From: Prosthecobacter algae
Lineage (GTDB): Bacteria > Verrucomicrobiota > Verrucomicrobiia > Verrucomicrobiales > Verrucomicrobiaceae
Direction: 5' to 3'
DNA length: 64,000 nt
NCBI RefSeq assembly: GCF_039542385.1
Contig: NZ_BAABIA010000007.1
Span: 248,001 to 312,000, forward strand
The translations under genes and the position numbers were made by a program. The notes beneath the pieces were generated by a model. The model worked only from the letters and a program-made list of their open reading frames with translations, did not search any database and was not told where the DNA came from. Shown here piece by piece: positions 1 through 64,000 of the stretch; the first letter of the stretch is position 1, and each line of letters starts with the position of its first letter.

Positions 1-251
1 TCCATGCCGAGTTCCTGGATGACCCCACCCCCACCGACGTCATCACCTTTCACCACGGTGAAATCCTCGTCAGTGCAGACACCGCCCTCCGCCAAGGCAG
101 CGACCACGGCCAGCCCCTCAACCCGGAGCTCGCCCTCTACATGATTCACGGCCTCATGCACCTCGGCGGCTGGGACGATCACGACCCCGAAGAAGCCGCC
201 GAAATGACCCGCCAGCAGGAGGCCATCCTCCAAACCTGCCTGACCTCATAA
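1..251 (+). CDS. ybeY: Endoribonuclease YbeY, 3' end (5' truncated by window)
   Basis: The reading frame is open from base 3 and stops at 249-251, giving the last 82 residues. YbeY is a zinc-dependent single-strand RNase that acts in 16S rRNA 3'-end maturation and late ribosome quality control. The family signature HGxxHLxGxDH is present as IHGLMHLGGWDDHD, with the three zinc-binding histidines in place; a Trp-Asp stands where Tyr is usual. Upstream residues DPTPTDVITF also match the conserved TDVLSF region. The start lies outside the window. The family assignment is secure from the metal motif; nothing can be said about the N-terminus or promoter. Confidence 0.93.
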   Translation, partial: HAEFLDDPTPTDVITFHHGEILVSADTALRQGSDHGQPLNPELALYMIHGLMHLGGWDDHDPEEAAEMTRQQEAILQTCLTS

Positions 252-300
252 GAGCCAAAGGAAGAATCACAAGGCAAAGGCTGACCAGCCAACTCGGCAA

Positions 301-419
301 AGCCAAAGTACTAAAGAGCTTTAGCTCGCTAAAACTCCCGCCTCTGATTCCATTCCGCATCTCACAAAGACGCGAAAAAGGTCTCATGGTCTCGACAAAA
401 GAAGGCCAAAAAAAACATC
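301..419 (-). repeat. Solitary copy of the 120-bp repeat found in tandem at 44297-44781
   Basis: Read on the minus strand, this stretch matches the tandem units at 44.3-44.8 kb: GATGT followed by a T-run, a TTTTGTCGAGACCA block, an ATGCGGAAT block and then CGAGCTAAAGCTC followed by AGTACTTT. Similarity continues beyond the unit to about 481 (the minus-strand text reads CCCCTCACCCCTGGCCCT, then GGGCGAGGGGGATG), matching 44252-44300. No convincing reading frame is conserved between copies, so this appears to be a dispersed noncoding repeat. It sits in the 3' intergenic region after ybeY. Confidence 0.7.
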
Positions 420-576
420 CCCCTCGCCCTAGGAACTGGGGTTGCGAAGCCGCGAAGCGAAAGGGCCAGGGGTGAGGGGCTGTCGAAGCTTAAATAATCC
501 ACACCTCCACGCTCCACAAAAGCGGCATTCTAAATCTGCGATGGCATAACCAAAAGCGTCGCCATCTCGAAAACAT

Positions 577-785
577 GTTATACGATTTAGCTACAATGCA
601 AGCTTCAGGCCTCTTGGGCCTGATACGCATCCCGATACCTCTCCCCAGCCGCAGAGCGGCGTCCGTATCTTAGCCGCGCCTTTCAAGGCGCGGTTTTGTC
701 CCTCGCACCGACTTCACTCATCGCGTCGCAGCGCGACGCCCGAACGACCGCAATTTCACCAATCCATCTCGCTAAATCGTATTAC
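577..785. repeat. Hairpin-rich intergenic element bounded by an inverted repeat
   Basis: GTTATACGATTTAGC at 577-591 and its near-perfect reverse complement GCTAAATCGTATTAC at 771-785 (14 of 15) bound a 209-bp block. Inside are four short palindromes: CAGGCC/GGCCTG at 606-622, GCCGC/GCGGC at 648-660, CCGCGCC/GGCGCGG at 674-693 and GCGTCGC/GCGACGC at 723-739. No open frame with family resemblance lies inside, and no target-site duplication is evident. It could be a MITE- or REP-cluster-like nonautonomous element. The boundary interpretation is inference. Confidence 0.5.
673..698 (+). terminator. Terminator-like hairpin (CCGCGCC/GGCGCGG + TTTTG)
   Basis: A 7-bp perfect stem with a TTTCAA loop is followed by TTTTG, the layout of a weak intrinsic terminator on the plus strand. 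It lies within the hairpin-rich element, so it may be structural rather than a real terminator; ybeY ends 420 bp upstream. Confidence 0.35.
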
Positions 786-874
786 ACTTCGCCCGCCATT
801 CCGAAGGGACCTCAAAAACCCAACTCAGCCTTCCGCGTTCAGGTTCCCATCAGCCTCCCCTCACCCATCGGCCC

Positions 875-1357
875 TCACGACGGCTGCAGCACGATCTTGA
901 TCTTCCCGGCAGTCTTGCCCGCATCAGCCAGGCTATCCATCAAGGTAGGACCAGTGGGCGCAGTCGCAGCAGCAGGAGTCGTCGCCACGGCTGATTCCGC
1001 TTCCAGGGCCGCCTTCAGCGCCCCTTCCACCATCTGCCCACAGTGAATCTTCATCGGCGGCAGTGCTCCCAGAGGGGCGCTCAGTTCGGCGGCGCTCATT
1101 TGCAGAGCCTCCTCCTTCGTTTTGCCCCGGATGAGCTCCGTCGCCAGGCTGGCCACTGCAATGGCCGTCTGACAGCCGAAGCTTTGAAAGCTGGCCTTGT
1201 CGATCACCTTCTTGCCATCCTTTTCCTTGTACTTCAGCCACATGCGCACCATGTCCCCGCAGTCGGGAGAGCCCACGGTCCCCACCGCATCCGCATCCGG
1301 CATTTCGCCAAGGTTCTGCGGATTGGAAAGGGCGGACTGGAGGGCGTCTTCGTTCAT
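875..1357 (-). CDS. IscU/NifU-like iron-sulfur cluster assembly scaffold
   Basis: The 160-residue protein matches the IscU/NifU N-terminal scaffold, which assembles [2Fe-2S] and [4Fe-4S] clusters with a cysteine desulfurase and passes them to apoproteins. The three conserved cysteines are visible: SPDCGD near residue 33, SFGCQTAIAVAS near 61 and KIHCGQM near 106; the first is followed by the family Asp. After about residue 120 comes an Ala/Thr-rich linker and a tail ending in KIKIVLQPS, which is not typical of IscU. It lies 32 bp downstream of secA on the same strand, so the two may be co-transcribed. No other Isc or Suf gene is in the window. Confidence 0.82.
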   Translation of the reverse strand: MNEDALQSALSNPQNLGEMPDADAVGTVGSPDCGDMVRMWLKYKEKDGKKVIDKASFQSFGCQTAIAVASLATELIRGKTKEEALQMSAAELSAPLGALPPMKIHCGQMVEGALKAALEAESAVATTPAAATAPTGPTLMDSLADAGKTAGKIKIVLQPS

Positions 1358-1389
1358 GGGCTGGGCTATGGTAAAAGGATACGGAGGAA

Positions 1390-4300
1390 TTAAGCCGTCC
1401 GACCGCAGCAGTTCTTGAACTTTTTGCCACTGCCGCAGGGGCAGGAGTCATTGCGGCCCACATTGGCCAGAGGCTTTCTCTGCGGCACCATGCCGGGGAG
1501 GATCAGCTTCGGACCATCGGCACCGGGATTGTGCGGCTTCGGCTTTTCAGGCTCGGGCTCAGGGGCAGGCCGTGCCTGAGGCTGCTGGATCACCAGATTG
1601 CCATCTTGGATCTGGATGCCATTGCCCTGCTGCTGCTGCATCATGGCGATCTGCGCCAGGAACTGCTCAAACGCGGCCAGTTGCTGCGTACTGCGGAACA
1701 GGTTGCCCAGCACCTCGCCATTGATGTTGCGCATCAGTTCAGCAAAGATCGTGAAGGCTTCCTGCTTGAATTCGATGAGCGGATCTTTCTGTCCGTAGCT
1801 GCGCAGGCTGATGCCTTCCTTGAGGGCATCCAGCGCATACAGGTGCTCCTGCCACAGACGGTCAATGGCGTTGAGGAGGATCATCTTCTCGATCTCCTGG
1901 AGGGCCTGCGGATTGGCCCCGCCCACCTTCACATCATAGGCACCCAGGATCTTGCCCTGCAGCCATACGCACTGGCCATCAAAGTCCATCGCCTTGAACT
2001 CTTCGTCAAACTCACGCAGGCCGATCGGCACCGTGGTGTTGATCCACTGGAGTAGATTTTCATAATCGGGCTCCATGTCGCTGCCACGGTCTTTCGGCAG
2101 GAATTCCTCCAGGCGTTCCTTCAGGCCTTTCTCCACCGCTTCATTGATGAGCAGGCGGGGATCGTTGCTTTCCAGCACGTCATTGCGCCATTCATAGATG
2201 ACTTCGCGCTGCTGGTTCATCACATCGTCATACTCCAGCACGCGCTTGCGCCAGGTGTAGTTGCGCTGCTCCACACGCTTCTGGGCCGTCTCGACGGAGC
2301 GGTTCAGCCAAGGGTGCTGCAGCTCTTCGCCTTCAGCCATGCCAAAGCGTTCCATGATCTTGGTCATCCGGTCCGCCGCGCCAAAGTTGCGCATCAGCTC
2401 ATCCTCAAAGCTGAGGAAAAACTTGCTCTCGCCCGGGTCACCCTGACGGGCACAACGACCGCGCAACTGCCGGTCCACCCGGCGGGATTCGTGACGCTCC
2501 GTGGCCAGCACCATCAGGCCGCCCAGTTCAGACACGCCTTCGCCCAGCTTGATGTCGGTACCACGGCCAGCCATGTTGGTGGAAATGGTCACGGAACCTT
2601 TTTGACCCGCACGGGCCACGATCTCGGCCTCCTGGCGGTGATACTTCGCATTCAGCACCGCGTGCGGAATCTTCTGCAGCTTCAGCATGCGGCTCACGGT
2701 TTCGGAAGCTTCCACACTGGCGGTGCCCACCAGCAGGGGCTGACCCTTCGCATGGCGCTCGCGGATCATCTCGATCACGGCATTGTACTTCTCACGGCGC
2801 GTCTTGTAGATGCTGTCGTTCTGATCCAGGCGCTTCACCAGACGGTTAGTCGGGATCGTCAGCACGTCCAGACCATAGATGTCATGGAATTCGGAGGCAT
2901 CCGTTTCAGCGGTGCCCGTCATGCCACCCAGCTTTTCATAAAGGCGGAAGTAGTTCTGAATCGTGATGGTGGCCAGGGTCTGAGTCTCGGCATCGATCTG
3001 CACACCTTCCTTAGCTTCCACAGCCTGATGCAGGCCATCGCTCCAGCGGCGGCCCGCCATCTTGCGGCCCGTCTGCTCGTCCACGATGACCACCTTGTTC
3101 TCCTCAACAACGTACTCCACGTCCTTCTCATAGAGGCAGTAGGCACGCAGAAGCTGGCTGATCTGGTGGATGCGCTGCCCCTGGTGGGAGAGGCGGTCCT
3201 GAAGTTCATTCTTCTTCTGCAACTTTTGGGCTTCCGTCAGGGAGGCATCGCCATCAATGTCAGAATACAGCGTGGCGAGGTCGGGCAGCACGAAGGCGTC
3301 CGGCTCGTCAGGGCTCAGGAAATTGCGGCCCATTTCGCTGAGGTCAGCATCGTGGCTCTTTTCTTCGATGGAAAAGTACAGGCCTTCCTTCAGTTCAAAG
3401 AGATCCTTCTTCTGGGTGTCCTCATACATCTTCAGCTCGGCCTTCTCCAAGGCGCGGCGAAGCTCGGGATCTTCCATGCAGCGCATCAGCGCACGGTTCT
3501 TCGGCTGGCCCAGACGGCACTGGTACAGCTTGCGACCCGCCAACTCCAGATCGCCCTTTTTGGCGTCTTCCTTGGCCTCGGTGACCAGGCCGTTGCAAAG
3601 GGTGTTCTGACGTCTAACCAACTGTTCAACCAGCGGCTTGTAGCGCTCATACTGGTGCGTACTCTCAGCTCCGGCCACCGGGCCGCTGATGATGAGCGGC
3701 GTGCGGGCTTCATCAATGAGCACGGAGTCCACTTCGTCCACAATGGCGAAGTAGTGGCCGCGCTGCACCTGCTGCTCCTTGCTAGAGGCCATGCCGTTGT
3801 CACGCAGGTAATCAAAACCGAACTCGCTATTCACCCCATAGGTGATGTCGCACTGGTACTGGTCGCGGCGGATGTGGCTCGGCTGGTCGTTTTGGAGGCA
3901 GCCCACGGTGAGACCGAGAAACTTGTAGAGGTAACCCATCCACTCCGAGTCACGACGGGCTAGGTAATCATTGACGGTGATGACGTGCACCCCACGACCC
4001 GTCAGCGCATTCAGCGCGACTGGCAGGGTTCCAACGAGGGTCTTGCCCTCACCGGTGGCCATTTCGGCGATCATGCCACGATGCAGGGCAATGCCGCCAA
4101 TGAGCTGCACATCAAAGTGCACCATGTTCCATTTCAGCGGCGTGTCGCAGACGATGTGCTCCTGACCGACCAGACGGCGGGCCGCGCTTTTCACCACCGC
4201 ATAGACTTCCGGCAGGATGTCGTTGAGGATCTTGGAGATGATGTTGGCAAACTTCGGTTGGATCTCGTTCCAGGCGTCGCGGGCCTTGTCGATGCGGGCC

Positions 4301-4647
4301 TTTTTGTCTTCGATGGAGGCACCGTTCCAGGCGCTTTCTGCCAGATAGCTGGCATCCAGGGATGGAAAGTGAGGCTTCAGCGCCGTGAAATAACCTTCCA
4401 CATGGCGCAGGCAGGCTTCGACAGTTTCTTCATCGGCAATGCGCAGCGAAACCCCGCCCAGGAAATGGGGCGTGTGAAACGCGCGGAACTGGGCTTTCCA
4501 TTTGGCGCAACGTTCGCGCAAGGCGTCATCAGATTCGTTTTGAAGCTGGGCTTCGATCCGGTTGATCTCGGCCACAACCGGTTGCAAGCGCTTCACAGTA
4601 CGCTGGTTTTTGGTGCCGATGATTTTTTTGATGATCCACTCGAACAT
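1390..4647 (-). CDS. secA: Protein translocase ATPase SecA (long form)
   Basis: The 1085-residue protein is the motor ATPase that drives unfolded preproteins through SecYEG. Walker A is MATGEGKT at residues 196-203, IVDEVDSVLIDEARTP carries the DEAD-like box, and the C-terminus has the zinc-binding CPCGSGKKFKNCC near 1069-1081 that contacts SecB or ribosomes. It is about 180 residues longer than the E. coli protein: Walker A sits roughly 95 residues later than usual because of an insertion around residues 45-140, and a second charged insertion lies within the preprotein-binding domain, between LIISGPVAG and the VDEQTGR motif. IscU-like gene follows after 32 bp. Start chosen at MFEWIIKKIIGTKNQR, typical of SecA. 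Confidence 0.97.
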   Translation of the reverse strand: MFEWIIKKIIGTKNQRTVKRLQPVVAEINRIEAQLQNESDDALRERCAKWKAQFRAFHTPHFLGGVSLRIADEETVEACLRHVEGYFTALKPHFPSLDASYLAESAWNGASIEDKKARIDKARDAWNEIQPKFANIISKILNDILPEVYAVVKSAARRLVGQEHIVCDTPLKWNMVHFDVQLIGGIALHRGMIAEMATGEGKTLVGTLPVALNALTGRGVHVITVNDYLARRDSEWMGYLYKFLGLTVGCLQNDQPSHIRRDQYQCDITYGVNSEFGFDYLRDNGMASSKEQQVQRGHYFAIVDEVDSVLIDEARTPLIISGPVAGAESTHQYERYKPLVEQLVRRQNTLCNGLVTEAKEDAKKGDLELAGRKLYQCRLGQPKNRALMRCMEDPELRRALEKAELKMYEDTQKKDLFELKEGLYFSIEEKSHDADLSEMGRNFLSPDEPDAFVLPDLATLYSDIDGDASLTEAQKLQKKNELQDRLSHQGQRIHQISQLLRAYCLYEKDVEYVVEENKVVIVDEQTGRKMAGRRWSDGLHQAVEAKEGVQIDAETQTLATITIQNYFRLYEKLGGMTGTAETDASEFHDIYGLDVLTIPTNRLVKRLDQNDSIYKTRREKYNAVIEMIRERHAKGQPLLVGTASVEASETVSRMLKLQKIPHAVLNAKYHRQEAEIVARAGQKGSVTISTNMAGRGTDIKLGEGVSELGGLMVLATERHESRRVDRQLRGRCARQGDPGESKFFLSFEDELMRNFGAADRMTKIMERFGMAEGEELQHPWLNRSVETAQKRVEQRNYTWRKRVLEYDDVMNQQREVIYEWRNDVLESNDPRLLINEAVEKGLKERLEEFLPKDRGSDMEPDYENLLQWINTTVPIGLREFDEEFKAMDFDGQCVWLQGKILGAYDVKVGGANPQALQEIEKMILLNAIDRLWQEHLYALDALKEGISLRSYGQKDPLIEFKQEAFTIFAELMRNINGEVLGNLFRSTQQLAAFEQFLAQIAMMQQQQGNGIQIQDGNLVIQQPQARPAPEPEPEKPKPHNPGADGPKLILPGMVPQRKPLANVGRNDSCPCGSGKKFKNCCGRTA

Positions 4648-4972
4648 AACAGAAAGGGAATGACAGAAAGACCGCCGCGTCGCAATGGGGCGTGGCGGTC
4701 GGGCCGTCTACTTTGGAGAGGATACGCGACTTGGCAAGCAGGGAGGGTGGGCTAAGAACGCATCCTGAACACCCGCTTCCAGCCCTATAAATGCGCTCCA
4801 ACTTCCTTTTGAGGGACGGAAAGCCGGGACCTAAGCAGGCAACACCCGCCGAAGAAAGAATAAATCGGCGACCGGACCTGATCTGGATGGGCTCATTCTC
4901 CGGGCCTGAAACATTGCGTTCGAGCACATTTCTCACTCGCATTTCCTGCCACTCCCGCGCATCTTTGGGCGC
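4648..4972. other. Intergenic region between divergent secA and dciA
   Basis: This 325-bp stretch should hold the divergent promoters of secA (leftward) and the dciA-like gene (rightward). I see no strong palindrome, riboswitch-like structure or convincing reading frame; short open frames crossing it show no family resemblance. Confidence 0.4.
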
Positions 4973-5350
4973 ATGTCCAACCGCCTCCCCACCGCTGCCC
5001 AGCGCCGCAGGCACGCCCTGATTTCGGCGTGGCGGGGAATGGATGGCGGTCCCATCCTGGACGTGCCGCTGAAATCCGTCGCCGACCTCATCGGTCCCAT
5101 TGTCGCCCAGGCTGGCATTGGCGACCGCATGAAGCTCGAGGAAGTGCTCGGCGCATGGAAGGAAATCGTGGGCGACTTTCTGTATCAGCACTCCAGGCCA
5201 GACTCCATCCAGCGCGGTGTCCTGATGGTGCGGGTGCTGCAGCCCACTGTCCACCATGCCCTCATGATGGAGCGCCCACGCATTCTGAAACGGCTGAAGG
5301 AGACCCTGAAGAACTCCGGCATCAAAGACGTAAGGCTGAAACATGGCTGA
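4973..5350 (+). CDS. dciA: DciA/DUF721 family protein (predicted replicative helicase loader)
   Basis: The 125-residue protein fits the DUF721 domain now known as DciA, which helps load or activate DnaB helicase in bacteria lacking DnaC/DnaI. The characteristic core is present: W-KEIVGDFL-Q-HSRPDSI-RGVLMVRV, then a VHHALMMERPRILKRL helix. An N-terminal basic stretch (RRRHALISAWRG) precedes the domain. It ends 5 bp before the next gene, suggesting co-transcription. The function is taken from the family; nothing in the context proves it, and DnaB is not in the window. Confidence 0.78.
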   Translation: MSNRLPTAAQRRRHALISAWRGMDGGPILDVPLKSVADLIGPIVAQAGIGDRMKLEEVLGAWKEIVGDFLYQHSRPDSIQRGVLMVRVLQPTVHHALMMERPRILKRLKETLKNSGIKDVRLKHG

Positions 5351-5355
5351 ACTGA

Positions 5356-6798
5356 ATGCTCATGGACTGGAATGACTGGCAGAGCATCCTGCGCTGGCGC
5401 GCTCTGGAGGAAGGAGATCCCGATGGGGCGATCCTTTCCGAAGAACGCCGCCGTCAAGCCACCGCCCGCACCCGGGGTGGGCTGACTTCCGACGGAGTGA
5501 ATGGCGAGCCCATAAGCTCACGTGAGATCTCCTTTCTGCACAAACGCACCCAGTGGCTGGAGCGTGAAGTCGTCGGCTGGAGCGGATCTCTCGTGCGGGT
5601 GATGGAGCGTCTTGTCACCGTGCAGGGCCGCTGGTCCTGGGCTCTTGCTGGCTGGGGCATTGCCTTGGTGGCGGGTTATTTTTTGTCGGGTCTCGGCCAG
5701 CAGGCGGAGTTCAACCTCCTCGCCCTGCCCCTCGTCGGCGTTCTCCTGTGGAATGCGGTCATCATGGTGCTGTCCTTGGTTTGGGAGCTCTTGCCCGCTC
5801 CGCGTGCCGGGGGTGGCAGCCGTTTTATGGAATGGCTGGCCCAGGTGGTGTCACCCGTGGGCCATGACAGCCCTGCCGAAGGCGAGACCCTCACCGGCCT
5901 CACCGTGGACCAGCGTTTTGGCCTGCTGGCCAATGCCCCGGCCATGGAGCGGCTGCAGCGCAGGCTGCGGGCCTGGATGCATCTGGCCGCAGCCCTGCTG
6001 GCACTCGGCAGCATCATCGGCCTTTACGCACGCGGCTGGTCTCATGAATACCGGGCCGTGTGGGAAAGCACCCTGCTCTCGGACTCTGGAGCCCAAAAAT
6101 TCTTTGGCACGCTCTTCGGTCCTGCATCTTCAGCTTTGAAGCTTCAGCTTCCCTTGGAGGCCCTTCCTGCCATGCACCGCACCGGGGGCGTCACCCAGGC
6201 CCCGGCACTGGCTTTGCCTTGGATCCATCTGTATGCGGGCACCCTGTTCCTGCTCATCATGCTGCCACGCTTTGGACTGGCAGGGCTGGCCGTCTGGCGG
6301 GCCCGTCAGATCTTGCAAAAGCGTGTGCGCAGCCTGGGCTGGCGTTCTTATCTGAAGCGGACCCTACGCTCGGTGGAAGGCGGCCAGGAGGTGATCCACG
6401 TGCTCATCCATGCCACGGATGCTACCCCCATGCACCGCGAAGTCTGGGCCAGGGGCGTGCGCGAACGGTTCGGCGCGATGATCGAGCCGGAAATGATTCA
6501 AGTGCCCCTGGGTGATGAAGATGACTTTACCGCCGCTTGGAAACCCGCAGGCAGCAAGACCGTGATGATTTTCAACTTGGCCACCACCCCCGAGCAGGAA
6601 GTCCAGCGACGCTTTGTCCAGGATGTGAAGCAAGTGCTCTTCCGCCAGCACCGCGAGGCGGAACTCATCGTGCTTCTGGATGCCACCAGTATCGGCAACC
6701 GCTGGTCTCCCGACAAGCTGGCCAGCCGTGAGAAGCTGTGGACGGACATGCTGCAAGGCGAGGCCGATGAAATCATCGTCGCCGCCCGCCGCGCCTAA
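5356..6798 (+). CDS. DUF2868 family membrane protein
   Basis: The 480-residue protein shows at least four hydrophobic spans (about 95-115, 120-140, 215-235 and 295-320) separated by soluble stretches, and the DUF2868 hallmarks FGLLANAPAMERLQRRLRAW and YRAVWESTLLSD. The C-terminal 160 residues are soluble and read like a degenerate nucleotide-binding domain (VIHVLIHATDATPM; TVMIFNLATTPE). In other bacteria DUF2868 genes often neighbour a DUF3482 GTPase gene, but none is seen here; the upstream neighbour is dciA, 5 bp away. A second ATG two codons in is an equally good start. The stop overlaps a copy of the recurrent GYCTAACMAA motif (6793-6802). Function unknown. Confidence 0.72.
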   Translation: MLMDWNDWQSILRWRALEEGDPDGAILSEERRRQATARTRGGLTSDGVNGEPISSREISFLHKRTQWLEREVVGWSGSLVRVMERLVTVQGRWSWALAGWGIALVAGYFLSGLGQQAEFNLLALPLVGVLLWNAVIMVLSLVWELLPAPRAGGGSRFMEWLAQVVSPVGHDSPAEGETLTGLTVDQRFGLLANAPAMERLQRRLRAWMHLAAALLALGSIIGLYARGWSHEYRAVWESTLLSDSGAQKFFGTLFGPASSALKLQLPLEALPAMHRTGGVTQAPALALPWIHLYAGTLFLLIMLPRFGLAGLAVWRARQILQKRVRSLGWRSYLKRTLRSVEGGQEVIHVLIHATDATPMHREVWARGVRERFGAMIEPEMIQVPLGDEDDFTAAWKPAGSKTVMIFNLATTPEQEVQRRFVQDVKQVLFRQHREAELIVLLDATSIGNRWSPDKLASREKLWTDMLQGEADEIIVAARRA

Positions 6799-6841
6799 CC
6801 AATGATGCCGGGCGATCAAATCCCCTGGAGCTTGTCTGACT

Positions 6842-9800
6842 CTACTCCACCACCATCTCCCCTTTCATCACCAGCCAGTGACCGGGGAAGGTGCAGATGT
6901 AGGGGTAACGCCCGGGAGCTGCTGGAGCCTTAAAGCGCAGCGTCTGGCTCTCGTTCTGCATCAGCATCCGGGTCTTCTCCAGAATCTTCGGACTGTCAGG
7001 GATGAAGCCTTTGGCCATGCCGTCGGGTAGCTTGGCCATCTCATTGCCCGCCATCCCGACCTCATCGGCAGCACCCGGCTGCACGACTAACAAATTATGC
7101 GGAGTGACATCCGGATTTTCGAAGGTCAGTTTCACCGGAGTGCCCGCCTTGACGGTGAACTCACGCACGTCAAAGAGCAGCCGCTCAGGCACAGACTTGA
7201 TGGTGATGATCTGAAGGCCAGGCTGGGCATCAAAGGGATCAGCTTTCTCGGCCAGCTTCTTCTTGGCCATCACCGCCGGCTTTTTAGGTTCAGAGTCCTT
7301 GAGGAAGACGACCAGCTCAGGGTGCTTCGCCATGAACTCGGTATTGCCTTTCCACAGAGGCTGCAGCGTGTGGCTGTCGAGGGATGTCCGCAGGGCATAG
7401 GTCAGATAGCTGTCCATCGGATGCTTCAGCAGATCCAATCCTGCTTCGAGGGCCATAGGGGTGCCAATGTAGCTAGCGGCAATGGCAGCCTCCATGCGAA
7501 CGAGGCCAGATTTGTCGTTGGCCAGACGGGCGAAAAGCTCAGACTGAAGAGTGGCTGCAGGCGCAAAACGAAGAGCTCTGGCAGCAGCAGCCCGGGCCGT
7601 TGGTACTGGTTGCTCAGAAAGCTGGACAATGACCTGCCAAGGAAAAGGCTGGACGTGCAGGTGAGGTGAAACCACCCAGAACAGTTCGAGCAGTTGGTGA
7701 AGCGGCGGTTCCTTGACATCAGTCACCCTGGGCAAAACTTCGGCCGAGCTTTTTTCCCAAAGCTCCACCTTGGCCCGGTAACGGGTACGGTAGTTTTCGC
7801 TCTTCAGCAGGCCGAGCAGATCCGGAATGCTGGTACCGGCGATCTTCGGGGATTCCTCCAGGGGTTGGCCTTTGGCGGTGATGCGCCAGATGCGGCCGCT
7901 CTTTTTGTCGCGGCGGGTGTCGCGCAGGGAGTATTGCATGTGGCCTTTGACGGGATTGTACCAGTCGGCCACATACATGGCACCATCGGGCCCCTGCTGG
8001 ATGTCCACAGGGATGAAGCTGAGGTTGGTGGACTGGAAGACGATGCCGACTTTTTTCTCTTCAAAGTGGGTGTCGTGCTCCACCCATTCATGCAGTTCCA
8101 CTTCGTTGGTGGGCTTGTAGCGGACGCGCATGAAGTGCTTTTTACGCAGTCCTTCAGGCCAGTGGCTGCTGCTGAGAAACTCCTGGCCGCAGGTGCCGCT
8201 GTAAGCGGGAATGTAGCTGCCCGCAGGGACATGGATATCGGGATAAGGCGCATTCAGCGCATGCACGGCACTGGCAAAGACGGGATGGCTGCCGACGTGA
8301 AAACCCCAGTCGTCGAAGGTAATGCCCCAGGGGTTCGTGCTCATGTAACCACCAAAGGCCAGCAGCTTGCCTGTGCCGGGGGTGTAGCGGAAGAAGCTGC
8401 TATCGCGGGCGCGGACGGGACCATAGGGCGTCTCCACTTGGCTGTGATGGAAGATGCTCTCACGGAAGATGAGGTCGCCCTCGGGGCTCCAGACAAAGTC
8501 ATGCAGGGAGTGATGGCTATCCTCAGTGCCAAAGCCGGTGAGCAGCTTTTCACGGTGATCGGCCTTGCCATCGCCATCGGTGTCCTTGAGGAACGTCAGG
8601 TTAGGCTGGTCGGAGACATAGACGCCACCGTGGCCAAGCTCGAAGCTGAGCGGGATGTGCAGCTTGTCCGCCCAGACGCTGCATTTGTCCGCCTTGCCAT
8701 CCTGGTTGGTGTCTTCGAGGATGAGGATCTTGTCCTCAGGCTCCTGGCCGGGGAGAATCTGCGGGTAGGTGGTGCTGGTGCTCACCCACAGGCGGCCTTT
8801 GGCATCAAAACGCATGGCGATGGGCTTGACGAAATCCGGGAAGTCTTCCTCGCTGGCAAAGCAGGTGACTTCAAAGCGGGGATCAATCTTGAAGGCCTTC
8901 AGCTCATCGGCGGCACTCAGCCATTCGTTCACGGGCCGGTCCCCGGTGATGCTGGGCAGAGGCCGGGTGTTGGAGTCATCCACCAGGGCGGAAACCGCTG
9001 GGGAGACCGCCTGCTGCCTAACCAACTTTTTACCTGTGGCGATGTCCCATATGAGCTGATCCCGATTGCCGACCATTTGCTTCAGCTTCTCCAATTCACC
9101 TGGGAAGTTGACCACACCATAAGGCTCGGCACGACCACCTTTGATGTAGTAGTAGTTCAGCGGGCGATAGTACTGGAAGAACTTGGTCTCCTTTTCCACC
9201 ACGGCGACACGCAGGCCTTCGTTGAGCGTGGGGGCGGTCTCATCAAACGTGGCGCGGAAAAGGTCTTCGGCGAAAAGGCGATAACCCTGGGCGTTGAGGT
9301 GAACGCCATTGATGGTGACCGGGCTTTGAGGCGATGAGGCCAGGAGCACCGCACTCTTTGAGACATCCGCAAAGCCAACGTTCTCCGCCTGCGCCACCTT
9401 CTGCATGGCCTTGGCATAGCTTTGGATCTGGCCATTCAGATGCCCGTGTGGTTTCTCTGCCGGGGTGGGGGAAACGAGGACAATGCGCGGGGCCGATGTG
9501 CCATTGTAGCGATGGCTTTTCAGTTCGATGAGGAAGGCCTTGAGCAAGGTTTCAAACTCAGCCAGGCCCTTGTCTCCCTTGAAGGATTCATTGAAGCCAA
9601 AGGCGGCGAAGATGACATCGGCCTGGTGCTCGGTGAGATGCTGGTTCAAATCGCCAAAAGCATCCGGGCGCGGACGCAAGGCCACCTCATCAGCGCTCCA
9701 GGCGAGGTTGCGGACGATGAGATGATGCTGCGGGAAACGCTGATGCAGCAGAGCCTCGAAGCTGCCGTCATCGCGCATGCGGTCGAAGAGCGAATTACCG

Positions 9801-9895
9801 ATGAAGGCGATGCGCGTGCCAGGGGTCAGTTCCAGCGGCAACTGAGCCTGGGCGATGGACAACAGGCAAAGAGTGAGGAGAAGGAAACGGATCAT
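6842..9895 (-). CDS. Secreted SGNH hydrolase / PVC-type beta-propeller / HEAT / cupredoxin fusion
   Basis: The 1017-residue exported protein has four parts. A signal peptide (MIRFLLLTLCLLSIAQAQ) leads into an SGNH-hydrolase-like domain (FIGNSLFDRM; FGFNES; NGVHLNAQGYRLF, the block III to V residues). A PVC-specific membrane-bound-dehydrogenase-type propeller follows (about residues 330-720, with Asp-rich EDTNQDGKAD and KDTDGDGKAD blades), then HEAT-like helices. The last ~100 residues form a blue-copper cupredoxin domain: PHNLLVV gives the first His ligand, CTFPGHWLVM the Cys, His and Met ligands. There is no CxxCH haem motif. The frame stays open 42 codons upstream, but the signal peptide makes 9895 the better start. 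Such proteins are typical of Verrucomicrobia and Planctomycetes and are thought to act in extracellular sugar or polymer oxidation. The substrate is unknown. Confidence 0.85.
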   Translation of the reverse strand: MIRFLLLTLCLLSIAQAQLPLELTPGTRIAFIGNSLFDRMRDDGSFEALLHQRFPQHHLIVRNLAWSADEVALRPRPDAFGDLNQHLTEHQADVIFAAFGFNESFKGDKGLAEFETLLKAFLIELKSHRYNGTSAPRIVLVSPTPAEKPHGHLNGQIQSYAKAMQKVAQAENVGFADVSKSAVLLASSPQSPVTINGVHLNAQGYRLFAEDLFRATFDETAPTLNEGLRVAVVEKETKFFQYYRPLNYYYIKGGRAEPYGVVNFPGELEKLKQMVGNRDQLIWDIATGKKLVRQQAVSPAVSALVDDSNTRPLPSITGDRPVNEWLSAADELKAFKIDPRFEVTCFASEEDFPDFVKPIAMRFDAKGRLWVSTSTTYPQILPGQEPEDKILILEDTNQDGKADKCSVWADKLHIPLSFELGHGGVYVSDQPNLTFLKDTDGDGKADHREKLLTGFGTEDSHHSLHDFVWSPEGDLIFRESIFHHSQVETPYGPVRARDSSFFRYTPGTGKLLAFGGYMSTNPWGITFDDWGFHVGSHPVFASAVHALNAPYPDIHVPAGSYIPAYSGTCGQEFLSSSHWPEGLRKKHFMRVRYKPTNEVELHEWVEHDTHFEEKKVGIVFQSTNLSFIPVDIQQGPDGAMYVADWYNPVKGHMQYSLRDTRRDKKSGRIWRITAKGQPLEESPKIAGTSIPDLLGLLKSENYRTRYRAKVELWEKSSAEVLPRVTDVKEPPLHQLLELFWVVSPHLHVQPFPWQVIVQLSEQPVPTARAAAARALRFAPAATLQSELFARLANDKSGLVRMEAAIAASYIGTPMALEAGLDLLKHPMDSYLTYALRTSLDSHTLQPLWKGNTEFMAKHPELVVFLKDSEPKKPAVMAKKKLAEKADPFDAQPGLQIITIKSVPERLLFDVREFTVKAGTPVKLTFENPDVTPHNLLVVQPGAADEVGMAGNEMAKLPDGMAKGFIPDSPKILEKTRMLMQNESQTLRFKAPAAPGRYPYICTFPGHWLVMKGEMVVE

Positions 9896-10051
9896 GGCAG
9901 AAGGGAAGCAGTCAGGTTTTCCTATCCCCAGGCTGGCCGGGAAACCGGACAAAAGACTTGAGATGAATCTTCCGAGGCTGGGTTGTCGGCTGAATGGAGG
10001 AGAAAAGAAAACGGCCATCACCGGGAGGTGATGGCCGCAGAGGCGAGTAAG

Positions 10052-12461
<2,410 letters not shown>

Positions 12462-13073
12462 GGGTGGTGGCAGGACGGTTCACCTGAGATGGCGCGGAGG
12501 TGGGTGGGGTGCAAGGGGAATGACGTTCGTGCAGAATATATGACAGCGGATTTCCGGTTTTCCGAGAGAGCAGAACGGATTCAGACGTGGGGATGGGGAC
12601 GTTGTAGAAATTTCCCCATTTGGGGATCATTTGATGTAAACGATTGGAAACCAACAGCTTAATATGGGGACAACTTTCCCCATCAAATCCCCATCCGGGT
12701 ATGGTGGGGAGGTTTGGGGGATGACATTCTGGCCTCGATAAAGCTGAACTGAGATGCGGGCCACGGAGGCAAAGCACACGAGACTCTGGAGGCAGCCACT
12801 CGATCTCTTTTTCGGAAATTGAAATTGGGCGCGGCATCGTGACATCGAAGAAAAGTCCCCTGCCCTGTGAATGAGCCGGGCGTCTGATTGCCTGACAATT
12901 TCGGGGACGAGGATGGCGGGCGCAAGGGCCAGAGTCCCCCTTTGGAGCTAAGTCGCGAAAAAAGTTGGGGGATGTTGCGGAGGCCCTGGGGGGATAAATC
13001 CGCCTCGTTTGTGGGTATGGGATGGCCATCCGGCGGCTGTTTGGGGTAGGATGTCGGTCTTGCTGTGATTGCC
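12462..13073. other. Intergenic region of ~610 bp with no supportable gene
   Basis: Several frames stay open here but none resembles a protein family and their codon use is unlike the flanking genes. The notable content is the CCCCAT-box element at 12588-12696. The 3' part presumably carries the promoter for the hydrolase gene at 13074; no clear -35/-10 pair was picked out. Confidence 0.45.
12588..12696. repeat. CCCCAT-box element, copy 1
   Basis: Seven ATGGGGA/TCCCCAT-type boxes in both orientations lie within about 110 bp: GTGGGGATGGGGA, then TTTCCCCATTTGGGGAT, then ATGGGGACAAC and TTTCCCCAT, then ATCCCCATCC. The first four boxes and their spacing are repeated at 41640-41766, with the shared core CCCCATTTGGGGAT in each. 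The match includes spacing, so this is either a dispersed repeat or a shared multi-site operator. It lies about 380 bp upstream of the hydrolase gene at 13074. Confidence 0.6.
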
Positions 13074-13967
13074 ATGAACATTCCCCTTCCCTTGACGATG
13101 CTGCTGTTGTGGACCCTGACGCTGAGCGGCCATGCTGAAGAGGTAGCCCCCGGCCAAGAGAAGAAGCCGCTGTTTGCGGTGACGGTGACCGGGAGTGGCA
13201 GGCCGATGATTCTGATCCCCGGACTGAGCTGCGGAGGCAATGTGTGGGATGGGACGGTGGCTCATTTTAAAGACCGCTATGAGTGCCATGTGGTGACCCT
13301 GGCCGGTTTCGCAGGGCAGCCTGCGGCGGGGCGTGAGCCGATGCTGGAGGCAGTGCGTGATGCCCTGGGCCAATACATCCGGGACAAGGGGCTGCAACGT
13401 CCCGTCATCGTGGGGCACAGCCTGGGGGCTTTTATGGCCTTCTGGCTTGGAGCGACATTTCAGGAAGAGGTGGGGCCGGTGATTGCTGTGGATGGCGTGC
13501 CCTTTTTCCCTGCTTTGCTGAACCCGACAGCCACGCCGGAATCCATGCGCGAGATGGCGAAGGGCATGCGATCCTTGTACAAGACTCAGACGGCCGGGCA
13601 GTTCGAGTTTGGGCTGAGGATGACGCTGAGGGGTATGGTGACAGGAGACGCAGATTTTGACAGGATGGCAGAGAGCAGTGCGAAATCGGATACCCAGGCA
13701 GTGGGACAGGCTTTGCATGAACTCATGAGCGTGGATCTGCGGCCTCGGGTTTCGGCGATTCGGGTGCCGGTGCTCCTCGTGGCGGCCACAGCAATGGCGA
13801 CGCCCCCTGAGCAGAAGAAACAGATGGAGGAAAACTACCGGACTCAAGTGGCCAAGATTCCGAATCACCATGTCATTTTTGCCCCCAAGGCTCGGCATTT
13901 CATCCAACTGGATGAGCCTGCTTTTTTGTGGGGTGAGATGGAGCGCTTTTTAAAAGCAGCGGAGTGA
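13074..13967 (+). CDS. Secreted alpha/beta-fold hydrolase
   Basis: The ~297-residue protein carries a signal peptide (PLTMLLLWTLTLSGHAEE) and an alpha/beta-hydrolase fold. The oxyanion region reads LIPGLSCGG, the nucleophile elbow is VGHSLGAF, the acid is likely in the segment after VPVLLVAA, and the catalytic His is in KARHFIQLD. Substrate cannot be inferred. A GTG 9 bases upstream (13065) would add three residues; the ATG is preferred because it places the positively charged signal start normally. The gene stands alone on the plus strand with a 610-bp upstream gap and an inverted repeat just downstream. Confidence 0.82.
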   Translation: MNIPLPLTMLLLWTLTLSGHAEEVAPGQEKKPLFAVTVTGSGRPMILIPGLSCGGNVWDGTVAHFKDRYECHVVTLAGFAGQPAAGREPMLEAVRDALGQYIRDKGLQRPVIVGHSLGAFMAFWLGATFQEEVGPVIAVDGVPFFPALLNPTATPESMREMAKGMRSLYKTQTAGQFEFGLRMTLRGMVTGDADFDRMAESSAKSDTQAVGQALHELMSVDLRPRVSAIRVPVLLVAATAMATPPEQKKQMEENYRTQVAKIPNHHVIFAPKARHFIQLDEPAFLWGEMERFLKAAE

Positions 13968-13978
13968 GCCCAACCCAT

Positions 13979-14020
13979 GCAGTCTGCAACGGGCAAAGTG
14001 ACCGATGAAGTGCAGACTGC
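13979..14020. repeat. Inverted repeat downstream of the hydrolase gene
   Basis: GCAGTCTGCA at 13979-13988 pairs perfectly with TGCAGACTGC at 14011-14020 across a 22-base loop, 11 bp after the stop codon. There is no T-run after it, so it is not a classical intrinsic terminator; it may still stabilise the mRNA 3' end. Confidence 0.45.
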
Positions 14021-14153
14021 CCTTAGACCTTCAATCAGAAATGAGGTCGGTTTCATGACTGTGACCCGGTGAGGGAAAAGCCCAGGCGACTTCAGCGCGG
14101 GGGCACAGTTTGTGCATGCTGGGCAGCGTTACTTTTAAAACCTCATCACTCCC

Positions 14154-15173
14154 ATGAAACCTCTCTTCTGCCTCCTCGCAGCCTGCCTGCTACCCGCTGC
14201 CATGCATGCCCAAGATGTGGATCCCAACCGATACGGCACGCTGTCCTTTTACTTTGAAAACGACCTCTTCGGAAATACCGATGCCAACTACACGAATGGA
14301 GCCCGCATCGGCTGGACCTCCCCAAACCTGAAGAAGTTTGGTGATGACCCCACCCTGGGGCAGATGGCAGGCTACTTTGACGGCTTCGGCAGTGACACGT
14401 ATGAACGCAACGTGGCCATCACCCTGGGGCAGAGCATGTTCACCCCGATGGATACCGATGCCAGAACCCTGGTGCAGGATCAGCGGCCTTATGCTGGCTG
14501 GCTGTATGTGGGCATGGGACTGATCTGGAAGAATGAGCGTGTCAAAAACTCCCTGGTCTTTAACGTCGGTGTCGTCGGCCCCTGGTCCTATGCGGAAGAG
14601 ACCCAGCGTCTGGTCCATGAAGCGCGTGATATTGACTACCCGCAAGGCTGGGACAACCAGCTGGGCAACGAGATCGGCGTGAACGTGTCCTATGAACGCA
14701 TGTGGCGCATCCGCGACCGTCGCGACAGCCATGGCTTTGACTGGGACATCCTTCCTTATGCAGGTGTCACCTTGGGCAACGTGATGACCCATGGCACCAT
14801 CGGCACCGAAGTGCGGTTTGGTTACAATCTTCCTGATGACTTTGGCACCGGAGCGATCACGGAATCCGCAACCACTCCGACCGCCCTGGAAAACCCTTAC
14901 ACCTCTAAATCATGGGTGAATCGCCTGGGCTTCCACTTCTTCCTCCGGGGTGAAGGCCGCGCCGTGGCCCGCAACATCTTCCTGGATGGTAACACCTTCC
15001 GCGATAGCCACTCCGTGGACAAATACCCGCTGGTGGCCGACCTTTCGGCCGGCTTTGCCGTGAACTGGAAGAACACCAAGCTGAGCTACGCCTACACTTA
15101 CCGCACGCGTGAGTTTCGCGGCCAGGATGAGGGCCAGATCTTTGGCTCCATCACCCTGAGCTTCAATTTCTAA
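14154..15173 (+). CDS. Lipid A deacylase LpxR family outer-membrane protein
   Basis: The 339-residue protein has a signal peptide ending at AMHAQ, followed by the LpxR/DUF2219 N-terminal signature FYFENDLFGNTDANYTNG, which contains the Asn-Asp pair and Thr used by LpxR for calcium-dependent hydrolysis. A later LVHEARDIDYPQGWDNQL segment matches the region carrying the catalytic His. The protein ends in aromatic Phe (SITLSFNF), as outer-membrane beta-barrels do. LpxR removes the 3'-acyloxyacyl chain of lipid A; whether that substrate applies here is inference, but kdsB nearby supports LPS. It is followed by a strong bidirectional hairpin. Confidence 0.85.
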   Translation: MKPLFCLLAACLLPAAMHAQDVDPNRYGTLSFYFENDLFGNTDANYTNGARIGWTSPNLKKFGDDPTLGQMAGYFDGFGSDTYERNVAITLGQSMFTPMDTDARTLVQDQRPYAGWLYVGMGLIWKNERVKNSLVFNVGVVGPWSYAEETQRLVHEARDIDYPQGWDNQLGNEIGVNVSYERMWRIRDRRDSHGFDWDILPYAGVTLGNVMTHGTIGTEVRFGYNLPDDFGTGAITESATTPTALENPYTSKSWVNRLGFHFFLRGEGRAVARNIFLDGNTFRDSHSVDKYPLVADLSAGFAVNWKNTKLSYAYTYRTREFRGQDEGQIFGSITLSFNF

Positions 15174-15212
15174 ACCTGGACCGGCGCAAGCCTAACCAGA
15201 AGCACCGATGGA

Positions 15213-15237
15213 GGGTGAACCGCAAGGTTCACCCTTC
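15213..15237. terminator. Bidirectional terminator between convergent genes
   Basis: GGGTGAACC and GGTTCACCC form a perfect 9-bp stem with a GCAA loop, followed by TTCTTT on the plus strand. It sits between the LpxR-like gene and the convergent membrane-protein gene and overlaps the latter's last codons. Confidence 0.75.
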
Positions 15238-15681
15238 TTTCGTTTCAGCGCCGATGACCACGGGCGCTTCCGATGTGGAGGTCACGGTAGCTTTGCCCGC
15301 ATCTGCCACCATGACGGCGACCAGACAGGCCACCCATGCGGCCATGAGACCGCTGAAGGGCTCAAACAAAACGCCCATCCAAGCCAGGGTGACGGTGAGG
15401 CTGATGGTGAGGTAGGTGAGGCCGCAGAGGAAGGCAAACTTCTGCCAGAGCGCCCGCATCTCCAGTCCTGCCCAGGCACAGATGAAGGCCAGGGCAGTGT
15501 AGTAGCCGTACTGGAGCAAGAGGCTGCTTTTCAGCCCATCCTCTGGCAACACCAGCAGACGTGGGAGCTGCCCGCCCAGCCAGGCAGAAAGCTCCGGGAA
15601 AAGACCAAACTGATACATGGCCAGCACTGGCACGCAGACCAGGATGCCAATGAACATGAGGGTGACTCGATTACGATCCAT
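15229..15681 (-). CDS. Small integral membrane protein of unknown function
   Basis: The 150-residue protein has four hydrophobic spans (about 7-25, 50-72, 80-102 and 105-127) and a short hydrophilic tail ending in AETKEG. I do not recognise a family. It lies 11 bp downstream of the ClpX-like gene on the same strand, so it may be co-transcribed with it; that is the only functional hint. Confidence 0.6.
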   Translation of the reverse strand: MDRNRVTLMFIGILVCVPVLAMYQFGLFPELSAWLGGQLPRLLVLPEDGLKSSLLLQYGYYTALAFICAWAGLEMRALWQKFAFLCGLTYLTISLTVTLAWMGVLFEPFSGLMAAWVACLVAVMVADAGKATVTSTSEAPVVIGAETKEG

Positions 15682-15692
15682 AGAGAGAGGGG

Positions 15693-17315
15693 TCAGGGGG
15701 TGGGAGATTCAGCCTGACGATAGGAATCCACAACGAGGTCGCTGAGGAATTTGTCCGGTTGCTCCACCGATTCGCGGTTGATGTGAAAGGCCTTTTGCCC
15801 CGTGCTGCGGGAGACGAGCTGGAGGCCAAAGGGATAGTCTTTAAAGAGGCGAGTGCAGAGTTCTTCCACGGCGCAGCCTTCCCGCTCGGCCCGCTGGACG
15901 AGGGCGCGCACGGCCCCGGCATCGAAGACCAGCTCCAGCCCATGGGCGGTGGCAAACTGGGAGGCAAAACGGTGGACGACCTCCGCACGCACATCCGTGC
16001 TGAAGCTCTGGGCATCCAGGCGGCAGCGTTCCAAAGCCTTGGCCGGATCTGCGACGAGTGAACCGTCCACAATGAGGTCCGGCAGGCCGAGGCTGGGGAG
16101 CTCAAACTTAAAGTCGCGCAGGACTTTCTCCCAGGCGGTGACGAGGCCACGAGCCCCGGTTTTCTCATCGGCGGCGCGCTCGGCAACGGCACGGAGGGCA
16201 TCGTCCTCAAAGACGGTGCGGACGCCATAGGCATGAAATTCACGCTCGTATTGGCGGATGAGGCTGCCCTCGCTGTTCTTCATGATCTGGAAGAGATCAT
16301 CCGCCTTCAGCGAATCGCAAAACACGCGCACGGGGAGACGTCCGATGAATTCGGCCTCGAACCCATAGTCGATGAAATCCTTGGTGCGGGCTTCGCGGAG
16401 AAGCTCCTCCGACTGGGGCCGGGCGGCCACGACGGCACCAAAGCCGATGGCGGATTTGGCCTGTCGTTTTTCGATGATCTTTTCCAGGCCTGAGAAGGCA
16501 CCGCTGACGATGAAGAGGATGTTGCGAGTGTTCACCACCTCGCGGCCTGTGCGGCCTTTGCGGGTATCAAACATCATCTGCATCTGGCTGCGCATGTCGT
16601 TAGGCGCATAGAGGGCGACTTCCGTCTCTTCCATGAGCTTCAGCAACGCAGTCTGCACCCCACGGCCGCTGACATCGCGACCGATGCGGCCTTCACCGCC
16701 AGTGGCCAGCTTGTCGATTTCATCCAGGTAGATGATGCCGTGCTGGGCCAGCTCGACATTGCCGTTGGCTTTGGCGACGAGATCGCGCACGAGGTCATCC
16801 ACATCCGCACCCACGTAGCCCGTCTCGCTGAACTTGGTGGCATCGGCCTTGACGAAGGGCACGCCGATGAGATCGGCGATGTGTTTCACCAGGTAGGTTT
16901 TGCCCACACCGGTGGGACCTGTGATGAGGACGTTTTGCTTGGTGAACTCGAGCTGAGAGGCAGACTTCTGCTTTTTGTGCTCACGCAGCATGCGGGCGTG
17001 GTTGTAGTGATCGCAGACGGCGGTGGAGAGGACTTTTTTGGCCTCATCCTGGCGGATCACAAAGCGGTCGAGGTAGGCTTTGATGTCAGCCGGCTTGTAA
17101 CGGAAATCATAAGCGGCCGTAGGCTCCTCCTCCACAGGCGGTCCCTCTGGGGGGGCCTCGTCCGGGGTGCCGCTGCGCAGGCCAGGCTCCACCCTGGAAA
17201 ACACCACCTGGCCGCCGAGGCTGTTTTTGATGAAGTCTTCCAGCTTCCGGGTGATCTCATCGGGAGACGGAGTGGGTTTGGAGGGATTCGGAGGGTCCTG
17301 GGGGGTATCACTCAT
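15693..17315 (-). CDS. Divergent ClpX-like AAA+ unfoldase without the zinc domain
   Basis: The 540-residue protein aligns along its core with ClpX: Walker A GPTGVGKT (133-140), pore loop GYVG (166-169), Walker [10 protein letters not shown] (194-202), an IGFG loop (290-293) of the kind that docks on ClpP, EFIGRLPV and the KTGARGL sensor-2. Unlike ClpX, the N-terminal Cys4 zinc-binding domain is missing and replaced by a Pro-rich ~80-residue segment; the RKH pore region is replaced by a Met-rich insertion; and a ~110-residue C-terminal extension follows. An ATG at 17369 would add 18 residues, but that stretch has atypical codons. It probably unfolds substrates for ClpP or acts alone; clpP is not in the window. 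Confidence 0.83.
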
Positions 17316-17422
17316 GGATGGGTGAATTGTTCCCGATTCACCGGCAGAAGACAATGGCTTATTAGACATTCCCGTTGGTCGTGGCGCAGTCTGTGCGATG
17401 GTGCTGCTGTCTCCCTACGTCC

Positions 17423-18622
17423 ATGTCCCTTTCGATCCTAAATGTCTTCAACCGTTACCGATCCTTCGGGGGCGAGGAGTATTCGGTGGAAAGAATTCGT
17501 GAGCATCTGAGGCAACGGCATGAGGTTTCCACCTGTTCCTTCGACAGCAAGGAGTGGACGCCACCGGGCGCACCGGGAAAAATCGCGCAGGCGGGAAAGC
17601 TGTTTTATCATCCCGAAGGGAAAAGGCGGTTTGAGGCGGCGGTAGATGCAGCCCAGCCGGATGTGGCCGTTTTTCACAACATTTACCCGGTGGGATCGCC
17701 AGCGCTTTATCACAGTGCGCTGAAGCGCAAGCTGCCGGTCGTGCAGTTTTTGCATAACTACCGACCCTTTTCCGTGGGCGGCAGCCTGTATTCGCGAGGC
17801 CGGATTCTTTCAGATCCGCTGCATGGCCGCTACGGCACGGAGGTGTGGGAGGGCGCGTGGATGGGATCCGTCACGCGCAGTGCGCTGATGGCGGTGCTTT
17901 TAAAGCTGCTGCACCGGAGCGGCTGGCTGGACAGCGTGAAGACGTGGATCGCCATTTCTGACTTCATGCGGGAACGGCTGATCGCCGCCGGGGCGGTGCA
18001 TCCAGAACGCATCGTGACGCTGCGCCATGCCTGGGATGCAATGCCGCAGGCCCCAGAGAAGGTGGACGCGGGATACTACCTCTTTCTGGGTCGGCTCATT
18101 GAAGAAAAGGGTCTGCCGATGCTGCTGAAAACCTGGGATGCGCTGCACAATCAACTGGGCAAAAACACGCCTCGTCTGCACATCGCCGGGGAGGGGCCGC
18201 TGGCAGGACTGGTGGCCCAGCATGCGCGGGGGAACCCCTTCATCTGCGCCCTGGGAACGGTGGGCGGAGAGACGAAAAAGGACCAGTTGCTACGCTGCCG
18301 GGCGGTGGTCATCCCCTCTGTCTGGTGGGAACCGCTGGGCCTAGTGACCTATGAGGCCTACGATTACGCCAAACCTGTGCTGGCCGCGCGATCCGGCGGA
18401 CTAGGGGAGACCGTTCTGTCTGGCAACACCGGCTTTCTGCATGAGCCCGGAGATGTGGACGGACTGACGCAGGATGTGCTGAACCTGGAAGCCATGAGCC
18501 CCACCCAGCGTGCGGCGCTGGGCAGCAGCGGCAGGCATTGGCTGCGCCAGGAAACGGCCCCCACGGTGTGGCTGCGCCGATTTGACCAGATTGTGAATCC
18601 GCTGGTGGCCAAAGGGAGCTGA
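17423..18622 (+). CDS. Family 4-type glycosyltransferase
   Basis: The 399-residue protein has the GT-B layout: an N-terminal acceptor domain (FNRYRSFGGEEYSVERI; FHNIYPVGSPAL) and a C-terminal donor domain (YYLFLGRLIEEKGLPMLL; LHIAGEGPL; PSVWWEPLGLVTYEAY, with the E-x7-E-type motif). Such enzymes transfer sugars from nucleotide donors in LPS or exopolysaccharide synthesis. The frame is open from 17375, but the family start is MSLSILNVFNRY. It is divergent from the ClpX-like gene, with no other sugar-transfer gene adjacent, so the product is unknown. Confidence 0.87.
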   Translation: MSLSILNVFNRYRSFGGEEYSVERIREHLRQRHEVSTCSFDSKEWTPPGAPGKIAQAGKLFYHPEGKRRFEAAVDAAQPDVAVFHNIYPVGSPALYHSALKRKLPVVQFLHNYRPFSVGGSLYSRGRILSDPLHGRYGTEVWEGAWMGSVTRSALMAVLLKLLHRSGWLDSVKTWIAISDFMRERLIAAGAVHPERIVTLRHAWDAMPQAPEKVDAGYYLFLGRLIEEKGLPMLLKTWDALHNQLGKNTPRLHIAGEGPLAGLVAQHARGNPFICALGTVGGETKKDQLLRCRAVVIPSVWWEPLGLVTYEAYDYAKPVLAARSGGLGETVLSGNTGFLHEPGDVDGLTQDVLNLEAMSPTQRAALGSSGRHWLRQETAPTVWLRRFDQIVNPLVAKGS

Positions 18623-18669
18623 AACCCGATGGCCAGCGCCCCCAGCCTAACCAAGAGCGCAACAACACA

Positions 18670-19767
18670 TCAGATCTTCTCCAGCCGGATCGGGTAGGTC
18701 TGGAAGGCGTTCCACTGACAGACGATGAGGTCTCCACCCTCCAGCACACAGACGTCGTGACCGTGGTCAATCACCGGCTGGGCCTGCGTGAGGGGTTTGA
18801 GCAGCCCGTTTTCATAGGCAGGCTCCGTGCCGCCCGGGGCGCTGATGACCTTGCCCTCAGCATCGAGAATGACCGTGAAACCAGAGGGATTCTGGGGCAG
18901 CTTGCTGCGCACCGGATCCAGGGACCAGCAGACGCCCGCATAAAGCTCCTGCCCAGAGATGACCGGGCGGCAGACCTTGCAGCCGGGCACCGGTAGGGTT
19001 TCGAGATACTTGCCCTCCAGCGTGAAGCGGCGGAAGCAATGGTCCGCGCGTGAGGTCACCAGCACGGTGGCCTGATCCGCACCTTTGCGAGTATCAATCT
19101 CAATGCCGTGAGCATTGTTCAGTCGCTCCTGCTCGGGCACGCCGTCCTTACCACCGAAGCGCGAGATGAACTTGCCACGATGGTCGTAACGCAACACATA
19201 GTTAGACCCGTAACCGTCCACCACATAGATGTCGCCATTCGGAGCCACAGCGGTTTCAGTGGGGTTGAAAAACATGTCCGGTTCATAGGCCCCCACGCTC
19301 ATGGGATGGCTGAGGCTGAAGATCTCCCGGCCGGCCAGGTCGATTTTGGTGACACGTCCTGTTTGGCGGTAACCGCCACCGCCGCTTTTCCAGAGGCCGC
19401 TATCGGTGACAAAAAGGAATTCCTCGCCATTTTCGCGGGCGAGGCTGAGGCCGTGGCCGCCTGGCCAGACGCTGCCCCAGGATTCCATGATGGTGCCATC
19501 TGGCTTGAAGACCAGTATTTGGTTATCCCAATGATCGCCGATCATGAAAAGGCGACCGTCTTTCACCTGGACCATTTCGTGGCAGTTCAGGATGGGGTGA
19601 TGCCTCCCCTGCCCTGGGGCCACCCAGTCCTTGTTCACCTTGTAGCGATGGTTGCCGTGACCGATCACCACATCCTTTTTGGGATCTGGTGCCGCACGCA
19701 GAGTCTGGGTGAAAGTGGCAGCAGCAGCGGTGGTGAGTCCGGCGAGAAAGTGGCGGCGTGTGTTCAT
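18670..19767 (-). CDS. Tat-exported NHL/6-bladed beta-propeller protein
   Basis: The 365-residue protein begins with a twin-arginine signal (NTRRHFLAGLTTAAAA, cleavage near LRAA) and then shows repeated blade motifs such as GRLFMIGDHWDNQILVFKPDG and NGDIYVVDGYGSNYVLRYD. These are NHL repeats like those of peptidylglycine lyase-type propellers. It contains CKVCRP and a conserved HGxxI segment, possible metal sites. It is paralogous to the gene at 56912-57925, which shares the VDGYG.NYV/LDGYG.DYV blade. Tat export implies folding, perhaps with a cofactor, before secretion. Enzyme activity is unproven. Confidence 0.78.
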   Translation of the reverse strand: MNTRRHFLAGLTTAAAATFTQTLRAAPDPKKDVVIGHGNHRYKVNKDWVAPGQGRHHPILNCHEMVQVKDGRLFMIGDHWDNQILVFKPDGTIMESWGSVWPGGHGLSLARENGEEFLFVTDSGLWKSGGGGYRQTGRVTKIDLAGREIFSLSHPMSVGAYEPDMFFNPTETAVAPNGDIYVVDGYGSNYVLRYDHRGKFISRFGGKDGVPEQERLNNAHGIEIDTRKGADQATVLVTSRADHCFRRFTLEGKYLETLPVPGCKVCRPVISGQELYAGVCWSLDPVRSKLPQNPSGFTVILDAEGKVISAPGGTEPAYENGLLKPLTQAQPVIDHGHDVCVLEGGDLIVCQWNAFQTYPIRLEKI

Positions 19768-19942
19768 GAGTTGTGGCTCTTTTTACTGAGTCTGCCTGGG
19801 CTTGGGAATGATCTTCTTATGTCCATTTCGACTGTCTGGCTGGAATCAGGTAGGCTATTTTGGAATAGGCAACGGTGCGGGATGCGCTACAACGCGGTAA
19901 ACACGCCCCACTCCACAGCAGTGACTGAACCACCTGTTTCCT

Positions 19943-20386
19943 ATGAACGATCCATCCACCGGCCGACCCGCAGCCCCCTTCCCCCTGCCGCCGCCATCCT
20001 TCTTGACGCCGAAAGCTGAGAAACTGCTGCCAAAGATTGAAAAAGCGGGAGTCAAAGCAGCCCTGAAGGCGGGGCATGTGCTGAGCCGTGACGAACTGCT
20101 GGAGGTGAAGGTGCAGTTGCTGCCCGCCCTTTATCGCTGGGGCCTGGGCGGCATTTCTGCGGCCAGCGCCTACGGCAGTTATTCGGGGTTCATGGCGGAT
20201 AGCGCCAGCCGGGGCCTGGGGATGGCGGCGCTTTCGCTGCTGTTCTTTTTCTTCGCCATCGTCGGCGTTCGCCGCACCCTGGGCCGGATCCTGGAAAGCA
20301 TGGACGGGGTGGATGCAGGCGAACTGCTGGGCCTGGCGCTGGAGGGCATCGGCTCCGTGATCGGCGGTCTGTTCGACGGTGTCTAA
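19943..20386 (+). CDS. Hypothetical protein with two membrane spans
   Basis: The 147-residue protein has a Pro-rich start, a basic amphipathic segment (KAEKLLPKIEKAGVKAALKAG), then hydrophobic spans around 63-80 and 88-110 and a Gly-rich end (GIGSVIGGLFDGV). I do not recognise a family. Codon use matches neighbouring genes, and fabG follows 43 bp downstream on the same strand, so co-transcription is possible. Confidence 0.6.
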   Translation: MNDPSTGRPAAPFPLPPPSFLTPKAEKLLPKIEKAGVKAALKAGHVLSRDELLEVKVQLLPALYRWGLGGISAASAYGSYSGFMADSASRGLGMAALSLLFFFFAIVGVRRTLGRILESMDGVDAGELLGLALEGIGSVIGGLFDGV

Positions 20387-20429
20387 AGGTCCGCGCTTGC
20401 CAGGAGGCGCGGCTTGGCCATGATGGCGC

Positions 20430-21176
20430 ATGGGTAAACTCCAAGACAAAGTCGCAGTCGTCACCGGTGCCGGACGTGGCATCGGCAAAGCCATCGCTGA
20501 AAAATTCGCTTCTGAAGGAGCGAAGGTGGCCATCATCAGCCGTACCGAAGCCAACTCCCAGGCCGCCGCCGAGGCCATCAATGCCAAATATCCGGGAGCC
20601 GCCAAAGGCTATGCCGTGGATGTGGCCAACGGACCTGACGTGGCCGAACTGGGCAAGATCATCCTGGCCGATTTCGACCATGTGGACATCTTGGTGAACA
20701 ATGCTGGCGTCACCAAAGACGGCCTGCTTCTGCGCATGAGCGAGGAAGACTGGGACTTTGTGCTGGATACCAACCTGAAGGGCGCCTTCAACATGGTGAA
20801 GGCCTTTCAGCGCAGCATCCTGAAGCAAAAAGGTGCCCGCATCATCAATGTCGCCTCGGTCATCGGCCTCATCGGCAATGCCGGCCAGGCCAACTATGCC
20901 GCCTCCAAGGCAGGCCTCATCGGCTTCACCAAATCCCTCGCCCGCGAATTCGCCGGGCGTGGCGTGACGGCCAATGTCATCGCACCGGGTTTCATCGCCA
21001 CGGACATGACGGGCGTGCTGGATGAAAAAGTGAAGGCCGCCGTGCTGGAAAAAATCCCGCTGGCCGACTTCGGCCAGGCTGAGGACATCGCCGCTGCCGC
21101 CACCTTCCTGGCCAGCGCCGAAGCCCGCTACATCACGGGCCAGGTTTTGGCCGTAGATGGTGGCATGGTCATGTAA
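20430..21176 (+). CDS. fabG: 3-oxoacyl-[ACP] reductase
   Basis: The 248-residue short-chain dehydrogenase reduces beta-ketoacyl-ACP with NADPH in fatty-acid elongation. The cofactor motif TGAGRGIG, NNAG, the catalytic Ser region (INVASVIG) and YAASK are all present, and the tail GQVLAVDGGMVM is typical of FabG. Although SDRs are a broad superfamily, length and end sequence favour FabG. acpS lies 2.9 kb downstream, but no other fab gene is in the window. A strong terminator follows. Confidence 0.93.
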   Translation: MGKLQDKVAVVTGAGRGIGKAIAEKFASEGAKVAIISRTEANSQAAAEAINAKYPGAAKGYAVDVANGPDVAELGKIILADFDHVDILVNNAGVTKDGLLLRMSEEDWDFVLDTNLKGAFNMVKAFQRSILKQKGARIINVASVIGLIGNAGQANYAASKAGLIGFTKSLAREFAGRGVTANVIAPGFIATDMTGVLDEKVKAAVLEKIPLADFGQAEDIAAAATFLASAEARYITGQVLAVDGGMVM

Positions 21177-21211
21177 CCAGGACGCGCTAGAAAATCTCTT
21201 TAACCTTCATG

Positions 21212-21241
21212 GGGAGCCTGGGTCATCCAGGCTCCCTTTTT
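21212..21241 (+). terminator. Intrinsic terminator after fabG
   Basis: GGGAGCCTGG pairs perfectly with CCAGGCTCCC across a 5-base loop, followed by TTTTT. It lies 36 bp beyond the fabG stop codon and separates it from purH. Confidence 0.88.
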
Positions 21242-21332
21242 GATATGGCAGTGCCTGAATCATCCAATATTCGCCATTGCCCGCGCCCGCTTTCCCCCTT
21301 TACTCCACTCTCCCGAAACACAACCTGTCCAC

Positions 21333-22871
21333 ATGCCCATCGCCCGCGCCCTCCTTTCCGTCTCCGACAAAACCGGTCTCCTCGACTTTGCCAAAGGTCT
21401 GGCAGAGCTCGGCATTGAAATCCTTTCGACCGGCGGCACGGCAAAGCACCTGAAAGAAGCCGGCCTGACGGTGATTGACGTCTCGGAGCACACGGGTTTC
21501 CCGGAAATGTTCGATGGCCGTGTAAAAACGCTGCACCCCAAGGTCCACGGCGGCCTGCTGCAGCGCCGCGACAATGACGAGGACAAAAAGAACGCGACCA
21601 AGCACAACATCCCGGTCATTGACCTCGTGGCCATCAATCTCTACCCCTTTGAGCAGACCGTCGCCAAGAAGGACGTGACGCTGGAGGAGGCCATCGAGAA
21701 CATTGACATCGGCGGCCCCTCCATGCTGCGTAGCGCGGCGAAAAACCACCGCTGGGTGACCGTCATCTCGGATCCGGCGGACTACGCCATCGTCCTGGCG
21801 GAACTGAAGGAAAACAAAGGCGAGACCACCCTGGCCACCCGCGAGCGCCTGGCCTGCAAAGTCTTCCAGCGCACCTCCAGCTACGATGCCGCCATCGCCA
21901 GCTTCCTGAACAAGGAGCAGGTGACGCAGAAGACTTTCTCCCTCAGCCTGCCCCTGCACAGCGAGCTGCGCTACGGCGACAACCCGCACCAGAAGTCTGC
22001 CCTCTATGGCAACTTCAGCGACTACTTTGTGAAGCTGCATGGCAAAGAACTGAGCTACACCAACATCCTGGACATTCACGGTGCCGCCGCGCTCATCCAT
22101 GAATTCCGCCGCCCGACGGTCGCCATTCTGAAGCACACCAATCCCTGCGGCATCGGCTGTGCGGATGAAGATCTGCGTGAAGCCTGGGCCAAGGCCTTTG
22201 AAACCGACAAGCAGGCCCCCTTCGGCGGCGTCATTGTCATCAATCGCAGCATGACTGTGGGCCTGGCCCGCATCATCTCGGAAATCTTCACGGACATCAT
22301 CATTGCCCCGGACTTCGATGCGGACGCCCGCGCGCTGCTGCAGAAGAAGAAAAACCTGCGCCTCATCCAGATGCTGCCGGAAGTCACCAAGACCTTCAGC
22401 GACCCGATCATCCGCAGCGCCCCCGGCGGCGTCCTCGTCATGGACAGCGATCCACGCGCCCTCGGCCTGGAAGACCTGGAAAACAAGGTCAAGACCCAGC
22501 GCCCGCCGACGCGCGAAGAGCTGGAAGCCATGCGCTTCGCTTGGCGCGTGGTGAAGCACGTGAAGTCAAACGCCATCGTCTTCGCCACCCATGACCGTAC
22601 CCTGGGTATCGGTGCTGGCCAAATGAGCCGTGTGGACTCCTGCCGCATTGCCATTTGGAAGGCCAAAGAAGCCGGCCTGTCCCTCGCAGGCAGCGTCGTC
22701 GCCAGCGATGCCATGTTCCCCTTTGCCGACGGCCTCATCGCCTGCGCCGAAGCCGGAGCCACCGCCGCCATCCAGCCCGGCGGCAGCATGCGCGATGAAG
22801 AAGTCATCGCCGCTGCCGATGAGCGCAAGATGGCCATGGTCTTCACAGGCCATCGTCACTTCCTGCATTGA
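21333..22871 (+). CDS. purH: Bifunctional AICAR transformylase/IMP cyclohydrolase
   Basis: The 512-residue enzyme carries out the last two steps of IMP synthesis. The N-terminal IMP cyclohydrolase (MGS-like) domain begins [17 protein letters not shown] with STGGTAKHL; the C-terminal transformylase domain includes [11 protein letters not shown] (Lys-His of the active site) and ends in [18 protein letters not shown] and [10 protein letters not shown]. The frame is open from 21240, but the family start is [11 protein letters not shown] small membrane-protein gene and pdxJ-acpS follow closely on the same strand, suggesting one transcript. Confidence 0.97.
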
Positions 22872-22882
22872 TACTCCCTCCT

Positions 22883-23305
22883 ATGGCCATCTTTGGCATC
22901 CTCTTCCTCGGTGTCGCCCTCGTTCTCATCGGCGTGGGTATCGCCCTCGGACTGGCTGCCATCGTGGCCGCAGCGGGATTGATCAGCCTGGGCGTACTCT
23001 CCTCGTCCGTCTTGATCGGCCTCCGCACAGGCCGTACGGAATCTGGTATCCGCGCCCTTTTCATCCAGTGCGGGGTTCTCGCTGGCATCCCTGCCGGGGC
23101 CATCTGCGCCTGGGCCCTGAAGCACTTTTCAGAACAGATCGGTGATGGCTGGGTGGTGCCTGCCTATGGGGCACTGGGCGGCGCGCTGGCAGGGCTTTGC
23201 CTGGCCCTGATCATGGATGCCATCTCTCGCCGCACCCATGCCTGGGCCTCCCGCCAACTGGCCAAAACCAACCTCCTTTCCTCCGACATCCAACGTCCCC
23301 TTTGA
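22883..23305 (+). CDS. Small membrane protein upstream of pdxJ
   Basis: The 140-residue protein has Gly/Ala/Leu-rich membrane spans at about 2-30, 33-48, 62-83 and 95-118, ending with a basic cytosolic tail. I do not recognise a family. It starts 11 bp after purH; a TTG 15 bases upstream is an alternative start. Its stop codon overlaps the pdxJ start (TGATG), so translation is probably coupled to pdxJ. Confidence 0.68.
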   Translation: MAIFGILFLGVALVLIGVGIALGLAAIVAAAGLISLGVLSSSVLIGLRTGRTESGIRALFIQCGVLAGIPAGAICAWALKHFSEQIGDGWVVPAYGALGGALAGLCLALIMDAISRRTHAWASRQLAKTNLLSSDIQRPL

Positions 23306-24060
23306 TGAATTCCTCCCTCCTTCTCGGCGTCAATATTGACCACGTGGCCACCCTCCGTCAGGCCCGCTACCGCACCATGCTGGGCGCGCACAATGTAGAG
23401 CCCAGCATCCTCGAAGCCGCCCATCTTGCCGAGGCCTCCGGGGCCAGCTCCATCACCGTGCACCTGCGTGCCGACCGCCGCCACATCGTGGATGCGGACA
23501 TCTACCTGCTGCGCAAAGAAATCGGCACCAAGATGAATCTCGAGATGGGCAATACGGCCGAGATCTTGGGCATCGCCCTGGAGGTAAAGCCGGACTTTGT
23601 CTGCATGGTTCCCGAAAACCGCGAAGAGGTGACAACCGAAGGCGGCCTGGATGTGGTGGGCCAAAAGGAGGCCCTGCGCAGCAGCGTAGGCCAGTTGGAA
23701 GCCAATGGCACCCGCGTCAGCATGTTCATTGATCCAGATCTGGACCAAGTCCGCGCCTCCGCCGAAATCGGGGCCAGCATGATCGAGCTGCACACTGGCA
23801 CCTTTGCCAATGAACAAGGTGAAAAACGGGAGCACGAAACCGCCCGTCTCAAGGCCGCCGCCGAGCTGGGCCACAGCCTGGGACTGCAAATCAATGCCGG
23901 CCATGGCCTCACCACCAAAAACCTGGCCGATCTCTTCAGCGTGCCTCATCTGGCAGAGCTGAACATCGGCCACAGCATCGTGGCTCGGTCCGTGTTTGTC
24001 GGGCTAAGGCAGGCCATCGCCGAATTCATCGCCATCATGGCCCACTACCCACGCGCATGA
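23305..24060 (+). CDS. pdxJ: Pyridoxine 5'-phosphate synthase
   Basis: The 251-residue TIM-barrel enzyme condenses 3-amino-2-oxopropyl phosphate with deoxyxylulose 5-phosphate to pyridoxine 5'-phosphate, the last ring-forming step of the DXP-dependent vitamin B6 route. Hallmarks are LGVNIDHVATLRQAR, ITVHLRADRRHI, MNLEMGNT, VCMVPENREEVTTEGGLD and INAGHGL. The start overlaps the upstream stop by one base and the end overlaps acpS (ATGA). pdxJ-acpS is a widely conserved gene pair. Confidence 0.97.
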   Translation: MNSSLLLGVNIDHVATLRQARYRTMLGAHNVEPSILEAAHLAEASGASSITVHLRADRRHIVDADIYLLRKEIGTKMNLEMGNTAEILGIALEVKPDFVCMVPENREEVTTEGGLDVVGQKEALRSSVGQLEANGTRVSMFIDPDLDQVRASAEIGASMIELHTGTFANEQGEKREHETARLKAAAELGHSLGLQINAGHGLTTKNLADLFSVPHLAELNIGHSIVARSVFVGLRQAIAEFIAIMAHYPRA

Positions 24061-24431
24061 TCGGCCTGGGCATAGACTTGGTGGAGGTGTCGCGCATCCG
24101 GGATCTCCTCATCAAACATGGGGACCGCTTCAAGGAGCGTACCTTCACCGCAGGCGAGATCGCTTACTGCGATGCCTGCGCAGACCCTGCCATGCATTAC
24201 GCGGCCCGCTTTGCTGCCAAAGAAGCAGCGGCCAAAGCCATCGGCACCGGCCTCTGGGCTGAAGGCGTGGACTGGAAAAATTTCGAGATCACCCGCGAAG
24301 CATCAGGCAGACCCGTGCTGCTTTTGCACGGGGGTGCTCAAAAACATGCCGAGGCCCAGGGGGTCACCCGGGTTCTGGTCTCCCTCACCCACACGCGGGA
24401 TCTCGCGCAGGCGCAGGTCTCTCTCGCTTGA
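24057..24431 (+). CDS. acpS: Holo-[acyl-carrier-protein] synthase
   Basis: The 124-residue protein transfers 4'-phosphopantetheine from CoA to acyl carrier protein. The magnesium- and CoA-binding motifs GIGLGIDLVEVSRI-type start (IGLGIDLVEVSRI), FTAGEIAYC and ARFAAKEAAAKAIGTG are intact, ending with VSLTHTRDLAQAQV. Length is normal. Start codon overlaps the pdxJ stop. Confidence 0.97.
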   Translation: MIGLGIDLVEVSRIRDLLIKHGDRFKERTFTAGEIAYCDACADPAMHYAARFAAKEAAAKAIGTGLWAEGVDWKNFEITREASGRPVLLLHGGAQKHAEAQGVTRVLVSLTHTRDLAQAQVSLA

Positions 24432-24444
24432 ACCGTTAGCCGAC

Positions 24445-24654
24445 TCAAAACGCCATGCCCCACTGCATGGGCGTGGGGGTACGGTCTTGATCGCGCGGAG
24501 GCATGTGTCGAAAATCTTTAGGAGTCGGGCGAAGGTTGGTATCGCCATGCATGAGGTAACCCAGGGAGCCTGCGGAGTGAACCTGACTGCAACTGGTGCC
24601 CGAAATGAGCAGGGCGACCGACGCAGCCAGCAGGCTGCAAGAATAGAATGTCAT
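24445..24654 (-). CDS. Putative small lipoprotein
   Basis: The 69-residue product begins MTFYSCSLLAASVALLISG and continues TSCSQVHSAG, a plausible lipoprotein signal with the lipidated Cys near residue 22 (GTSC is a near-consensus lipobox). The rest is short and polar (HGDTNLRPTPKDFRHMPPRD). It lies convergent to acpS with 13 bp between. The frame stays open 42 codons upstream without coding character. No family recognised. Confidence 0.5.
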   Translation of the reverse strand: MTFYSCSLLAASVALLISGTSCSQVHSAGSLGYLMHGDTNLRPTPKDFRHMPPRDQDRTPTPMQWGMAF

Positions 24655-24861
24655 TCGATAGTTGGGGGGTAATGAAGGGTGCTCAAATAGAGTGAGGCGA
24701 CCCAAAGCAGGGTTAAAAACGAAACCACCAGCCCATAACTTACGCGGCGGCGTGCCATTTGGCCCTATCGAAAACCCCAAATGCCCCTCAATCGCCCCTC
24801 CCTACTTTCAGCATCCGGCCGCTGGACAGTGGCCCCAACCCATGACACAGAAAAGCCGCCC

Positions 24862-25470
24862 ATGAAAAAACAGACCATCGTCACCCTCGATCTCGAAGGC
24901 GTACTCGTGCCGGAAATTTGGATCGCCTTTGCCGAAAAAACCGGCATTGCCGAACTGCGCCGCACCACCCGTGACGAACCCGACTACGATGTGCTGATGA
25001 AGGGCCGCCTAGCCATTCTGGACCAGCATGGGCTGAAGCTGGGAGATATCCAGGACGTCATCGGCACCCTCTCCCCCATGGAAGGCGCCAAGGCCTTTCT
25101 GGATGAGCTGCGCTCCCTGACCCAGGTCATCATCCTCAGCGACACCTTCGAAGAATTCGCCCATCCGCTGATGCGTCAGCTCGGCTGGCCCACCATTTTC
25201 TGCCACTACCTGGAAACTGACAGCACCGGCCGCATCACCGACTACAAGCTGCGTCAGTCTAACCAAAAGCAAAAAGCCGTCGCAGCCTTCAAGACCCTGA
25301 ACTACCACATTCTGGCAGCGGGAGATTCCTTCAACGACACCACCATGCTGGGCGAAGCCCACAAAGGATTCTTCTTCCATGCACCGGAAAGCATCCAGGC
25401 CCAGTTCCCCCAGTTCCAGGCCTTCGACCGCTATGAGGACCTCCTCACCGCCCTCAAAGCCGAGCTGTAA
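24862..25470 (+). CDS. thrH: Bifunctional phosphoserine phosphatase/homoserine phosphotransferase ThrH
   Basis: The 202-residue HAD-family protein carries the ThrH signature at its start (TLDLEGVLVPEIWIAFAEKTG), where DLEG replaces the usual DxD motif. Other HAD motifs are ILSDTFEEF (motif II), K in RQSNQKQKAV (III) and AAGDSFNDTTML (IV). It can hydrolyse phosphoserine and pass phosphate to homoserine. The frame is open from 24781 but the family start is MKKQTIVTLD. The gene carries one exact copy of the GYCTAACMAA motif (25257-25266). It stands alone. Confidence 0.92.
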   Translation: MKKQTIVTLDLEGVLVPEIWIAFAEKTGIAELRRTTRDEPDYDVLMKGRLAILDQHGLKLGDIQDVIGTLSPMEGAKAFLDELRSLTQVIILSDTFEEFAHPLMRQLGWPTIFCHYLETDSTGRITDYKLRQSNQKQKAVAAFKTLNYHILAAGDSFNDTTMLGEAHKGFFFHAPESIQAQFPQFQAFDRYEDLLTALKAEL

Positions 25471-25832
25471 AACCCACCCCAGGACAGGTAGGTCACATCC
25501 ACACCACTTCGCGTCACAAGAAGTCGCAGTGCCGACCCTCGGCTGTAAAATGCGTCGAAAATGACATAGAATCCCGATGCACTTGGCCTGTTAGCTGCTG
25601 AATAAGTCCCTGAAGCGCGAGCTTCACCACAACGAGCTGGACTGTCACTTCATGGTTGGGGACAGTTCGGTCACTTAAGGCCCGGAGGGATTTTGGTTGG
25701 GTCCCTCCGGGCCGCTTTTTTTCAGGAAGATGTGGGGCTTCCGCGAGCACTGCAAAATGCCCCCGCGATTCAGCCCGCCAACGAACAGGCTTGACGCTTT
25801 CGCGCCTAACGTATCCAATGGCCGCCCATACC
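25471..25832. other. Intergenic region between thrH and xylA
   Basis: This 360-bp region has no supportable gene. It contains a strong hairpin terminator at 25679-25723, over 200 bp beyond thrH, and an ACTGTC/GACAGT pair just upstream of it. Closer to xylA, TTGACG at 25790-25795 with TATCCA 15 bp further is a weak promoter candidate. The long gap before the terminator leaves room for a small RNA or a leader, but no known RNA class was recognised. Confidence 0.45.
25679..25723 (+). terminator. Strong intrinsic terminator upstream of xylA
   Basis: GGCCCGGAGGGA pairs perfectly with TCCCTCCGGGCC across an 11-base loop and is followed by GCTTTTTTT. This is the strongest terminator in the window. 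It lies 209 bp past thrH and 110 bp before xylA, so it either ends a long thrH 3' UTR, ends a separate small transcript, or attenuates a xylA leader. Confidence 0.92.
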
Positions 25833-27143
25833 ATGAGCGAAGCTTTTCCAGACATTCCGAAAATCCAGTACGAGGGCCCCAAGTCACGCAACCCGCTTTC
25901 CTTCAAGCATTACAATGCCGATGAAGTCGTGGCCGGGAAAAAAATGCGCGAGCATTTCCGTTTCGGCGTCGCCTACTGGCATGCCATGCGCAACAGCCTG
26001 GCAGATCCCTTCGGCGCAGGCACCGCCCAGCGCCCTTGGGATGACGGCACCAACTCAATCTCCAATGCCCAGCGCCGCGTCTGGGCCTGCTTTGAGTTCA
26101 TGGACAAGCTGGGCGTGGACTATTACTGCTTCCACGACCGCGACGTGGCCCCCGAGGGCGAAACCCTGGCCGAAAGCAATGCCAACCTGGATGCCGTCGC
26201 CGATGAGCTGGAGAAGGCTCAGAATGCCACCGGCAAAAAGCTGCTCTGGGGCACCGCCTGCCTCTTTGCCCATCCCCGATACAACCAAGGTGCCGCCACC
26301 AGCCCGAATGCGCAGGTCTATGCCTATGCCGCCGCACAGGTGAAAAAGGCCATCGAAGTCACCCACCGCCTGGGCGGTGAAGGCTACACCTTCTGGGGCG
26401 GCCGTGAAGGTTATGCCTCGCTGTTGAACACCGACATGAAGCGCGAGCTGGATCACCTCGCCCGCTTCCTGCACATGGCCGTGGACTACAAGAAAAAGAT
26501 TGGTTTCAAAGGCCCCTTCTACATCGAGCCGAAGCCGCGTGAGCCCTCCACCCACCAGTATGACTCCGATGCCGCAGCCTGCCTGAACTTCCTCCGCGAG
26601 CACAATCTCATGGAGCACTTCAAGCTGAACCTGGAGACCAACCACGCCACCCTCGCCGGCCACAGCATGTGGCATGAGATGGAGGTGGCCGTGGCCGCCG
26701 GGGCCCTCGGTTCTGTGGATGCCAACACGGGCGATGAGCTCATCGGCTGGGATACCGACCAGTTCCCTACCGACATCTACCTCACCACCCAGATGATGCT
26801 CGTCATGCTGAAGAGCGGCGGCTTCACCACCGGCGGTCTGAACTTCGATGCCAAAGTGCGCCGCGAATCCTTCGAACCCGTGGACCTCTTCCACGCCCAC
26901 ATCGGCGGCATGGATGCGTTTGCGCGCGGCCTCAAAATCGCCTCGGCCATCATTGAAGACGGTCGTCTGGATGCCTTCCGCAAAGCCCGCTACAGCACCT
27001 TCGATGCCGGCATCGGCGCCAAGGTGGAAGCCGGCACCACCAACTTTGAAGAACTCGAAGCCTACACCCTGGAAAACGGCGAGCCTCTCATCGGCTCTGG
27101 CCGCCAGGAGATGCTGGAAAACCTGATCAACGAATACATTTGA
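25833..27143 (+). CDS. xylA: Xylose isomerase
   Basis: The 436-residue protein interconverts D-xylose and D-xylulose. Characteristic segments are IPKIQYEGP, the catalytic-His region ([13 protein letters not shown]), [28 protein letters not shown] (metal-binding Glu and Lys region), [12 protein letters not shown] and FDAKVRRES. It starts [15 protein letters not shown] in line with homologues; an ATG 15 bases upstream (25818) is possible. No xylulokinase or xylose transporter is adjacent. A terminator follows. Confidence 0.95.
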
Positions 27144-27174
27144 GCCCAGGGCTTTGGCCCGTGATGACTTCAGG

Positions 27175-27207
27175 GAAGGCAGGTCGAAAGGCCTGCCTTC
27201 TTTGTTT
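27175..27207 (+). terminator. Intrinsic terminator after xylA
   Basis: GAAGGCAGG pairs with CCTGCCTTC across an 8-base loop, followed by TTTGTTT, 31 bp after the xylA stop codon. Confidence 0.85.
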
Positions 27208-27286
27208 CCAGCCAATCAGCTCACCCTGCCTAACAATAGATTTATTTACCTCGCAGCACACCCTCTGCGCTGTAAGATGGTGTACT

Positions 27287-30200
27287 TTGATTAAAAAAGC
27301 CGCGCCGAAAGCCTCGACACGCAAACCGCGGCTTAAAAAGGGCACCGGCGTTGTAAAACTGCATTCATTGCCCGCCAAGGCATTCCCCATCGTCGGCGTG
27401 GGTGCCTCCGCAGGCGGGCTGGAGGCCTTTCAGGATCTGCTGAAACACCTGCCTGCCGATACTGGCATGGGCTTTGTCCTGGTGCAGCACCTGGACCCCC
27501 AGCATGAAAGCGCGCTGGCCCATCTACTGAGACGCAGCACCACCATGCCGCTGCATGAGGTCACGCAGGGCCTGCGGGTGGAGCCTAACAACATTTACAT
27601 CATTCCGCCCAATGTACTCATGGCCATCTCCGGCGGGGTGCTGACTCTCACCCCGCGCGGCAAAGTCCGGGGGCCGGCGCGCTCCATTGACTGCTTTTTT
27701 GAAGCCCTGGCCCATGACCAGCGGGAAAATGCCATCGGCGTCGTGCTTTCCGGCACCGCCATGGATGGCACCCTGGGACTGGAAACTATCAAGACAGAGG
27801 GAGGGCTGACGTTTGCCCAAGACGGCTCCGCCAAATACGCCTCCATGCCCCGCAGCGCCATCGCCGCTGGTTTTGTGGACTTTATACTGTCGCCCGAAGC
27901 CATTGCAGGGGAGCTGGCGCGCATTGCCAGGCATCCCTTCGTTCGGGATTCATCCGCCATGCTGCCGCTGTCCCAGGCCCGGCCCCTTCCGGCGGAGGCC
28001 GAACGCGAGAGCGATCAGAGCCAGACCCCAAACACTCCCCTCGCATCCGGCGGGCATGGCACGCCGCGCACCGATTCCCGACGCGCCAAAACAGAGGCCG
28101 CCCAGCCTGCTGAGACCGACGGCCAGGACGATTTCCGGAATGTCCTGCTGCTGCTCCGCAACCACTGCGGCGTTGATTTTGCCCTCTACAAATCCAGCAC
28201 CATCCAGCGGCGGGTGACACGGCGGCTGGTGCTCAACCGCCACGAGACGCTAGCGGAATATTCCGTCTTTCTGAAGGGCAATGCCAAGGAGCTGGATGCT
28301 CTTTACTCGGACGTGCTCATCAGCGTCACCAGCTTCTTCCGCAATCCGGAAGCCTTTGAGGTTCTCCGGCACAAGATTTTCCCCAAGCTCCTGGCCCAGG
28401 CCCGGCGCGACGGGCCGCTGCGCATTTGGGTGCTGGGTTGCTCCACCGGCCAGGAGGCCTACTCGCTGGCCATGACCTTTGCCGAGGCGGCCGCCGAAGC
28501 TCCCCACCCGCAGAAGCTCCAGATCTTCGCCACAGACCTCAATGAGGCACTGCTGGACAAGGCACGCGCCGGCCTCTACGCCAAATCACTGGCCCAAGAC
28601 ATCACGCCCGAGCGGCTGGAGCGCTTTTTCACCGAGGAAGAAGGCGGCTATCGCGTGAACAAGACTCTGCGGGAACAGGTCGTGTTTGCCCGGCAGAATG
28701 TCATGAGCGACCCGCCTTTCTCGCGCATGGACCTCATCACCTGCCGGAACTTGCTCATCTACTTTGAGCCTGAACTGCAGAAAAAGATCTTCCCGGCCTT
28801 TCATTATGCCTTGAAGCCAGGCGGCTATCTTTTTCTGGGTGCCAGCGAGTCCATCGGTCAGTTCACGGACCTCTTCACCCCGGCTGACAAAAAGCAGAAG
28901 ATCTTCTCCCGCAAAGCCGCCCCCACCCCTGCCTTCCACGCACCGGCACCTAAAGGCCGCCCCGTCCAGCGCCTCCCCGGCATGCGGGCGATCGCAGACG
29001 AACATGACCTCCCCCATGCCATGCGCGGGGAATTCAACGCGCAGCGCGAGGCAGACCGCATCACCGTGAGCCTCTTTGCTCCACCGGGGGTGCTCATCAA
29101 TGCCGATGGTCAGATCCTGCAATTTCGCGGAGCCACAGGCGCCTTCCTGGAGCCGCCAACAGGCAAAGCCAGCTTTGACCTGCTAAAGATGACCCCTGAG
29201 GGCCTCACGCTGCCCCTGCGCGCAGCCATCCAAAAAGCCAAGCGCGAAAACAAAACCGTCTGCCGCGAAAACGTGCAGATGCGCAAAAATGGTCACTTGC
29301 GTGTGCTCACCCTGCGGGTCATCCCGCTCCGGAATCTGAAGGAGCCCTGCCTGCTAGTGCTGTTTGAAGATGCTGAAAACAAGCTTCATTCACCCGGGTC
29401 TCTCAACCTGCCTTCCGCCCCCACAGGCAAACGCGAGGTGGCCAGCCGCATCGCCATCCTGGAACAGGAACTGGCGGAGACACGCGACTACCTGCTGTCC
29501 ATTCAGGAGCAAAATGAATCCGTCAATGATGACCTCCAGGCCTCCAGCGAAGAGCTACAGAGCGCCAATGAAGAGCTGCAAAGCATCAACGAGGAACTGG
29601 AAACCTCCAAGGAAGAGCTGGAGTCCACCAATGAGGAACTGACCACGATCAATGAAGAAATGGTCACCCGGGATGTGGAACAGAGCCGCCTGAATGCGGA
29701 CCTGAACAACCTGCAGGTGAGCATTCACACCGCCATCCTGCTGCTGGGCAGCGACCTCGCCATCCGCCGTTTTTCCCCTCCGGCCGAAAAGATCTTCAAC
29801 CTGATGAGCGCCGATCTGGGACGAAACTTTGGCGGTGTACGGCACAATCTTCTCATCCCCGGTCTTTATGACATGATGGTGGATGTCATGCAGACCCTCG
29901 ACCCTCAGGAGCATGAGGTGCAGGACAAGGAGGGCCTCTGGTACTCCTTGCATGTGCGGCCTTACCTCACGCTGGATAACAAAATAGATGGCGTGGTGCT
30001 GGTGCTCAATGACATCAACGACCTCAAACGCCATCAGCAGCAGATCGCCGCCGCGCGCGATTACGCCGAAGCCATCCTGCGCACCTTGCCCGTGCCCTTT
30101 CTGGTCCTGCGCTCCGACTTGCGGGTGGACTCGGCCAGCGATGTTTTCTATCAGGCCTTCGATGTCCTTCCATCTGAAAGCGAAGGCCGGCTGATCTATG

Positions 30201-31558
30201 AACTGGGCAACCGGCAGTGGGACATTCCGGACCTACGCAAGCTGCTGGAAGACATCCTCCCACAGAAGGTCTATTTCAATGGTTACGAGGTCACCCACGA
30301 GTTCGAAACCCTGGGCCGCCGCACCATGCTGCTGAATGCGCGCCAGCTCGACAGCGCCGATGGCACGCCCGACCGCATCGTGCTGGCCATCGAGGACATC
30401 ACCAACCGCACCCAGGCCGAAAAATCCCTGCGCAGGGCCATGGCAGAGATCGAGCGTTCATCCCGTGCCAAGGATGATTTCCTCGCAGCCCTCAGCCATG
30501 AATTGCGCACGCCTTTGACGCCCGTGCTCATGATCGCCGCCGCATTGGAGAGCGATACCACCCTTTCCTCCGATCTCCGTGGCCAGCTCGGAATGATACG
30601 CCGGAATGTGGAGTTGGAAGCCCGCCTCATTGACGATCTGCTGGACCTCACCCGCATCAGCCACGGCAAGTTGCAAATCTCTCCCGTGGTCTCAGACATC
30701 CACCTGCTGCTGGACCACACCGATGAAATCGTCCGCAGCGATGGCCTCGGCAAGCAGGTGCGCATCCGCTTCGTGCTGGAGGCAGCGCAGCACCATGTCA
30801 TGGCGGATCCGGCACGCCTGCAGCAGGTCTTTTGGAACCTCATCAAAAACGCCCTCAAGTTCACCCCCACAGGCGGCACCATCACGGTCAGCACCCGCTC
30901 GGACGAAAGCGGGGCCATCTTCGTCTCCGTGGCCGATACGGGCATTGGCATCGCCAGCGACTCGCTCACCCGGATCTTCACGGCCTTTGAGCAGATTGAA
31001 GCCACCGGCTCCCATCACTTTGGAGGGCTGGGACTTGGCCTGGCCATTTCCAAAGCCATCGTGTACGCCCATGGCGGCGAGATCTACGCCGAGAGCAAAG
31101 GTGAGGGCCATGGGGCCACCTTCTCCGTGGAGCTGAAGTCGGTGGAGGCCCCCTTGCCACTCCCGGTCAAACAGAACCTGCACGGTGAGCCCGACCATAC
31201 CTTGCGCCTTCTCGTCGTGGAGGATCACCAGGCCACTCTGGCCGTGCTTTCGCGCCTCCTCACCCGCCGCGGCCACCAGGTCACCACCGCGACCAATTCG
31301 CGCGATGCGCTGGCTGCCTTTGCCCTGGCCAACTTTGATGCGGTGATTACGGATCTCGGCCTGCCGGATGGCAGCGGGCTGGATCTGATGCGTGAGATCC
31401 AGCGCCAGCGTCCCGTCCCCGGCATCGCGCTCAGCGGTTACGGCATGGAGGAAGACTTCCGCCAGACCAAGCAGGCCGGCTTCTTTGCCCATTTGGTCAA
31501 ACCTGTGAACCTGGACCAACTGCGCCTGCTCTTAAACCAGCTCCCGCGCGGGCTCTGA
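27287..31558 (+). CDS. CheB-CheR-PAS-histidine kinase-receiver multidomain signalling protein
   Basis: The ~1423-residue cytosolic protein joins, in order, a CheB methylesterase domain (GASAGG at ~39-44, VQHLDPQHES, SGTAMDGTLG), a CheR methyltransferase (YKSSTIQRRVTRR, SAM site LGCSTGQEAYSLA near 380, NPEAFEVL), a PAS-like segment, a long Glu-rich coiled coil (~740-800), further PAS domains, HisKA with the phospho-acceptor in ALSHELRTPLTP (~1065), HATPase (NLIKNALKFTPTGG, GGLGLGLAISK) and a C-terminal receiver (LLVVEDHQAT, Asp in ITDLGLPDGSG, Lys in LVKPVN). No ATG fits near the N-terminus; TTG at 27287 is the best start I can see. There are no che genes or receptors nearby, so the methyl-accepting target is unknown. 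Confidence 0.88.
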   Translation: MIKKAAPKASTRKPRLKKGTGVVKLHSLPAKAFPIVGVGASAGGLEAFQDLLKHLPADTGMGFVLVQHLDPQHESALAHLLRRSTTMPLHEVTQGLRVEPNNIYIIPPNVLMAISGGVLTLTPRGKVRGPARSIDCFFEALAHDQRENAIGVVLSGTAMDGTLGLETIKTEGGLTFAQDGSAKYASMPRSAIAAGFVDFILSPEAIAGELARIARHPFVRDSSAMLPLSQARPLPAEAERESDQSQTPNTPLASGGHGTPRTDSRRAKTEAAQPAETDGQDDFRNVLLLLRNHCGVDFALYKSSTIQRRVTRRLVLNRHETLAEYSVFLKGNAKELDALYSDVLISVTSFFRNPEAFEVLRHKIFPKLLAQARRDGPLRIWVLGCSTGQEAYSLAMTFAEAAAEAPHPQKLQIFATDLNEALLDKARAGLYAKSLAQDITPERLERFFTEEEGGYRVNKTLREQVVFARQNVMSDPPFSRMDLITCRNLLIYFEPELQKKIFPAFHYALKPGGYLFLGASESIGQFTDLFTPADKKQKIFSRKAAPTPAFHAPAPKGRPVQRLPGMRAIADEHDLPHAMRGEFNAQREADRITVSLFAPPGVLINADGQILQFRGATGAFLEPPTGKASFDLLKMTPEGLTLPLRAAIQKAKRENKTVCRENVQMRKNGHLRVLTLRVIPLRNLKEPCLLVLFEDAENKLHSPGSLNLPSAPTGKREVASRIAILEQELAETRDYLLSIQEQNESVNDDLQASSEELQSANEELQSINEELETSKEELESTNEELTTINEEMVTRDVEQSRLNADLNNLQVSIHTAILLLGSDLAIRRFSPPAEKIFNLMSADLGRNFGGVRHNLLIPGLYDMMVDVMQTLDPQEHEVQDKEGLWYSLHVRPYLTLDNKIDGVVLVLNDINDLKRHQQQIAAARDYAEAILRTLPVPFLVLRSDLRVDSASDVFYQAFDVLPSESEGRLIYELGNRQWDIPDLRKLLEDILPQKVYFNGYEVTHEFETLGRRTMLLNARQLDSADGTPDRIVLAIEDITNRTQAEKSLRRAMAEIERSSRAKDDFLAALSHELRTPLTPVLMIAAALESDTTLSSDLRGQLGMIRRNVELEARLIDDLLDLTRISHGKLQISPVVSDIHLLLDHTDEIVRSDGLGKQVRIRFVLEAAQHHVMADPARLQQVFWNLIKNALKFTPTGGTITVSTRSDESGAIFVSVADTGIGIASDSLTRIFTAFEQIEATGSHHFGGLGLGLAISKAIVYAHGGEIYAESKGEGHGATFSVELKSVEAPLPLPVKQNLHGEPDHTLRLLVVEDHQATLAVLSRLLTRRGHQVTTATNSRDALAAFALANFDAVITDLGLPDGSGLDLMREIQRQRPVPGIALSGYGMEEDFRQTKQAGFFAHLVKPVNLDQLRLLLNQLPRGL

Positions 31559-31562
31559 CGCC

Positions 31563-32882
31563 TCAAGGTCTAACCAACTGTACAATTCCCGCACCCACCT
31601 GGTTTTTGGGGGCTCCGGTGGACTGCGCACCCGTGGTCAGGGTCTGCGCCATCCCTCGCGCGGGATAGCCCCAGCCCAGCAGGGTGGAGATGACGCCGCT
31701 GGTGATGGCCGTAGCCTGGGAGGTACCGCTGCTGACGACCATGCGGTTGTCACTGTAGGCGGAGACAATGCCCACACCTGGAGCCGCCAGGGTGAGATTT
31801 TCGCCCGAATTGGAAAAGTAGGCTTGGTTGCCATTCGCATCCACAGCGGCCACACTGATGACGCCTTCATAACCGGCAGGGTAAGCCAGCGAGGTCTGCT
31901 GCTCATTGCCCGCCGCGGCGACCACGATGACGCCTTTCTCCAAGGCATACTCCACGGCCCGGCGCAGAACATCCGAGTCACCCGTGGTGCCCAGGCTGAT
32001 GTTGATCAGCTTCGCCCCCTGATCCACGGCCTGCATGATGCCCTCGGCCACCAGCGCGGTATTGCTTTCCCCTCGGGTATCCGCCACACGGATGTCGAGA
32101 ATTTCAGAGGCCGGGGCCACGCCACCGTCTTGGGAAGCATCCCCGGCAATGAGGGAGGCCATGGCCGTGCCATGACCGTTGGGAGCCAAGCCGTCTTTGA
32201 CGAGGTCAATGTGCGTGACACGGGAGTCCTCAAGGGAGGGGTGATCCGTCACACCCGTATCCAGCACGGCCACCTTCGTGCCCGTGCCCCAGTTTTTGCG
32301 GTCACCTGTGGCCCCGATGGCATCCAGCCCGCTGTTGCCGAAAGGGACGTCACCGCCCGCATTGGCTGCATCCACCTGGCTCGTATCGGGCAGGCCGGGC
32401 ACCCAGGCCAGGTAGTTCAGCCCGATATTGTCCAGGTCATCGGCATTCTGGCGCAGGGCCCTGGCCATGGCATCGGCATCGCTGTACTTCACCCGCGAGG
32501 TGAGCAGGCGGGGATCATCATGCAAGACTTTGAAACCCAGGCTGGCCGCCTGATCGCGAAACGCCTTCAGCGCCTCCTCAGATTTGAAGGTCAGCACCAG
32601 CTCTCCGGCTTTGACACCGGGGGTGGCGCTCAGTTGCCGCAGCCGCGCAGCCAGTTCGTCCACCGTGCGCAAAGCCAGCGCGGTCGCCTGATCCAGCGAA
32701 GCTTCCAGATTGATCTGCCCCGGCTTCTTCGCAGACAAGGTACTTTCCCAGGCAGGCAGAGGCTTAGCCGCAGAGCCATCCGCCACGTTCGTGGTCTTCA
32801 CCGCCAGCCAGCCCAGCGTGCCAAACGAGAGCACGCAGGCCAGGATGCTGAGAATGAGGATGCTTTTCAGCCAGTTGTTCAT
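31563..32882 (-). CDS. Secreted S8 family serine protease (subtilase)
   Basis: The 439-residue protein has an N-terminal membrane anchor or signal (SILILSILACVLSFGTLGWLAV), a ~150-residue propeptide-like region, and a subtilisin catalytic domain: Asp in VAVLDTGV, His in NGHGTAMASLIAG, oxyanion Asn in AAAGNEQQ and Ser in SSGTSQATAI. The start is taken at MNNWLKSIL; the frame is open a further 345 codons upstream, but that stretch overlaps the divergent regulator gene and lacks coding character. Its end lies 4 bp from the kinase gene end (convergent). The role is probably extracellular or periplasmic proteolysis. Confidence 0.88.
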   Translation of the reverse strand: MNNWLKSILILSILACVLSFGTLGWLAVKTTNVADGSAAKPLPAWESTLSAKKPGQINLEASLDQATALALRTVDELAARLRQLSATPGVKAGELVLTFKSEEALKAFRDQAASLGFKVLHDDPRLLTSRVKYSDADAMARALRQNADDLDNIGLNYLAWVPGLPDTSQVDAANAGGDVPFGNSGLDAIGATGDRKNWGTGTKVAVLDTGVTDHPSLEDSRVTHIDLVKDGLAPNGHGTAMASLIAGDASQDGGVAPASEILDIRVADTRGESNTALVAEGIMQAVDQGAKLINISLGTTGDSDVLRRAVEYALEKGVIVVAAAGNEQQTSLAYPAGYEGVISVAAVDANGNQAYFSNSGENLTLAAPGVGIVSAYSDNRMVVSSGTSQATAITSGVISTLLGWGYPARGMAQTLTTGAQSTGAPKNQVGAGIVQLVRP

Positions 32883-33074
32883 GAGATGCAGGATAAGACC
32901 CCGAAACTCGATCTTCGTTTCATCTTCGGCGGAAATCATCCAGATTCGTTCGGTCACATTCTTGGTTAGCAGGCATGCGCAGGGGCGGCGGCTCCTGACA
33001 ACACCACGCCCCCTACCCCGAGCCCCCCGGTCTTCCAGATGCAGATGATGGGTTGAAGAAACGGCTGCGCCTGT

Positions 33075-34181
33075 GTGTATTGGGACTCTGTGTCCACCGC
33101 CCCTGCCTCCCCCGCCTTGCCCAGCCGTGTCCCCCGTGCCGCAGAGGCAGCCCAGTTTCTGCGCGAGCGGCTTCTGGGCGGAACCTGGCCCAAGTTTCTC
33201 CCTGGCGAGCTGGAGCTGGCCCGGCAGCTCCAGGTGGGAAGAAACACACTGCGCAGCGCCCTGGCCATGCTGGAAAAGGAGGGCCTGCTGAAGACGCAGA
33301 TGGGCCGCCGCCGGGAGGTGGTGGGCAGCATTACTACGGCAGCCAAACCTACACCGCACACAGCAGTCCTTCTGCTGGGCATGCCCTACCACACACTGGC
33401 ACCCACCACCCTCCTGTGGATGGAGACACTCAGGCTGCGGCTTCAGGGCGCAGGGTGGGACCTGAAGATGAAGGTGGACTCCGCCGCCTTTCGCCACAGC
33501 CCGGCCACTGCGCTGGAAACGCTGGTGTCTGAACAACCAGAGGCCGTATGGATCCTGCACCGCTCCACCCTGGCCATGCAGCGCTGGTTTGAAACTCGGG
33601 GTCTGAAGGCCGTGATCGCTGGCACACAGCATCAGGGCATCTCCCTCCCGCAGGTAGATACGGACTACCGCGCCTCCTCGCGCCATGCCGCCGCCCGACT
33701 GGCAGCGCTGGGCCACCGCCACATGCTCCTCATGACATCGCGGGTGGAACTGGCCGGGGATGCGGAAAGCGTGGCCGGCTTTCAAGAAGGGGCCGGACAG
33801 GCGAAGGTAGAAGTGGTGACCCACAATGAAACCCCTGCGGGAGTCATCGCCACGCTGCGTCACGCCCTGGAAGCCCGGCCTCGCCCGACCGCGCTGTTTG
33901 TGCTGCGGGCAGATCACCTAGCCACCGCACAGACCTGGCTGCTGGCACAGGGCTATGGCATTCCTGCGCAGATCTCCGTGATCTCACGCGATGACGAACC
34001 CTTCCTGCAGCACCTGCATCCGGAGCCTGCGCGCTACCAGCGCAGTGCCGAGGTTTTTGCCAAGAAACTGGCGCGGCTGGTGACCGCCTGCGGTGAAGGC
34101 CGCTCTCTACGCACGGACAGCCCCCTCCTGATGCCCGACTTTCTGCGCGGCGAAACCGTGGGTCCTGCCCCGCAACGGTGA
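33075..34181 (+). CDS. GntR-type HTH transcription regulator with LacI-like sensor domain
   Basis: The ~368-residue protein has a winged-helix GntR DNA-binding domain (AAQFLRERLLGG, LPGELELARQLQVGRNTLRSALAMLEKEGLL; residues ~22-75) followed by a periplasmic-binding-protein-like sensor of the LacI/GalR type (AVLLLGMPYHTLAP; VDTDYRASSRHAAARLAALGH; VISRDDEPFL). This GntR-plus-LacI arrangement typically senses sugars. The start is GTG; another GTG five codons in (33090) is equally possible. It is divergent from the subtilase gene with 192 bp between and may regulate it, but that is inference. Confidence 0.82.
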   Translation: MYWDSVSTAPASPALPSRVPRAAEAAQFLRERLLGGTWPKFLPGELELARQLQVGRNTLRSALAMLEKEGLLKTQMGRRREVVGSITTAAKPTPHTAVLLLGMPYHTLAPTTLLWMETLRLRLQGAGWDLKMKVDSAAFRHSPATALETLVSEQPEAVWILHRSTLAMQRWFETRGLKAVIAGTQHQGISLPQVDTDYRASSRHAAARLAALGHRHMLLMTSRVELAGDAESVAGFQEGAGQAKVEVVTHNETPAGVIATLRHALEARPRPTALFVLRADHLATAQTWLLAQGYGIPAQISVISRDDEPFLQHLHPEPARYQRSAEVFAKKLARLVTACGEGRSLRTDSPLLMPDFLRGETVGPAPQR

Positions 34182-34185
34182 GATT

Positions 34186-35187
34186 TTATCGCCGCAGGAG
34201 CGTCAGCAACTCCCGCATGCGCAGTTCGATGTTCAGCAGGCTGGCCTGCACCATGGCCAGCCATTCCTGATCGGTGCCTGGGGTGGCATGCTGCATCATT
34301 TTGTCGGTGGCATTGAGGGCCGCACCGAACAGTGGCAGCGACTGCTCCAGATCCACGATGAGAAACTGCCAGTGGGCGGTTTTGGATTCTGAAAACTGGC
34401 GCAGCACATGTACCAGATGAGCCGTCAGGTCCGCCACGGTGGAGAGCAGGTGCATCACGGCGGGCCGAGAACGAACCTCCTCGTTGAAAACGAGCAGTTG
34501 CTCAAACCGACGCAGTTCCTGGGCGAGAGCCTGGGAACGTTTGGCAGGATTGGGAGGCCGCGAGGCCTTTTCAGGTTTAGGCAACCCCTCCGGCTCTTCC
34601 AGGCCGGCAAAAGGATCGCCACTGCCCAGATCGTGCGGCTCAAAAGGATCCGGCATCCCAGGGGCCAGCAAGGCACCTTCGCGATCAAGGCTGCCGCGCT
34701 GGTGCAAAAGAAAGTGCTTCCGGCGCGCACGGGCCTGCCGCAGCAGGGAGGCCTCCTCCTGTTCGCTCATCTGCCAGCGTGGGGCGCTGACTCGCATCTG
34801 CAGATGCCAGGACTGGATGAGGATGCGCTGATTTTGCTGATTGAACCACTCCAGAAACAGCAGGTTTTTCAGTCCCTGAGGCTCAGGCAGCGGGGACAGG
34901 CCGGTATTGCGGCGACGCGGCAGCTTGGCCACCCGGTAAGAGGCTGTCATGACACCGCTGAACCCGTGCTGCTGGGGAGAAAACGAGGCGACTTCATCCA
35001 GATCCCCATGCGGGAGCGGGTTGTGCAGGTCCACCCGGCACCCGGCGATGTCCCGCAAAAAATTGCCCACCAGCTCGACCCGAACAGGCTGCCTGGAACC
35101 CGCCACGTGCAGCATCCCCGTGACCAGACCTGGCACTTCATTGGAGAGATAGCCGCCGAGGAGGGAAGATTCGAGACAAAGGATCAT
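34186..35187 (-). CDS. Hypothetical protein, no recognised domain
   Basis: The 333-residue product is soluble, with no signal peptide or membrane span. Its N-terminal third is beta-rich (VRVELVGNFLRDIAGCRVDLHNP); the middle has a charged, Pro-rich linker (DPFEPHDLGSGDPFAGLEEPEG, about residues 180-225 region) and the last third is helical (ELRRFEQLLVFNEEV; LLNIELRMRELLTLL). I do not recognise a family. Codon use is normal for the window. Its end is 4 bp from the convergent regulator gene end. Confidence 0.62.
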   Translation of the reverse strand: MILCLESSLLGGYLSNEVPGLVTGMLHVAGSRQPVRVELVGNFLRDIAGCRVDLHNPLPHGDLDEVASFSPQQHGFSGVMTASYRVAKLPRRRNTGLSPLPEPQGLKNLLFLEWFNQQNQRILIQSWHLQMRVSAPRWQMSEQEEASLLRQARARRKHFLLHQRGSLDREGALLAPGMPDPFEPHDLGSGDPFAGLEEPEGLPKPEKASRPPNPAKRSQALAQELRRFEQLLVFNEEVRSRPAVMHLLSTVADLTAHLVHVLRQFSESKTAHWQFLIVDLEQSLPLFGAALNATDKMMQHATPGTDQEWLAMVQASLLNIELRMRELLTLLRR

Positions 35188-35269
35188 CAGTTACCAGATA
35201 AACTAGAATCATATGAACAATCGGGCAAGGGCGATTCAAACACTCCACCACCCAACCGCTGAGAATCTT

Positions 35270-35339
35270 GCCTCCGGTGCGCTCTAGGGGGAGCTCTTTC
35301 TCCGGGCAGCATCCCCAAGACTCCCATCCATGCGGAGGC
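35270..35339 (+). ncRNA. Candidate structured leader upstream of modB
   Basis: GCCTCCG at 35270-35276 pairs perfectly with CGGAGGC at 35333-35339, enclosing about 56 nt that can form further stems (GCTC/GAGC and GGAG/CTCC). A second hairpin TTGGCA/TGCCAA follows near 35375-35395. The 260-bp gap before modB is unusually long. A cis-regulatory RNA is possible, but I could not match it to a known riboswitch, including the molybdenum-cofactor class. Confidence 0.3.
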
Positions 35340-35447
35340 GACGACCGCGTGACTACAAAAATGCAGTGTTTGGCAATAACAACGATGCCAATGCGCTGCG
35401 GCTGTGCGACGATAGAATGGACCGTTTTCCCTGTTTATTCGTTTTCC

Positions 35448-36221
35448 ATGTCCTCCCGCCTGTTCTGGCTCAGTCTTGCCACCGTCACCGCCGTTTACCT
35501 GGTCTTTTGGTTGCTGCTGGTGGGGGCCACGGCTACTTACAGCACGCCACAGGCATGGCTGGAGACGCTGATGAAGTCCGAGATCCGCTATGCAGCGGGA
35601 CTCAGCCTGATCACTTGCACGGTCGCGGCGGCCTTTGCCCTGCTCATTGCGGTGCCCATTGGTTACCTGATGGCGCGGCGGCAGTTTCCGGGCAAGGCAC
35701 TACTGGATGCAGCGCTGGACATTCCCATCGTCCTGCCTCCCATGGTGGTGGGGTTGTGCCTGCTCATCTTTTTTCAGACTCGCCTGGGCAAGGTCATCGA
35801 GTCGGCCATCCCGTTCACTTACACCGTCGCGGGTGTCATCCTCGCCCAGTTCGTCGTCGCGGCAGCCTTTGCCATCCGCACCGTGCGCGGGACCTTTGAC
35901 CACCTTTCTGCCAGGCCTGAAGATGTGGCGCTGACGCTGGGGGCCACCCGGTTTCAGGCCCTCTGGCACATCGCGCTGCCCAGTGCCAAGCGAGGCCTCA
36001 TCGCCGCCTTTTGCATCGCCTGGGCTCGTAGCCTCGGCGAGTTCGGGCCCATCCTGGTTTTTGCCGGAGCCACCCGTCACCGCACGGAGGTGCTGCCGAC
36101 GACGGTCTGGCTGGAGCTCAGCGTCGGCAATCTGGAGTCGGCCGTGGCCGTGAGCCTGCTGATGATCCTGATGGCCGTTGCGGTTCTCGGGGTGGTAAGG
36201 GCGAGTGGTGAAAGGGTTTAG
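35448..36221 (+). CDS. modB: Molybdate-type ABC transporter permease
   Basis: The 257-residue protein has the ModB/CysT-type permease layout with about six membrane spans and the EAA-loop (ARPEDVALTLGATRFQALWHIALPSAKRGL) that contacts the ATPase. IVLPPMVVGLCLLIFF and GEFGPILVFAGA also match ModB. The frame is open from 35268, but the family start and hydrophobic onset fit 35448. No modA or modC lies next to it, so its partners must be encoded elsewhere; sulfate/tungstate permeases are close relatives and cannot be excluded. Confidence 0.83.
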   Translation: MSSRLFWLSLATVTAVYLVFWLLLVGATATYSTPQAWLETLMKSEIRYAAGLSLITCTVAAAFALLIAVPIGYLMARRQFPGKALLDAALDIPIVLPPMVVGLCLLIFFQTRLGKVIESAIPFTYTVAGVILAQFVVAAAFAIRTVRGTFDHLSARPEDVALTLGATRFQALWHIALPSAKRGLIAAFCIAWARSLGEFGPILVFAGATRHRTEVLPTTVWLELSVGNLESAVAVSLLMILMAVAVLGVVRASGERV

Positions 36222-36256
36222 ATGTGATGATTTAAGATTCCGTAATTGCTCTTGCA

Positions 36257-36280
36257 ATATTTCGATATTTGTCGAAATAT
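36257..36280. promoter_or_regulatory. Palindromic operator upstream of the ArsR-type gene
   Basis: ATATTTCGA and TCGAAATAT form a perfect 9-bp inverted repeat around a 6-base centre, ending 12 bp before the ATG of the ArsR-type gene. The size and position fit an ArsR/SdpR dimer operator overlapping the promoter; autoregulation is inference from the family. Confidence 0.78.
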
Positions 36281-36292
36281 AAAATTCATATC

Positions 36293-36607
36293 ATGAACAC
36301 TCTGTTCAAAGCCCTGAATGATCCTACCCGGCGGCAGATCCTGGAGATGCTGAGGGTGCAGTCGCTGACGGCGGGCGAAATTGCCGATGCCTGCCAGGTG
36401 GGCAAACCCACCGTGTCCCACCACCTCGACATCCTGAGGCAGGCCGAACTGGTGGAGGAAGAGCGCCAGGGGCAGTTCCGTCGTTATCATCTCAATACCA
36501 GTGTGGTCGAAGATGTGATGGTGTGGCTAGGCGGCCTCATCGAAGCCACCAAGCCGGCCATCAAAAAGGCGGCGGCCAAAAAGCTGAAAGCCCGGATATC
36601 CTCATGA
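36293..36607 (+). CDS. SdpR-like ArsR-family autorepressor
   Basis: The 104-residue winged-helix protein reads FKALNDPTRRQILEMLR, then AGEIADACQVGKPTVSHHLDILRQAELVEEERQGQFRRYHLN, the ArsR fold without the usual Cys metal site. It overlaps the downstream sdpI-like gene by 4 bases (ATGA). In Bacillus, SdpR represses the sdpRI operon until the SdpI-toxin complex sequesters it at the membrane; the same arrangement here suggests envelope-stress or toxin sensing. The palindrome upstream is its likely operator. Start chosen at MNTLFKALND. Confidence 0.88.
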   Translation: MNTLFKALNDPTRRQILEMLRVQSLTAGEIADACQVGKPTVSHHLDILRQAELVEEERQGQFRRYHLNTSVVEDVMVWLGGLIEATKPAIKKAAAKKLKARISS

Positions 36608-37296
36608 AAAATAAAATCATCCCTTTTGTTAGGCAGGAGTGGCTGCAACTGCTCATCCTGTGCATCCCGGTGCTGGCTTCCCTCGCCGCCATGCCCTTTG
36701 CCACGGACCGTGTACCCATGCAGTGGAACCTGCGCGGCGAGGTGAACTGGTATGCCCCCAAAGCCTGGGGCCTGCTGGTGATGCCGGTCACGGTGATCCT
36801 GAGCTTTGGCCTGGTGTTCTGGATGGAAAGCCGGGACACTGGCAGGCACCGGGACAGTGATGGCAGCCTCACCGCGCATGGCAAGGCCACCCGGATGATC
36901 CGTCTGGGCATCAGCGTGCTTCTGGCCGCAGTGGCCCTGGTGCAGATATCCTGGTCCCTGGGCCACCGTCCCGATGTCACCCGTTGGGTCATCACAAGCA
37001 TCGCCCTGCTGTTTGCATTCATGGGCAACCTCTTCGGCAAGCTGAAGCGCAACCGCTATGTTGGCATCCGCGTTCCATGGACGCTGAATTCGGAGTACGT
37101 TTGGCGGCAGACCCACCGCGCTGCGGGCTGGATTTGGACCGTCAGCAGCCTCATCGTGGCGGCCATGTCCTGGCTGCTGCCGGCTCATCTTTTGCATGTG
37201 CATCTCACCGGGCTGTGGTTGTTTTTCCTCGTCGTCATTCCGCTGTTCATTGCTTGGCAAGAGAGCCGTAAGGAGAAACGTGGACTGGTGGCCTGA
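36604..37296 (+). CDS. SdpI-family immunity/signal membrane protein
   Basis: The 230-residue protein has about six hydrophobic spans, a DUF1648-type segment (PMQWNLRGEVNWYAPK) and the SdpI signature VGIRVPWTLNSEYVWRQTH. SdpI proteins protect against SdpC-type peptides and recruit SdpR to the membrane. No sdpA/B/C-like toxin genes are adjacent, as is common in orphan sdpRI pairs, so the ligand is unknown. The start codon overlaps the sdpR stop. The gene carries one exact plus-orientation copy of the recurrent motif (36625-36634). Confidence 0.88.
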   Translation: MKNKIIPFVRQEWLQLLILCIPVLASLAAMPFATDRVPMQWNLRGEVNWYAPKAWGLLVMPVTVILSFGLVFWMESRDTGRHRDSDGSLTAHGKATRMIRLGISVLLAAVALVQISWSLGHRPDVTRWVITSIALLFAFMGNLFGKLKRNRYVGIRVPWTLNSEYVWRQTHRAAGWIWTVSSLIVAAMSWLLPAHLLHVHLTGLWLFFLVVIPLFIAWQESRKEKRGLVA

Positions 37297-37309
37297 GGTT
37301 CATCCATCT

Positions 37310-38272
37310 TCAAGGATACCAACCCACTTCCAGCTCCTGCGGGCGGTGGTCAGAGCCGACATCCGGCCCGATCTTGCGAGTAGAGATCACCAGGGGCGGG
37401 GTGCAGAGGGCATGGTCGATCGGAATGGCAAAAGGTGTGCCTACCCGCCAAGTCGGCATCCAGGCGGGGGCGGAGGAACGGAAGGCTAGTTGATTGCCCT
37501 GGCGGATCAACTTCATGCCCCAGGACCAGGGCGTGGCATTCAAATCTCCCACCACCAAGACGGGCTGGTTGAGGAGGGCTACTTCTCGGCCAATTTCCTG
37601 GAGCTGCGCATCTCTTCTTTCCGCCATCCGAGGGCCGATGGGCGGCAGCGGATGGACACCGAGAATGATCATCTCCTTGTCGGCGTGCATCAGCCTTGCC
37701 TGAACGGAGGGCATGGACGCGGGCGAAGGTTGCCAGATCTCCGCTGACAGCAAAGGAACCCGGCTGAACAGGGCCACGCCGAAATTATCCTCCCGCGAGC
37801 CTAACAAATGATGTGGATAATCCTGTTTTAGAGACTCAAGGGCCTGCCCCCAGGCGGCATCCACCTCCATGAGGAAAATCACATCGGCCTGGGTGCTGCG
37901 TAGGTAATCCAGCACCACCTGCTTTTGCGGATTCCCGGTGAGAACATTCAGGCTGACCACACGCAGTTTTGCGCCCTCTTCTTTGGCCAAATAGGAATTC
38001 CCACGGGCCTTGTAGAGGTCGTTCACATTCATCACGAGGGATGCCAGGCAAAAGCCGATCATCAGCCATGACCGCTTCGCCATCAGCGACCACAGCAAGG
38101 CCACTCCACAGGGGATCAGATACTGCCAGCGAAAATGGCTGAAGAGATCCAGGGCCCAATGGAATCGGCCCAGGAGTCCCAGCCACGTGACTAGCAGCAT
38201 GAGCACCAGACACACATCCACCACGCCACGGAAGCGAATCCGAGCAGACAAGACGGGAAGCTTTTCAATCAT
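37310..38272 (-). CDS. Endonuclease/exonuclease/phosphatase-family membrane protein
   Basis: The 320-residue protein has three N-terminal membrane spans (~15-85) and a C-terminal EEP domain facing out or in: VVSLNVLTGNP (Asn), FLMEVDAAWG (Glu metal ligand), VGDLNATPWS (Asp-x-Asn) and PDVGSDHRPQ (Asp-His). This matches the YafD-like group of membrane-anchored EEP proteins. The frame extends to a TTG at 38302; the ATG at 38272 is preferred. An exact copy of the recurrent motif at 37799-37808 makes Leu-Leu read TTG-TTA. Confidence 0.83.
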   Translation of the reverse strand: MIEKLPVLSARIRFRGVVDVCLVLMLLVTWLGLLGRFHWALDLFSHFRWQYLIPCGVALLWSLMAKRSWLMIGFCLASLVMNVNDLYKARGNSYLAKEEGAKLRVVSLNVLTGNPQKQVVLDYLRSTQADVIFLMEVDAAWGQALESLKQDYPHHLLGSREDNFGVALFSRVPLLSAEIWQPSPASMPSVQARLMHADKEMIILGVHPLPPIGPRMAERRDAQLQEIGREVALLNQPVLVVGDLNATPWSWGMKLIRQGNQLAFRSSAPAWMPTWRVGTPFAIPIDHALCTPPLVISTRKIGPDVGSDHRPQELEVGWYP

Positions 38273-38328
38273 ACGTTGAGTGTGGTTCGCTGCTGTTTCC
38301 AAGTCCCCGTGAATGACTGAAGGCCGCC

Positions 38329-40722
38329 TTACTTTTTACCTTTCTGTGAGGCTGCCGTGAACCAGTCACCGCCGCCGCCACCGCCGAAGGGGTTGCCCAT
38401 GCCGCCGCCACTGCTGCGGTTGCTGCCACCACCACCGCCGAAGCTGCGATTGCCACCGCCTTGTCCACCCTGGCCTCCCTGCCCTGCGGGGCGTGGGCCG
38501 CCGGCAGCACCGCCACCGGTCTTCTTCTCGAAGTCAGGTTTGGACTTCATACTGAGGGCGATGCGTTTGCGCTGGATGTCCACCTCGGTGACGGTGACCA
38601 TGACCTTCTGGGCCACCTTCACCACTTCGGCTGCATCGCGGACAAAAGTGTCGCTGAGCTGGCTGACATGGACGAGGCCGTCCTGATGGACGCCGATGTC
38701 CACAAAGGCACCGAAGGCGGTGACGTTCGTAACGATGCCCGGCAGCTTCATGCCCACGGTCAAGTCCTTCATGTCATTGACGCCTTCAGCGAAGTTGAAG
38801 ACTTCAAACTGCTTGCGCGGATCGCGGCCTGGCTTGGCCAGTTCGTTCATGATGTCCTGGAGTGTCGGCAGGCCCACTTCTTCACTGACGTACTTTTTCA
38901 GATCCAGCTTCTGGCGCAGCTCGGCCTTCTGCATGAGGTCAGCGACGGTGCAGCCCAGGTCGGCGGCCATCTTTTCCACCAAGGGGTAACGCTCGGGGTG
39001 GACGGCGCTGGCATCCAGCGGGTTGGCCGCGCCACGGATGCGCAGGAATCCGGCGGCCTGTTCAAAGGCCTTGTCCCCCAGGCGCGGCACCTTCAGCAGG
39101 TCCTTGCGAGTCTTGAAAGCACCGTTCTCATTGCGGAAGGCCACGATGTTCGCTGCATGGGTGCTGTTGAGGCCGGAGACATAGCTGAGGAGCTGCTTGC
39201 TGGCGGTATTGATCTCCACGCCCACGCCGTTCACCGCGCTGATCACCACATTGTCCAAGCTGCTCTTGAGCTGGTTCTGATCCACATCATGCTGATACTG
39301 GCCCACGCCGATGGACTTGGGATCCAGCTTCACCAATTCGGCCAGCGGGTCCATCAGACGACGGGCAATGGAGACGGCACCGCGCACGGTGATGTCGTGG
39401 TTGGGGAACTCCTCGCGTGCCACTTCGCTGGCGCTGTAAATGGAGGCACCGCTTTCATTCACCATGAGGACGGGGATGGACTTCGGCACGCCGATCTTAT
39501 TGATGAAGGCCTCCGTCTCACGGCTGGCGGTGCCGTTGCCGATGGCAAAGGCTTCGATCTTGTAACGCTCGACCAAGTTCATGATCAGCGTCTTCGCCTG
39601 CATGAGGCTGTTGCCTTCGCCTAACAAATAGATCACATCGTTAAACAGGAGCTGCCCCTGAGCATCCAGCACCACGACTTTGCAACCCGTGCGGAAGCCA
39701 GGGTCAATGCCCAGCACGCGCTTCTGCCCCAGCGGAGCGGTGAGCAGGAGTTCACGCAGGTTGTCGGCAAAGACACGCACGGCTTCACCATCGGCCTTTT
39801 TCTTGGATTCCAGGCGGGCTTCCGTCTCCATGCTGCTGCTGAGCAGGCGCTTGTAGCTGTCGGCGCAGGCCAGCTTCATTTGGTCGGAGCAGGCATTGGC
39901 GCCTTTCACAAACAGGTTCGTGAGAATCTGCACGGCGGCATCTTCCGGGGGATTGATGCGCATGAGCAGGAAGCCCTCCTTCTCACCGCGGCGGATGGCC
40001 AGCATGCGGTGGGAGGGGATGGATTTCAGCGGCTCGGACCAGTCGAAGTAATCACGGAATTTCTGGGCATCGGCCTCGGCTTCTTTGCCATACATGACCT
40101 TGGAGACGACGGTGCTCTGCTCGCTGAACAGCTTGCGCAGGGCGGCACGGGCATCGGCGTGGTCGCTGATGCGCTCGGCGATGATGTCGCGCGCGCCGCT
40201 GAGGGCATCGGCCACGTCCTTCACCTTCAGTTCATCCGTGGCGGCATCCGGGTTCACAAACTTGGCGGCTTCCTCATCCACATTCACGCCATGGGTGAAG
40301 AGGTTCGCCTCAATGAAATCCGCCAGCGGCTCCAGGCCTTTTTCTTTGGCGATGGTGGCGCGGGTGCGGCGCTTGGGCCGGAAGGGGGCAAAGATGTCCT
40401 CCAGGGTATTCATCGTCTCCGCCTTCTCGATCTTCGCGCGCAGCACGTCGGTCATGAGATTGCGCTCTTCCAGGGATTTCACGATGGCTGTGCGGCGGTC
40501 ATCCAGGGCCACCAGTTGCTCCATGCGTTCCTTCACATTCTGGATCTGGACTTCGTCCATGGACCCGGTCGCCTCTTTACGATACCGGGCGATGAAGGGT
40601 ACCGTGGCACCATCGGCAAAAAGCTGGGCGGTCGCGCCGACCTGGATGGCGCGCAGGCCCAGTTCTTTGGCGACACGCTCGACATGAGCGATGTTGATGT
40701 TGAGTTCGTTGGCGGCAGACAT
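38329..40722 (-). CDS. tex: Tex-family transcription accessory / S1 RNA-binding protein
   Basis: The 797-residue protein shows the Tex layout: N-terminal helical region (VPFIARYRKEATGSMDEVQI), YqgF-like domain (VLGIDPGFRTGCKVVVLD), helix-hairpin-helix (VNTASKQLLSYVSGL-type, GVGVEINTASKQLL), and an S1 domain (LPGIVTNVTAFGAFVDIGVHQDGLVHVSQLSD). Tex is thought to act in transcription and RNA turnover. A Gly/Arg/Ser-rich low-complexity tail of about 70 residues follows the S1 domain and is longer than usual, possibly aiding RNA binding or condensation. It stands alone; an exact motif copy lies at 39619-39628. Confidence 0.94.
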   Translation of the reverse strand: MSAANELNINIAHVERVAKELGLRAIQVGATAQLFADGATVPFIARYRKEATGSMDEVQIQNVKERMEQLVALDDRRTAIVKSLEERNLMTDVLRAKIEKAETMNTLEDIFAPFRPKRRTRATIAKEKGLEPLADFIEANLFTHGVNVDEEAAKFVNPDAATDELKVKDVADALSGARDIIAERISDHADARAALRKLFSEQSTVVSKVMYGKEAEADAQKFRDYFDWSEPLKSIPSHRMLAIRRGEKEGFLLMRINPPEDAAVQILTNLFVKGANACSDQMKLACADSYKRLLSSSMETEARLESKKKADGEAVRVFADNLRELLLTAPLGQKRVLGIDPGFRTGCKVVVLDAQGQLLFNDVIYLLGEGNSLMQAKTLIMNLVERYKIEAFAIGNGTASRETEAFINKIGVPKSIPVLMVNESGASIYSASEVAREEFPNHDITVRGAVSIARRLMDPLAELVKLDPKSIGVGQYQHDVDQNQLKSSLDNVVISAVNGVGVEINTASKQLLSYVSGLNSTHAANIVAFRNENGAFKTRKDLLKVPRLGDKAFEQAAGFLRIRGAANPLDASAVHPERYPLVEKMAADLGCTVADLMQKAELRQKLDLKKYVSEEVGLPTLQDIMNELAKPGRDPRKQFEVFNFAEGVNDMKDLTVGMKLPGIVTNVTAFGAFVDIGVHQDGLVHVSQLSDTFVRDAAEVVKVAQKVMVTVTEVDIQRKRIALSMKSKPDFEKKTGGGAAGGPRPAGQGGQGGQGGGNRSFGGGGGSNRSSGGGMGNPFGGGGGGDWFTAASQKGKK

Positions 40723-41042
40723 GGTTGGAGATAGGCGGGGGGTCGAAAAGCAGAGGTCGGAAAGTCAAAGGTCAGCGGTCAAAGGTGCCTGGGCACGCTC
40801 AACCGACCGGAAGTGAGGTAGCGAAAGGGGGGAGCGGGGGCAACTCTGGAACGTGGCCCCGGCGAAACTTTTGTTTGCGCCTCAGGCTTGACAAGGGCGT
40901 CTGGCTCATGGCGGGGGAGGCAGTTCTCAGGGCGGTTTCCCATTTCAATCGGCTGTCGCTTCGCAAGTTCTTGAATGCTCCTTTCGAACGGCTTCATAAA
41001 ACTGAACGCTGAACACCGTTTATTGAATATTGTTCCTCTCCC

Positions 41043-41483
41043 ATGCCCCAACCCGCCCCTCTTGATCCTGCCGAACTGCCCGCCCTGGCGCTGGCGACGA
41101 TGAAAAGCGCCAAGTTCCCGGTGCTGGCGACGATGGACGGCGACCAACCCCGCGTGCGGCCCGTCTCCCCGGTGAAAACCGACGGCTTCATCGTCTATGT
41201 GGCCAACCTGCGCCGTTACGGCAAAACCGCCGAACTCGCTGCCAACCCGAAAGCCGAGCTCTGCTACACCGACGACGACCACAACCAGGTCCGCATCACC
41301 GCCACCGCCGAGATCCTCACCGAGCGTGCCCAGATTGAAGACATCTGGAACAGCAACGCCCTGCTGCGCACCTACCTCCGCGACATCAACAACCCTGAAC
41401 TTATCATCTACAAGTTCACGCCCCACCGGGTGCGGTACATGAAGGAATGGGCGCTGGAGTATCATGAGGTGCGGCTGTCCTGA
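41043..41483 (+). CDS. Pyridoxamine 5'-phosphate oxidase (PPOX)-family protein
   Basis: The 146-residue protein has the split-barrel FMN-binding fold: ATMDGDQPRVRPVSPV, YVANLRRYGKTAELAANPKAELCY, VRITATAEILTE and IYKFTPHRVRYM. Members bind FMN, F420 or haem and often act as general-stress or detoxification enzymes; substrate cannot be inferred. A decayed partial copy of its residues ~74-120 lies 440 bp downstream. A second, distant PPOX gene is at 61729-62265. Confidence 0.84.
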   Translation: MPQPAPLDPAELPALALATMKSAKFPVLATMDGDQPRVRPVSPVKTDGFIVYVANLRRYGKTAELAANPKAELCYTDDDHNQVRITATAEILTERAQIEDIWNSNALLRTYLRDINNPELIIYKFTPHRVRYMKEWALEYHEVRLS

Positions 41484-41639
41484 GAGTGTCCGCTGGAGGC
41501 CGTCGTCCTTGGAAAGCGTATCTCTGAGCTGATGCCGCCTATTTTTGAACCAATATGGCTGAGGAAGATGTGCTGACGGCTTAGAGATGAATCGTGTTTT
41601 TATGGCGATTTGAGAAACGGAAGCCAGCGAGAGCTTTGG

Positions 41640-41766
41640 GTGGGGATGGGGATGATTCTAAAAATCTCCCCATTTGGGGATTCCGAGTCGCTAAACCTTG
41701 ATCTTCAGTATTTTACGATGGGGATTCCATGGGGACAGATTTCCCCATGTGGGGAAGCTTGGGGAT
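41640..41766. repeat. CCCCAT-box element, copy 2
   Basis: Nine CCCCA/TGGGG boxes in about 127 bp: GTGGGGATGGGGATG, TCTCCCCATTTGGGGATT, ATGGGGATTCCATGGGGAC, TTTCCCCATGTGGGGAAG and TTGGGGATC. The first four boxes match copy 1 at 12588-12696 in sequence and spacing. It lies between a PPOX gene and its decayed copy and is not adjacent to an intact plus-strand gene start. Confidence 0.6.
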
Positions 41767-41916
41767 CATGGAGAACGGCAGATTCATAAAAACCATAAAG
41801 TATTGAAGTTGACTTTGGAGGCGCACACCGTTCTCCAGTGGGTGGAGGACGGAGATAAGTTTATCATTGTTAAATGATATTCTATAATGTGAGAAATGCA
41901 ATGGAATCGTATGGTG

Positions 41917-42037
41917 CCGAGCACTGCTACACCGACGACGACAACCAAGTCCGCATCACCGCCACCGCTGAGATTATCACCGACCGACCCCTGCTGGAAG
42001 AAATCTGGAACAGCAACGCTCTGCTCCGCGCTTACGT
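41917..42037 (+). pseudogene. Decayed partial duplicate of the PPOX gene at 41043
   Basis: The translated segment reads AEHCYTDDDNQVRITATAEI and then a segment ending in NSNALLRAY, nearly the same as residues ~74-120 of the upstream protein (AELCYTDDDHNQVRITATAE). DNA identity is high across about 120 bp, with one codon lost and scattered substitutions. Both the N-terminal FMN-binding part and the C-terminus are missing, so it cannot be functional as a PPOX protein. Confidence 0.82.
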
Positions 42038-42143
42038 GATCGCGGTTTGCCTTTGGATCGCCATCTCTTGGTATAGATGAGGCTCGAACGAAACAAAAAT
42101 AGCGGCGTTATCGGCCATTGCCCCCCTGACTTGTTTGGTGTCG

Positions 42144-42692
42144 TTATTCGGTTGGGCCATACCGTTTCACCTTCTCCGAGATCTTCTTTGAAGTCTTCGT
42201 TTGAAGATCAACCTGCACGACAGCGGTCCCTTTGTAGCCGTTGTCATCAGCCTTACCTGCATGTGGACCTGTGAAGGTCAGATGTAGAATATGATTCCCC
42301 CTCCACTCAACCGGATAAATCCAAGGATTGTCTTCTCCTGCGGCTATTTTTGGCATGGCAATGAATTGAAATTTGGTGCCGTCCCAAGCAAAGAGGTAGG
42401 TCTGGAATAACTTTGGGAAGCCAGCCGGAATCGCCAGAATCTTAGAGTCTGGACTCCACCGAAGGTGGTCGGGATAGAAATCAAAAATGGCCGTTGCGTC
42501 AATTTGTGGAGAGGAAGTAAAAAGAAGTTTCCCATCCTTGCCTTTGATCTCTAATCGAGTCGTATTTGTGTCTCCCACTTTGGCAATGCTCACTCGAAAA
42601 GCACCGTCTGGAGATGCCGTTCTCACGACCTCAGGTACATCCCCTGCAAAAAGGGAGGTCAAGAACGCGAAAAAAAGGAGAGTTGTTTTCAT
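42144..42692 (-). CDS. Hypothetical exported protein
   Basis: The ~182-residue product has a signal peptide (MKTTLLFFAFLTSLFAGD) and a beta-rich body with propeller-like phrases (RTASPDGAFRVSIAK; LRWSPDSKILAIPAGFP), suggesting a WD40/PD40-like or small beta-sheet protein. I do not recognise a family. It is AT-richer than the window average and lies in the accessory stretch between a pseudogene and a zinc-ribbon gene. An upstream ATG would add nine residues. Confidence 0.6.
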   Translation of the reverse strand: MKTTLLFFAFLTSLFAGDVPEVVRTASPDGAFRVSIAKVGDTNTTRLEIKGKDGKLLFTSSPQIDATAIFDFYPDHLRWSPDSKILAIPAGFPKLFQTYLFAWDGTKFQFIAMPKIAAGEDNPWIYPVEWRGNHILHLTFTGPHAGKADDNGYKGTAVVQVDLQTKTSKKISEKVKRYGPTE

Positions 42693-42806
42693 TTTTGGAT
42701 GAAGGTTCTGGAAAGGCACTCAATTAGGTGAAGGGGTCTCACCCGTTGGGGTTGAAATGGGATTTGTGTCGAATCATCGAGACTGGACGGCTGGCGAGAG
42801 TTGCTC

Positions 42807-43163
42807 TCAGATTGTTCTTGTGAGGAGTGTCGTAAGTTGATCATTAAGTTGCTGGATCCGTCGACTTCGATCTCGATTCTCGGGCATCAGTCTCATCCGG
42901 TTAATCTCTTGTTCTAAAAAGTGCTGCTTCCGCACACTCCTGATTACAAGTTCATGTCTCGAAGCAGCCACACGGCTCTCGCATTCTGCCCGTAGCTCAC
43001 GCCACGCCTTGAAGTCATCGTGCCTCGGAACCTCAACTTTATATCCAAGGTTAAAGCACTCAACACCGCAACTCAGACAGTGAGGAGCTTTTGTAACAGT
43101 CTTGGGGTGGCGGATCGCGGTCCTGCAATCAAAGCAGACATAATTTTGATTGCTCGCTGACAT
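42807..43163 (-). CDS. Small zinc-ribbon protein with helical tail
   Basis: The 118-residue product begins with two Cys pairs, YVCFDCRTAIRHP and PHCLSCGVECFNLG, spaced as a zinc ribbon, followed by a charged helical tail (FLEQEINRMRLMPENRDRSR) that may form a coiled coil. The lower GC suggests acquired DNA. No family or partner gene is identified. Confidence 0.62.
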   Translation of the reverse strand: MSASNQNYVCFDCRTAIRHPKTVTKAPHCLSCGVECFNLGYKVEVPRHDDFKAWRELRAECESRVAASRHELVIRSVRKQHFLEQEINRMRLMPENRDRSRRIQQLNDQLTTLLTRTI

Positions 43164-43427
43164 AGACTGATTCTGAAGACAAGGGGATTAACAGATTTAT
43201 TTTCGTCTCAGATTTTTTATCTGCGACATCTATGTTGATTTGCGGCTTTTCTGTGGAAGAGCATTGATTAGTTTATCTGACTTAGTTCGCTATAGTCAAC
43301 TTACTGGTTGATGCGAAAATGAGCGAGTACAAAAATGTACCCCAAACAGAATCGGTGGGACCGACTCCTATCGGCTGAGTGGTTTCCATTGCTTGCACTC
43401 CCCTTCCCTCCAAGCCATAGCTCCTTT

Positions 43428-44099
43428 GTGCGCCTGGACGTCATTACTCTTTTTCCTGAACTCATCACTGTGCCGATGGGCACGAGCATCATGGGGCGGG
43501 CCCAGGAGAAGGGGGCGATCACGGTGGGGGTGCATGATCTGCGCGAGCAGGGGCTGGGCAAACACAAGCAGGTGGATGACACGCCGTATGGCGGTGGGCA
43601 GGGCATGCTGCTGAGGCCGGAGCCGCTGTTTGCGACGCTGGAAAAGGTGCATGCAGAGGGCAGCCGGGTGATCCTGATGTCGCCTGCCGGGAAGCCTTTT
43701 AACCAAGCGGCGGCACAGCGGCTGGCGGGGGAGGAGCATCTGATTTTTCTATCCGGCCACTATGAGGGCATGGACCAGCGGGTGGTGGACCACTGGGTGG
43801 ATGAGGAGCTGAGCCTGGGGGACTATGTGCTGACGAATGGAGCCATCGCGGCGGTGGTGGTGATGGACGCGATCGTGCGGCTGCTGCCGGGAGTGCTGGG
43901 CGATGACCTGAGCGCGGTGGAGGAATCCTTTGGCCCAGCGGGCTTGCTAGAAGCGCCGCATTACACGAAGCCGGCGGAGTTTCAGGGGCTGCGGGTGCCG
44001 GACATTTTGCTGAGCGGGAATCACGCGAAGATCGCGGAATGGCGGCAGAAGCAGGCGCTGGAGCGGACGCGGAGGATGCGGCCGGATTTGCTGGAGTAG
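43428..44099 (+). CDS. trmD: tRNA (guanine-N1)-methyltransferase
   Basis: The ~223-residue SPOUT enzyme methylates G37 in tRNAs reading CNN codons, preventing frameshifting. The trefoil-knot signatures are intact: LDVITLFPEL at the start, VDDTPYGGGQGMLLRPEP, FLSGHYEGMDQRVVD and SLGDYVLTNGAIAAVVVMDAI. The GTG at 43428 is chosen because the family starts MRLDVITLFP; the frame runs on upstream to 43335 with low-GC, noncoding-like sequence. The neighbours usual in other bacteria (rpsP, rimM, rplS) are absent. The tRNA-Pro(GGG) at 56648 is a predicted substrate. Confidence 0.96.
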   Translation: MRLDVITLFPELITVPMGTSIMGRAQEKGAITVGVHDLREQGLGKHKQVDDTPYGGGQGMLLRPEPLFATLEKVHAEGSRVILMSPAGKPFNQAAAQRLAGEEHLIFLSGHYEGMDQRVVDHWVDEELSLGDYVLTNGAIAAVVVMDAIVRLLPGVLGDDLSAVEESFGPAGLLEAPHYTKPAEFQGLRVPDILLSGNHAKIAEWRQKQALERTRRMRPDLLE

Positions 44100-44201
44100 G
44101 GAGGGGGGGAGGATTGGATGCGGACAGGAGCTCCGAAGGTAGCCGTGAGGTGATCGAGTCGCCACTGGGATACTTCGCGGCTTCGCCGCACTTGAATGGA
44201 T

Positions 44202-44219
44202 GCGGACAAGAGTGTCCGC
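44202..44219. repeat. REP-like stem-loop GCGGACA/TGTCCGC
   Basis: A perfect 7-bp stem with an AGAG loop lies about 100 bp after trmD. A partial copy (ATGCGGACAGGAGCTCCG) lies about 80 bp upstream at 44119. Short palindromes of this kind are typical of intergenic REP sequences; no T-run follows. Confidence 0.5.
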
Positions 44220-44296
44220 GCTCCTCTCGGGGGGGTTTTGCGTGCATCGACGGCCCCTCACCCCTAGCCCTACTCGCCGCAAGCGGGGCGAGGGAG

Positions 44297-44781
44297 GATG
44301 TTTTTTGGACTTCGTTTGTTGAGACCAAAGGCACCATTTTCAGGGCCTGATGAAATGCGGGATTGGATTCGAAGCGGAGTTTTGCCGAGCTAAAGCTCTG
44401 GAGTACTTTTCAGAGGGGGATGTCGTTTGGACTTCGATTGTTGAGACCAAGGCACCTTTTTTCAAGTCTTTGGGGGATGCGAAATTGAATCTGATGCGGG
44501 GTTTTGCCGAGCTAAAGCTCTGGAGTACTTTTTGGGAGGATGTCGTTTGGAGTTTGTTTGTTGAGACCGAGGCACCTTTGCAAATCCTGAGGCAATGCGG
44601 AATTGGATTCGAAGCGGAGTTTTGCCGAGCTAAAGCTCTGGAGTACTTTTCAGAGGGTGATGTCGTTTGGACTTCGTTTGTTGAGACCAAAGGCACCATT
44701 TTCCCAAGTCTTTGGGGGATGCGGGATTGAAGCTGAAGCGCAGTTTTTCCGAGCTAAAGCTCTGGAGTACTTTTCAGAGGG
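44297..44781. repeat. Four tandem ~120-bp repeat units
   Basis: Units begin at 44297, 44419, 44539 and 44659 (122, 120, 120, 123 bp). Each has GATGT.GTTTGGA, a GTTGAGACC block, an ATGCG block, and CGAGCTAAAGCTCTGGAGTA carrying the palindrome GAGCTAAAGCTC. Units differ by substitutions and small indels that shift the reading frame, so the 126-codon open frame across them is probably chance. A solitary copy in the opposite orientation lies at 301-419. Not CRISPR: the repeats have no unique spacers. Confidence 0.88.
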
Positions 44782-44873
44782 TGATGGCCCCTCTTTGAGC
44801 TGACCTTTCTTCTTCCGGGTAGGACGACAGAAAGCAGGCAGGAGTGCCAGCTTCACTTGGGAGCTGGATTCGC

Positions 44874-46616
44874 TTACAGCTCCCCTGCCCTGACGATCCA
44901 GATGACGAGTTTTTTGCCGCTGATGGGAGGAGTGGGAGAAGCCTCGTCGGTGACGGCGAGGGCGCGGCCGATGAGGGCACCGAGCTGGGTGGGGAAGCCA
45001 GCCGGAGCATCGGTGACGGAAGCGGGGGGGAAGCTGAGGGTGGGGTCATCGTAGGCGCGGACGAGATCGCCGCCGATGATGAGGACGGGGGAAGTTTCGG
45101 CCCCGGTGAGGCCGCGCAGGCCGACCATCTGGGTGGTCTCTGCGGACCAGGTGTGTTCGGGGTGGCGGTGCAGGAAGCGGGCGAGGTTGCCGAGGTCTTG
45201 GCGCTCGATGAACTGGGCATCCACGAGAGGGGTTTCATCCATCACGACCTGGGGGTAAGTTTTGCGGATGTGGCGGGAGGTGTGGACGGCGATTTCCTTC
45301 ATGGCCTCGGCGGTCCAGAGGGTGTCCTGATGGAAGTGGAGGGGGAGGCGGTTGCGCTGATCCCAAAGTTTTTCGGTCATGTCGAGAACATCCACGCCGG
45401 CGGTCTTGAGCCGCTGAATCGACGCGTGATAACCCAAGGGATGAACAGCACCTTTGTATCTGGCAGGGAGGATGGGTTCGGGCCGGAGGCTGATCTTGTC
45501 GGGGATGGGCAAAAGCAGCAGATGACCGCCCTGGCTTTGCAGTTCCTTTTGCAGGCTGAGGATGGACTCGACCTGACCCGGGGTGTGTCGCTTTTGAGTG
45601 AGGCGGTGGAGATCCGAATCCGGATAGAGCCAGCCATCGGCCCCCTGGTGAACGCCACGGCTCCCAGCCTGGCTGGAAAGATTACGAAGCCATTTCCCGG
45701 CCCGCACGAGGGGGGGAGAAGCGGATTCAGTGTGCGAGATGCTGATCAAAACCATGGATCCTAACAGGAGAATGCCGGTGCTTCTGGCAAGGAGGCGAAG
45801 ACGTGGGCCGCGCGCCATCCACCAGGAAAAGCCTGGCAGGACGAGGGCGGTGAGGACGCTGATCCACAGGAGCCAGCAAACATGCGGGGTGGTGAGACGG
45901 GCATCGAGAAAGACGGAGTACACGGTCGCGGGGGAGGCACTGAAAAGACGGCCCCATTCCTGCAGGGCGAGATCCCAACCGCCGCCGTAGAGCAAGGGGG
46001 TGCTCAAGGTAAAAGCGACAATGACCAGGATGTTTTTGATCCAACGGGGAATCTTCACGGTCCACACCTGGAAACGGCCTAACCAAGAGTCTAACCCAAT
46101 GAGGCAGGCCTGGAGCAGGAGCCAAAGCAACAAGCCGTAGCTAAACCCCTGAGCAATAAGAAGACTGAGCGCCAAGAGGCCGCAACGAAGGAGAGCCGAT
46201 GAAGCCGTGGGGACGTGATTGACTGGCAGGACTCCCCAGCGGTTCCAGAAATCCACGAAACCCCTGGCGCCAAAGGGATGGCGGATGACCTCGGGCAATT
46301 CGCCTCTGAGTAACCTCATCAATCCCAACCAAATATCGGCCGTGCCGGAGAACATCATGTAGATCCACCCGGTGAAGGCCACCATGCCGATGAATGCCGA
46401 CCAACTGGTGGCGGCCTCGGGCGCGGCATTGACACAGAGGGTGTAAATGCTTTCGAGATTCAGGGCCAGATACAACAGCTTGGCATAGCCGTAGCCCATC
46501 CTGGCAAAAGCGGTGCCGAAGGCCCAGGGCGCGAACTGGCGGGGAAACGCCGAGAATCCCCCGGCAAGCAAGAGCGGGAAGATCCGGATAAATTTAAGGG
46601 GTTCATCCATCATCAT
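44874..46616 (-). CDS. Fusion of degenerate MBOAT-like membrane half and AlgJ/AlgX-like SGNH half
   Basis: The 580-residue protein has about nine hydrophobic spans in residues 1-300 resembling the AlgI/MBOAT acyltransferase (GFVDFWNRWG matches the FWRRWH region) and a C-terminal ~270-residue domain like the SGNH O-acetyltransferases AlgJ/AlgX (DGWLYPDSDLHRL; HFHQDTLWTAEAM; VLIIGGDLV). Key catalytic residues look lost: the MBOAT His motif LWHG is not seen, the SGNH DxHW reads DTLW (His to Leu), and GDS reads GGD without Ser. It may be a scaffold or an inactive relative. These two parts are usually separate proteins. It lies upstream, in the same orientation, of the PAP2/DSP and hydrolase/methyltransferase genes' downstream end. 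Confidence 0.7.
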   Translation of the reverse strand: MMMDEPLKFIRIFPLLLAGGFSAFPRQFAPWAFGTAFARMGYGYAKLLYLALNLESIYTLCVNAAPEAATSWSAFIGMVAFTGWIYMMFSGTADIWLGLMRLLRGELPEVIRHPFGARGFVDFWNRWGVLPVNHVPTASSALLRCGLLALSLLIAQGFSYGLLLWLLLQACLIGLDSWLGRFQVWTVKIPRWIKNILVIVAFTLSTPLLYGGGWDLALQEWGRLFSASPATVYSVFLDARLTTPHVCWLLWISVLTALVLPGFSWWMARGPRLRLLARSTGILLLGSMVLISISHTESASPPLVRAGKWLRNLSSQAGSRGVHQGADGWLYPDSDLHRLTQKRHTPGQVESILSLQKELQSQGGHLLLLPIPDKISLRPEPILPARYKGAVHPLGYHASIQRLKTAGVDVLDMTEKLWDQRNRLPLHFHQDTLWTAEAMKEIAVHTSRHIRKTYPQVVMDETPLVDAQFIERQDLGNLARFLHRHPEHTWSAETTQMVGLRGLTGAETSPVLIIGGDLVRAYDDPTLSFPPASVTDAPAGFPTQLGALIGRALAVTDEASPTPPISGKKLVIWIVRAGEL

Positions 46617-46647
46617 GGTAGCCCCATCTCCCGGCCCGGCCTTGTCT

Positions 46648-47997
46648 TCAACTCAAAACAGGTTCACGGCCTGGGGCGGTGAGGGATAACTCCATTTCGC
46701 GAAGGGCGCGCACGACCTCCGGGCGGACGATCATGCCGGGCCGTGCGTCCTTCATCTGACGGATGGCAGCCTCGGTGGTGCCGCCGCTTTGCAGCAACCA
46801 CGCGCCCACGGCGGCGGCGGTGCGGGAGTAGCCTGCCTTGCAATGGACAAAGACGATGCCGTCCTTGCGCACTCGCTCGATGTATTCGGCCATGGTTTTG
46901 AGCTGATCCTGGGTGGGGGCGGTGAGATCTGCCACGGGCATGTTTTTATAACCGGGCATGAGGCGAAAGGCCTCGGGCGCATCGAATTCGGCGGTGAGAT
47001 CCAGCACATCCGTGACGCCGGCTTCGAGGAGTTCGATGGCGGTGGCATCATCTGGCAGGGGGCCCATCCAGACGCGGGGGGTGAGCTGATTCCACTTGGC
47101 CGACTGGCGGCGGTAGTGCCACCAGGAGAGCTCCTGCCCGAGCATCCAGGGGGCCAGCAGCCAGCGGGTGGTGGTGGGGATGCGGCCACGTGTTTTTTTC
47201 AAAACGGCAGCGCCGACGCCGAAGGAGGCCGCTGCGACGGTGCCCAGGGCTGCGGCGGGCCAGGCCAGGAGGAGAGTCCAGGGCAACGTGAGACGGCAGG
47301 CGAAGAGGAGGAGCAGCGAGGCGGCGAGGTAATAGAACCCGATGCGACGATTTGCCGATGCTTTTTCTTCCTGATCCGGCACGACGTGGAAGATGACGGC
47401 GGCGAGCAGGAAGCCGCCTAGCACATCCACCAGATGATGCTGCCACGTGAGCAGGGTGGAGATGCCGATGAGGCTGAACCAGATGTGCAGAACGATGCGC
47501 AACACACCCCGTGAATGCCTGGCGTAATGCACCGCCATGATGGTGCGCAGGACAATGTGCAGGCTGGGGAAGAGATTGTGCGGAGCATCCATCGCCTGGA
47601 TGGCGCGGAACCAGGGCTCGAACATGCCTTCGGTGATCTTTGGCCGCGCCCAGGCGAGCTCCAGCGGGATGAGCAGGAAGCAGACACCCGCGATCACATT
47701 GGAAAGCACCAAGCGACGGCGCAGCACGCGCAGTTCCTGGCGGTCCGAGCACAGAAACGGGGCGACGACAAAAAAGGCATCGAGCGACCAGTACGGGACG
47801 ATCATCCACTCGACCACAGGGAAGAGGCGCTCCCTGCCAAAGGCGGCGGTCTGCACATCGGGCCGCAGGCCGGTGATCCAGTTGCTGGCATTGTAGATGA
47901 CCAGGAAGACGATGCTAGTCCAGGCGCTGACAAGGGCAGCCTGGAAGAAGGTGGGCCGGAGGGAGGCCCCTCGGGTCAGCATGGAACTTTCGTGCAT
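46648..47997 (-). CDS. PAP2-type / dual-specificity phosphatase fusion membrane protein
   Basis: The 449-residue protein joins an N-terminal multi-span PAP2-like domain (PHNLFPSLHIVLRTI, then HHLVDVLGGFLLA: the two His-containing motifs of the lipid-phosphatase/inositol-phosphorylceramide-synthase type) and a C-terminal cytosolic dual-specificity phosphatase with the intact Cys signature VHCKAGYSRTAAAV. This fused family recurs in bacteria next to a hydrolase/methyltransferase fusion gene, as here. It probably removes or transfers lipid phosphate groups; the substrate is unknown. The next gene upstream in the same direction is 35 bp away. Confidence 0.85.
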   Translation of the reverse strand: MHESSMLTRGASLRPTFFQAALVSAWTSIVFLVIYNASNWITGLRPDVQTAAFGRERLFPVVEWMIVPYWSLDAFFVVAPFLCSDRQELRVLRRRLVLSNVIAGVCFLLIPLELAWARPKITEGMFEPWFRAIQAMDAPHNLFPSLHIVLRTIMAVHYARHSRGVLRIVLHIWFSLIGISTLLTWQHHLVDVLGGFLLAAVIFHVVPDQEEKASANRRIGFYYLAASLLLLFACRLTLPWTLLLAWPAAALGTVAAASFGVGAAVLKKTRGRIPTTTRWLLAPWMLGQELSWWHYRRQSAKWNQLTPRVWMGPLPDDATAIELLEAGVTDVLDLTAEFDAPEAFRLMPGYKNMPVADLTAPTQDQLKTMAEYIERVRKDGIVFVHCKAGYSRTAAAVGAWLLQSGGTTEAAIRQMKDARPGMIVRPEVVRALREMELSLTAPGREPVLS

Positions 47998-48032
47998 GGG
48001 AAAAAACGCGGTAGCCGGCTTTGCCGATCAGG

Positions 48033-49772
48033 CTAGAGTTTTCGTGCCACACTGATGGTAAAGATGCCCGCGGGATCGGTCTCCTGGCGCTCTTTGACAA
48101 AGCCGGCCTCGCTCACGAGGTCATCCATCTCTTCCTGGGTGCGCCGCCGCATGATCCAGGGCTGGCCCTCACGGTTGGTCAGCACGTGGGCGATGAACTT
48201 CAACTGAGGGTGCCAGGGCTGATTGGTGTAAACGAGGCGTGTGCCAGGGGCCATGACATCGGCCAGACCTTTGAGAGATTCCAGCACCGGCGCATTGGCA
48301 TTGAAGAGCTCATACAGGCCGGAGACAACCGCCACATTGGGCGCGGGGGTGAGCGCGGCCAGGGAACTGCGGGCAAAGGCATCGGCCTGCACAAAGGTCA
48401 CACGATCTGTTAGGCCGAACTGTTCGGCAGTGGCTTTCGCCGTGTCCAAATTCGGCTGCTGGTAGTCGCGCAATACGGCGGTGACGGGCAACTCCGGATG
48501 ATCATGCAAGGTCTGCAAAATGTAGCGTCCGCCCCCGCAGGCGATATCCACCAGATGCGGTTGCGGGCCGGCCTGAGCGAGGACTTCGGCCAGTACTTTT
48601 TGCAGCATTTGCCCGCGCCAGCGGATGCCCGTCCAGCCAGGGCTGTCCAGATACGATTTGTCCATGAACCAGCCCAGGATGAGCTTTCCTGAAGGTTTGT
48701 TTTTATAGACGTAGTCCAGCGTGCGACCGGAATCAAAACCGGCCTTCCAGCCCAGGGAAATGCCATTGCTCAGGCGGCCCAGAGTGCCGAACACGCGGCG
48801 GGTGACGCGGGAAGAGAGGCAATCTCGGGAAGCGGCCAGATCATCCCTTTCCGTGCGTGTGTGGCCACGGATGTCAGCATCCAGCAGCGGGGCCAGTTTA
48901 ACCGGAGGTTTGGAAAAAAGCCGCTCTGCAAAAGCGCGCACGCGATTGAAGACCACCTCCCTCTGCGCCTCATGAAAGATGGCGTGGTAAAAGCCATGCA
49001 GCGTGTGGAATTCCTTGTCCGCCGAGCCTAGCCGCTCAAAGAAGGCGCGCTGAGGTCCCGTGTGCACCACCCAGTCCTGGCTGGCGCTGAAAACGAGCGT
49101 CGGGACGCGGATGGCCGCCGCATCTTCCACCACACGGCGGGCAGTATCAAAGAGGTCCAGCAGGATGTTGACGGAGATCTCCTTGAAGATGGCCGGATCT
49201 TCATTGTAGGCGCGCTGCTGCTCTGGATCATGCGTCAGCACGCGGGATTTGACGTAGCTTTTCACCACGCCGCCGGGCAGCAGCTTTTCCTTGAATCGCA
49301 GCAGCGGCACGGCCAGCGGCACGTAGAGTTTCACCTGAAAGGCGGGCGTGCCCAGAACAAGGCCGCGCAGACGCGGAGCGTAGTCGTGCACCCAGGCGGC
49401 GGCCACCACGGCACCCACGCTGTGGGCCACCAGGACGATGTTTTCACGCGCAATGGCGTAGGTTTTTTCGATGTGTTGGAAGAATGCCTCCACATCCCGA
49501 ATGACCACCCCTAAGTTTTCTGCTCCGCCGCGGGGTCCGGGAGACTGACCATGGCCGCGCTGGTCCCAGGCGAAGATGGCGGTCTCCGGCATGTCCAGGG
49601 CTTTGGCCAGCTCAAGCATCCGCCCGGAATGCTCATGACCGCGATGCATGATGACGATGGCTTGTTTGGCCTGATAAAAGGGCAGCCAGGCCCGATAAAA
49701 AAGTCCGGCTCCGTCGTGGGATGCAAAGGTGCGCTCGGTCATGTGGAAAGATGATGTAGAAATAGTCGTCAT
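48033..49772 (-). CDS. Bifunctional alpha/beta hydrolase / SAM-dependent methyltransferase
   Basis: The ~579-residue protein fuses a lysophospholipase-like hydrolase (HRGHEHSGRM, nucleophile VAHSVGAVV, Asp in SASQDWVV, His in HGFYHAIFHE) and a class I methyltransferase (VDIACGGGRYILQT; YELFNANAPVL). Such fusions occur next to PAP2/DSP genes and acyl-ligase genes and are predicted to remodel membrane lipids. Starts at 49742 or 49811 are possible; I chose MTTISTSSFHM. It is 35 bp upstream of the PAP2/DSP gene in the same direction and divergent from the acyl-ligase gene. Confidence 0.85.
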   Translation of the reverse strand: MTTISTSSFHMTERTFASHDGAGLFYRAWLPFYQAKQAIVIMHRGHEHSGRMLELAKALDMPETAIFAWDQRGHGQSPGPRGGAENLGVVIRDVEAFFQHIEKTYAIARENIVLVAHSVGAVVAAAWVHDYAPRLRGLVLGTPAFQVKLYVPLAVPLLRFKEKLLPGGVVKSYVKSRVLTHDPEQQRAYNEDPAIFKEISVNILLDLFDTARRVVEDAAAIRVPTLVFSASQDWVVHTGPQRAFFERLGSADKEFHTLHGFYHAIFHEAQREVVFNRVRAFAERLFSKPPVKLAPLLDADIRGHTRTERDDLAASRDCLSSRVTRRVFGTLGRLSNGISLGWKAGFDSGRTLDYVYKNKPSGKLILGWFMDKSYLDSPGWTGIRWRGQMLQKVLAEVLAQAGPQPHLVDIACGGGRYILQTLHDHPELPVTAVLRDYQQPNLDTAKATAEQFGLTDRVTFVQADAFARSSLAALTPAPNVAVVSGLYELFNANAPVLESLKGLADVMAPGTRLVYTNQPWHPQLKFIAHVLTNREGQPWIMRRRTQEEMDDLVSEAGFVKERQETDPAGIFTISVARKL

Positions 49773-49936
49773 AGCAAGTGTGGATTCAGGACATTCCGGC
49801 CTGTCATCCACCCATGCGGAATCAGGGTCGCCATCGGCTCAAAAAACTTTGTTATCTCGGAGATGATCCTTTTCGCGCTGGAAATGCGCATGGTTCATCG
49901 CTTACTCTCCTGTTTACCCATTCGCCACCACTCCCC

Positions 49937-52126
49937 ATGCCTACGGACAAGCCAGTTTCGCTGAAAAACCTTACCCTTCTGGGGAAAGAAAATCTGCCTG
50001 CAAACGGTGGCTACCTCATTCTGCCATCGCGCCTCAGCTACCCGCAACTGAGACATTTGGAGTCACTGCTGGAAGGGCATGACATTGTGTATCTCCTGGA
50101 GCAAGGGGCGGCCCTGCCTCCCGAGATGAAGGCGCATGTGGAGAAAGAGGGCGCGCATGCGCTGGTCATCCCGCCGGATCTCACCGATGCCCACGCTTAC
50201 CGGAAAGCGCTGGCTGGCGAGCTGGAAAAAGGGGCCATCATCATCTACCTGCCAGCGGAGGCCGCCACGGCCCATGCACCGCTCACCACCGTTCCAGGAG
50301 CTAGGCTAGAGTTCCTGCTGAAGGCCGCTTGCCCTGTCCTGCCGGTGTTTGTTCAGCCTAGAATCGACCTTACCCTCAGCATTGAAAGTCAGCCGGATGA
50401 GTCCGATGCCTTCATGGCCATCGGCCCCCTGATTTCGGGCGACGACATCACCCTCGCCGCTTATCAACAGGCACTCTTTCTCCTGACGGAAAAAGCCTTC
50501 AACCACCTCCCTGCCCTGGAGATGCACCTGGCCTATGCCCTGCTCAAAGGCCTGAAGCTACATGGCACAAGCAATCAAGTGGTGGATGGCAAGGATGACA
50601 ATTGCCGGTCCTACGACAAGGTGCTGGCCGCATCCATTGCGCTGTCCAAGGTCATCAAGGCCGAGACTAACAAAAAGCGTGTCGGCATCATCCTGCCTCC
50701 TGGGCTGGGTGGTCTCATCGCCAACGTCGCGGTCCTGCTCGCCGGCAAAATTCCGGTGAACCTCAATTTCACTGCCGGGCGAACCTCTGTGGAATACGCG
50801 ATCAAGGCGGCGGACCTGGACCGCTTCATCACGGCCGACATTTTTGTGCGCAAGATGCAGAGCTTTCCCTGGCCGCCGATGAAGCAGCTCATGCTCATTG
50901 AGCGCATCCTGCCGAAGATCAAGGTTCAGATCGTCCTCTGGCTGGCCCTCAGCAAAGTGCTGCCGGCATCCGTGCTGGCTACCGTCCTCGGCGTCCCGAA
51001 AAAAGGCGGCAGTGAAGAAGCCATTCTCCTTTTCACCAGCGGCAGTTCCGGCAATCCTAAAGGGGTAGCCCTCACGCACCGGAACGTGATGGCCAATGTC
51101 ATCCAGTTCAGCAGCCGTCTCGGCATGAAGTCGAATGACAGTATCCTGGGCAGCCTGCCACTGTTCCACAGCTTCGGCTGCACCGTCACCCTATGGTATC
51201 CGATCATCAGCGGCCTGAACTTGGTCACGTACCCCAGCCCGCTGGAGACCAAGAAACTGGGTGAACTGATCGAAAAATACCGCGTCACCCTCATGATCGC
51301 CACCCCCACCTTCCTGCGCGGTTACCTGCGTGGAGTAAACCGGGAGTCGCTGGCCTCACTGAAAATGGTGGTGACCGGCGCTGAAAAACTGCCGCCGACG
51401 GTCTCCAGCGCCTTTGAGCAGCGCTTCGACAAAAAGGTGTTTGAAGGTTACGGACTCACCGAGACCTCGCCCGTCTCCAACGTCAACCTTCCGGACCCGG
51501 TGCCGCTGGGCAACGAAACCAGCGGCCATGTGTGGATTCCCAATCACCGCCCAGGCAGCGTCGGCCACGTCATTCCCGGCCTCGCCGTACGCATCACCCA
51601 TCCGGAAACAAATGAACCTCAGTCGCTGCATTCCAGCGGCATGATCTGGTTCAAAGGGGCGAACGTCTTTGACGGCTACCTTCAGGATCCCAAACGCACG
51701 GCGGAAGTCATCGACGCAGACGGGTGGTTCCGCACGGGCGATATCGGCCGCGTGGACATGGATGGTTTCCTCTACATTGAAGGCCGTCTTAGCCGCTTCT
51801 CCAAGATCGGTGGCGAGATGGTGCCTCACGAAACCGTCGAAGAAGCCCTCATCAAAGCCATGGGCCTGGAAAATGAGAGCTCGCGCAAAATCGCCGTCGT
51901 CGGTATCCCGGATGTGGAAAGAGGCGAGGCCCTCATCCTGCTGACCGCCATCCCAGGCGGTCCCGAACACCAGGAAATCCTGGACCTGCGCTACCGCCTT
52001 CTGGAGAAAGGCATGCCGCCGCTGTGGATCCCGAAAAAGATGATCCGCGTGGCCGACATCCCCATCCTTTCCTCGGGCAAACTCGACGTGCAGAGCTGCG
52101 AAAAAATCGCCAAAGGCGGGGCCTAA
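49937..52126 (+). CDS. Aas-like fusion: degenerate acyltransferase + AMP-binding acyl ligase
   Basis: The 729-residue protein resembles Aas: an N-terminal ~200-residue domain related to PlsC acyltransferases and a C-terminal AMP-forming ligase (FTSGSSGNPKGVALTHRN; GYGLTETSP; DGWFRTGDIGR; SSGKLDVQ). In the acyltransferase half the catalytic NHxxxxD motif reads PSRLSYPQL, so His and Asp are missing and that half is probably inactive. The ligase half is intact and likely activates fatty acids to acyl-ACP or acyl-CoA. Divergent from the hydrolase/methyltransferase gene with 164 bp between, it completes a lipid-remodelling locus. The stop codon lies within GCCTAACGTT. Confidence 0.83.
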   Translation: MPTDKPVSLKNLTLLGKENLPANGGYLILPSRLSYPQLRHLESLLEGHDIVYLLEQGAALPPEMKAHVEKEGAHALVIPPDLTDAHAYRKALAGELEKGAIIIYLPAEAATAHAPLTTVPGARLEFLLKAACPVLPVFVQPRIDLTLSIESQPDESDAFMAIGPLISGDDITLAAYQQALFLLTEKAFNHLPALEMHLAYALLKGLKLHGTSNQVVDGKDDNCRSYDKVLAASIALSKVIKAETNKKRVGIILPPGLGGLIANVAVLLAGKIPVNLNFTAGRTSVEYAIKAADLDRFITADIFVRKMQSFPWPPMKQLMLIERILPKIKVQIVLWLALSKVLPASVLATVLGVPKKGGSEEAILLFTSGSSGNPKGVALTHRNVMANVIQFSSRLGMKSNDSILGSLPLFHSFGCTVTLWYPIISGLNLVTYPSPLETKKLGELIEKYRVTLMIATPTFLRGYLRGVNRESLASLKMVVTGAEKLPPTVSSAFEQRFDKKVFEGYGLTETSPVSNVNLPDPVPLGNETSGHVWIPNHRPGSVGHVIPGLAVRITHPETNEPQSLHSSGMIWFKGANVFDGYLQDPKRTAEVIDADGWFRTGDIGRVDMDGFLYIEGRLSRFSKIGGEMVPHETVEEALIKAMGLENESSRKIAVVGIPDVERGEALILLTAIPGGPEHQEILDLRYRLLEKGMPPLWIPKKMIRVADIPILSSGKLDVQSCEKIAKGGA

Positions 52127-52349
52127 CGTTCAGCCACAGATCCTCCTCATCCAGCCCTCCGGCACTTTGCGGCCGGTGGGCTGTTTTGTTTCTGTCCATG
52201 GCTGCCCGGTGCCGGATGGACAAACCCATCGCCGCCTCTGCACGGGCATGGAGCATTCCGGCAAAAACATTTCAGGCTTGTCTAGCAGGCGTGAGTTTTT
52301 TAGCCTGACGGCGTTTACGTCTGGCAACCAACACGCCCAACCAAGCCTC

Positions 52350-53720
52350 ATGAAAATCAAACCTGCCCTGCTGACCCTGCTCGCGCTTCTCACTGGCCCC
52401 ACCTTTGCCGCTGAAACCAAACCTGCCCAGCCCGGTGGCAAACTGCCAGGCAATGTCGCCATCAGCCTGGTCAAAGTGGCCGATGATCTGGTGGACCCGG
52501 TCAGCGTGGCCGCCCCCAATGACGGCACTGGCCGCATCTTTGTGGTGGAACGCCCAGGCGTCATCCAGATCATCAAGGACGGCAAGAAGACGAAGCGCCC
52601 CTTCCTGGACCTCAAGGACAAAACAATCTCATCCTTCCTGGAATTGGGCATGTTCAGCATGGCCTTCCACCCGGACTTCAAGAGCAATGGCAAAGTCTAT
52701 GTGGCCTATGCCGACCTGTGGTTCAACGGTGCCACCATGGTGACCGAGTTCACCGTCTCCAAGGGCAATCCAGATCGCCTGGACCCTGAAAGCGCGAAGG
52801 TGATCATGCAGATCGATTTCCCATACTGCAACCACCACGGCGGCCAGATCGCGTTTGGTCCTGACGGCTACCTTTACATCGGTGTGGGCGACGGCGGCTG
52901 GGAGGGCGATGTCATCAATGCCGGCCAGGATCTGCACACTTGGTTAGGCAAGATGCTGCGCATTGACGTCAACAAATCCAGTGCGGACCGCGCCTACGAC
53001 ATCCCCAAGGACAATCCGTTCATCACGCCTCTGCAACAGATGACCCTCTTTGGAGTCAGCGAAGAGGCCTTCTCGAAAGTCCGCCCCAAGGCCAAGCCTG
53101 AAATCTGGTCTTACGGTCTGCGCAATCCATGGACCTTCAGCTTTGATTCCAAAACTGGCGACATGTACATCGCCGACATCGGCCAGAACCACTGGGAAGA
53201 GATCAACATGCAGCCGGCCAGCAGCAAAGGTGGTGAAAACTACGGCTGGAAGTTCATGTGCGGCAGCCACCCCTTCCCCATGATCGTGAAGAAGAATCCG
53301 GATGGCACCGAGACCGCCGTGGATCCTGAGAACTATCCCAAGGTGGGCGTGCAGCCCATCGCAGAATACAGCCATGTGGATCAAGGCATCTGCGTCATCA
53401 ACCTGGGCATCTATCGCGGCACCGAGTATCCTGAACTGGAAGGCACCTACTTCTCCGCCGACTGGGGTAGCGGTAAGGTTTGGGGCATGAAGCAGGTGGA
53501 CGGCAAGTGGCAGATGCAGGAGCTGCTGGACCTCGCCGATGGCATCCGCCCCACCGGCAGCGGCACGGGCCCGGATGGTGCCATTTACCTCACTCACGCC
53601 ACCGCCAACTACGGCGGCCCAGTGGATCCCTACACCAGCGAGCGCGGTGCCCTCTGGAAGATTGTCCCCACTCAAAAAGTGGGCAAGGATGCCGTCACCG
53701 CCCCTGTCGCGGCCAAATAA
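52350..53720 (+). CDS. Secreted PQQ-type sugar dehydrogenase (GDH/HHIP propeller)
   Basis: The 456-residue protein has a signal peptide (KIKPALLTLLALLTGPTFAAE) and a soluble glucose/sorbosone dehydrogenase-like propeller: FVVERPGVI, LGMFSMAFHPDF, NHHGGQIAFGPDGYLYIGVGDGG, SYGLRNPWTFSFD and NYGWKFMCGSH. The HHGG block carries the likely catalytic His. Such enzymes oxidise aldoses with PQQ in the periplasm or outside; the substrate is not known. The following gene encodes a blue-copper protein that could be its electron acceptor. An exact copy of the recurrent motif lies at 52940-52949. A hairpin terminator follows. Confidence 0.88.
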   Translation: MKIKPALLTLLALLTGPTFAAETKPAQPGGKLPGNVAISLVKVADDLVDPVSVAAPNDGTGRIFVVERPGVIQIIKDGKKTKRPFLDLKDKTISSFLELGMFSMAFHPDFKSNGKVYVAYADLWFNGATMVTEFTVSKGNPDRLDPESAKVIMQIDFPYCNHHGGQIAFGPDGYLYIGVGDGGWEGDVINAGQDLHTWLGKMLRIDVNKSSADRAYDIPKDNPFITPLQQMTLFGVSEEAFSKVRPKAKPEIWSYGLRNPWTFSFDSKTGDMYIADIGQNHWEEINMQPASSKGGENYGWKFMCGSHPFPMIVKKNPDGTETAVDPENYPKVGVQPIAEYSHVDQGICVINLGIYRGTEYPELEGTYFSADWGSGKVWGMKQVDGKWQMQELLDLADGIRPTGSGTGPDGAIYLTHATANYGGPVDPYTSERGALWKIVPTQKVGKDAVTAPVAAK

Positions 53721-53747
53721 AGCCCTCAGTTCTTCACCCCTTAAAAA

Positions 53748-53781
53748 CACACGGAGGAGCAGTGCTTCTCCGTGTGCTTTC
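53748..53781 (+). terminator. Hairpin terminator after the sugar dehydrogenase gene
   Basis: CACACGGAG pairs with CTCCGTGTG across an 11-base loop, followed by CTTTC. It lies 27 bp after the stop codon, so the copper-protein gene may have its own promoter or receive read-through. Confidence 0.68.
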
Positions 53782-53800
53782 ATCTTCCATACCCTCCCCC

Positions 53801-54382
53801 ATGTTTCGCAGCCTCCTTCTCCCTCTCGTTGGTTTTGCAACGCTTTCCCTGGCCCAGACTCCGCCTCCGGCCCATGACCACAGCACGGAAATTCCAGGTC
53901 TTAAAAAGGAGCTGTTTGCAGGCATCACATCCGAGGATCTTCTCAAACCCGGCGAAGGCCCCAAGAGCGTCAAAGTCACCCTCGTCGCCACCTTCAATGC
54001 CGCCAATTACGGCATGAATTTCAACGGCTACTCGCATGGCAAGGCCGTTCTCACCATCCCCACCGGCTGGCGCGTCCACGTCACTTTCATCAATCCCAGC
54101 CCCATCCCACACAGCGCCATCGTCATTGAAAAAGGCGAAACCAAAAAGCTGCAGGTGCCTGAGCCCTACTTTGAAGGCGGGGCCTCGCCGAAACACCTGA
54201 CTGGCATGACCATGGGCAAGGCTGAATTCAGCTTCGTGCCTGACGAAGCCGGTGAATTTGCTCTCGCATGCGGTTTCCCAGCCCATGCCGTGGCAGGTCA
54301 CTGGGTCAGCCTCATCGTCAGTGATGAAGCCACCGTTCCTACCTTGCAGTTAGGCGAACAAGCGGCAAAGGAAGTGAAGTAG
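53801..54382 (+). CDS. Exported blue-copper (sulfocyanin-like) protein
   Basis: The 193-residue protein has a signal peptide (FRSLLLPLVGFATLSLAQ) and a cupredoxin fold resembling sulfocyanin: NFNGYSHGKAVLTIPTGW, the first His ligand in PIPHSAIVIEK, and Cys and His ligands in LACGFPAHAVAGHWVSL. No Met follows the second His, so the axial ligand is unclear. It probably carries electrons, possibly from the neighbouring sugar dehydrogenase; that pairing is inference. The gene following on the same strand encodes an esterase. Confidence 0.8.
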   Translation: MFRSLLLPLVGFATLSLAQTPPPAHDHSTEIPGLKKELFAGITSEDLLKPGEGPKSVKVTLVATFNAANYGMNFNGYSHGKAVLTIPTGWRVHVTFINPSPIPHSAIVIEKGETKKLQVPEPYFEGGASPKHLTGMTMGKAEFSFVPDEAGEFALACGFPAHAVAGHWVSLIVSDEATVPTLQLGEQAAKEVK

Positions 54383-54427
54383 TGCCGCCCCGATCCTCCC
54401 GTCCCATCCTTTGCTTCTCATTCTCTC

Positions 54428-55285
54428 ATGCGCCTGATTGCCAGCCTGCTCGTCCTGCTTTGCTCCGCCGCCCACGCCATTGATGACTACAAACTGACCG
54501 CCCTCTCCCAGGAGAAGGCCGATGTGCCCAAAGGCCGTGTCATCGCCATGCCTGCGCATGAATCGAAGATCTATGCCGGGACCGTGCGCGATTGGTGGCT
54601 CTATGTCCCCGCCCAATACAAGGCAGAGCAGCCAGCCAACCTGATGGTCTTCCAGGATGGCCATGATTATGTCGGCCTCAAAGGTGCATGGCGGGTGCCC
54701 ACGGTTTTTGACAACCTCATCGCCAGCGGTGACATGGCCCCCACCCTCGCCATCTTCATCAACCCAGGGCATGCGGTCACCAGCCCCAAGCCTGCCAGCG
54801 CCTGGAAAAACAACAACCGCAGCAAGGAATACAATGCGTTAGGCAGCACCTACGCCACCTTCCTGCTGGAAGAGATCATCCCGCAGGTGACCAAGGACTA
54901 CCGCGTCACCGACAACCCCGAAGGCTGGGCCATCGCCGGAGCCAGCAGCGGGGCCATCTGCGCCTTCACCGTCGCCTGGGAGCGGCCGGACAAGTTCCGC
55001 AAGGTCTTCTCCACCATTGGCAGTTATGTGGACCTGGCCGGTGGTCATGTTTACCCCTACCTCATCCGCATCACGGAACGCAAACCCCTGCGCATCTACC
55101 TGCAGGACGGCGCCAATGACCTGGACAATCCCTTTGGCAACTGGCCGCTGGCCAATCAGCAAATGGACAGGGCCCTCACCTTCATGGGCTATGACCACCA
55201 CTTTGAATTCGGCGACGGCCAGCATAACAGCAAGCATGGTGCCTCTCTCTTTCCTGAGGCCATGAAGTGGCTCTGGCGCAAATAA
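54428..55285 (+). CDS. Exported esterase (enterochelin-esterase/feruloyl-esterase-like)
   Basis: The 285-residue protein has a signal peptide (RLIASLLVLLCSAAHA) and an esterase D-type alpha/beta hydrolase: WLYVPAQYK, LMVFQDGHDYVG, nucleophile elbow IAGASSGAICAF, the acid near LQDGANDLDNP and His in DGQHNSKHG. Related secreted enzymes hydrolyse siderophore or plant-polymer esters; the substrate is unknown. It lies 45 bp after the copper protein. Confidence 0.85.
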   Translation: MRLIASLLVLLCSAAHAIDDYKLTALSQEKADVPKGRVIAMPAHESKIYAGTVRDWWLYVPAQYKAEQPANLMVFQDGHDYVGLKGAWRVPTVFDNLIASGDMAPTLAIFINPGHAVTSPKPASAWKNNNRSKEYNALGSTYATFLLEEIIPQVTKDYRVTDNPEGWAIAGASSGAICAFTVAWERPDKFRKVFSTIGSYVDLAGGHVYPYLIRITERKPLRIYLQDGANDLDNPFGNWPLANQQMDRALTFMGYDHHFEFGDGQHNSKHGASLFPEAMKWLWRK

Positions 55286-55290
55286 GGCGG

Positions 55291-56478
55291 CTAGTCGTGC
55301 TGCGGATTCTCCGTGCTGGCACCTCCGCCGACGACCTCATTTTCATCGAGGTCGTAGCCCACCACCTCCACCTCTCCGCGCCGGACCTTCTTCTGCGACA
55401 TCGCCACGGACACCCAGCGAAATTCCTCGCTGTTGTCCAGCAGCACCTTCATCACCATCGTCAACGGCACGGCCAGGAACATTCCCATCGGGCCCCAGAG
55501 CCAGCCCCAGAAAATCACCGACAGCACCACCACCAGTGCGGAGATGCCAAAGCGGTTCCCGAGAAGCTGCGGTTGCACAAAGTTATCCAGGGCAAAATTG
55601 ATGCCGCCATAGCCCAGCGCAATGCCTAGGGCCGCCCCGCCGCCATGCTGGACGAGGGCCTCCACAATGGCCGGGATGCTGGCGGCCGAGCTTCCCACGG
55701 CGGGGATATAGTTAAAAATAAAAGCCAGAATGGCCCAGAGCAACGGATACTGGAGATCAAAAAACCAGCACCAGGCACCTGCCAGCAGCCCGGTCAGGGC
55801 ACTGATCAAGGTCTTGATCCCGAGATACTTCTGGATGTCCGTCACGCTGCGCATCAGGCCGCTGAAATCGGGCCCGCCTGCCAAGTGAACCGCCACAATG
55901 CGGCGATGAGTCCCGGTGGCCTCCATCAGCACAAACATCATCAGGATGAGAATCATCACCAACCCCGCAAAGACGGTCGCCAGGGTGCCAAACGTGCTTC
56001 CCAGCATCGCGCCAATGCGGGACATCACATCCTGCTGCGTGGCATAACCAATGATGGTATTCCAGTCAAACAGACTGCCCATCATCTCCTTGGCCCCTTC
56101 GATGCCGTTGTCATCCAGCCACACGCCAAAATCCGTCAGATACCGCTGGATGCCACGCAGGTAGCGTGGCAGGTCAGCATTGAAGCTGATGAGCAGGCGC
56201 ACGGCCAGGGTGATCAAACCTGCGAGCACGCCCAAGTTCACCAACAAGGTCATGGCCAAGGCCACAGGACCCGGTATGCGGTGCCGTGTCAGCCAGCGCA
56301 AAAGAGGAAAGCTCAGCACCGCGAGAAAGAAGGCATAGACCATGGGCACCAGCACACCTGCTGCTGCCTTCATCCCGGCGAGCACAATGACAAGACAGGC
56401 CAAAGTGAGAATCATTTGGGAACCTTTTCGGCCCCAGCTCACGGTCTTGTCTTGCTCCGGCAGGATCATCATCAGCAA
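55291..56478 (-). CDS. AI-2E family membrane transporter
   Basis: The 395-residue protein has the AI-2E/YhhQ-PerM layout: two N-terminal spans, a long periplasmic segment (about 80-160), then five or six C-terminal spans with LLAGAWCWFFDLQYPLLWAI and the conserved YIPAVGS and GYGGINFALDNFVQPQLLG. Substrates of this family include autoinducer 2 and ions such as sodium; none can be assigned. It ends 5 bp from the convergent esterase gene. Start could be either of the closely spaced Mets at the N-terminus. Confidence 0.88.
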   Translation of the reverse strand: MLMMILPEQDKTVSWGRKGSQMILTLACLVIVLAGMKAAAGVLVPMVYAFFLAVLSFPLLRWLTRHRIPGPVALAMTLLVNLGVLAGLITLAVRLLISFNADLPRYLRGIQRYLTDFGVWLDDNGIEGAKEMMGSLFDWNTIIGYATQQDVMSRIGAMLGSTFGTLATVFAGLVMILILMMFVLMEATGTHRRIVAVHLAGGPDFSGLMRSVTDIQKYLGIKTLISALTGLLAGAWCWFFDLQYPLLWAILAFIFNYIPAVGSSAASIPAIVEALVQHGGGAALGIALGYGGINFALDNFVQPQLLGNRFGISALVVVLSVIFWGWLWGPMGMFLAVPLTMVMKVLLDNSEEFRWVSVAMSQKKVRRGEVEVVGYDLDENEVVGGGASTENPQHD

Positions 56479-56647
56479 CCATCCAAGATGATAGGATTTT
56501 TCTCAAGGGAAAACGCGGAACAAGCAGCAAACCGCCTTCTGAAACTCGAAAAGAATCTCCGTTTTAATCAACATCTCAGTTGCAAACGCAAAAGGTAAAC
56601 GCCACTATCCACTTCCCAGCCGGGCCCTAAAAGCCCTGCCAAAAGGT

Positions 56648-56724
<77 letters not shown>

Positions 56725-56911
56725 ATTTCCAAGGCCCCAGGCCTTGAGAGCACCAGATTCAGAGCCTTGCAAAAGCGGCTTCTTTGTGCGGTTTAGCACC
56801 GTGATTTGAGCACAGAGCACGATGCGAGTGAGCCACCTCATCCACGCATCAATCGCACAGCCTCCAGTGATTTGCTCTTCCCTACACAAGCCTCTTGTGA
56901 TTGCCTGAGGA

Positions 56912-57925
56912 ATGCTTCGAATATTGATCCTGGCCCTGTGCCTTTTGGGCAACGCCCAAGCAGACGAGCTGCTGGGACAGAAGCCGTTTCAATATCGCCT
57001 AATCAAAGGCTGGGCTCAGGCCGCTCTCACCGCAGCACCGATCAGAAACGGCCATGCCCTGGCTTTTGATTCTCAGGGCCGCCTCTTCGTGCTCACGGAT
57101 GAACCGAAGAACAACATCCTCATCCTCGATCCCCAGACAGGCGATCTATTGGGCCAGTGGACCGCCCGCATGCCCGGTGCCCACGGCATGAGCCTCGTCC
57201 AAGAAGGTGCCGCCGAAGTCCTCTACATCACCGATACTGTCCTCCACGAGGTGCGCAAACTCACCCTTGATGGCACCGAGCTGGCCCGCTATCCCTGGCC
57301 GGAGAAAAGCGGCCTTTACAGCAAGGCCACGGAGTATCGTCCCTCCAAAACCCTGCATCACCCCCGAGGCGATTTCTGGGTGCTCGATGGCTACGGCAAA
57401 GACTACGTCCACCACTACGATGCCACGGGCCAGCTCCTCAAATCCTGGGGAGGCGATCTGGGCGAAGGTGAAAACCAGCTCCTCCACTGGGGCCCGCATG
57501 GAGGCCTGCTGGATCTCAGCGATGCCGCCAGCCCCCGGATCATCATCGCCATGAGCGACCGCCAGGAAATCAAACGCTTCACTCTCGACGGCCAGTTTGG
57601 GGACAAGTTCCCCTTCCCCGGTGGCAATCCCCGCGACCTCGTCGCCTGGCAGGGCCACTACCTCATGCCGCATCTGGGCGACCAATGGCCGCAGAATCGT
57701 GACTCGCCCGGCTTCATCAGCATCCTCGATGCCCAGTTCCGCATCGTCTCGAATGTCGGAGCCCCTGCCGCCATCCTTGAAAAAGGTGTGCTGCAACCCC
57801 TGAAAAGCGATGCCCGCACCTTCATCCATCCCCACGCCGTCGCAGCCGATGCGGAGGGCAATCTTTACGTGGCCCAATTTGCCTCCCCAGCCGCCCCTTT
57901 GCTGAAACTGCAGCACGTCCGCTGA
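56912..57925 (+). CDS. Secreted NHL/6-bladed beta-propeller protein
   Basis: The 337-residue protein has a signal peptide (LRILILALCLLGNAQA) and repeated blades: GRLFVLTDEPKNNILILDPQTG, GDFWVLDGYGKDYVHHYDATG, RQEIKRFTLDGQFGDKFPFP. It is paralogous to the Tat-exported propeller at 18670-19767, but with a Sec-type signal. Function unknown; such propellers often serve as scaffold or enzyme domains in Verrucomicrobia. It is 69 bp upstream of the ATP-grasp operon, in the same direction. Confidence 0.78.
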   Translation: MLRILILALCLLGNAQADELLGQKPFQYRLIKGWAQAALTAAPIRNGHALAFDSQGRLFVLTDEPKNNILILDPQTGDLLGQWTARMPGAHGMSLVQEGAAEVLYITDTVLHEVRKLTLDGTELARYPWPEKSGLYSKATEYRPSKTLHHPRGDFWVLDGYGKDYVHHYDATGQLLKSWGGDLGEGENQLLHWGPHGGLLDLSDAASPRIIIAMSDRQEIKRFTLDGQFGDKFPFPGGNPRDLVAWQGHYLMPHLGDQWPQNRDSPGFISILDAQFRIVSNVGAPAAILEKGVLQPLKSDARTFIHPHAVAADAEGNLYVAQFASPAAPLLKLQHVR

Positions 57926-57994
57926 CGTGTTCGCAATCTTGGCCTCAGAATTGCTAATTTACCTCACCAGCCAACCAACAAGGCTACAACCACC

Positions 57995-59449
57995 ATGCTT
58001 TTCGACAACTACCAGCCGGAGAACTTCTTCGATGAGATGTTCACCGCCGACGGCACCACCCGCCCCCACTACCGCAGCGTCGCTGCGGCGCTCAATGATG
58101 TGGAACCCAACGAATTCCGCAACAAGCAGGCCGCGGTCGAGGCCTCCTTCATGCGGGGTGGGGTCACCTTCACCGTTTACAGCGACTCCCAGGGCACGGA
58201 GCGCATCTTCCCCTTCGATTGTGTCCCACGCGTCATCGCGGCGGAGGAGTGGGAGATTGTCGAAAAAGGCCTCATCCAGCGCATCACCGCCCTGAACCTT
58301 TTCCTGCATGACATCTATCATGACCAAAAGATCATCAAGGACCGCGTCATCCCGCCCCAGTATGTGCTGAGTGCAAAACACTTCCGCCGGGAGTTCATGC
58401 ACATTGAGGTGCCCAAGGACATCTACGTCCACATCTGCGGCACCGACCTCATCCGCGACAAGGACGGCCGTTACCTCGTCCTGGAGGACAACCTCCGCTG
58501 CCCTTCCGGGGCCAGTTACATGCTGGAAAACCGCGCGGCCCTGAAGCGTACTTTTCCTGAGCTCTTCAAGGCCAGCGGCGTCCACTCCGTCAGCAATTAT
58601 CCGGCTGAACTTCTGAAGGTGATGCAGTATTGCGCCCCGGCCAATTTCAAGGCCAATGACGCGCCCAACTGCGTGCTGCTGACCCCCGGCGTCTTTAACA
58701 GCGCCTACTTTGAGCATGCCTTCCTCGCTCGCCAAATGGGCATCCCGATTGTCGAGGGCCGCGACCTCGTCGTCCGTGATTTCAAAGTGTACATGCGCAC
58801 CACCGCCGGCCTGGTGAAGGTGGATGTGATCTACCGCCGCATTGATGATGACTTCCTGGATCCTTCCGTCTTCCGCGCCGATTCACTGCTCGGCGTCCCC
58901 GGCCTCGTCAATGCCTACCGCGCAGGCAATGTCAGCCTCGCCAACAGCATCGGCACCGGCGTCGCCGATGACAAAGTCGTCTATTACTTTGTCCCTCACA
59001 TGATCAAGTACTACCTCGGTGAGGAGCCCATCCTGCCGAACGTGGATACCTACCTGGCCTCCGAGCCCAAAGACTGCGCCCACATTCTGGCCAATCTGGA
59101 CAAACTCGTCGTCAAGTCCGCCAATGAAGCCGGCGGCTACGGCATGCTCATGGGCCCCTGGGCCTCGAAAGCCGAGATCGAAGAGTTCCGCAAAATGATC
59201 GAGGAAAACCCGCGCAACTTCATCGCGCAGGACCCAATCTCCCTCAGCCGCCACCCCACCTGGACGGGGGATCAGTTTGAAGGTCGCCACATCGACCTGC
59301 GCCCTTACATTCTTTATGGGGAAAAGATCATCGTCACGCCCGGCGGGCTCACCCGCGTGGCTTTGAAGAAAGGTTCTTTGGTCGTCAACAGCTCTCAGGG
59401 AGGGGGCTCGAAGGATACCTGGGTATTGAGAAACTCCATTCCACAATAA
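57995..59449 (+). CDS. Circularly permuted type 2 ATP-grasp protein
   Basis: The 484-residue protein is the ATP-grasp member of a conserved three-gene system with alpha-E and transglutaminase proteins. Conserved segments include [61 protein letters not shown] and [13 protein letters not shown]. It likely forms an amide bond (amidoligase) on a peptide. The pathway's product is not established. It is followed by alpha-E after 68 bp. Confidence 0.9.
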
Positions 59450-59517
59450 GGCAAATCTCCGGCTCACCCTTACCGCTGCCCACACCTGCCTTCCCTTCCT
59501 TTACCCCCTTCCCGACC

Positions 59518-60591
59518 ATGCCCAAGCCACCCCCAACCCAAGAAGAAGTCGCCCGCCACAAACAGGCCAATGTGATGCTGTCCCGCGTCGCAGGCAGCCT
59601 TTATTGGATGAGCCGATACCTTGAGCGAGCTGAAAACCTCGCCCGTCTTGTGGATGTCAATTTGCAGATCATTCTCGACTTCGGCCAAGTCTCTGACGAG
59701 ACCATGAAAGAGCACTGGCTGCCCATCCTCCGTTCCACGGCGGATGAAGACCTGTTCTTCGAGCTCTACGAAGTCGCTGATAGCGAAAGTGTGATGGAGT
59801 TTGTCACCTTCCGCCAGGAGAACCCAAATTCCCTCCTCACCTGCATCGGCAACGCCCGTGAAAACGCCCGCCAGGTGCGCGACCAGATTTCCAGCGAGAT
59901 GTGGGAGGTGCTGAATGACGCCTACCACTTCATCAAGAACAGCGATCCTGAAAACATCTGGGATGGGGGTGCCAGCGCCTTTTACGACCAGATCAAATAC
60001 TACTCCCACCTCTTCCAGGGCATCACCGTTTCCACCTTCTCCCGCAACGAAGGCTTCGAGTTCATCCAGTTTGGCAAATATCTGGAACGCGCGGACAAAA
60101 CCACGCGCCTCATGGACATGAAGTATCACATCCTCCTGCCCAAGGTCACGGACGTGGGCGGTGCTGTGGATGCGGCGCAGTGGCAGGCTGTGCTCCGTTC
60201 CGCCAGCGCGGTCGAGCCGTATCGCCGCTTTTACGTGGCGGATATTCTTTTTGCCAAGGTGATCGAGTTCCTCATCTTTGAAGACACCTTCCCCCGCTCC
60301 CTCATGTTCTGCCTCCAGCAAATGGATGACTTTGCCCACCTCATCGCAGGCACCCCTGCGGGCGAGTATCGCAGCGAGGGCGAGCACCGCTTTGGCAAGT
60401 TCCTGAACAATCTGAACTTCACCACGGCCAAGGACATCATCGGCCGTGGTCTCCATGAATTCCTTGCGGAAGTACAGCGGGAAATCGGTGCTCTGGGTGA
60501 GCATCTTTACACCACCTTCATGTATCACCCTCCGGTGGATATGCAGGCAGAGATCCGCTTTCACCAGCAGCAGGAGCAACAGCAGCAGTGA
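59518..60591 (+). CDS. Alpha-E domain-containing protein
   Basis: The 357-residue helical protein has the alpha-E (DUF403) signature MLSRVAGSLYWMSRYLERAEN and FGKYLERADKTTRLMD with EFLIFEDTFPRSL. It is always found with an ATP-grasp and transglutaminase gene, as here, and may present or hold the peptide substrate. The tail ends in a Gln-rich HQQQEQQQQ. Function unknown. Confidence 0.88.
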   Translation: MPKPPPTQEEVARHKQANVMLSRVAGSLYWMSRYLERAENLARLVDVNLQIILDFGQVSDETMKEHWLPILRSTADEDLFFELYEVADSESVMEFVTFRQENPNSLLTCIGNARENARQVRDQISSEMWEVLNDAYHFIKNSDPENIWDGGASAFYDQIKYYSHLFQGITVSTFSRNEGFEFIQFGKYLERADKTTRLMDMKYHILLPKVTDVGGAVDAAQWQAVLRSASAVEPYRRFYVADILFAKVIEFLIFEDTFPRSLMFCLQQMDDFAHLIAGTPAGEYRSEGEHRFGKFLNNLNFTTAKDIIGRGLHEFLAEVQREIGALGEHLYTTFMYHPPVDMQAEIRFHQQQEQQQQ

Positions 60592-60753
60592 GCCTCTTAG
60601 GCAGGTGACGACCTGTGTAACGCCCGGCAGCCAATGTGATTTCCCCTTGCTGCTGGCGTCGCACTATTTACCCATTCTGTCCCCCCTGCCCGAGAACATC
60701 CCCGCCCCTCCTGGATGCCCGATCTTCCACCCGCCATCACGCCATCACCTGGA

Positions 60754-61596
60754 ATGCGCCTCCGCGTGCGCCACCTCACGCGTTTTCATTACGACGGCCC
60801 CGTGCTGGACAGCTACAACGACGCCCGCCTTTGTCCTGTTTCCGATCCCCTCCAGCGCTGCGCCAGCTTTGACCTGCGGCTGAATCCGGATGTGCCCATG
60901 CACACGCACCGCGATTTCTATTTGAACCGTGTGGACCATTTCGAACTCCACCAGCCGCATGAGACGCTGGAGGTGGAGGCCCGATCCCTCATCGAAACGC
61001 GGTCTGATACGCGCTCCGCCCCGCCGTCATCCCTCCCCCTGGAGGCACTGAATGATCCCAAGGTGAATGAGAACTACTTCGACTTCGTCGTCGAGTCGAA
61101 GTTCGTCTCGCAAAACGTCGCCATTTGGCGAGAGGCCGTGGACATCATCGGCCAGTCCGTCACAGACATCTGGACCGATTCGGTCAAGCTCGGCCAATAC
61201 GTCCATAGCATCTTCTCCTATGATCCAGACTGGACCCACGTGCACACCAATGCGGCTGAGGCCCTCAAAGATCGGCGCGGTGTCTGCCAGGACTACGCCC
61301 ATGTCATGATCGCTCTGTGCCGCAGCCAGGGCATCCCCGCCCGCTACGTCAGCGGCTACTTTTACAATGGCAAAACAGGCGATGAAAACGAAGCCTCCCA
61401 TGCCTGGATGGAGGTCTTTTTGCCTAACTATGGCTGGAAGGCCTGGGATCCCACGCACAACCGCGAGGCCGACTCCCGCTACATCAAACTCGCCATTGGC
61501 CGTGACTACGACGATGCCAAACCTGTGAGCGGCCGCTTTCGGGGCAAAGGAAAGCAGCACATGGACGTCATCGTCCAGATCCGCCTTGCGGAATAG
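60754..61596 (+). CDS. Transglutaminase-like cysteine protease of the ATP-grasp/alpha-E system
   Basis: The ~280-residue protein has the N-terminal beta region (MRLRVRHLTRFHYDGPV) and a transglutaminase core with an intact triad: Cys in RRGVCQDYAHVMIAL, His in EASHAWMEVFLPNYG and Asp in AWDPTHN. An ATG at 60715 would add 13 residues. It completes the operon and is predicted to cleave or crosslink the peptide made by the ATP-grasp enzyme; target unknown. Confidence 0.88.
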   Translation: MRLRVRHLTRFHYDGPVLDSYNDARLCPVSDPLQRCASFDLRLNPDVPMHTHRDFYLNRVDHFELHQPHETLEVEARSLIETRSDTRSAPPSSLPLEALNDPKVNENYFDFVVESKFVSQNVAIWREAVDIIGQSVTDIWTDSVKLGQYVHSIFSYDPDWTHVHTNAAEALKDRRGVCQDYAHVMIALCRSQGIPARYVSGYFYNGKTGDENEASHAWMEVFLPNYGWKAWDPTHNREADSRYIKLAIGRDYDDAKPVSGRFRGKGKQHMDVIVQIRLAE

Positions 61597-61598
61597 GC

Positions 61599-61664
61599 TC
61601 ACCAAAGCCCCAACTTCGTGAGGCAATCCAGCGCCATGGGGATGCGGGGTTTGGCTTCGTTATC
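61599..61664 (-). pseudogene. C-terminal remnant of a second class D beta-lactamase
   Basis: On the minus strand this 66-bp stretch reads AKPRIPMALDCLTKLGLW and then a stop, matching the C-terminus of the intact beta-lactamase at 62431-63240 (AKKRIPAALDCLKALGIW) at about 14 of 20 positions. The rest of the gene is missing; a PPOX gene lies between the remnant and the intact copy. It probably records a tandem duplication followed by deletion. Confidence 0.72.
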
Positions 61665-61728
61665 AAGACATGATCGGTCGGGAACCGGATGCCAGCCGGG
61701 ATGCGATTCCTTTGAAACATCCACGGCC

Positions 61729-62265
61729 ATGAACTCCATCCAACAGCAGCAAACCGAAGACAATCACCAGGACCTCAGCGCCCAAGACGCGATCGAAAAG
61801 ATCAAGGCTCTCGTCCAGAAGGCGCAGACATGCTTCTTCTGCACGCTCGTCTCCACAGGCGGTGCACCTCACGCCCGCCCCATGGCCGTCCAGCAGGTGG
61901 ATGATGCAGGCAGCCTTTGGTTCCTCAGCGCCGACGACAGCCACAAAAACCAGGAGCTGGATACCGACCACGCTGTCACCCTTTTCTTCCAGGGTTCCGC
62001 CCACTCCGATTTCCTCCAGCTTAACGGCACCGCCTCCATCTCTCGGGACAAAGCCAAAATCAAAGAGCTCTGGAACCCCATCATCAAAACCTGGTTCACC
62101 GGCGGTGTGGATGATCCTCGCATCACCGTCATCAAGGTCACCCCGGAGGATGGTTACTACTGGGACACCAAACATGGCAACGCCATCGCGGGTCTCAAGA
62201 TGATGGTCGGTGCCTTGCTCGGCAAAACCATGGACGATTCCATTGAGGGCAGCCTCAAGGTCTAA
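61729..62265 (+). CDS. PPOX-family (general stress protein 26-like) protein
   Basis: The 178-residue protein has the FMN split-barrel fold: FFCTLVSTGGAPHARPMAV, LWFLSADDSHKNQEL, VTLFFQGSAHSDFLQLNGTA and VTPEDGYYWDTKHGN. This is the GSP26-like subgroup, usually linked to stress responses; cofactor and substrate are not determined. The frame runs on upstream to 61618 over the beta-lactamase remnant, so 61729 is preferred. It lies between the remnant and the intact beta-lactamase. Confidence 0.84.
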   Translation: MNSIQQQQTEDNHQDLSAQDAIEKIKALVQKAQTCFFCTLVSTGGAPHARPMAVQQVDDAGSLWFLSADDSHKNQELDTDHAVTLFFQGSAHSDFLQLNGTASISRDKAKIKELWNPIIKTWFTGGVDDPRITVIKVTPEDGYYWDTKHGNAIAGLKMMVGALLGKTMDDSIEGSLKV

Positions 62266-62430
62266 CAGGCTATCTGACAAAGCATCATACTCCGGCGGCG
62301 AAAACTTCGCCTTCATCCGCGCCATGATTGCCGCCCCCGGTTATCGCCTAGTCTGGAGATACCTGGAAAGGGCTTTCATGACATCAGACCTTGAATTGAA
62401 AAAACTCAGGATCGGCTCCGTCCGTCGAAA

Positions 62431-63240
62431 TCATCCCTCCTTCCCGCTCCAAATCCCCAGCGCCTTCAGGCAATCGAGCGCCGCAGGGATACGCTTTTTT
62501 GCATCCTCCAACGTCGGAATTTTCGCATTGAGAGCGAACGGATAGTTCAGCCCTTCCACCTCCACCCAGCCGACCCACCACCCCACCTGCTGGCCGGTGC
62601 TGCCGGACCATCCCGTCTTTGCATAAATTGCAGCACCCAGGATGTTATCGTAGATCGTCAGCTCCCGCACCGCAGGTAGCGTCTCCTTCTTCAGCGGAAT
62701 CTTGCGGTCTGACAACCGACGCAAAAATTCCACCTGCTGTAGCGCCGAAATCTCCAGTGGCCCCTCCAGCCAAAACCGCCTCCCGATGTCATCACCCGTC
62801 TGCTGGTTGCCATAGTCAAAGGAGCTCAGATAGCTTTTGATGCGCACCATTCCCACCCGCTTCGCCACTTGATGGAAGATGGCCACGTTGGACAGCTTCA
62901 TCGCCTCCTTCAGGTTCATGTCCCGCTCCCAATCCTTCAGCCACTCCTTCGTCCCTCCATAGGGGATCACCTCCTCCACATCCTTCACGGCTCCCGTGTC
63001 CAGGCCCATCAGAGCCATCGGAATTTTGAACGTCGAAGCTGGGAGAAACCCCTGCTTGGCGCGCTCTGGATTGTAAACATGCAGCGTGTCCGTGACCGGA
63101 TTCAGCACCAAAAAGCATCCCTCAAGGCCTTGCTTTTCAAAAAACACGTTCAGCCTTGGTTCCACCACCACCTTCTGAGCCATCGCCGGATGGATCAGAC
63201 AAATGGATCCAACAAACAGGAAAAGAAATAGGGCTCGCAT
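62431..63240 (-). CDS. Class D (OXA-type) beta-lactamase
   Basis: The 269-residue exported enzyme (signal RALFLFLFVGSICLIHPAMA) has every class D motif: STFK at 69-72 (nucleophile Ser and carboxylated Lys), SNV at 117-119, YGN at 143-145, FWLEGPL at 156-162 and KTG at 208-210. It should hydrolyse penicillins; spectrum is unknown. Related BlaR-type sensor domains share these motifs, but there is no membrane sensor part. The frame extends 7 codons upstream; the signal peptide favours 63240. A remnant of a second copy lies downstream. Confidence 0.88.
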   Translation of the reverse strand: MRALFLFLFVGSICLIHPAMAQKVVVEPRLNVFFEKQGLEGCFLVLNPVTDTLHVYNPERAKQGFLPASTFKIPMALMGLDTGAVKDVEEVIPYGGTKEWLKDWERDMNLKEAMKLSNVAIFHQVAKRVGMVRIKSYLSSFDYGNQQTGDDIGRRFWLEGPLEISALQQVEFLRRLSDRKIPLKKETLPAVRELTIYDNILGAAIYAKTGWSGSTGQQVGWWVGWVEVEGLNYPFALNAKIPTLEDAKKRIPAALDCLKALGIWSGKEG

Positions 63241-63507
63241 GATCGTTCCCAAAATAATCAAGCAGCCGAAAAAAGAAAAGACCGAATCAATCCACCCTCA
63301 CCCCATCTCGTCGCCTTCAGTTTTCCACCGAAACATCACATAACACCACTACTTCTTTTAGTTGCCCATTGCTCCCAACTACCATTCCAAAAACCCACCA
63401 CCGCACCCCGCCCTCTTAATCCTGTAAAAAATCCTCTCAGCCCTCCCCCCGCCCCGCCTCCTTGCTCCTTGCCTCCCTCCCCCGCCCTTGCTACCAATGC
63501 TCCCTGC

Positions 63508-64000
63508 ATGACGCGTACCCGTTGGCTCATCGCCAGTCTCTGGCTCCTGCTGTTCTGGCTCATCGCCAGCACGGTCTGGATGCCTGCGCTACAGCGGAAA
63601 CTTGAAGTCGCCGCCACGGACTTGCTCAAGGATGTGCCCACAGGCTACCCTACTGTCGAGGTCACCTTCAGCGGTCAGCAGGCCACGCTCACAGGCCAGG
63701 TGCGCCACGAAGCCGAAAAGGCCGAACTTGAAAAACGCATCGCCAGCCAGTTGCGGCTGCCATCCTGGTTAGGCAGCGGGATGAATCCCGTCACCGCAGT
63801 CCACAGCGAGATAGAGATTTCACCCTACCCTTCCGGCTGGCTTCTGCTCGCTGCGCAGGGTTCCCGCGCCATCGTCTATGGCACCCTCGGCAGTGATGAA
63901 GAAGCCCGTGATGTCGCCCGTTTCCTCGAAGATCGCTGGGCCAAAGATCGCGCACACCTCACCAGCCAGATCAAAAAGGATGTCACCCGTTTTGATGAAG
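63508..64000 (+). CDS. Membrane-anchored protein with BON-like domain (3' truncated by window)
   Basis: The visible 164 residues start MTRTRWLIASLWLLLFWLI, an N-terminal membrane anchor, followed by a soluble beta-alpha segment (VEVTFSGQQATLTGQVRHEA, then EKAELEKRIASQL) resembling a BON domain as found in OmpA-like proteins. The end is outside the window. An imperfect copy of the recurrent motif lies at 63765. Identity uncertain. Confidence 0.6.
   Translation, partial: MTRTRWLIASLWLLLFWLIASTVWMPALQRKLEVAATDLLKDVPTGYPTVEVTFSGQQATLTGQVRHEAEKAELEKRIASQLRLPSWLGSGMNPVTAVHSEIEISPYPSGWLLLAAQGSRAIVYGTLGSDEEARDVARFLEDRWAKDRAHLTSQIKKDVTRFDE

Follow-up and report, generated by a model that had tools for sequence, protein, structure and literature searches.

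Why should a single hexamer be concentrated at just two places in a 64-kb stretch of Prosthecobacter DNA? Among all hexamers, only TGGGGA/TCCCCA reaches six or more copies per 130 bp in the window (by which we mean the whole stretch of 64,000 nucleotides that was analysed), and it does so exactly twice, at the sites designated copies 1 and 2 in Table 1. The largest cluster holds nine boxes, compared with a maximum of four in 200 first-order Markov simulations, which had a similar total number of boxes (56 observed, simulated mean 53.7). The strict heptamer ATGGGGA/TCCCCAT alone is not rare, since the total of 19 matches in the window was reached by 5 of 100 shuffles, and it is the clustering, not the abundance of the heptamer, that is the unusual feature. 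The original prediction described copy 1 as seven inverted heptamer boxes. Seven boxes do lie within 12588-12693, with an eighth at 12705-12710, but they hold as hexamers; only five per copy are strict heptamers. The first four boxes had been said to match between the two copies and they do, although the agreement in fact takes in five boxes, with order, orientation and spacing the same to within one base. Both copies are intergenic, as had been claimed.

Table 1. Features of the two box clusters and their surroundings, in window coordinates.
Feature	Position	Strand	Basis or remark
Element copy 1	12588..12710	+	CM match G000:C7:260595-260696, E 8.2e-17
Boxes of copy 1	TGGGGA 12588, 12594, 12621, 12665, 12705; TCCCCA 12613, 12677, 12688		
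Inverted core of copy 1, TCCCCATTTGGGGA	12613..12626	+	nearly invariant across 67 copies (two overlapping sets of 67)
38-bp spacer of copy 1 with dyad region	12627..12664	+	family consensus TAAnnnnTTGATnATCAAnGnnTTGCGA; copy 1 has TAAACGATTGGAAACCAACAGCTTAATA
Degenerate copy of right-hand module, GCGCAAGG ... GCTAAGTCGCGAAAAAAGTT	12920..12966	-	by eye and family statistics
kdsB (CMP-KDO synthetase), starts left of copy 1	11703..12461	-	NCBIfam on 11703-12386; ORF start 12461, codon-usage caller picked 12386
Element copy 2	41641..41765	+	CM match G000:C7:289656-289750, E 9.8e-17
Nine boxes of copy 2	41641, 41647, 41667 (TCCCCA), 41675, 41719, 41730, 41742 (TCCCCA), 41750, 41760		
Left flank of copy 2, GTGTTTTTATGGCGAT	41594..41609	+	inverted-repeat partner of 41785-41799; by eye
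Right flank of copy 2, CATAAAAACCATAAA	41785..41799	+	inverted-repeat partner of 41594-41609; by eye
Gene left of copy 2, reading toward element	41043..41483	+	ORF; G042 counterpart site L080

The surroundings of copy 2 have some features of their own. The product of the gene to its left, named by eye, we take to be pyridoxamine-5'-phosphate-oxidase-like. To the right of the copy, at 41919-42040, there is by eye a partial repeat of this same gene (compare 41260-41380), so that copy 2 sits between duplicated gene parts. The left flank in Table 1 is, again by eye, common to a subset of element copies. In this MITE-like subset a block of 250-380 bp has shared flanks with inverted repeats, ATGGTTTTTATGG ... 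CATAAAAACCAT; it comprises L090, L098, L037, L061, L080 and window positions 41594-41799.

The pair in the window is not alone, as a genome-wide search finds 27 copies in the genome to which the window belongs (G000; 6.12 Mb in 28 contigs), where the exact core TCCCCATTTGGGGA occurs 20 times. The search model used sequence only, was built from 67 aligned copies and was run on 48 genomes of the genus. It returned 75 elements in G042, 27 in G000, 15 in G034 (a fragmented MAG, 87% complete), 3 weak ones in G041 and 2 in G019, and none in the remaining 43 Prosthecobacter genomes. A stricter pattern gave no match in 29 genomes of the same order. In the genome_contigs collection (84,980 species), a scan of which may omit records very near the window's genome, the element appeared solely in a Prosthecobacter MAG (six stretches) and in one Anaerotignum match; the latter falls inside a gene (lgt, by eye) and was dismissed as a chance match. 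The element was not found in IMG/VR. The original prediction was to fall if the genome had two copies alone, which is not the case, and the idea of a multi-site, dispersed and probably protein-binding element is supported.

In the element, which is about 125 bp long, TCCCCATTTGGGGA and a TTGATnATCAA dyad are surrounded by TGGGGA/TCCCCA boxes. Copies placed in the same orientation show, from left to right, one or two TGGGGA boxes and, after 13-14 bp, TCCCCATTTGGGGATTT; a spacer that contains TAAnnnnTTGATnATCAAnGnnTTGCGA comes next, followed by ATGGGGATT and a variable run of boxes that point either way and are mostly spaced by about 10-12 bp. A next ATGGGG box was recognised in 66 copies (L088 has none), and in 65 of these it stands at a distance of 49-51 from the core. 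In 21 pairs of copies at the same gene in different genomes the mean identity of the boxes is 0.91 and that of the spacers 0.59; for unrelated copies within G042 the equivalent values are 0.89 and 0.52. The boxes thus appear to have been held while the spacers have nearly lost the trace of a common origin, a contrast that is partly circular because the boxes served to find the copies. A structured RNA, which had also been suggested, is rejected, since none of the five pairs in the consensus fold is altered on both sides and there are therefore no covarying pairs. No Rfam match was found at the site at the gathering threshold, a tRNA being the only Rfam match in the window. Readings of the dyad as an integron attC site, a Xer/dif-type site or a tyrosine-recombinase core were weighed by eye and set aside. 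Near L085, L106, L031, L043 and L058 there is a recurrent GGCGAGCTAAAGCTCTGGAGTACTTT-like repeat, REP-like in character and, by eye, seemingly unrelated to the boxes.

At four element loci an open reading frame runs into the element; it encodes a protein resembling the small subunit of phage terminase (TerS). Genes of this kind are present in seven copies in the 48 genomes, four in G000 and three in G042, the genomes with the most elements. In G014 there is a single borderline match, which carries a stop, and no TerS match was found in G034 (15 elements) at the 87% completeness of this MAG. In all six TerS copies that can be read to the end, the core of the element lies inside the reading frame near its 3' end, clearly in five and in degenerate form in one; the seventh copy is interrupted by the end of a contig. 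The degenerate element has a PWM score of 12.3, which is under that of the lowest known copy (15.6), while the best score in 400 kb of G023 is -6.6. Most copies of the element are solo, away from any TerS gene.

How good is the identification of this protein? Three of the TerS-like proteins match TerS PHROGs, with best values from 1e-6 to 3e-5, and a Pfam search with three gave Terminase_2 for one alone, at E 0.17. In the predicted structure the mean pLDDT is about 90 over residues 11-60 and the remainder is poorly modelled. The predicted N-terminal domain superimposes on the DNA-binding domain of SF6 TerS with a Z score of 8.1 (56 residues, 1.5 A). The top six proteins in this comparison are all from phages and five are named small terminase, including those of SF6, PaP3, an SPP1-like phage and NV1; all others have Z scores of 4.2 or less. 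Foldseek alone gave no E-value below 0.001 for the model, though its top rows are the same phage proteins. The TerS-like protein is accordingly described here as having a predicted HTH of the SF6 type. No relatives of it were found among IMG/VR viral contigs.

The placement of the element with respect to genes was determined for 107 copies (27 of 27 in G000, 72 of 75 in G042, 6 of 15 in G034 and both in G019), using gene calls from our own codon-usage caller, not a standard annotator. One copy has no called left neighbour. Among the other 106, 95 are upstream of the left neighbour and in one orientation relative to it, with a median distance of 186 bp from the core to the start codon. As a rough control, all gaps of more than 150 bp at these loci were counted, those with elements among them; 58 are divergent, 87 co-directional and 14 convergent, so that some 64% would be expected with orientation at random. 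Where the gap is co-directional, the two orientations stand at 57 to 8. Copy 1 follows the rule with kdsB, the counterpart of which in G042 likewise has an element upstream (L071), and copy 2 is among the 11 copies that break it. At 12 of the 27 sites in G000 an element stands at the same gene in G042, a relative with 87% ileS identity.

These findings bring to mind transcriptional control. The element might be a leader or operator at which a TerS-like HTH protein, or another regulator, would act on phased boxes downstream of a shared promoter, with a regulon of 27-75 genes and the phage genes described below. Besides the polarity and the positions shared at 12 of 27 genes, a promoter-like module on the far side of the element speaks for this explanation; near copy 1 its degenerate version (12920..12966) can be read as a putative leftward promoter, with a TTGC that resembles a -35 sequence, together with a half-palindrome. 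However, the genes downstream look unrelated, and include carB, ileS, rpoA, tgt, kdsB, a PilB/GspE-type ATPase, an FdhF/YdeP oxidoreductase, a UvrD/PcrA-type helicase and PVC heme proteins. When the left genes at 20 of the 27 G000 sites were compared with NCBIfam at 1e-10, six had no match and no common pathway was noticed. Furthermore, in the TerS loci the element is at the 3' end of the reading frame and not at a promoter. For these reasons, and for two more that are given below, we regard an operator as a serious alternative that is nevertheless unlikely.

The elements are not only oriented but also kept apart. In G042 none of 56 gaps is shorter than 20 kb, where 14.1 would be expected; the smallest is 23.7 kb, and the spread was matched by none of 20,000 random placements. 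This test took in 69 of the 75 matches, which make 66 sites after three tandem pairs were merged, the rest being a fourth tandem pair on C17 and one match each on C11, C14, C16 and C22. In G000, with 24 of the 27 copies entered, there are 18 gaps and none is shorter than 27.1 kb (P 0.005); the coefficient of variation of the gaps is not significant (P 0.09). The tandem pairs of G042, all less than 500 bp apart, are C1:804110/804418, C3:687037/687202, C4:28702/28927 and C17:35957/36353; these aside, all neighbours in the test are at least 23.7 kb from one another. Divergent pairs of elements are also spaced out, with a minimum of 27.4 kb, and because such pairs keep their distance too, the spacing is not simply an avoidance of overlap between head-on units or headfuls. 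An exclusion distance of about 24-27 kb has no reason in a regulon, which is the first of the further points against an operator.

Inspection of the sequences next to the elements revealed a palindrome, ACTTGGGCYAAGT. When up to two mismatches are allowed, 31 of 106 elements have it on their right, compared with none of 106 on the left and with 4 and 0 of 106 in far controls. A longer form of it is present 21 times in G042, three times in G000 and once in G019, where it adjoins an element, and is absent from G041, G018, G040 and G023. The palindrome also stands before all three TerS genes of G042. Nine of its sites in that genome are away from elements, and four of these precede genes that are phage-like by PHROG: one is before a portal gene, one before a capsid operon, and each of two before a copy of an O-like initiator gene, which in one case has a DnaC-like loader behind it. 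The remaining five sites are unclear or precede no recognised phage gene.

Are these portal and capsid genes maintained? Of the 48 genomes, 11 have portal and 13 have capsid, with one close copy each (L238, L240, L265-L288). Those of G000 and G034 are 79-85% identical to those of G042, and those of a sister clade 54-59%. In the element-rich genomes they are scattered among host genes. Contig positions in G042 put at least 60 kb between the two, and the separation is firm for this genome only; in the others, portal and capsid fall on separate contigs. For seven pairs of portal or capsid genes dN/dS is 0.06-0.35, and these are therefore maintained genes.

We can now compare the occurrence of the elements with that of the phage genes. 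In a tree of ileS, which covers 30 of the 48 genomes with G034 and G031 outside it, G000, G019, G042, G041 and G018 form clade A, and a nine-genome clade B is its sister; G000 and G019 are themselves sisters (support 99/97). Both portal and capsid are present in the three element-rich genomes, G042, G000 and G034. Portal, capsid and TerS are missing from G018, G019 and G041, in which the elements number 0, 2 and 3 (weak), respectively. Capsid is present in nine of nine clade-B genomes of the tree. Portal and capsid of one of these, G023, occur with no comparable box cluster in the 400 kb that were sampled (6% of the genome), so that head genes can exist without boxes. A promoter pattern for the portal of this second clade gave 0-4 sites per genome in 11 genomes, and no large family.

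The direction of change can be read in part from G019. Of the 23 G000 loci that were tried in this genome, nine have both sides in synteny. At eight (L101, L104, L085, L087, L103, L105, L108 and L091) the gap in G019 is 252-525 bp shorter and the genes are kept, these sizes being arithmetic on match coordinates with some ends extrapolated; at the ninth, L095, the gap is just 72 bp shorter. The two element matches of G019 lie outside these nine loci. Since the 12 G000 positions that are common to G042 include L085, L103 and L108, at least several of the absences in G019 are losses and not gains in G000. The absence of such blocks with retention of the genes is the second further point against an operator.

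Presence or absence as a block is also what might be expected from a selfish or mobile repeat, MITE-like or REP-like, that would show target immunity, go back to a TerS-bearing unit and survive mainly as copies with internal deletions. Such immunity would yield overdispersion, and some copies do share more than the boxes: L052 and L066, both in G042, have a common unit of 1,005 nt at 93.7% identity, with homology that starts at the core, and L090 and L098 share 380 bp at 88%. To this extent the small mobile repeat of the original prediction has a basis. No transposase was seen at element sites, and the filled and empty sites among the alignments listed (of 15) reveal neither common ends nor target-site duplications, the left ends varying from about -42 to -111 relative to the core. 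The polarity is strong, the boxes are conserved while the spacers drift nearly to the level of unrelated copies, and so many positions are shared with a relative as distant as G042. Taken together, these observations make a mobile repeat improbable. More improbable still, in fact very much so, is a site for chromosome organisation, bound by a nucleoid or domain-boundary factor and unrelated to packaging. Even spacing and a multi-box architecture would suit such a site, but presence in 5 of 48 genomes and loss along with phage genes would be odd for a basic chromosome function, and polarity relative to one gene would be left unexplained.

The elements come and go with leftover phage genes, and may therefore be built-in start points for packing bacterial DNA. 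We favour this explanation, to which we would give roughly even chances: the box clusters would be pac-like TerS sites of a domesticated, dispersed, gene-transfer-agent-like phage system in one clade of Prosthecobacter. It is the simplest account that covers the location in TerS genes, the co-loss, the shared positions, the polarity and the long-range spacing. The phage-derived set found so far, known from genes alone, consists of portal, capsid, TerS and replication-like genes. A putative TerS would bind the TGGGGA boxes, phased at 10-11 bp, on both sides of the dyad core; a putative large terminase would then cut near the core, for which the 38-bp dyad spacer (12627..12664) is a possible cleavage or centre region; and headful packaging of host DNA would start at the element and probably proceed toward the gene immediately downstream. 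What was computed is the family and its anatomy, where it lies in TerS genes, how it occurs and disappears along with head genes, the bias in its orientation and the evenness of its spacing; we infer TerS binding, cleavage, packaging and the direction of packaging, and the step from a TerS-linked site to a packaging start is likewise interpretive. The palindrome that elements have in common with TerS and other phage-like genes speaks for packaging. Against it stand the five palindrome sites with no recognisable phage gene, the G034 elements with no TerS match, the distance between divergent neighbours, the head genes of G023 with no box cluster in the 400 kb sampled, and the search of IMG/VR that found no TerS relative. 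The promoter-like module and the gene polarity count against packaging in that they also fit transcriptional control. A fuller version, in which a domesticated phage with scattered head genes uses 27-75 hard-wired pac sites, set at even distances, to pack host DNA by means of a site-specific TerS, each site oriented so that packing enters the 5' side of a chosen gene, is more doubtful and we advance it tentatively.

It is useful to compare these properties with those of known packaging systems. In P22, pac is located within the TerS gene. In SPP1, pac has three sets of direct repeats spanning promoters and the start of the TerS gene (PMC4737164). The resemblance to SPP1, SF6 and P22 lies in a multi-box site in the region of the TerS gene and in a TerS with an N-terminal HTH of the SF6 type (PMC4737164). 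Unlike the pac site of a headful phage, the Prosthecobacter element exists in dozens of intergenic host copies, many of them at shared loci, has an inverted core surrounded by hexamer boxes that point both ways, and occurs in solo copies without a phage genome. Two published findings count against the packaging explanation: the DNA-binding domain of SF6 TerS does not specifically recognise the pac box repeats (PMC4737164), and in HK97 the cos DNA is held inside the channel of the TerS ring and not wrapped around it (PMC11331095). P22 pseudo-pac sites start transduction, that is the packaging of host DNA, on the Salmonella chromosome, and are about ten chance look-alikes (PMC11226127). The Prosthecobacter elements are similar to these in being chromosomal candidate sites for the start of host DNA packaging, and differ from them in being 27-75 closely similar and evenly spaced sites, not some ten look-alikes (PMC11226127).

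With gene transfer agents (RcGTA, DsGTA, CcGTA and BaGTA) the likeness is in head genes that are under purifying selection in a host lineage and in loci that are spread over the chromosome. In the accounts considered here, such agents are described without a defined packaging-site sequence and as needing no packaging initiation site (PMC6854486, PMC11841831); the TerS of RcGTA is reported there to have no specific DNA-binding domain (PMC6854486), and for the D. shibae agent, DsGTA, coverage peaks are mentioned of which the cause is open (PMC11841831). Compared with these accounts, the Prosthecobacter system differs in that its TerS has a predicted HTH and candidate sites, and in that it is known here from genes alone (PMC6854486, PMC11841831). 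Given a predicted HTH that matches the SF6 domain, it would not be an RcGTA-type agent in that respect.

Two further kinds of sequence deserve mention. REP and BIME sequences with their RAYT transposases are dispersed, short, palindromic intergenic repeats with a linked gene. The Prosthecobacter element shares with these and with MITEs that it is dispersed, short, palindromic, intergenic and accompanied by a linked gene, but the linked protein is TerS-like, covariation of the RNA type is absent and the polarity upstream of genes is strong. Box arrays of the response-regulator or MraZ type are made of direct boxes phased at 10-11 bp. The phasing is similar here, but the structure is two-armed, about 125 bp long, and has a long-range exclusion.

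If confirmed, this would be a new variety of phage-derived gene transfer and, if the fuller version is true, a gene transfer agent whose packaging addresses are programmed genome-wide and whose TerS is site-specific. Why such agents are kept is debated, and in the accounts considered here they pack host DNA without a known start sequence; a maintained chromosomal set, by comparison with agents described there without a defined packaging-site sequence, would therefore be a new form. A TerS DNA-binding domain together with conserved, evenly spaced candidate sites would make the choice of DNA for packaging readable from the genome. Among the literature matches listed, none was a paper on a gene transfer agent of Prosthecobacter or Verrucomicrobia or on a dispersed chromosomal set of pac sites of such an agent. 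Even if the elements were operators, a 75-copy element with an exclusion distance of about 24 kb that is lost along with phage genes needs explaining.

The head genes are of interest apart from the boxes. Present in the genus on different contigs and under purifying selection, portal and capsid mark a candidate gene transfer agent in Verrucomicrobiota independently of the element. No relatives of either gene were found in INPHARED phages. In IMG/VR there are relatives at about 54-58% identity, at seven capsid and five portal loci, and one 33-kb contig, IMGVR_UViG_3300009152_002590 (L305/L314), has a related portal gene and, some 10 kb away, a related capsid gene. With both on one piece of DNA, this contig points to a contiguous phage as ancestor or relative, and may represent a free-living relative of the scattered system. 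The same contig also has tail-chaperone and internal-virion-like genes, with a protein of 2,509 amino acids that matches an internal virion protein family.
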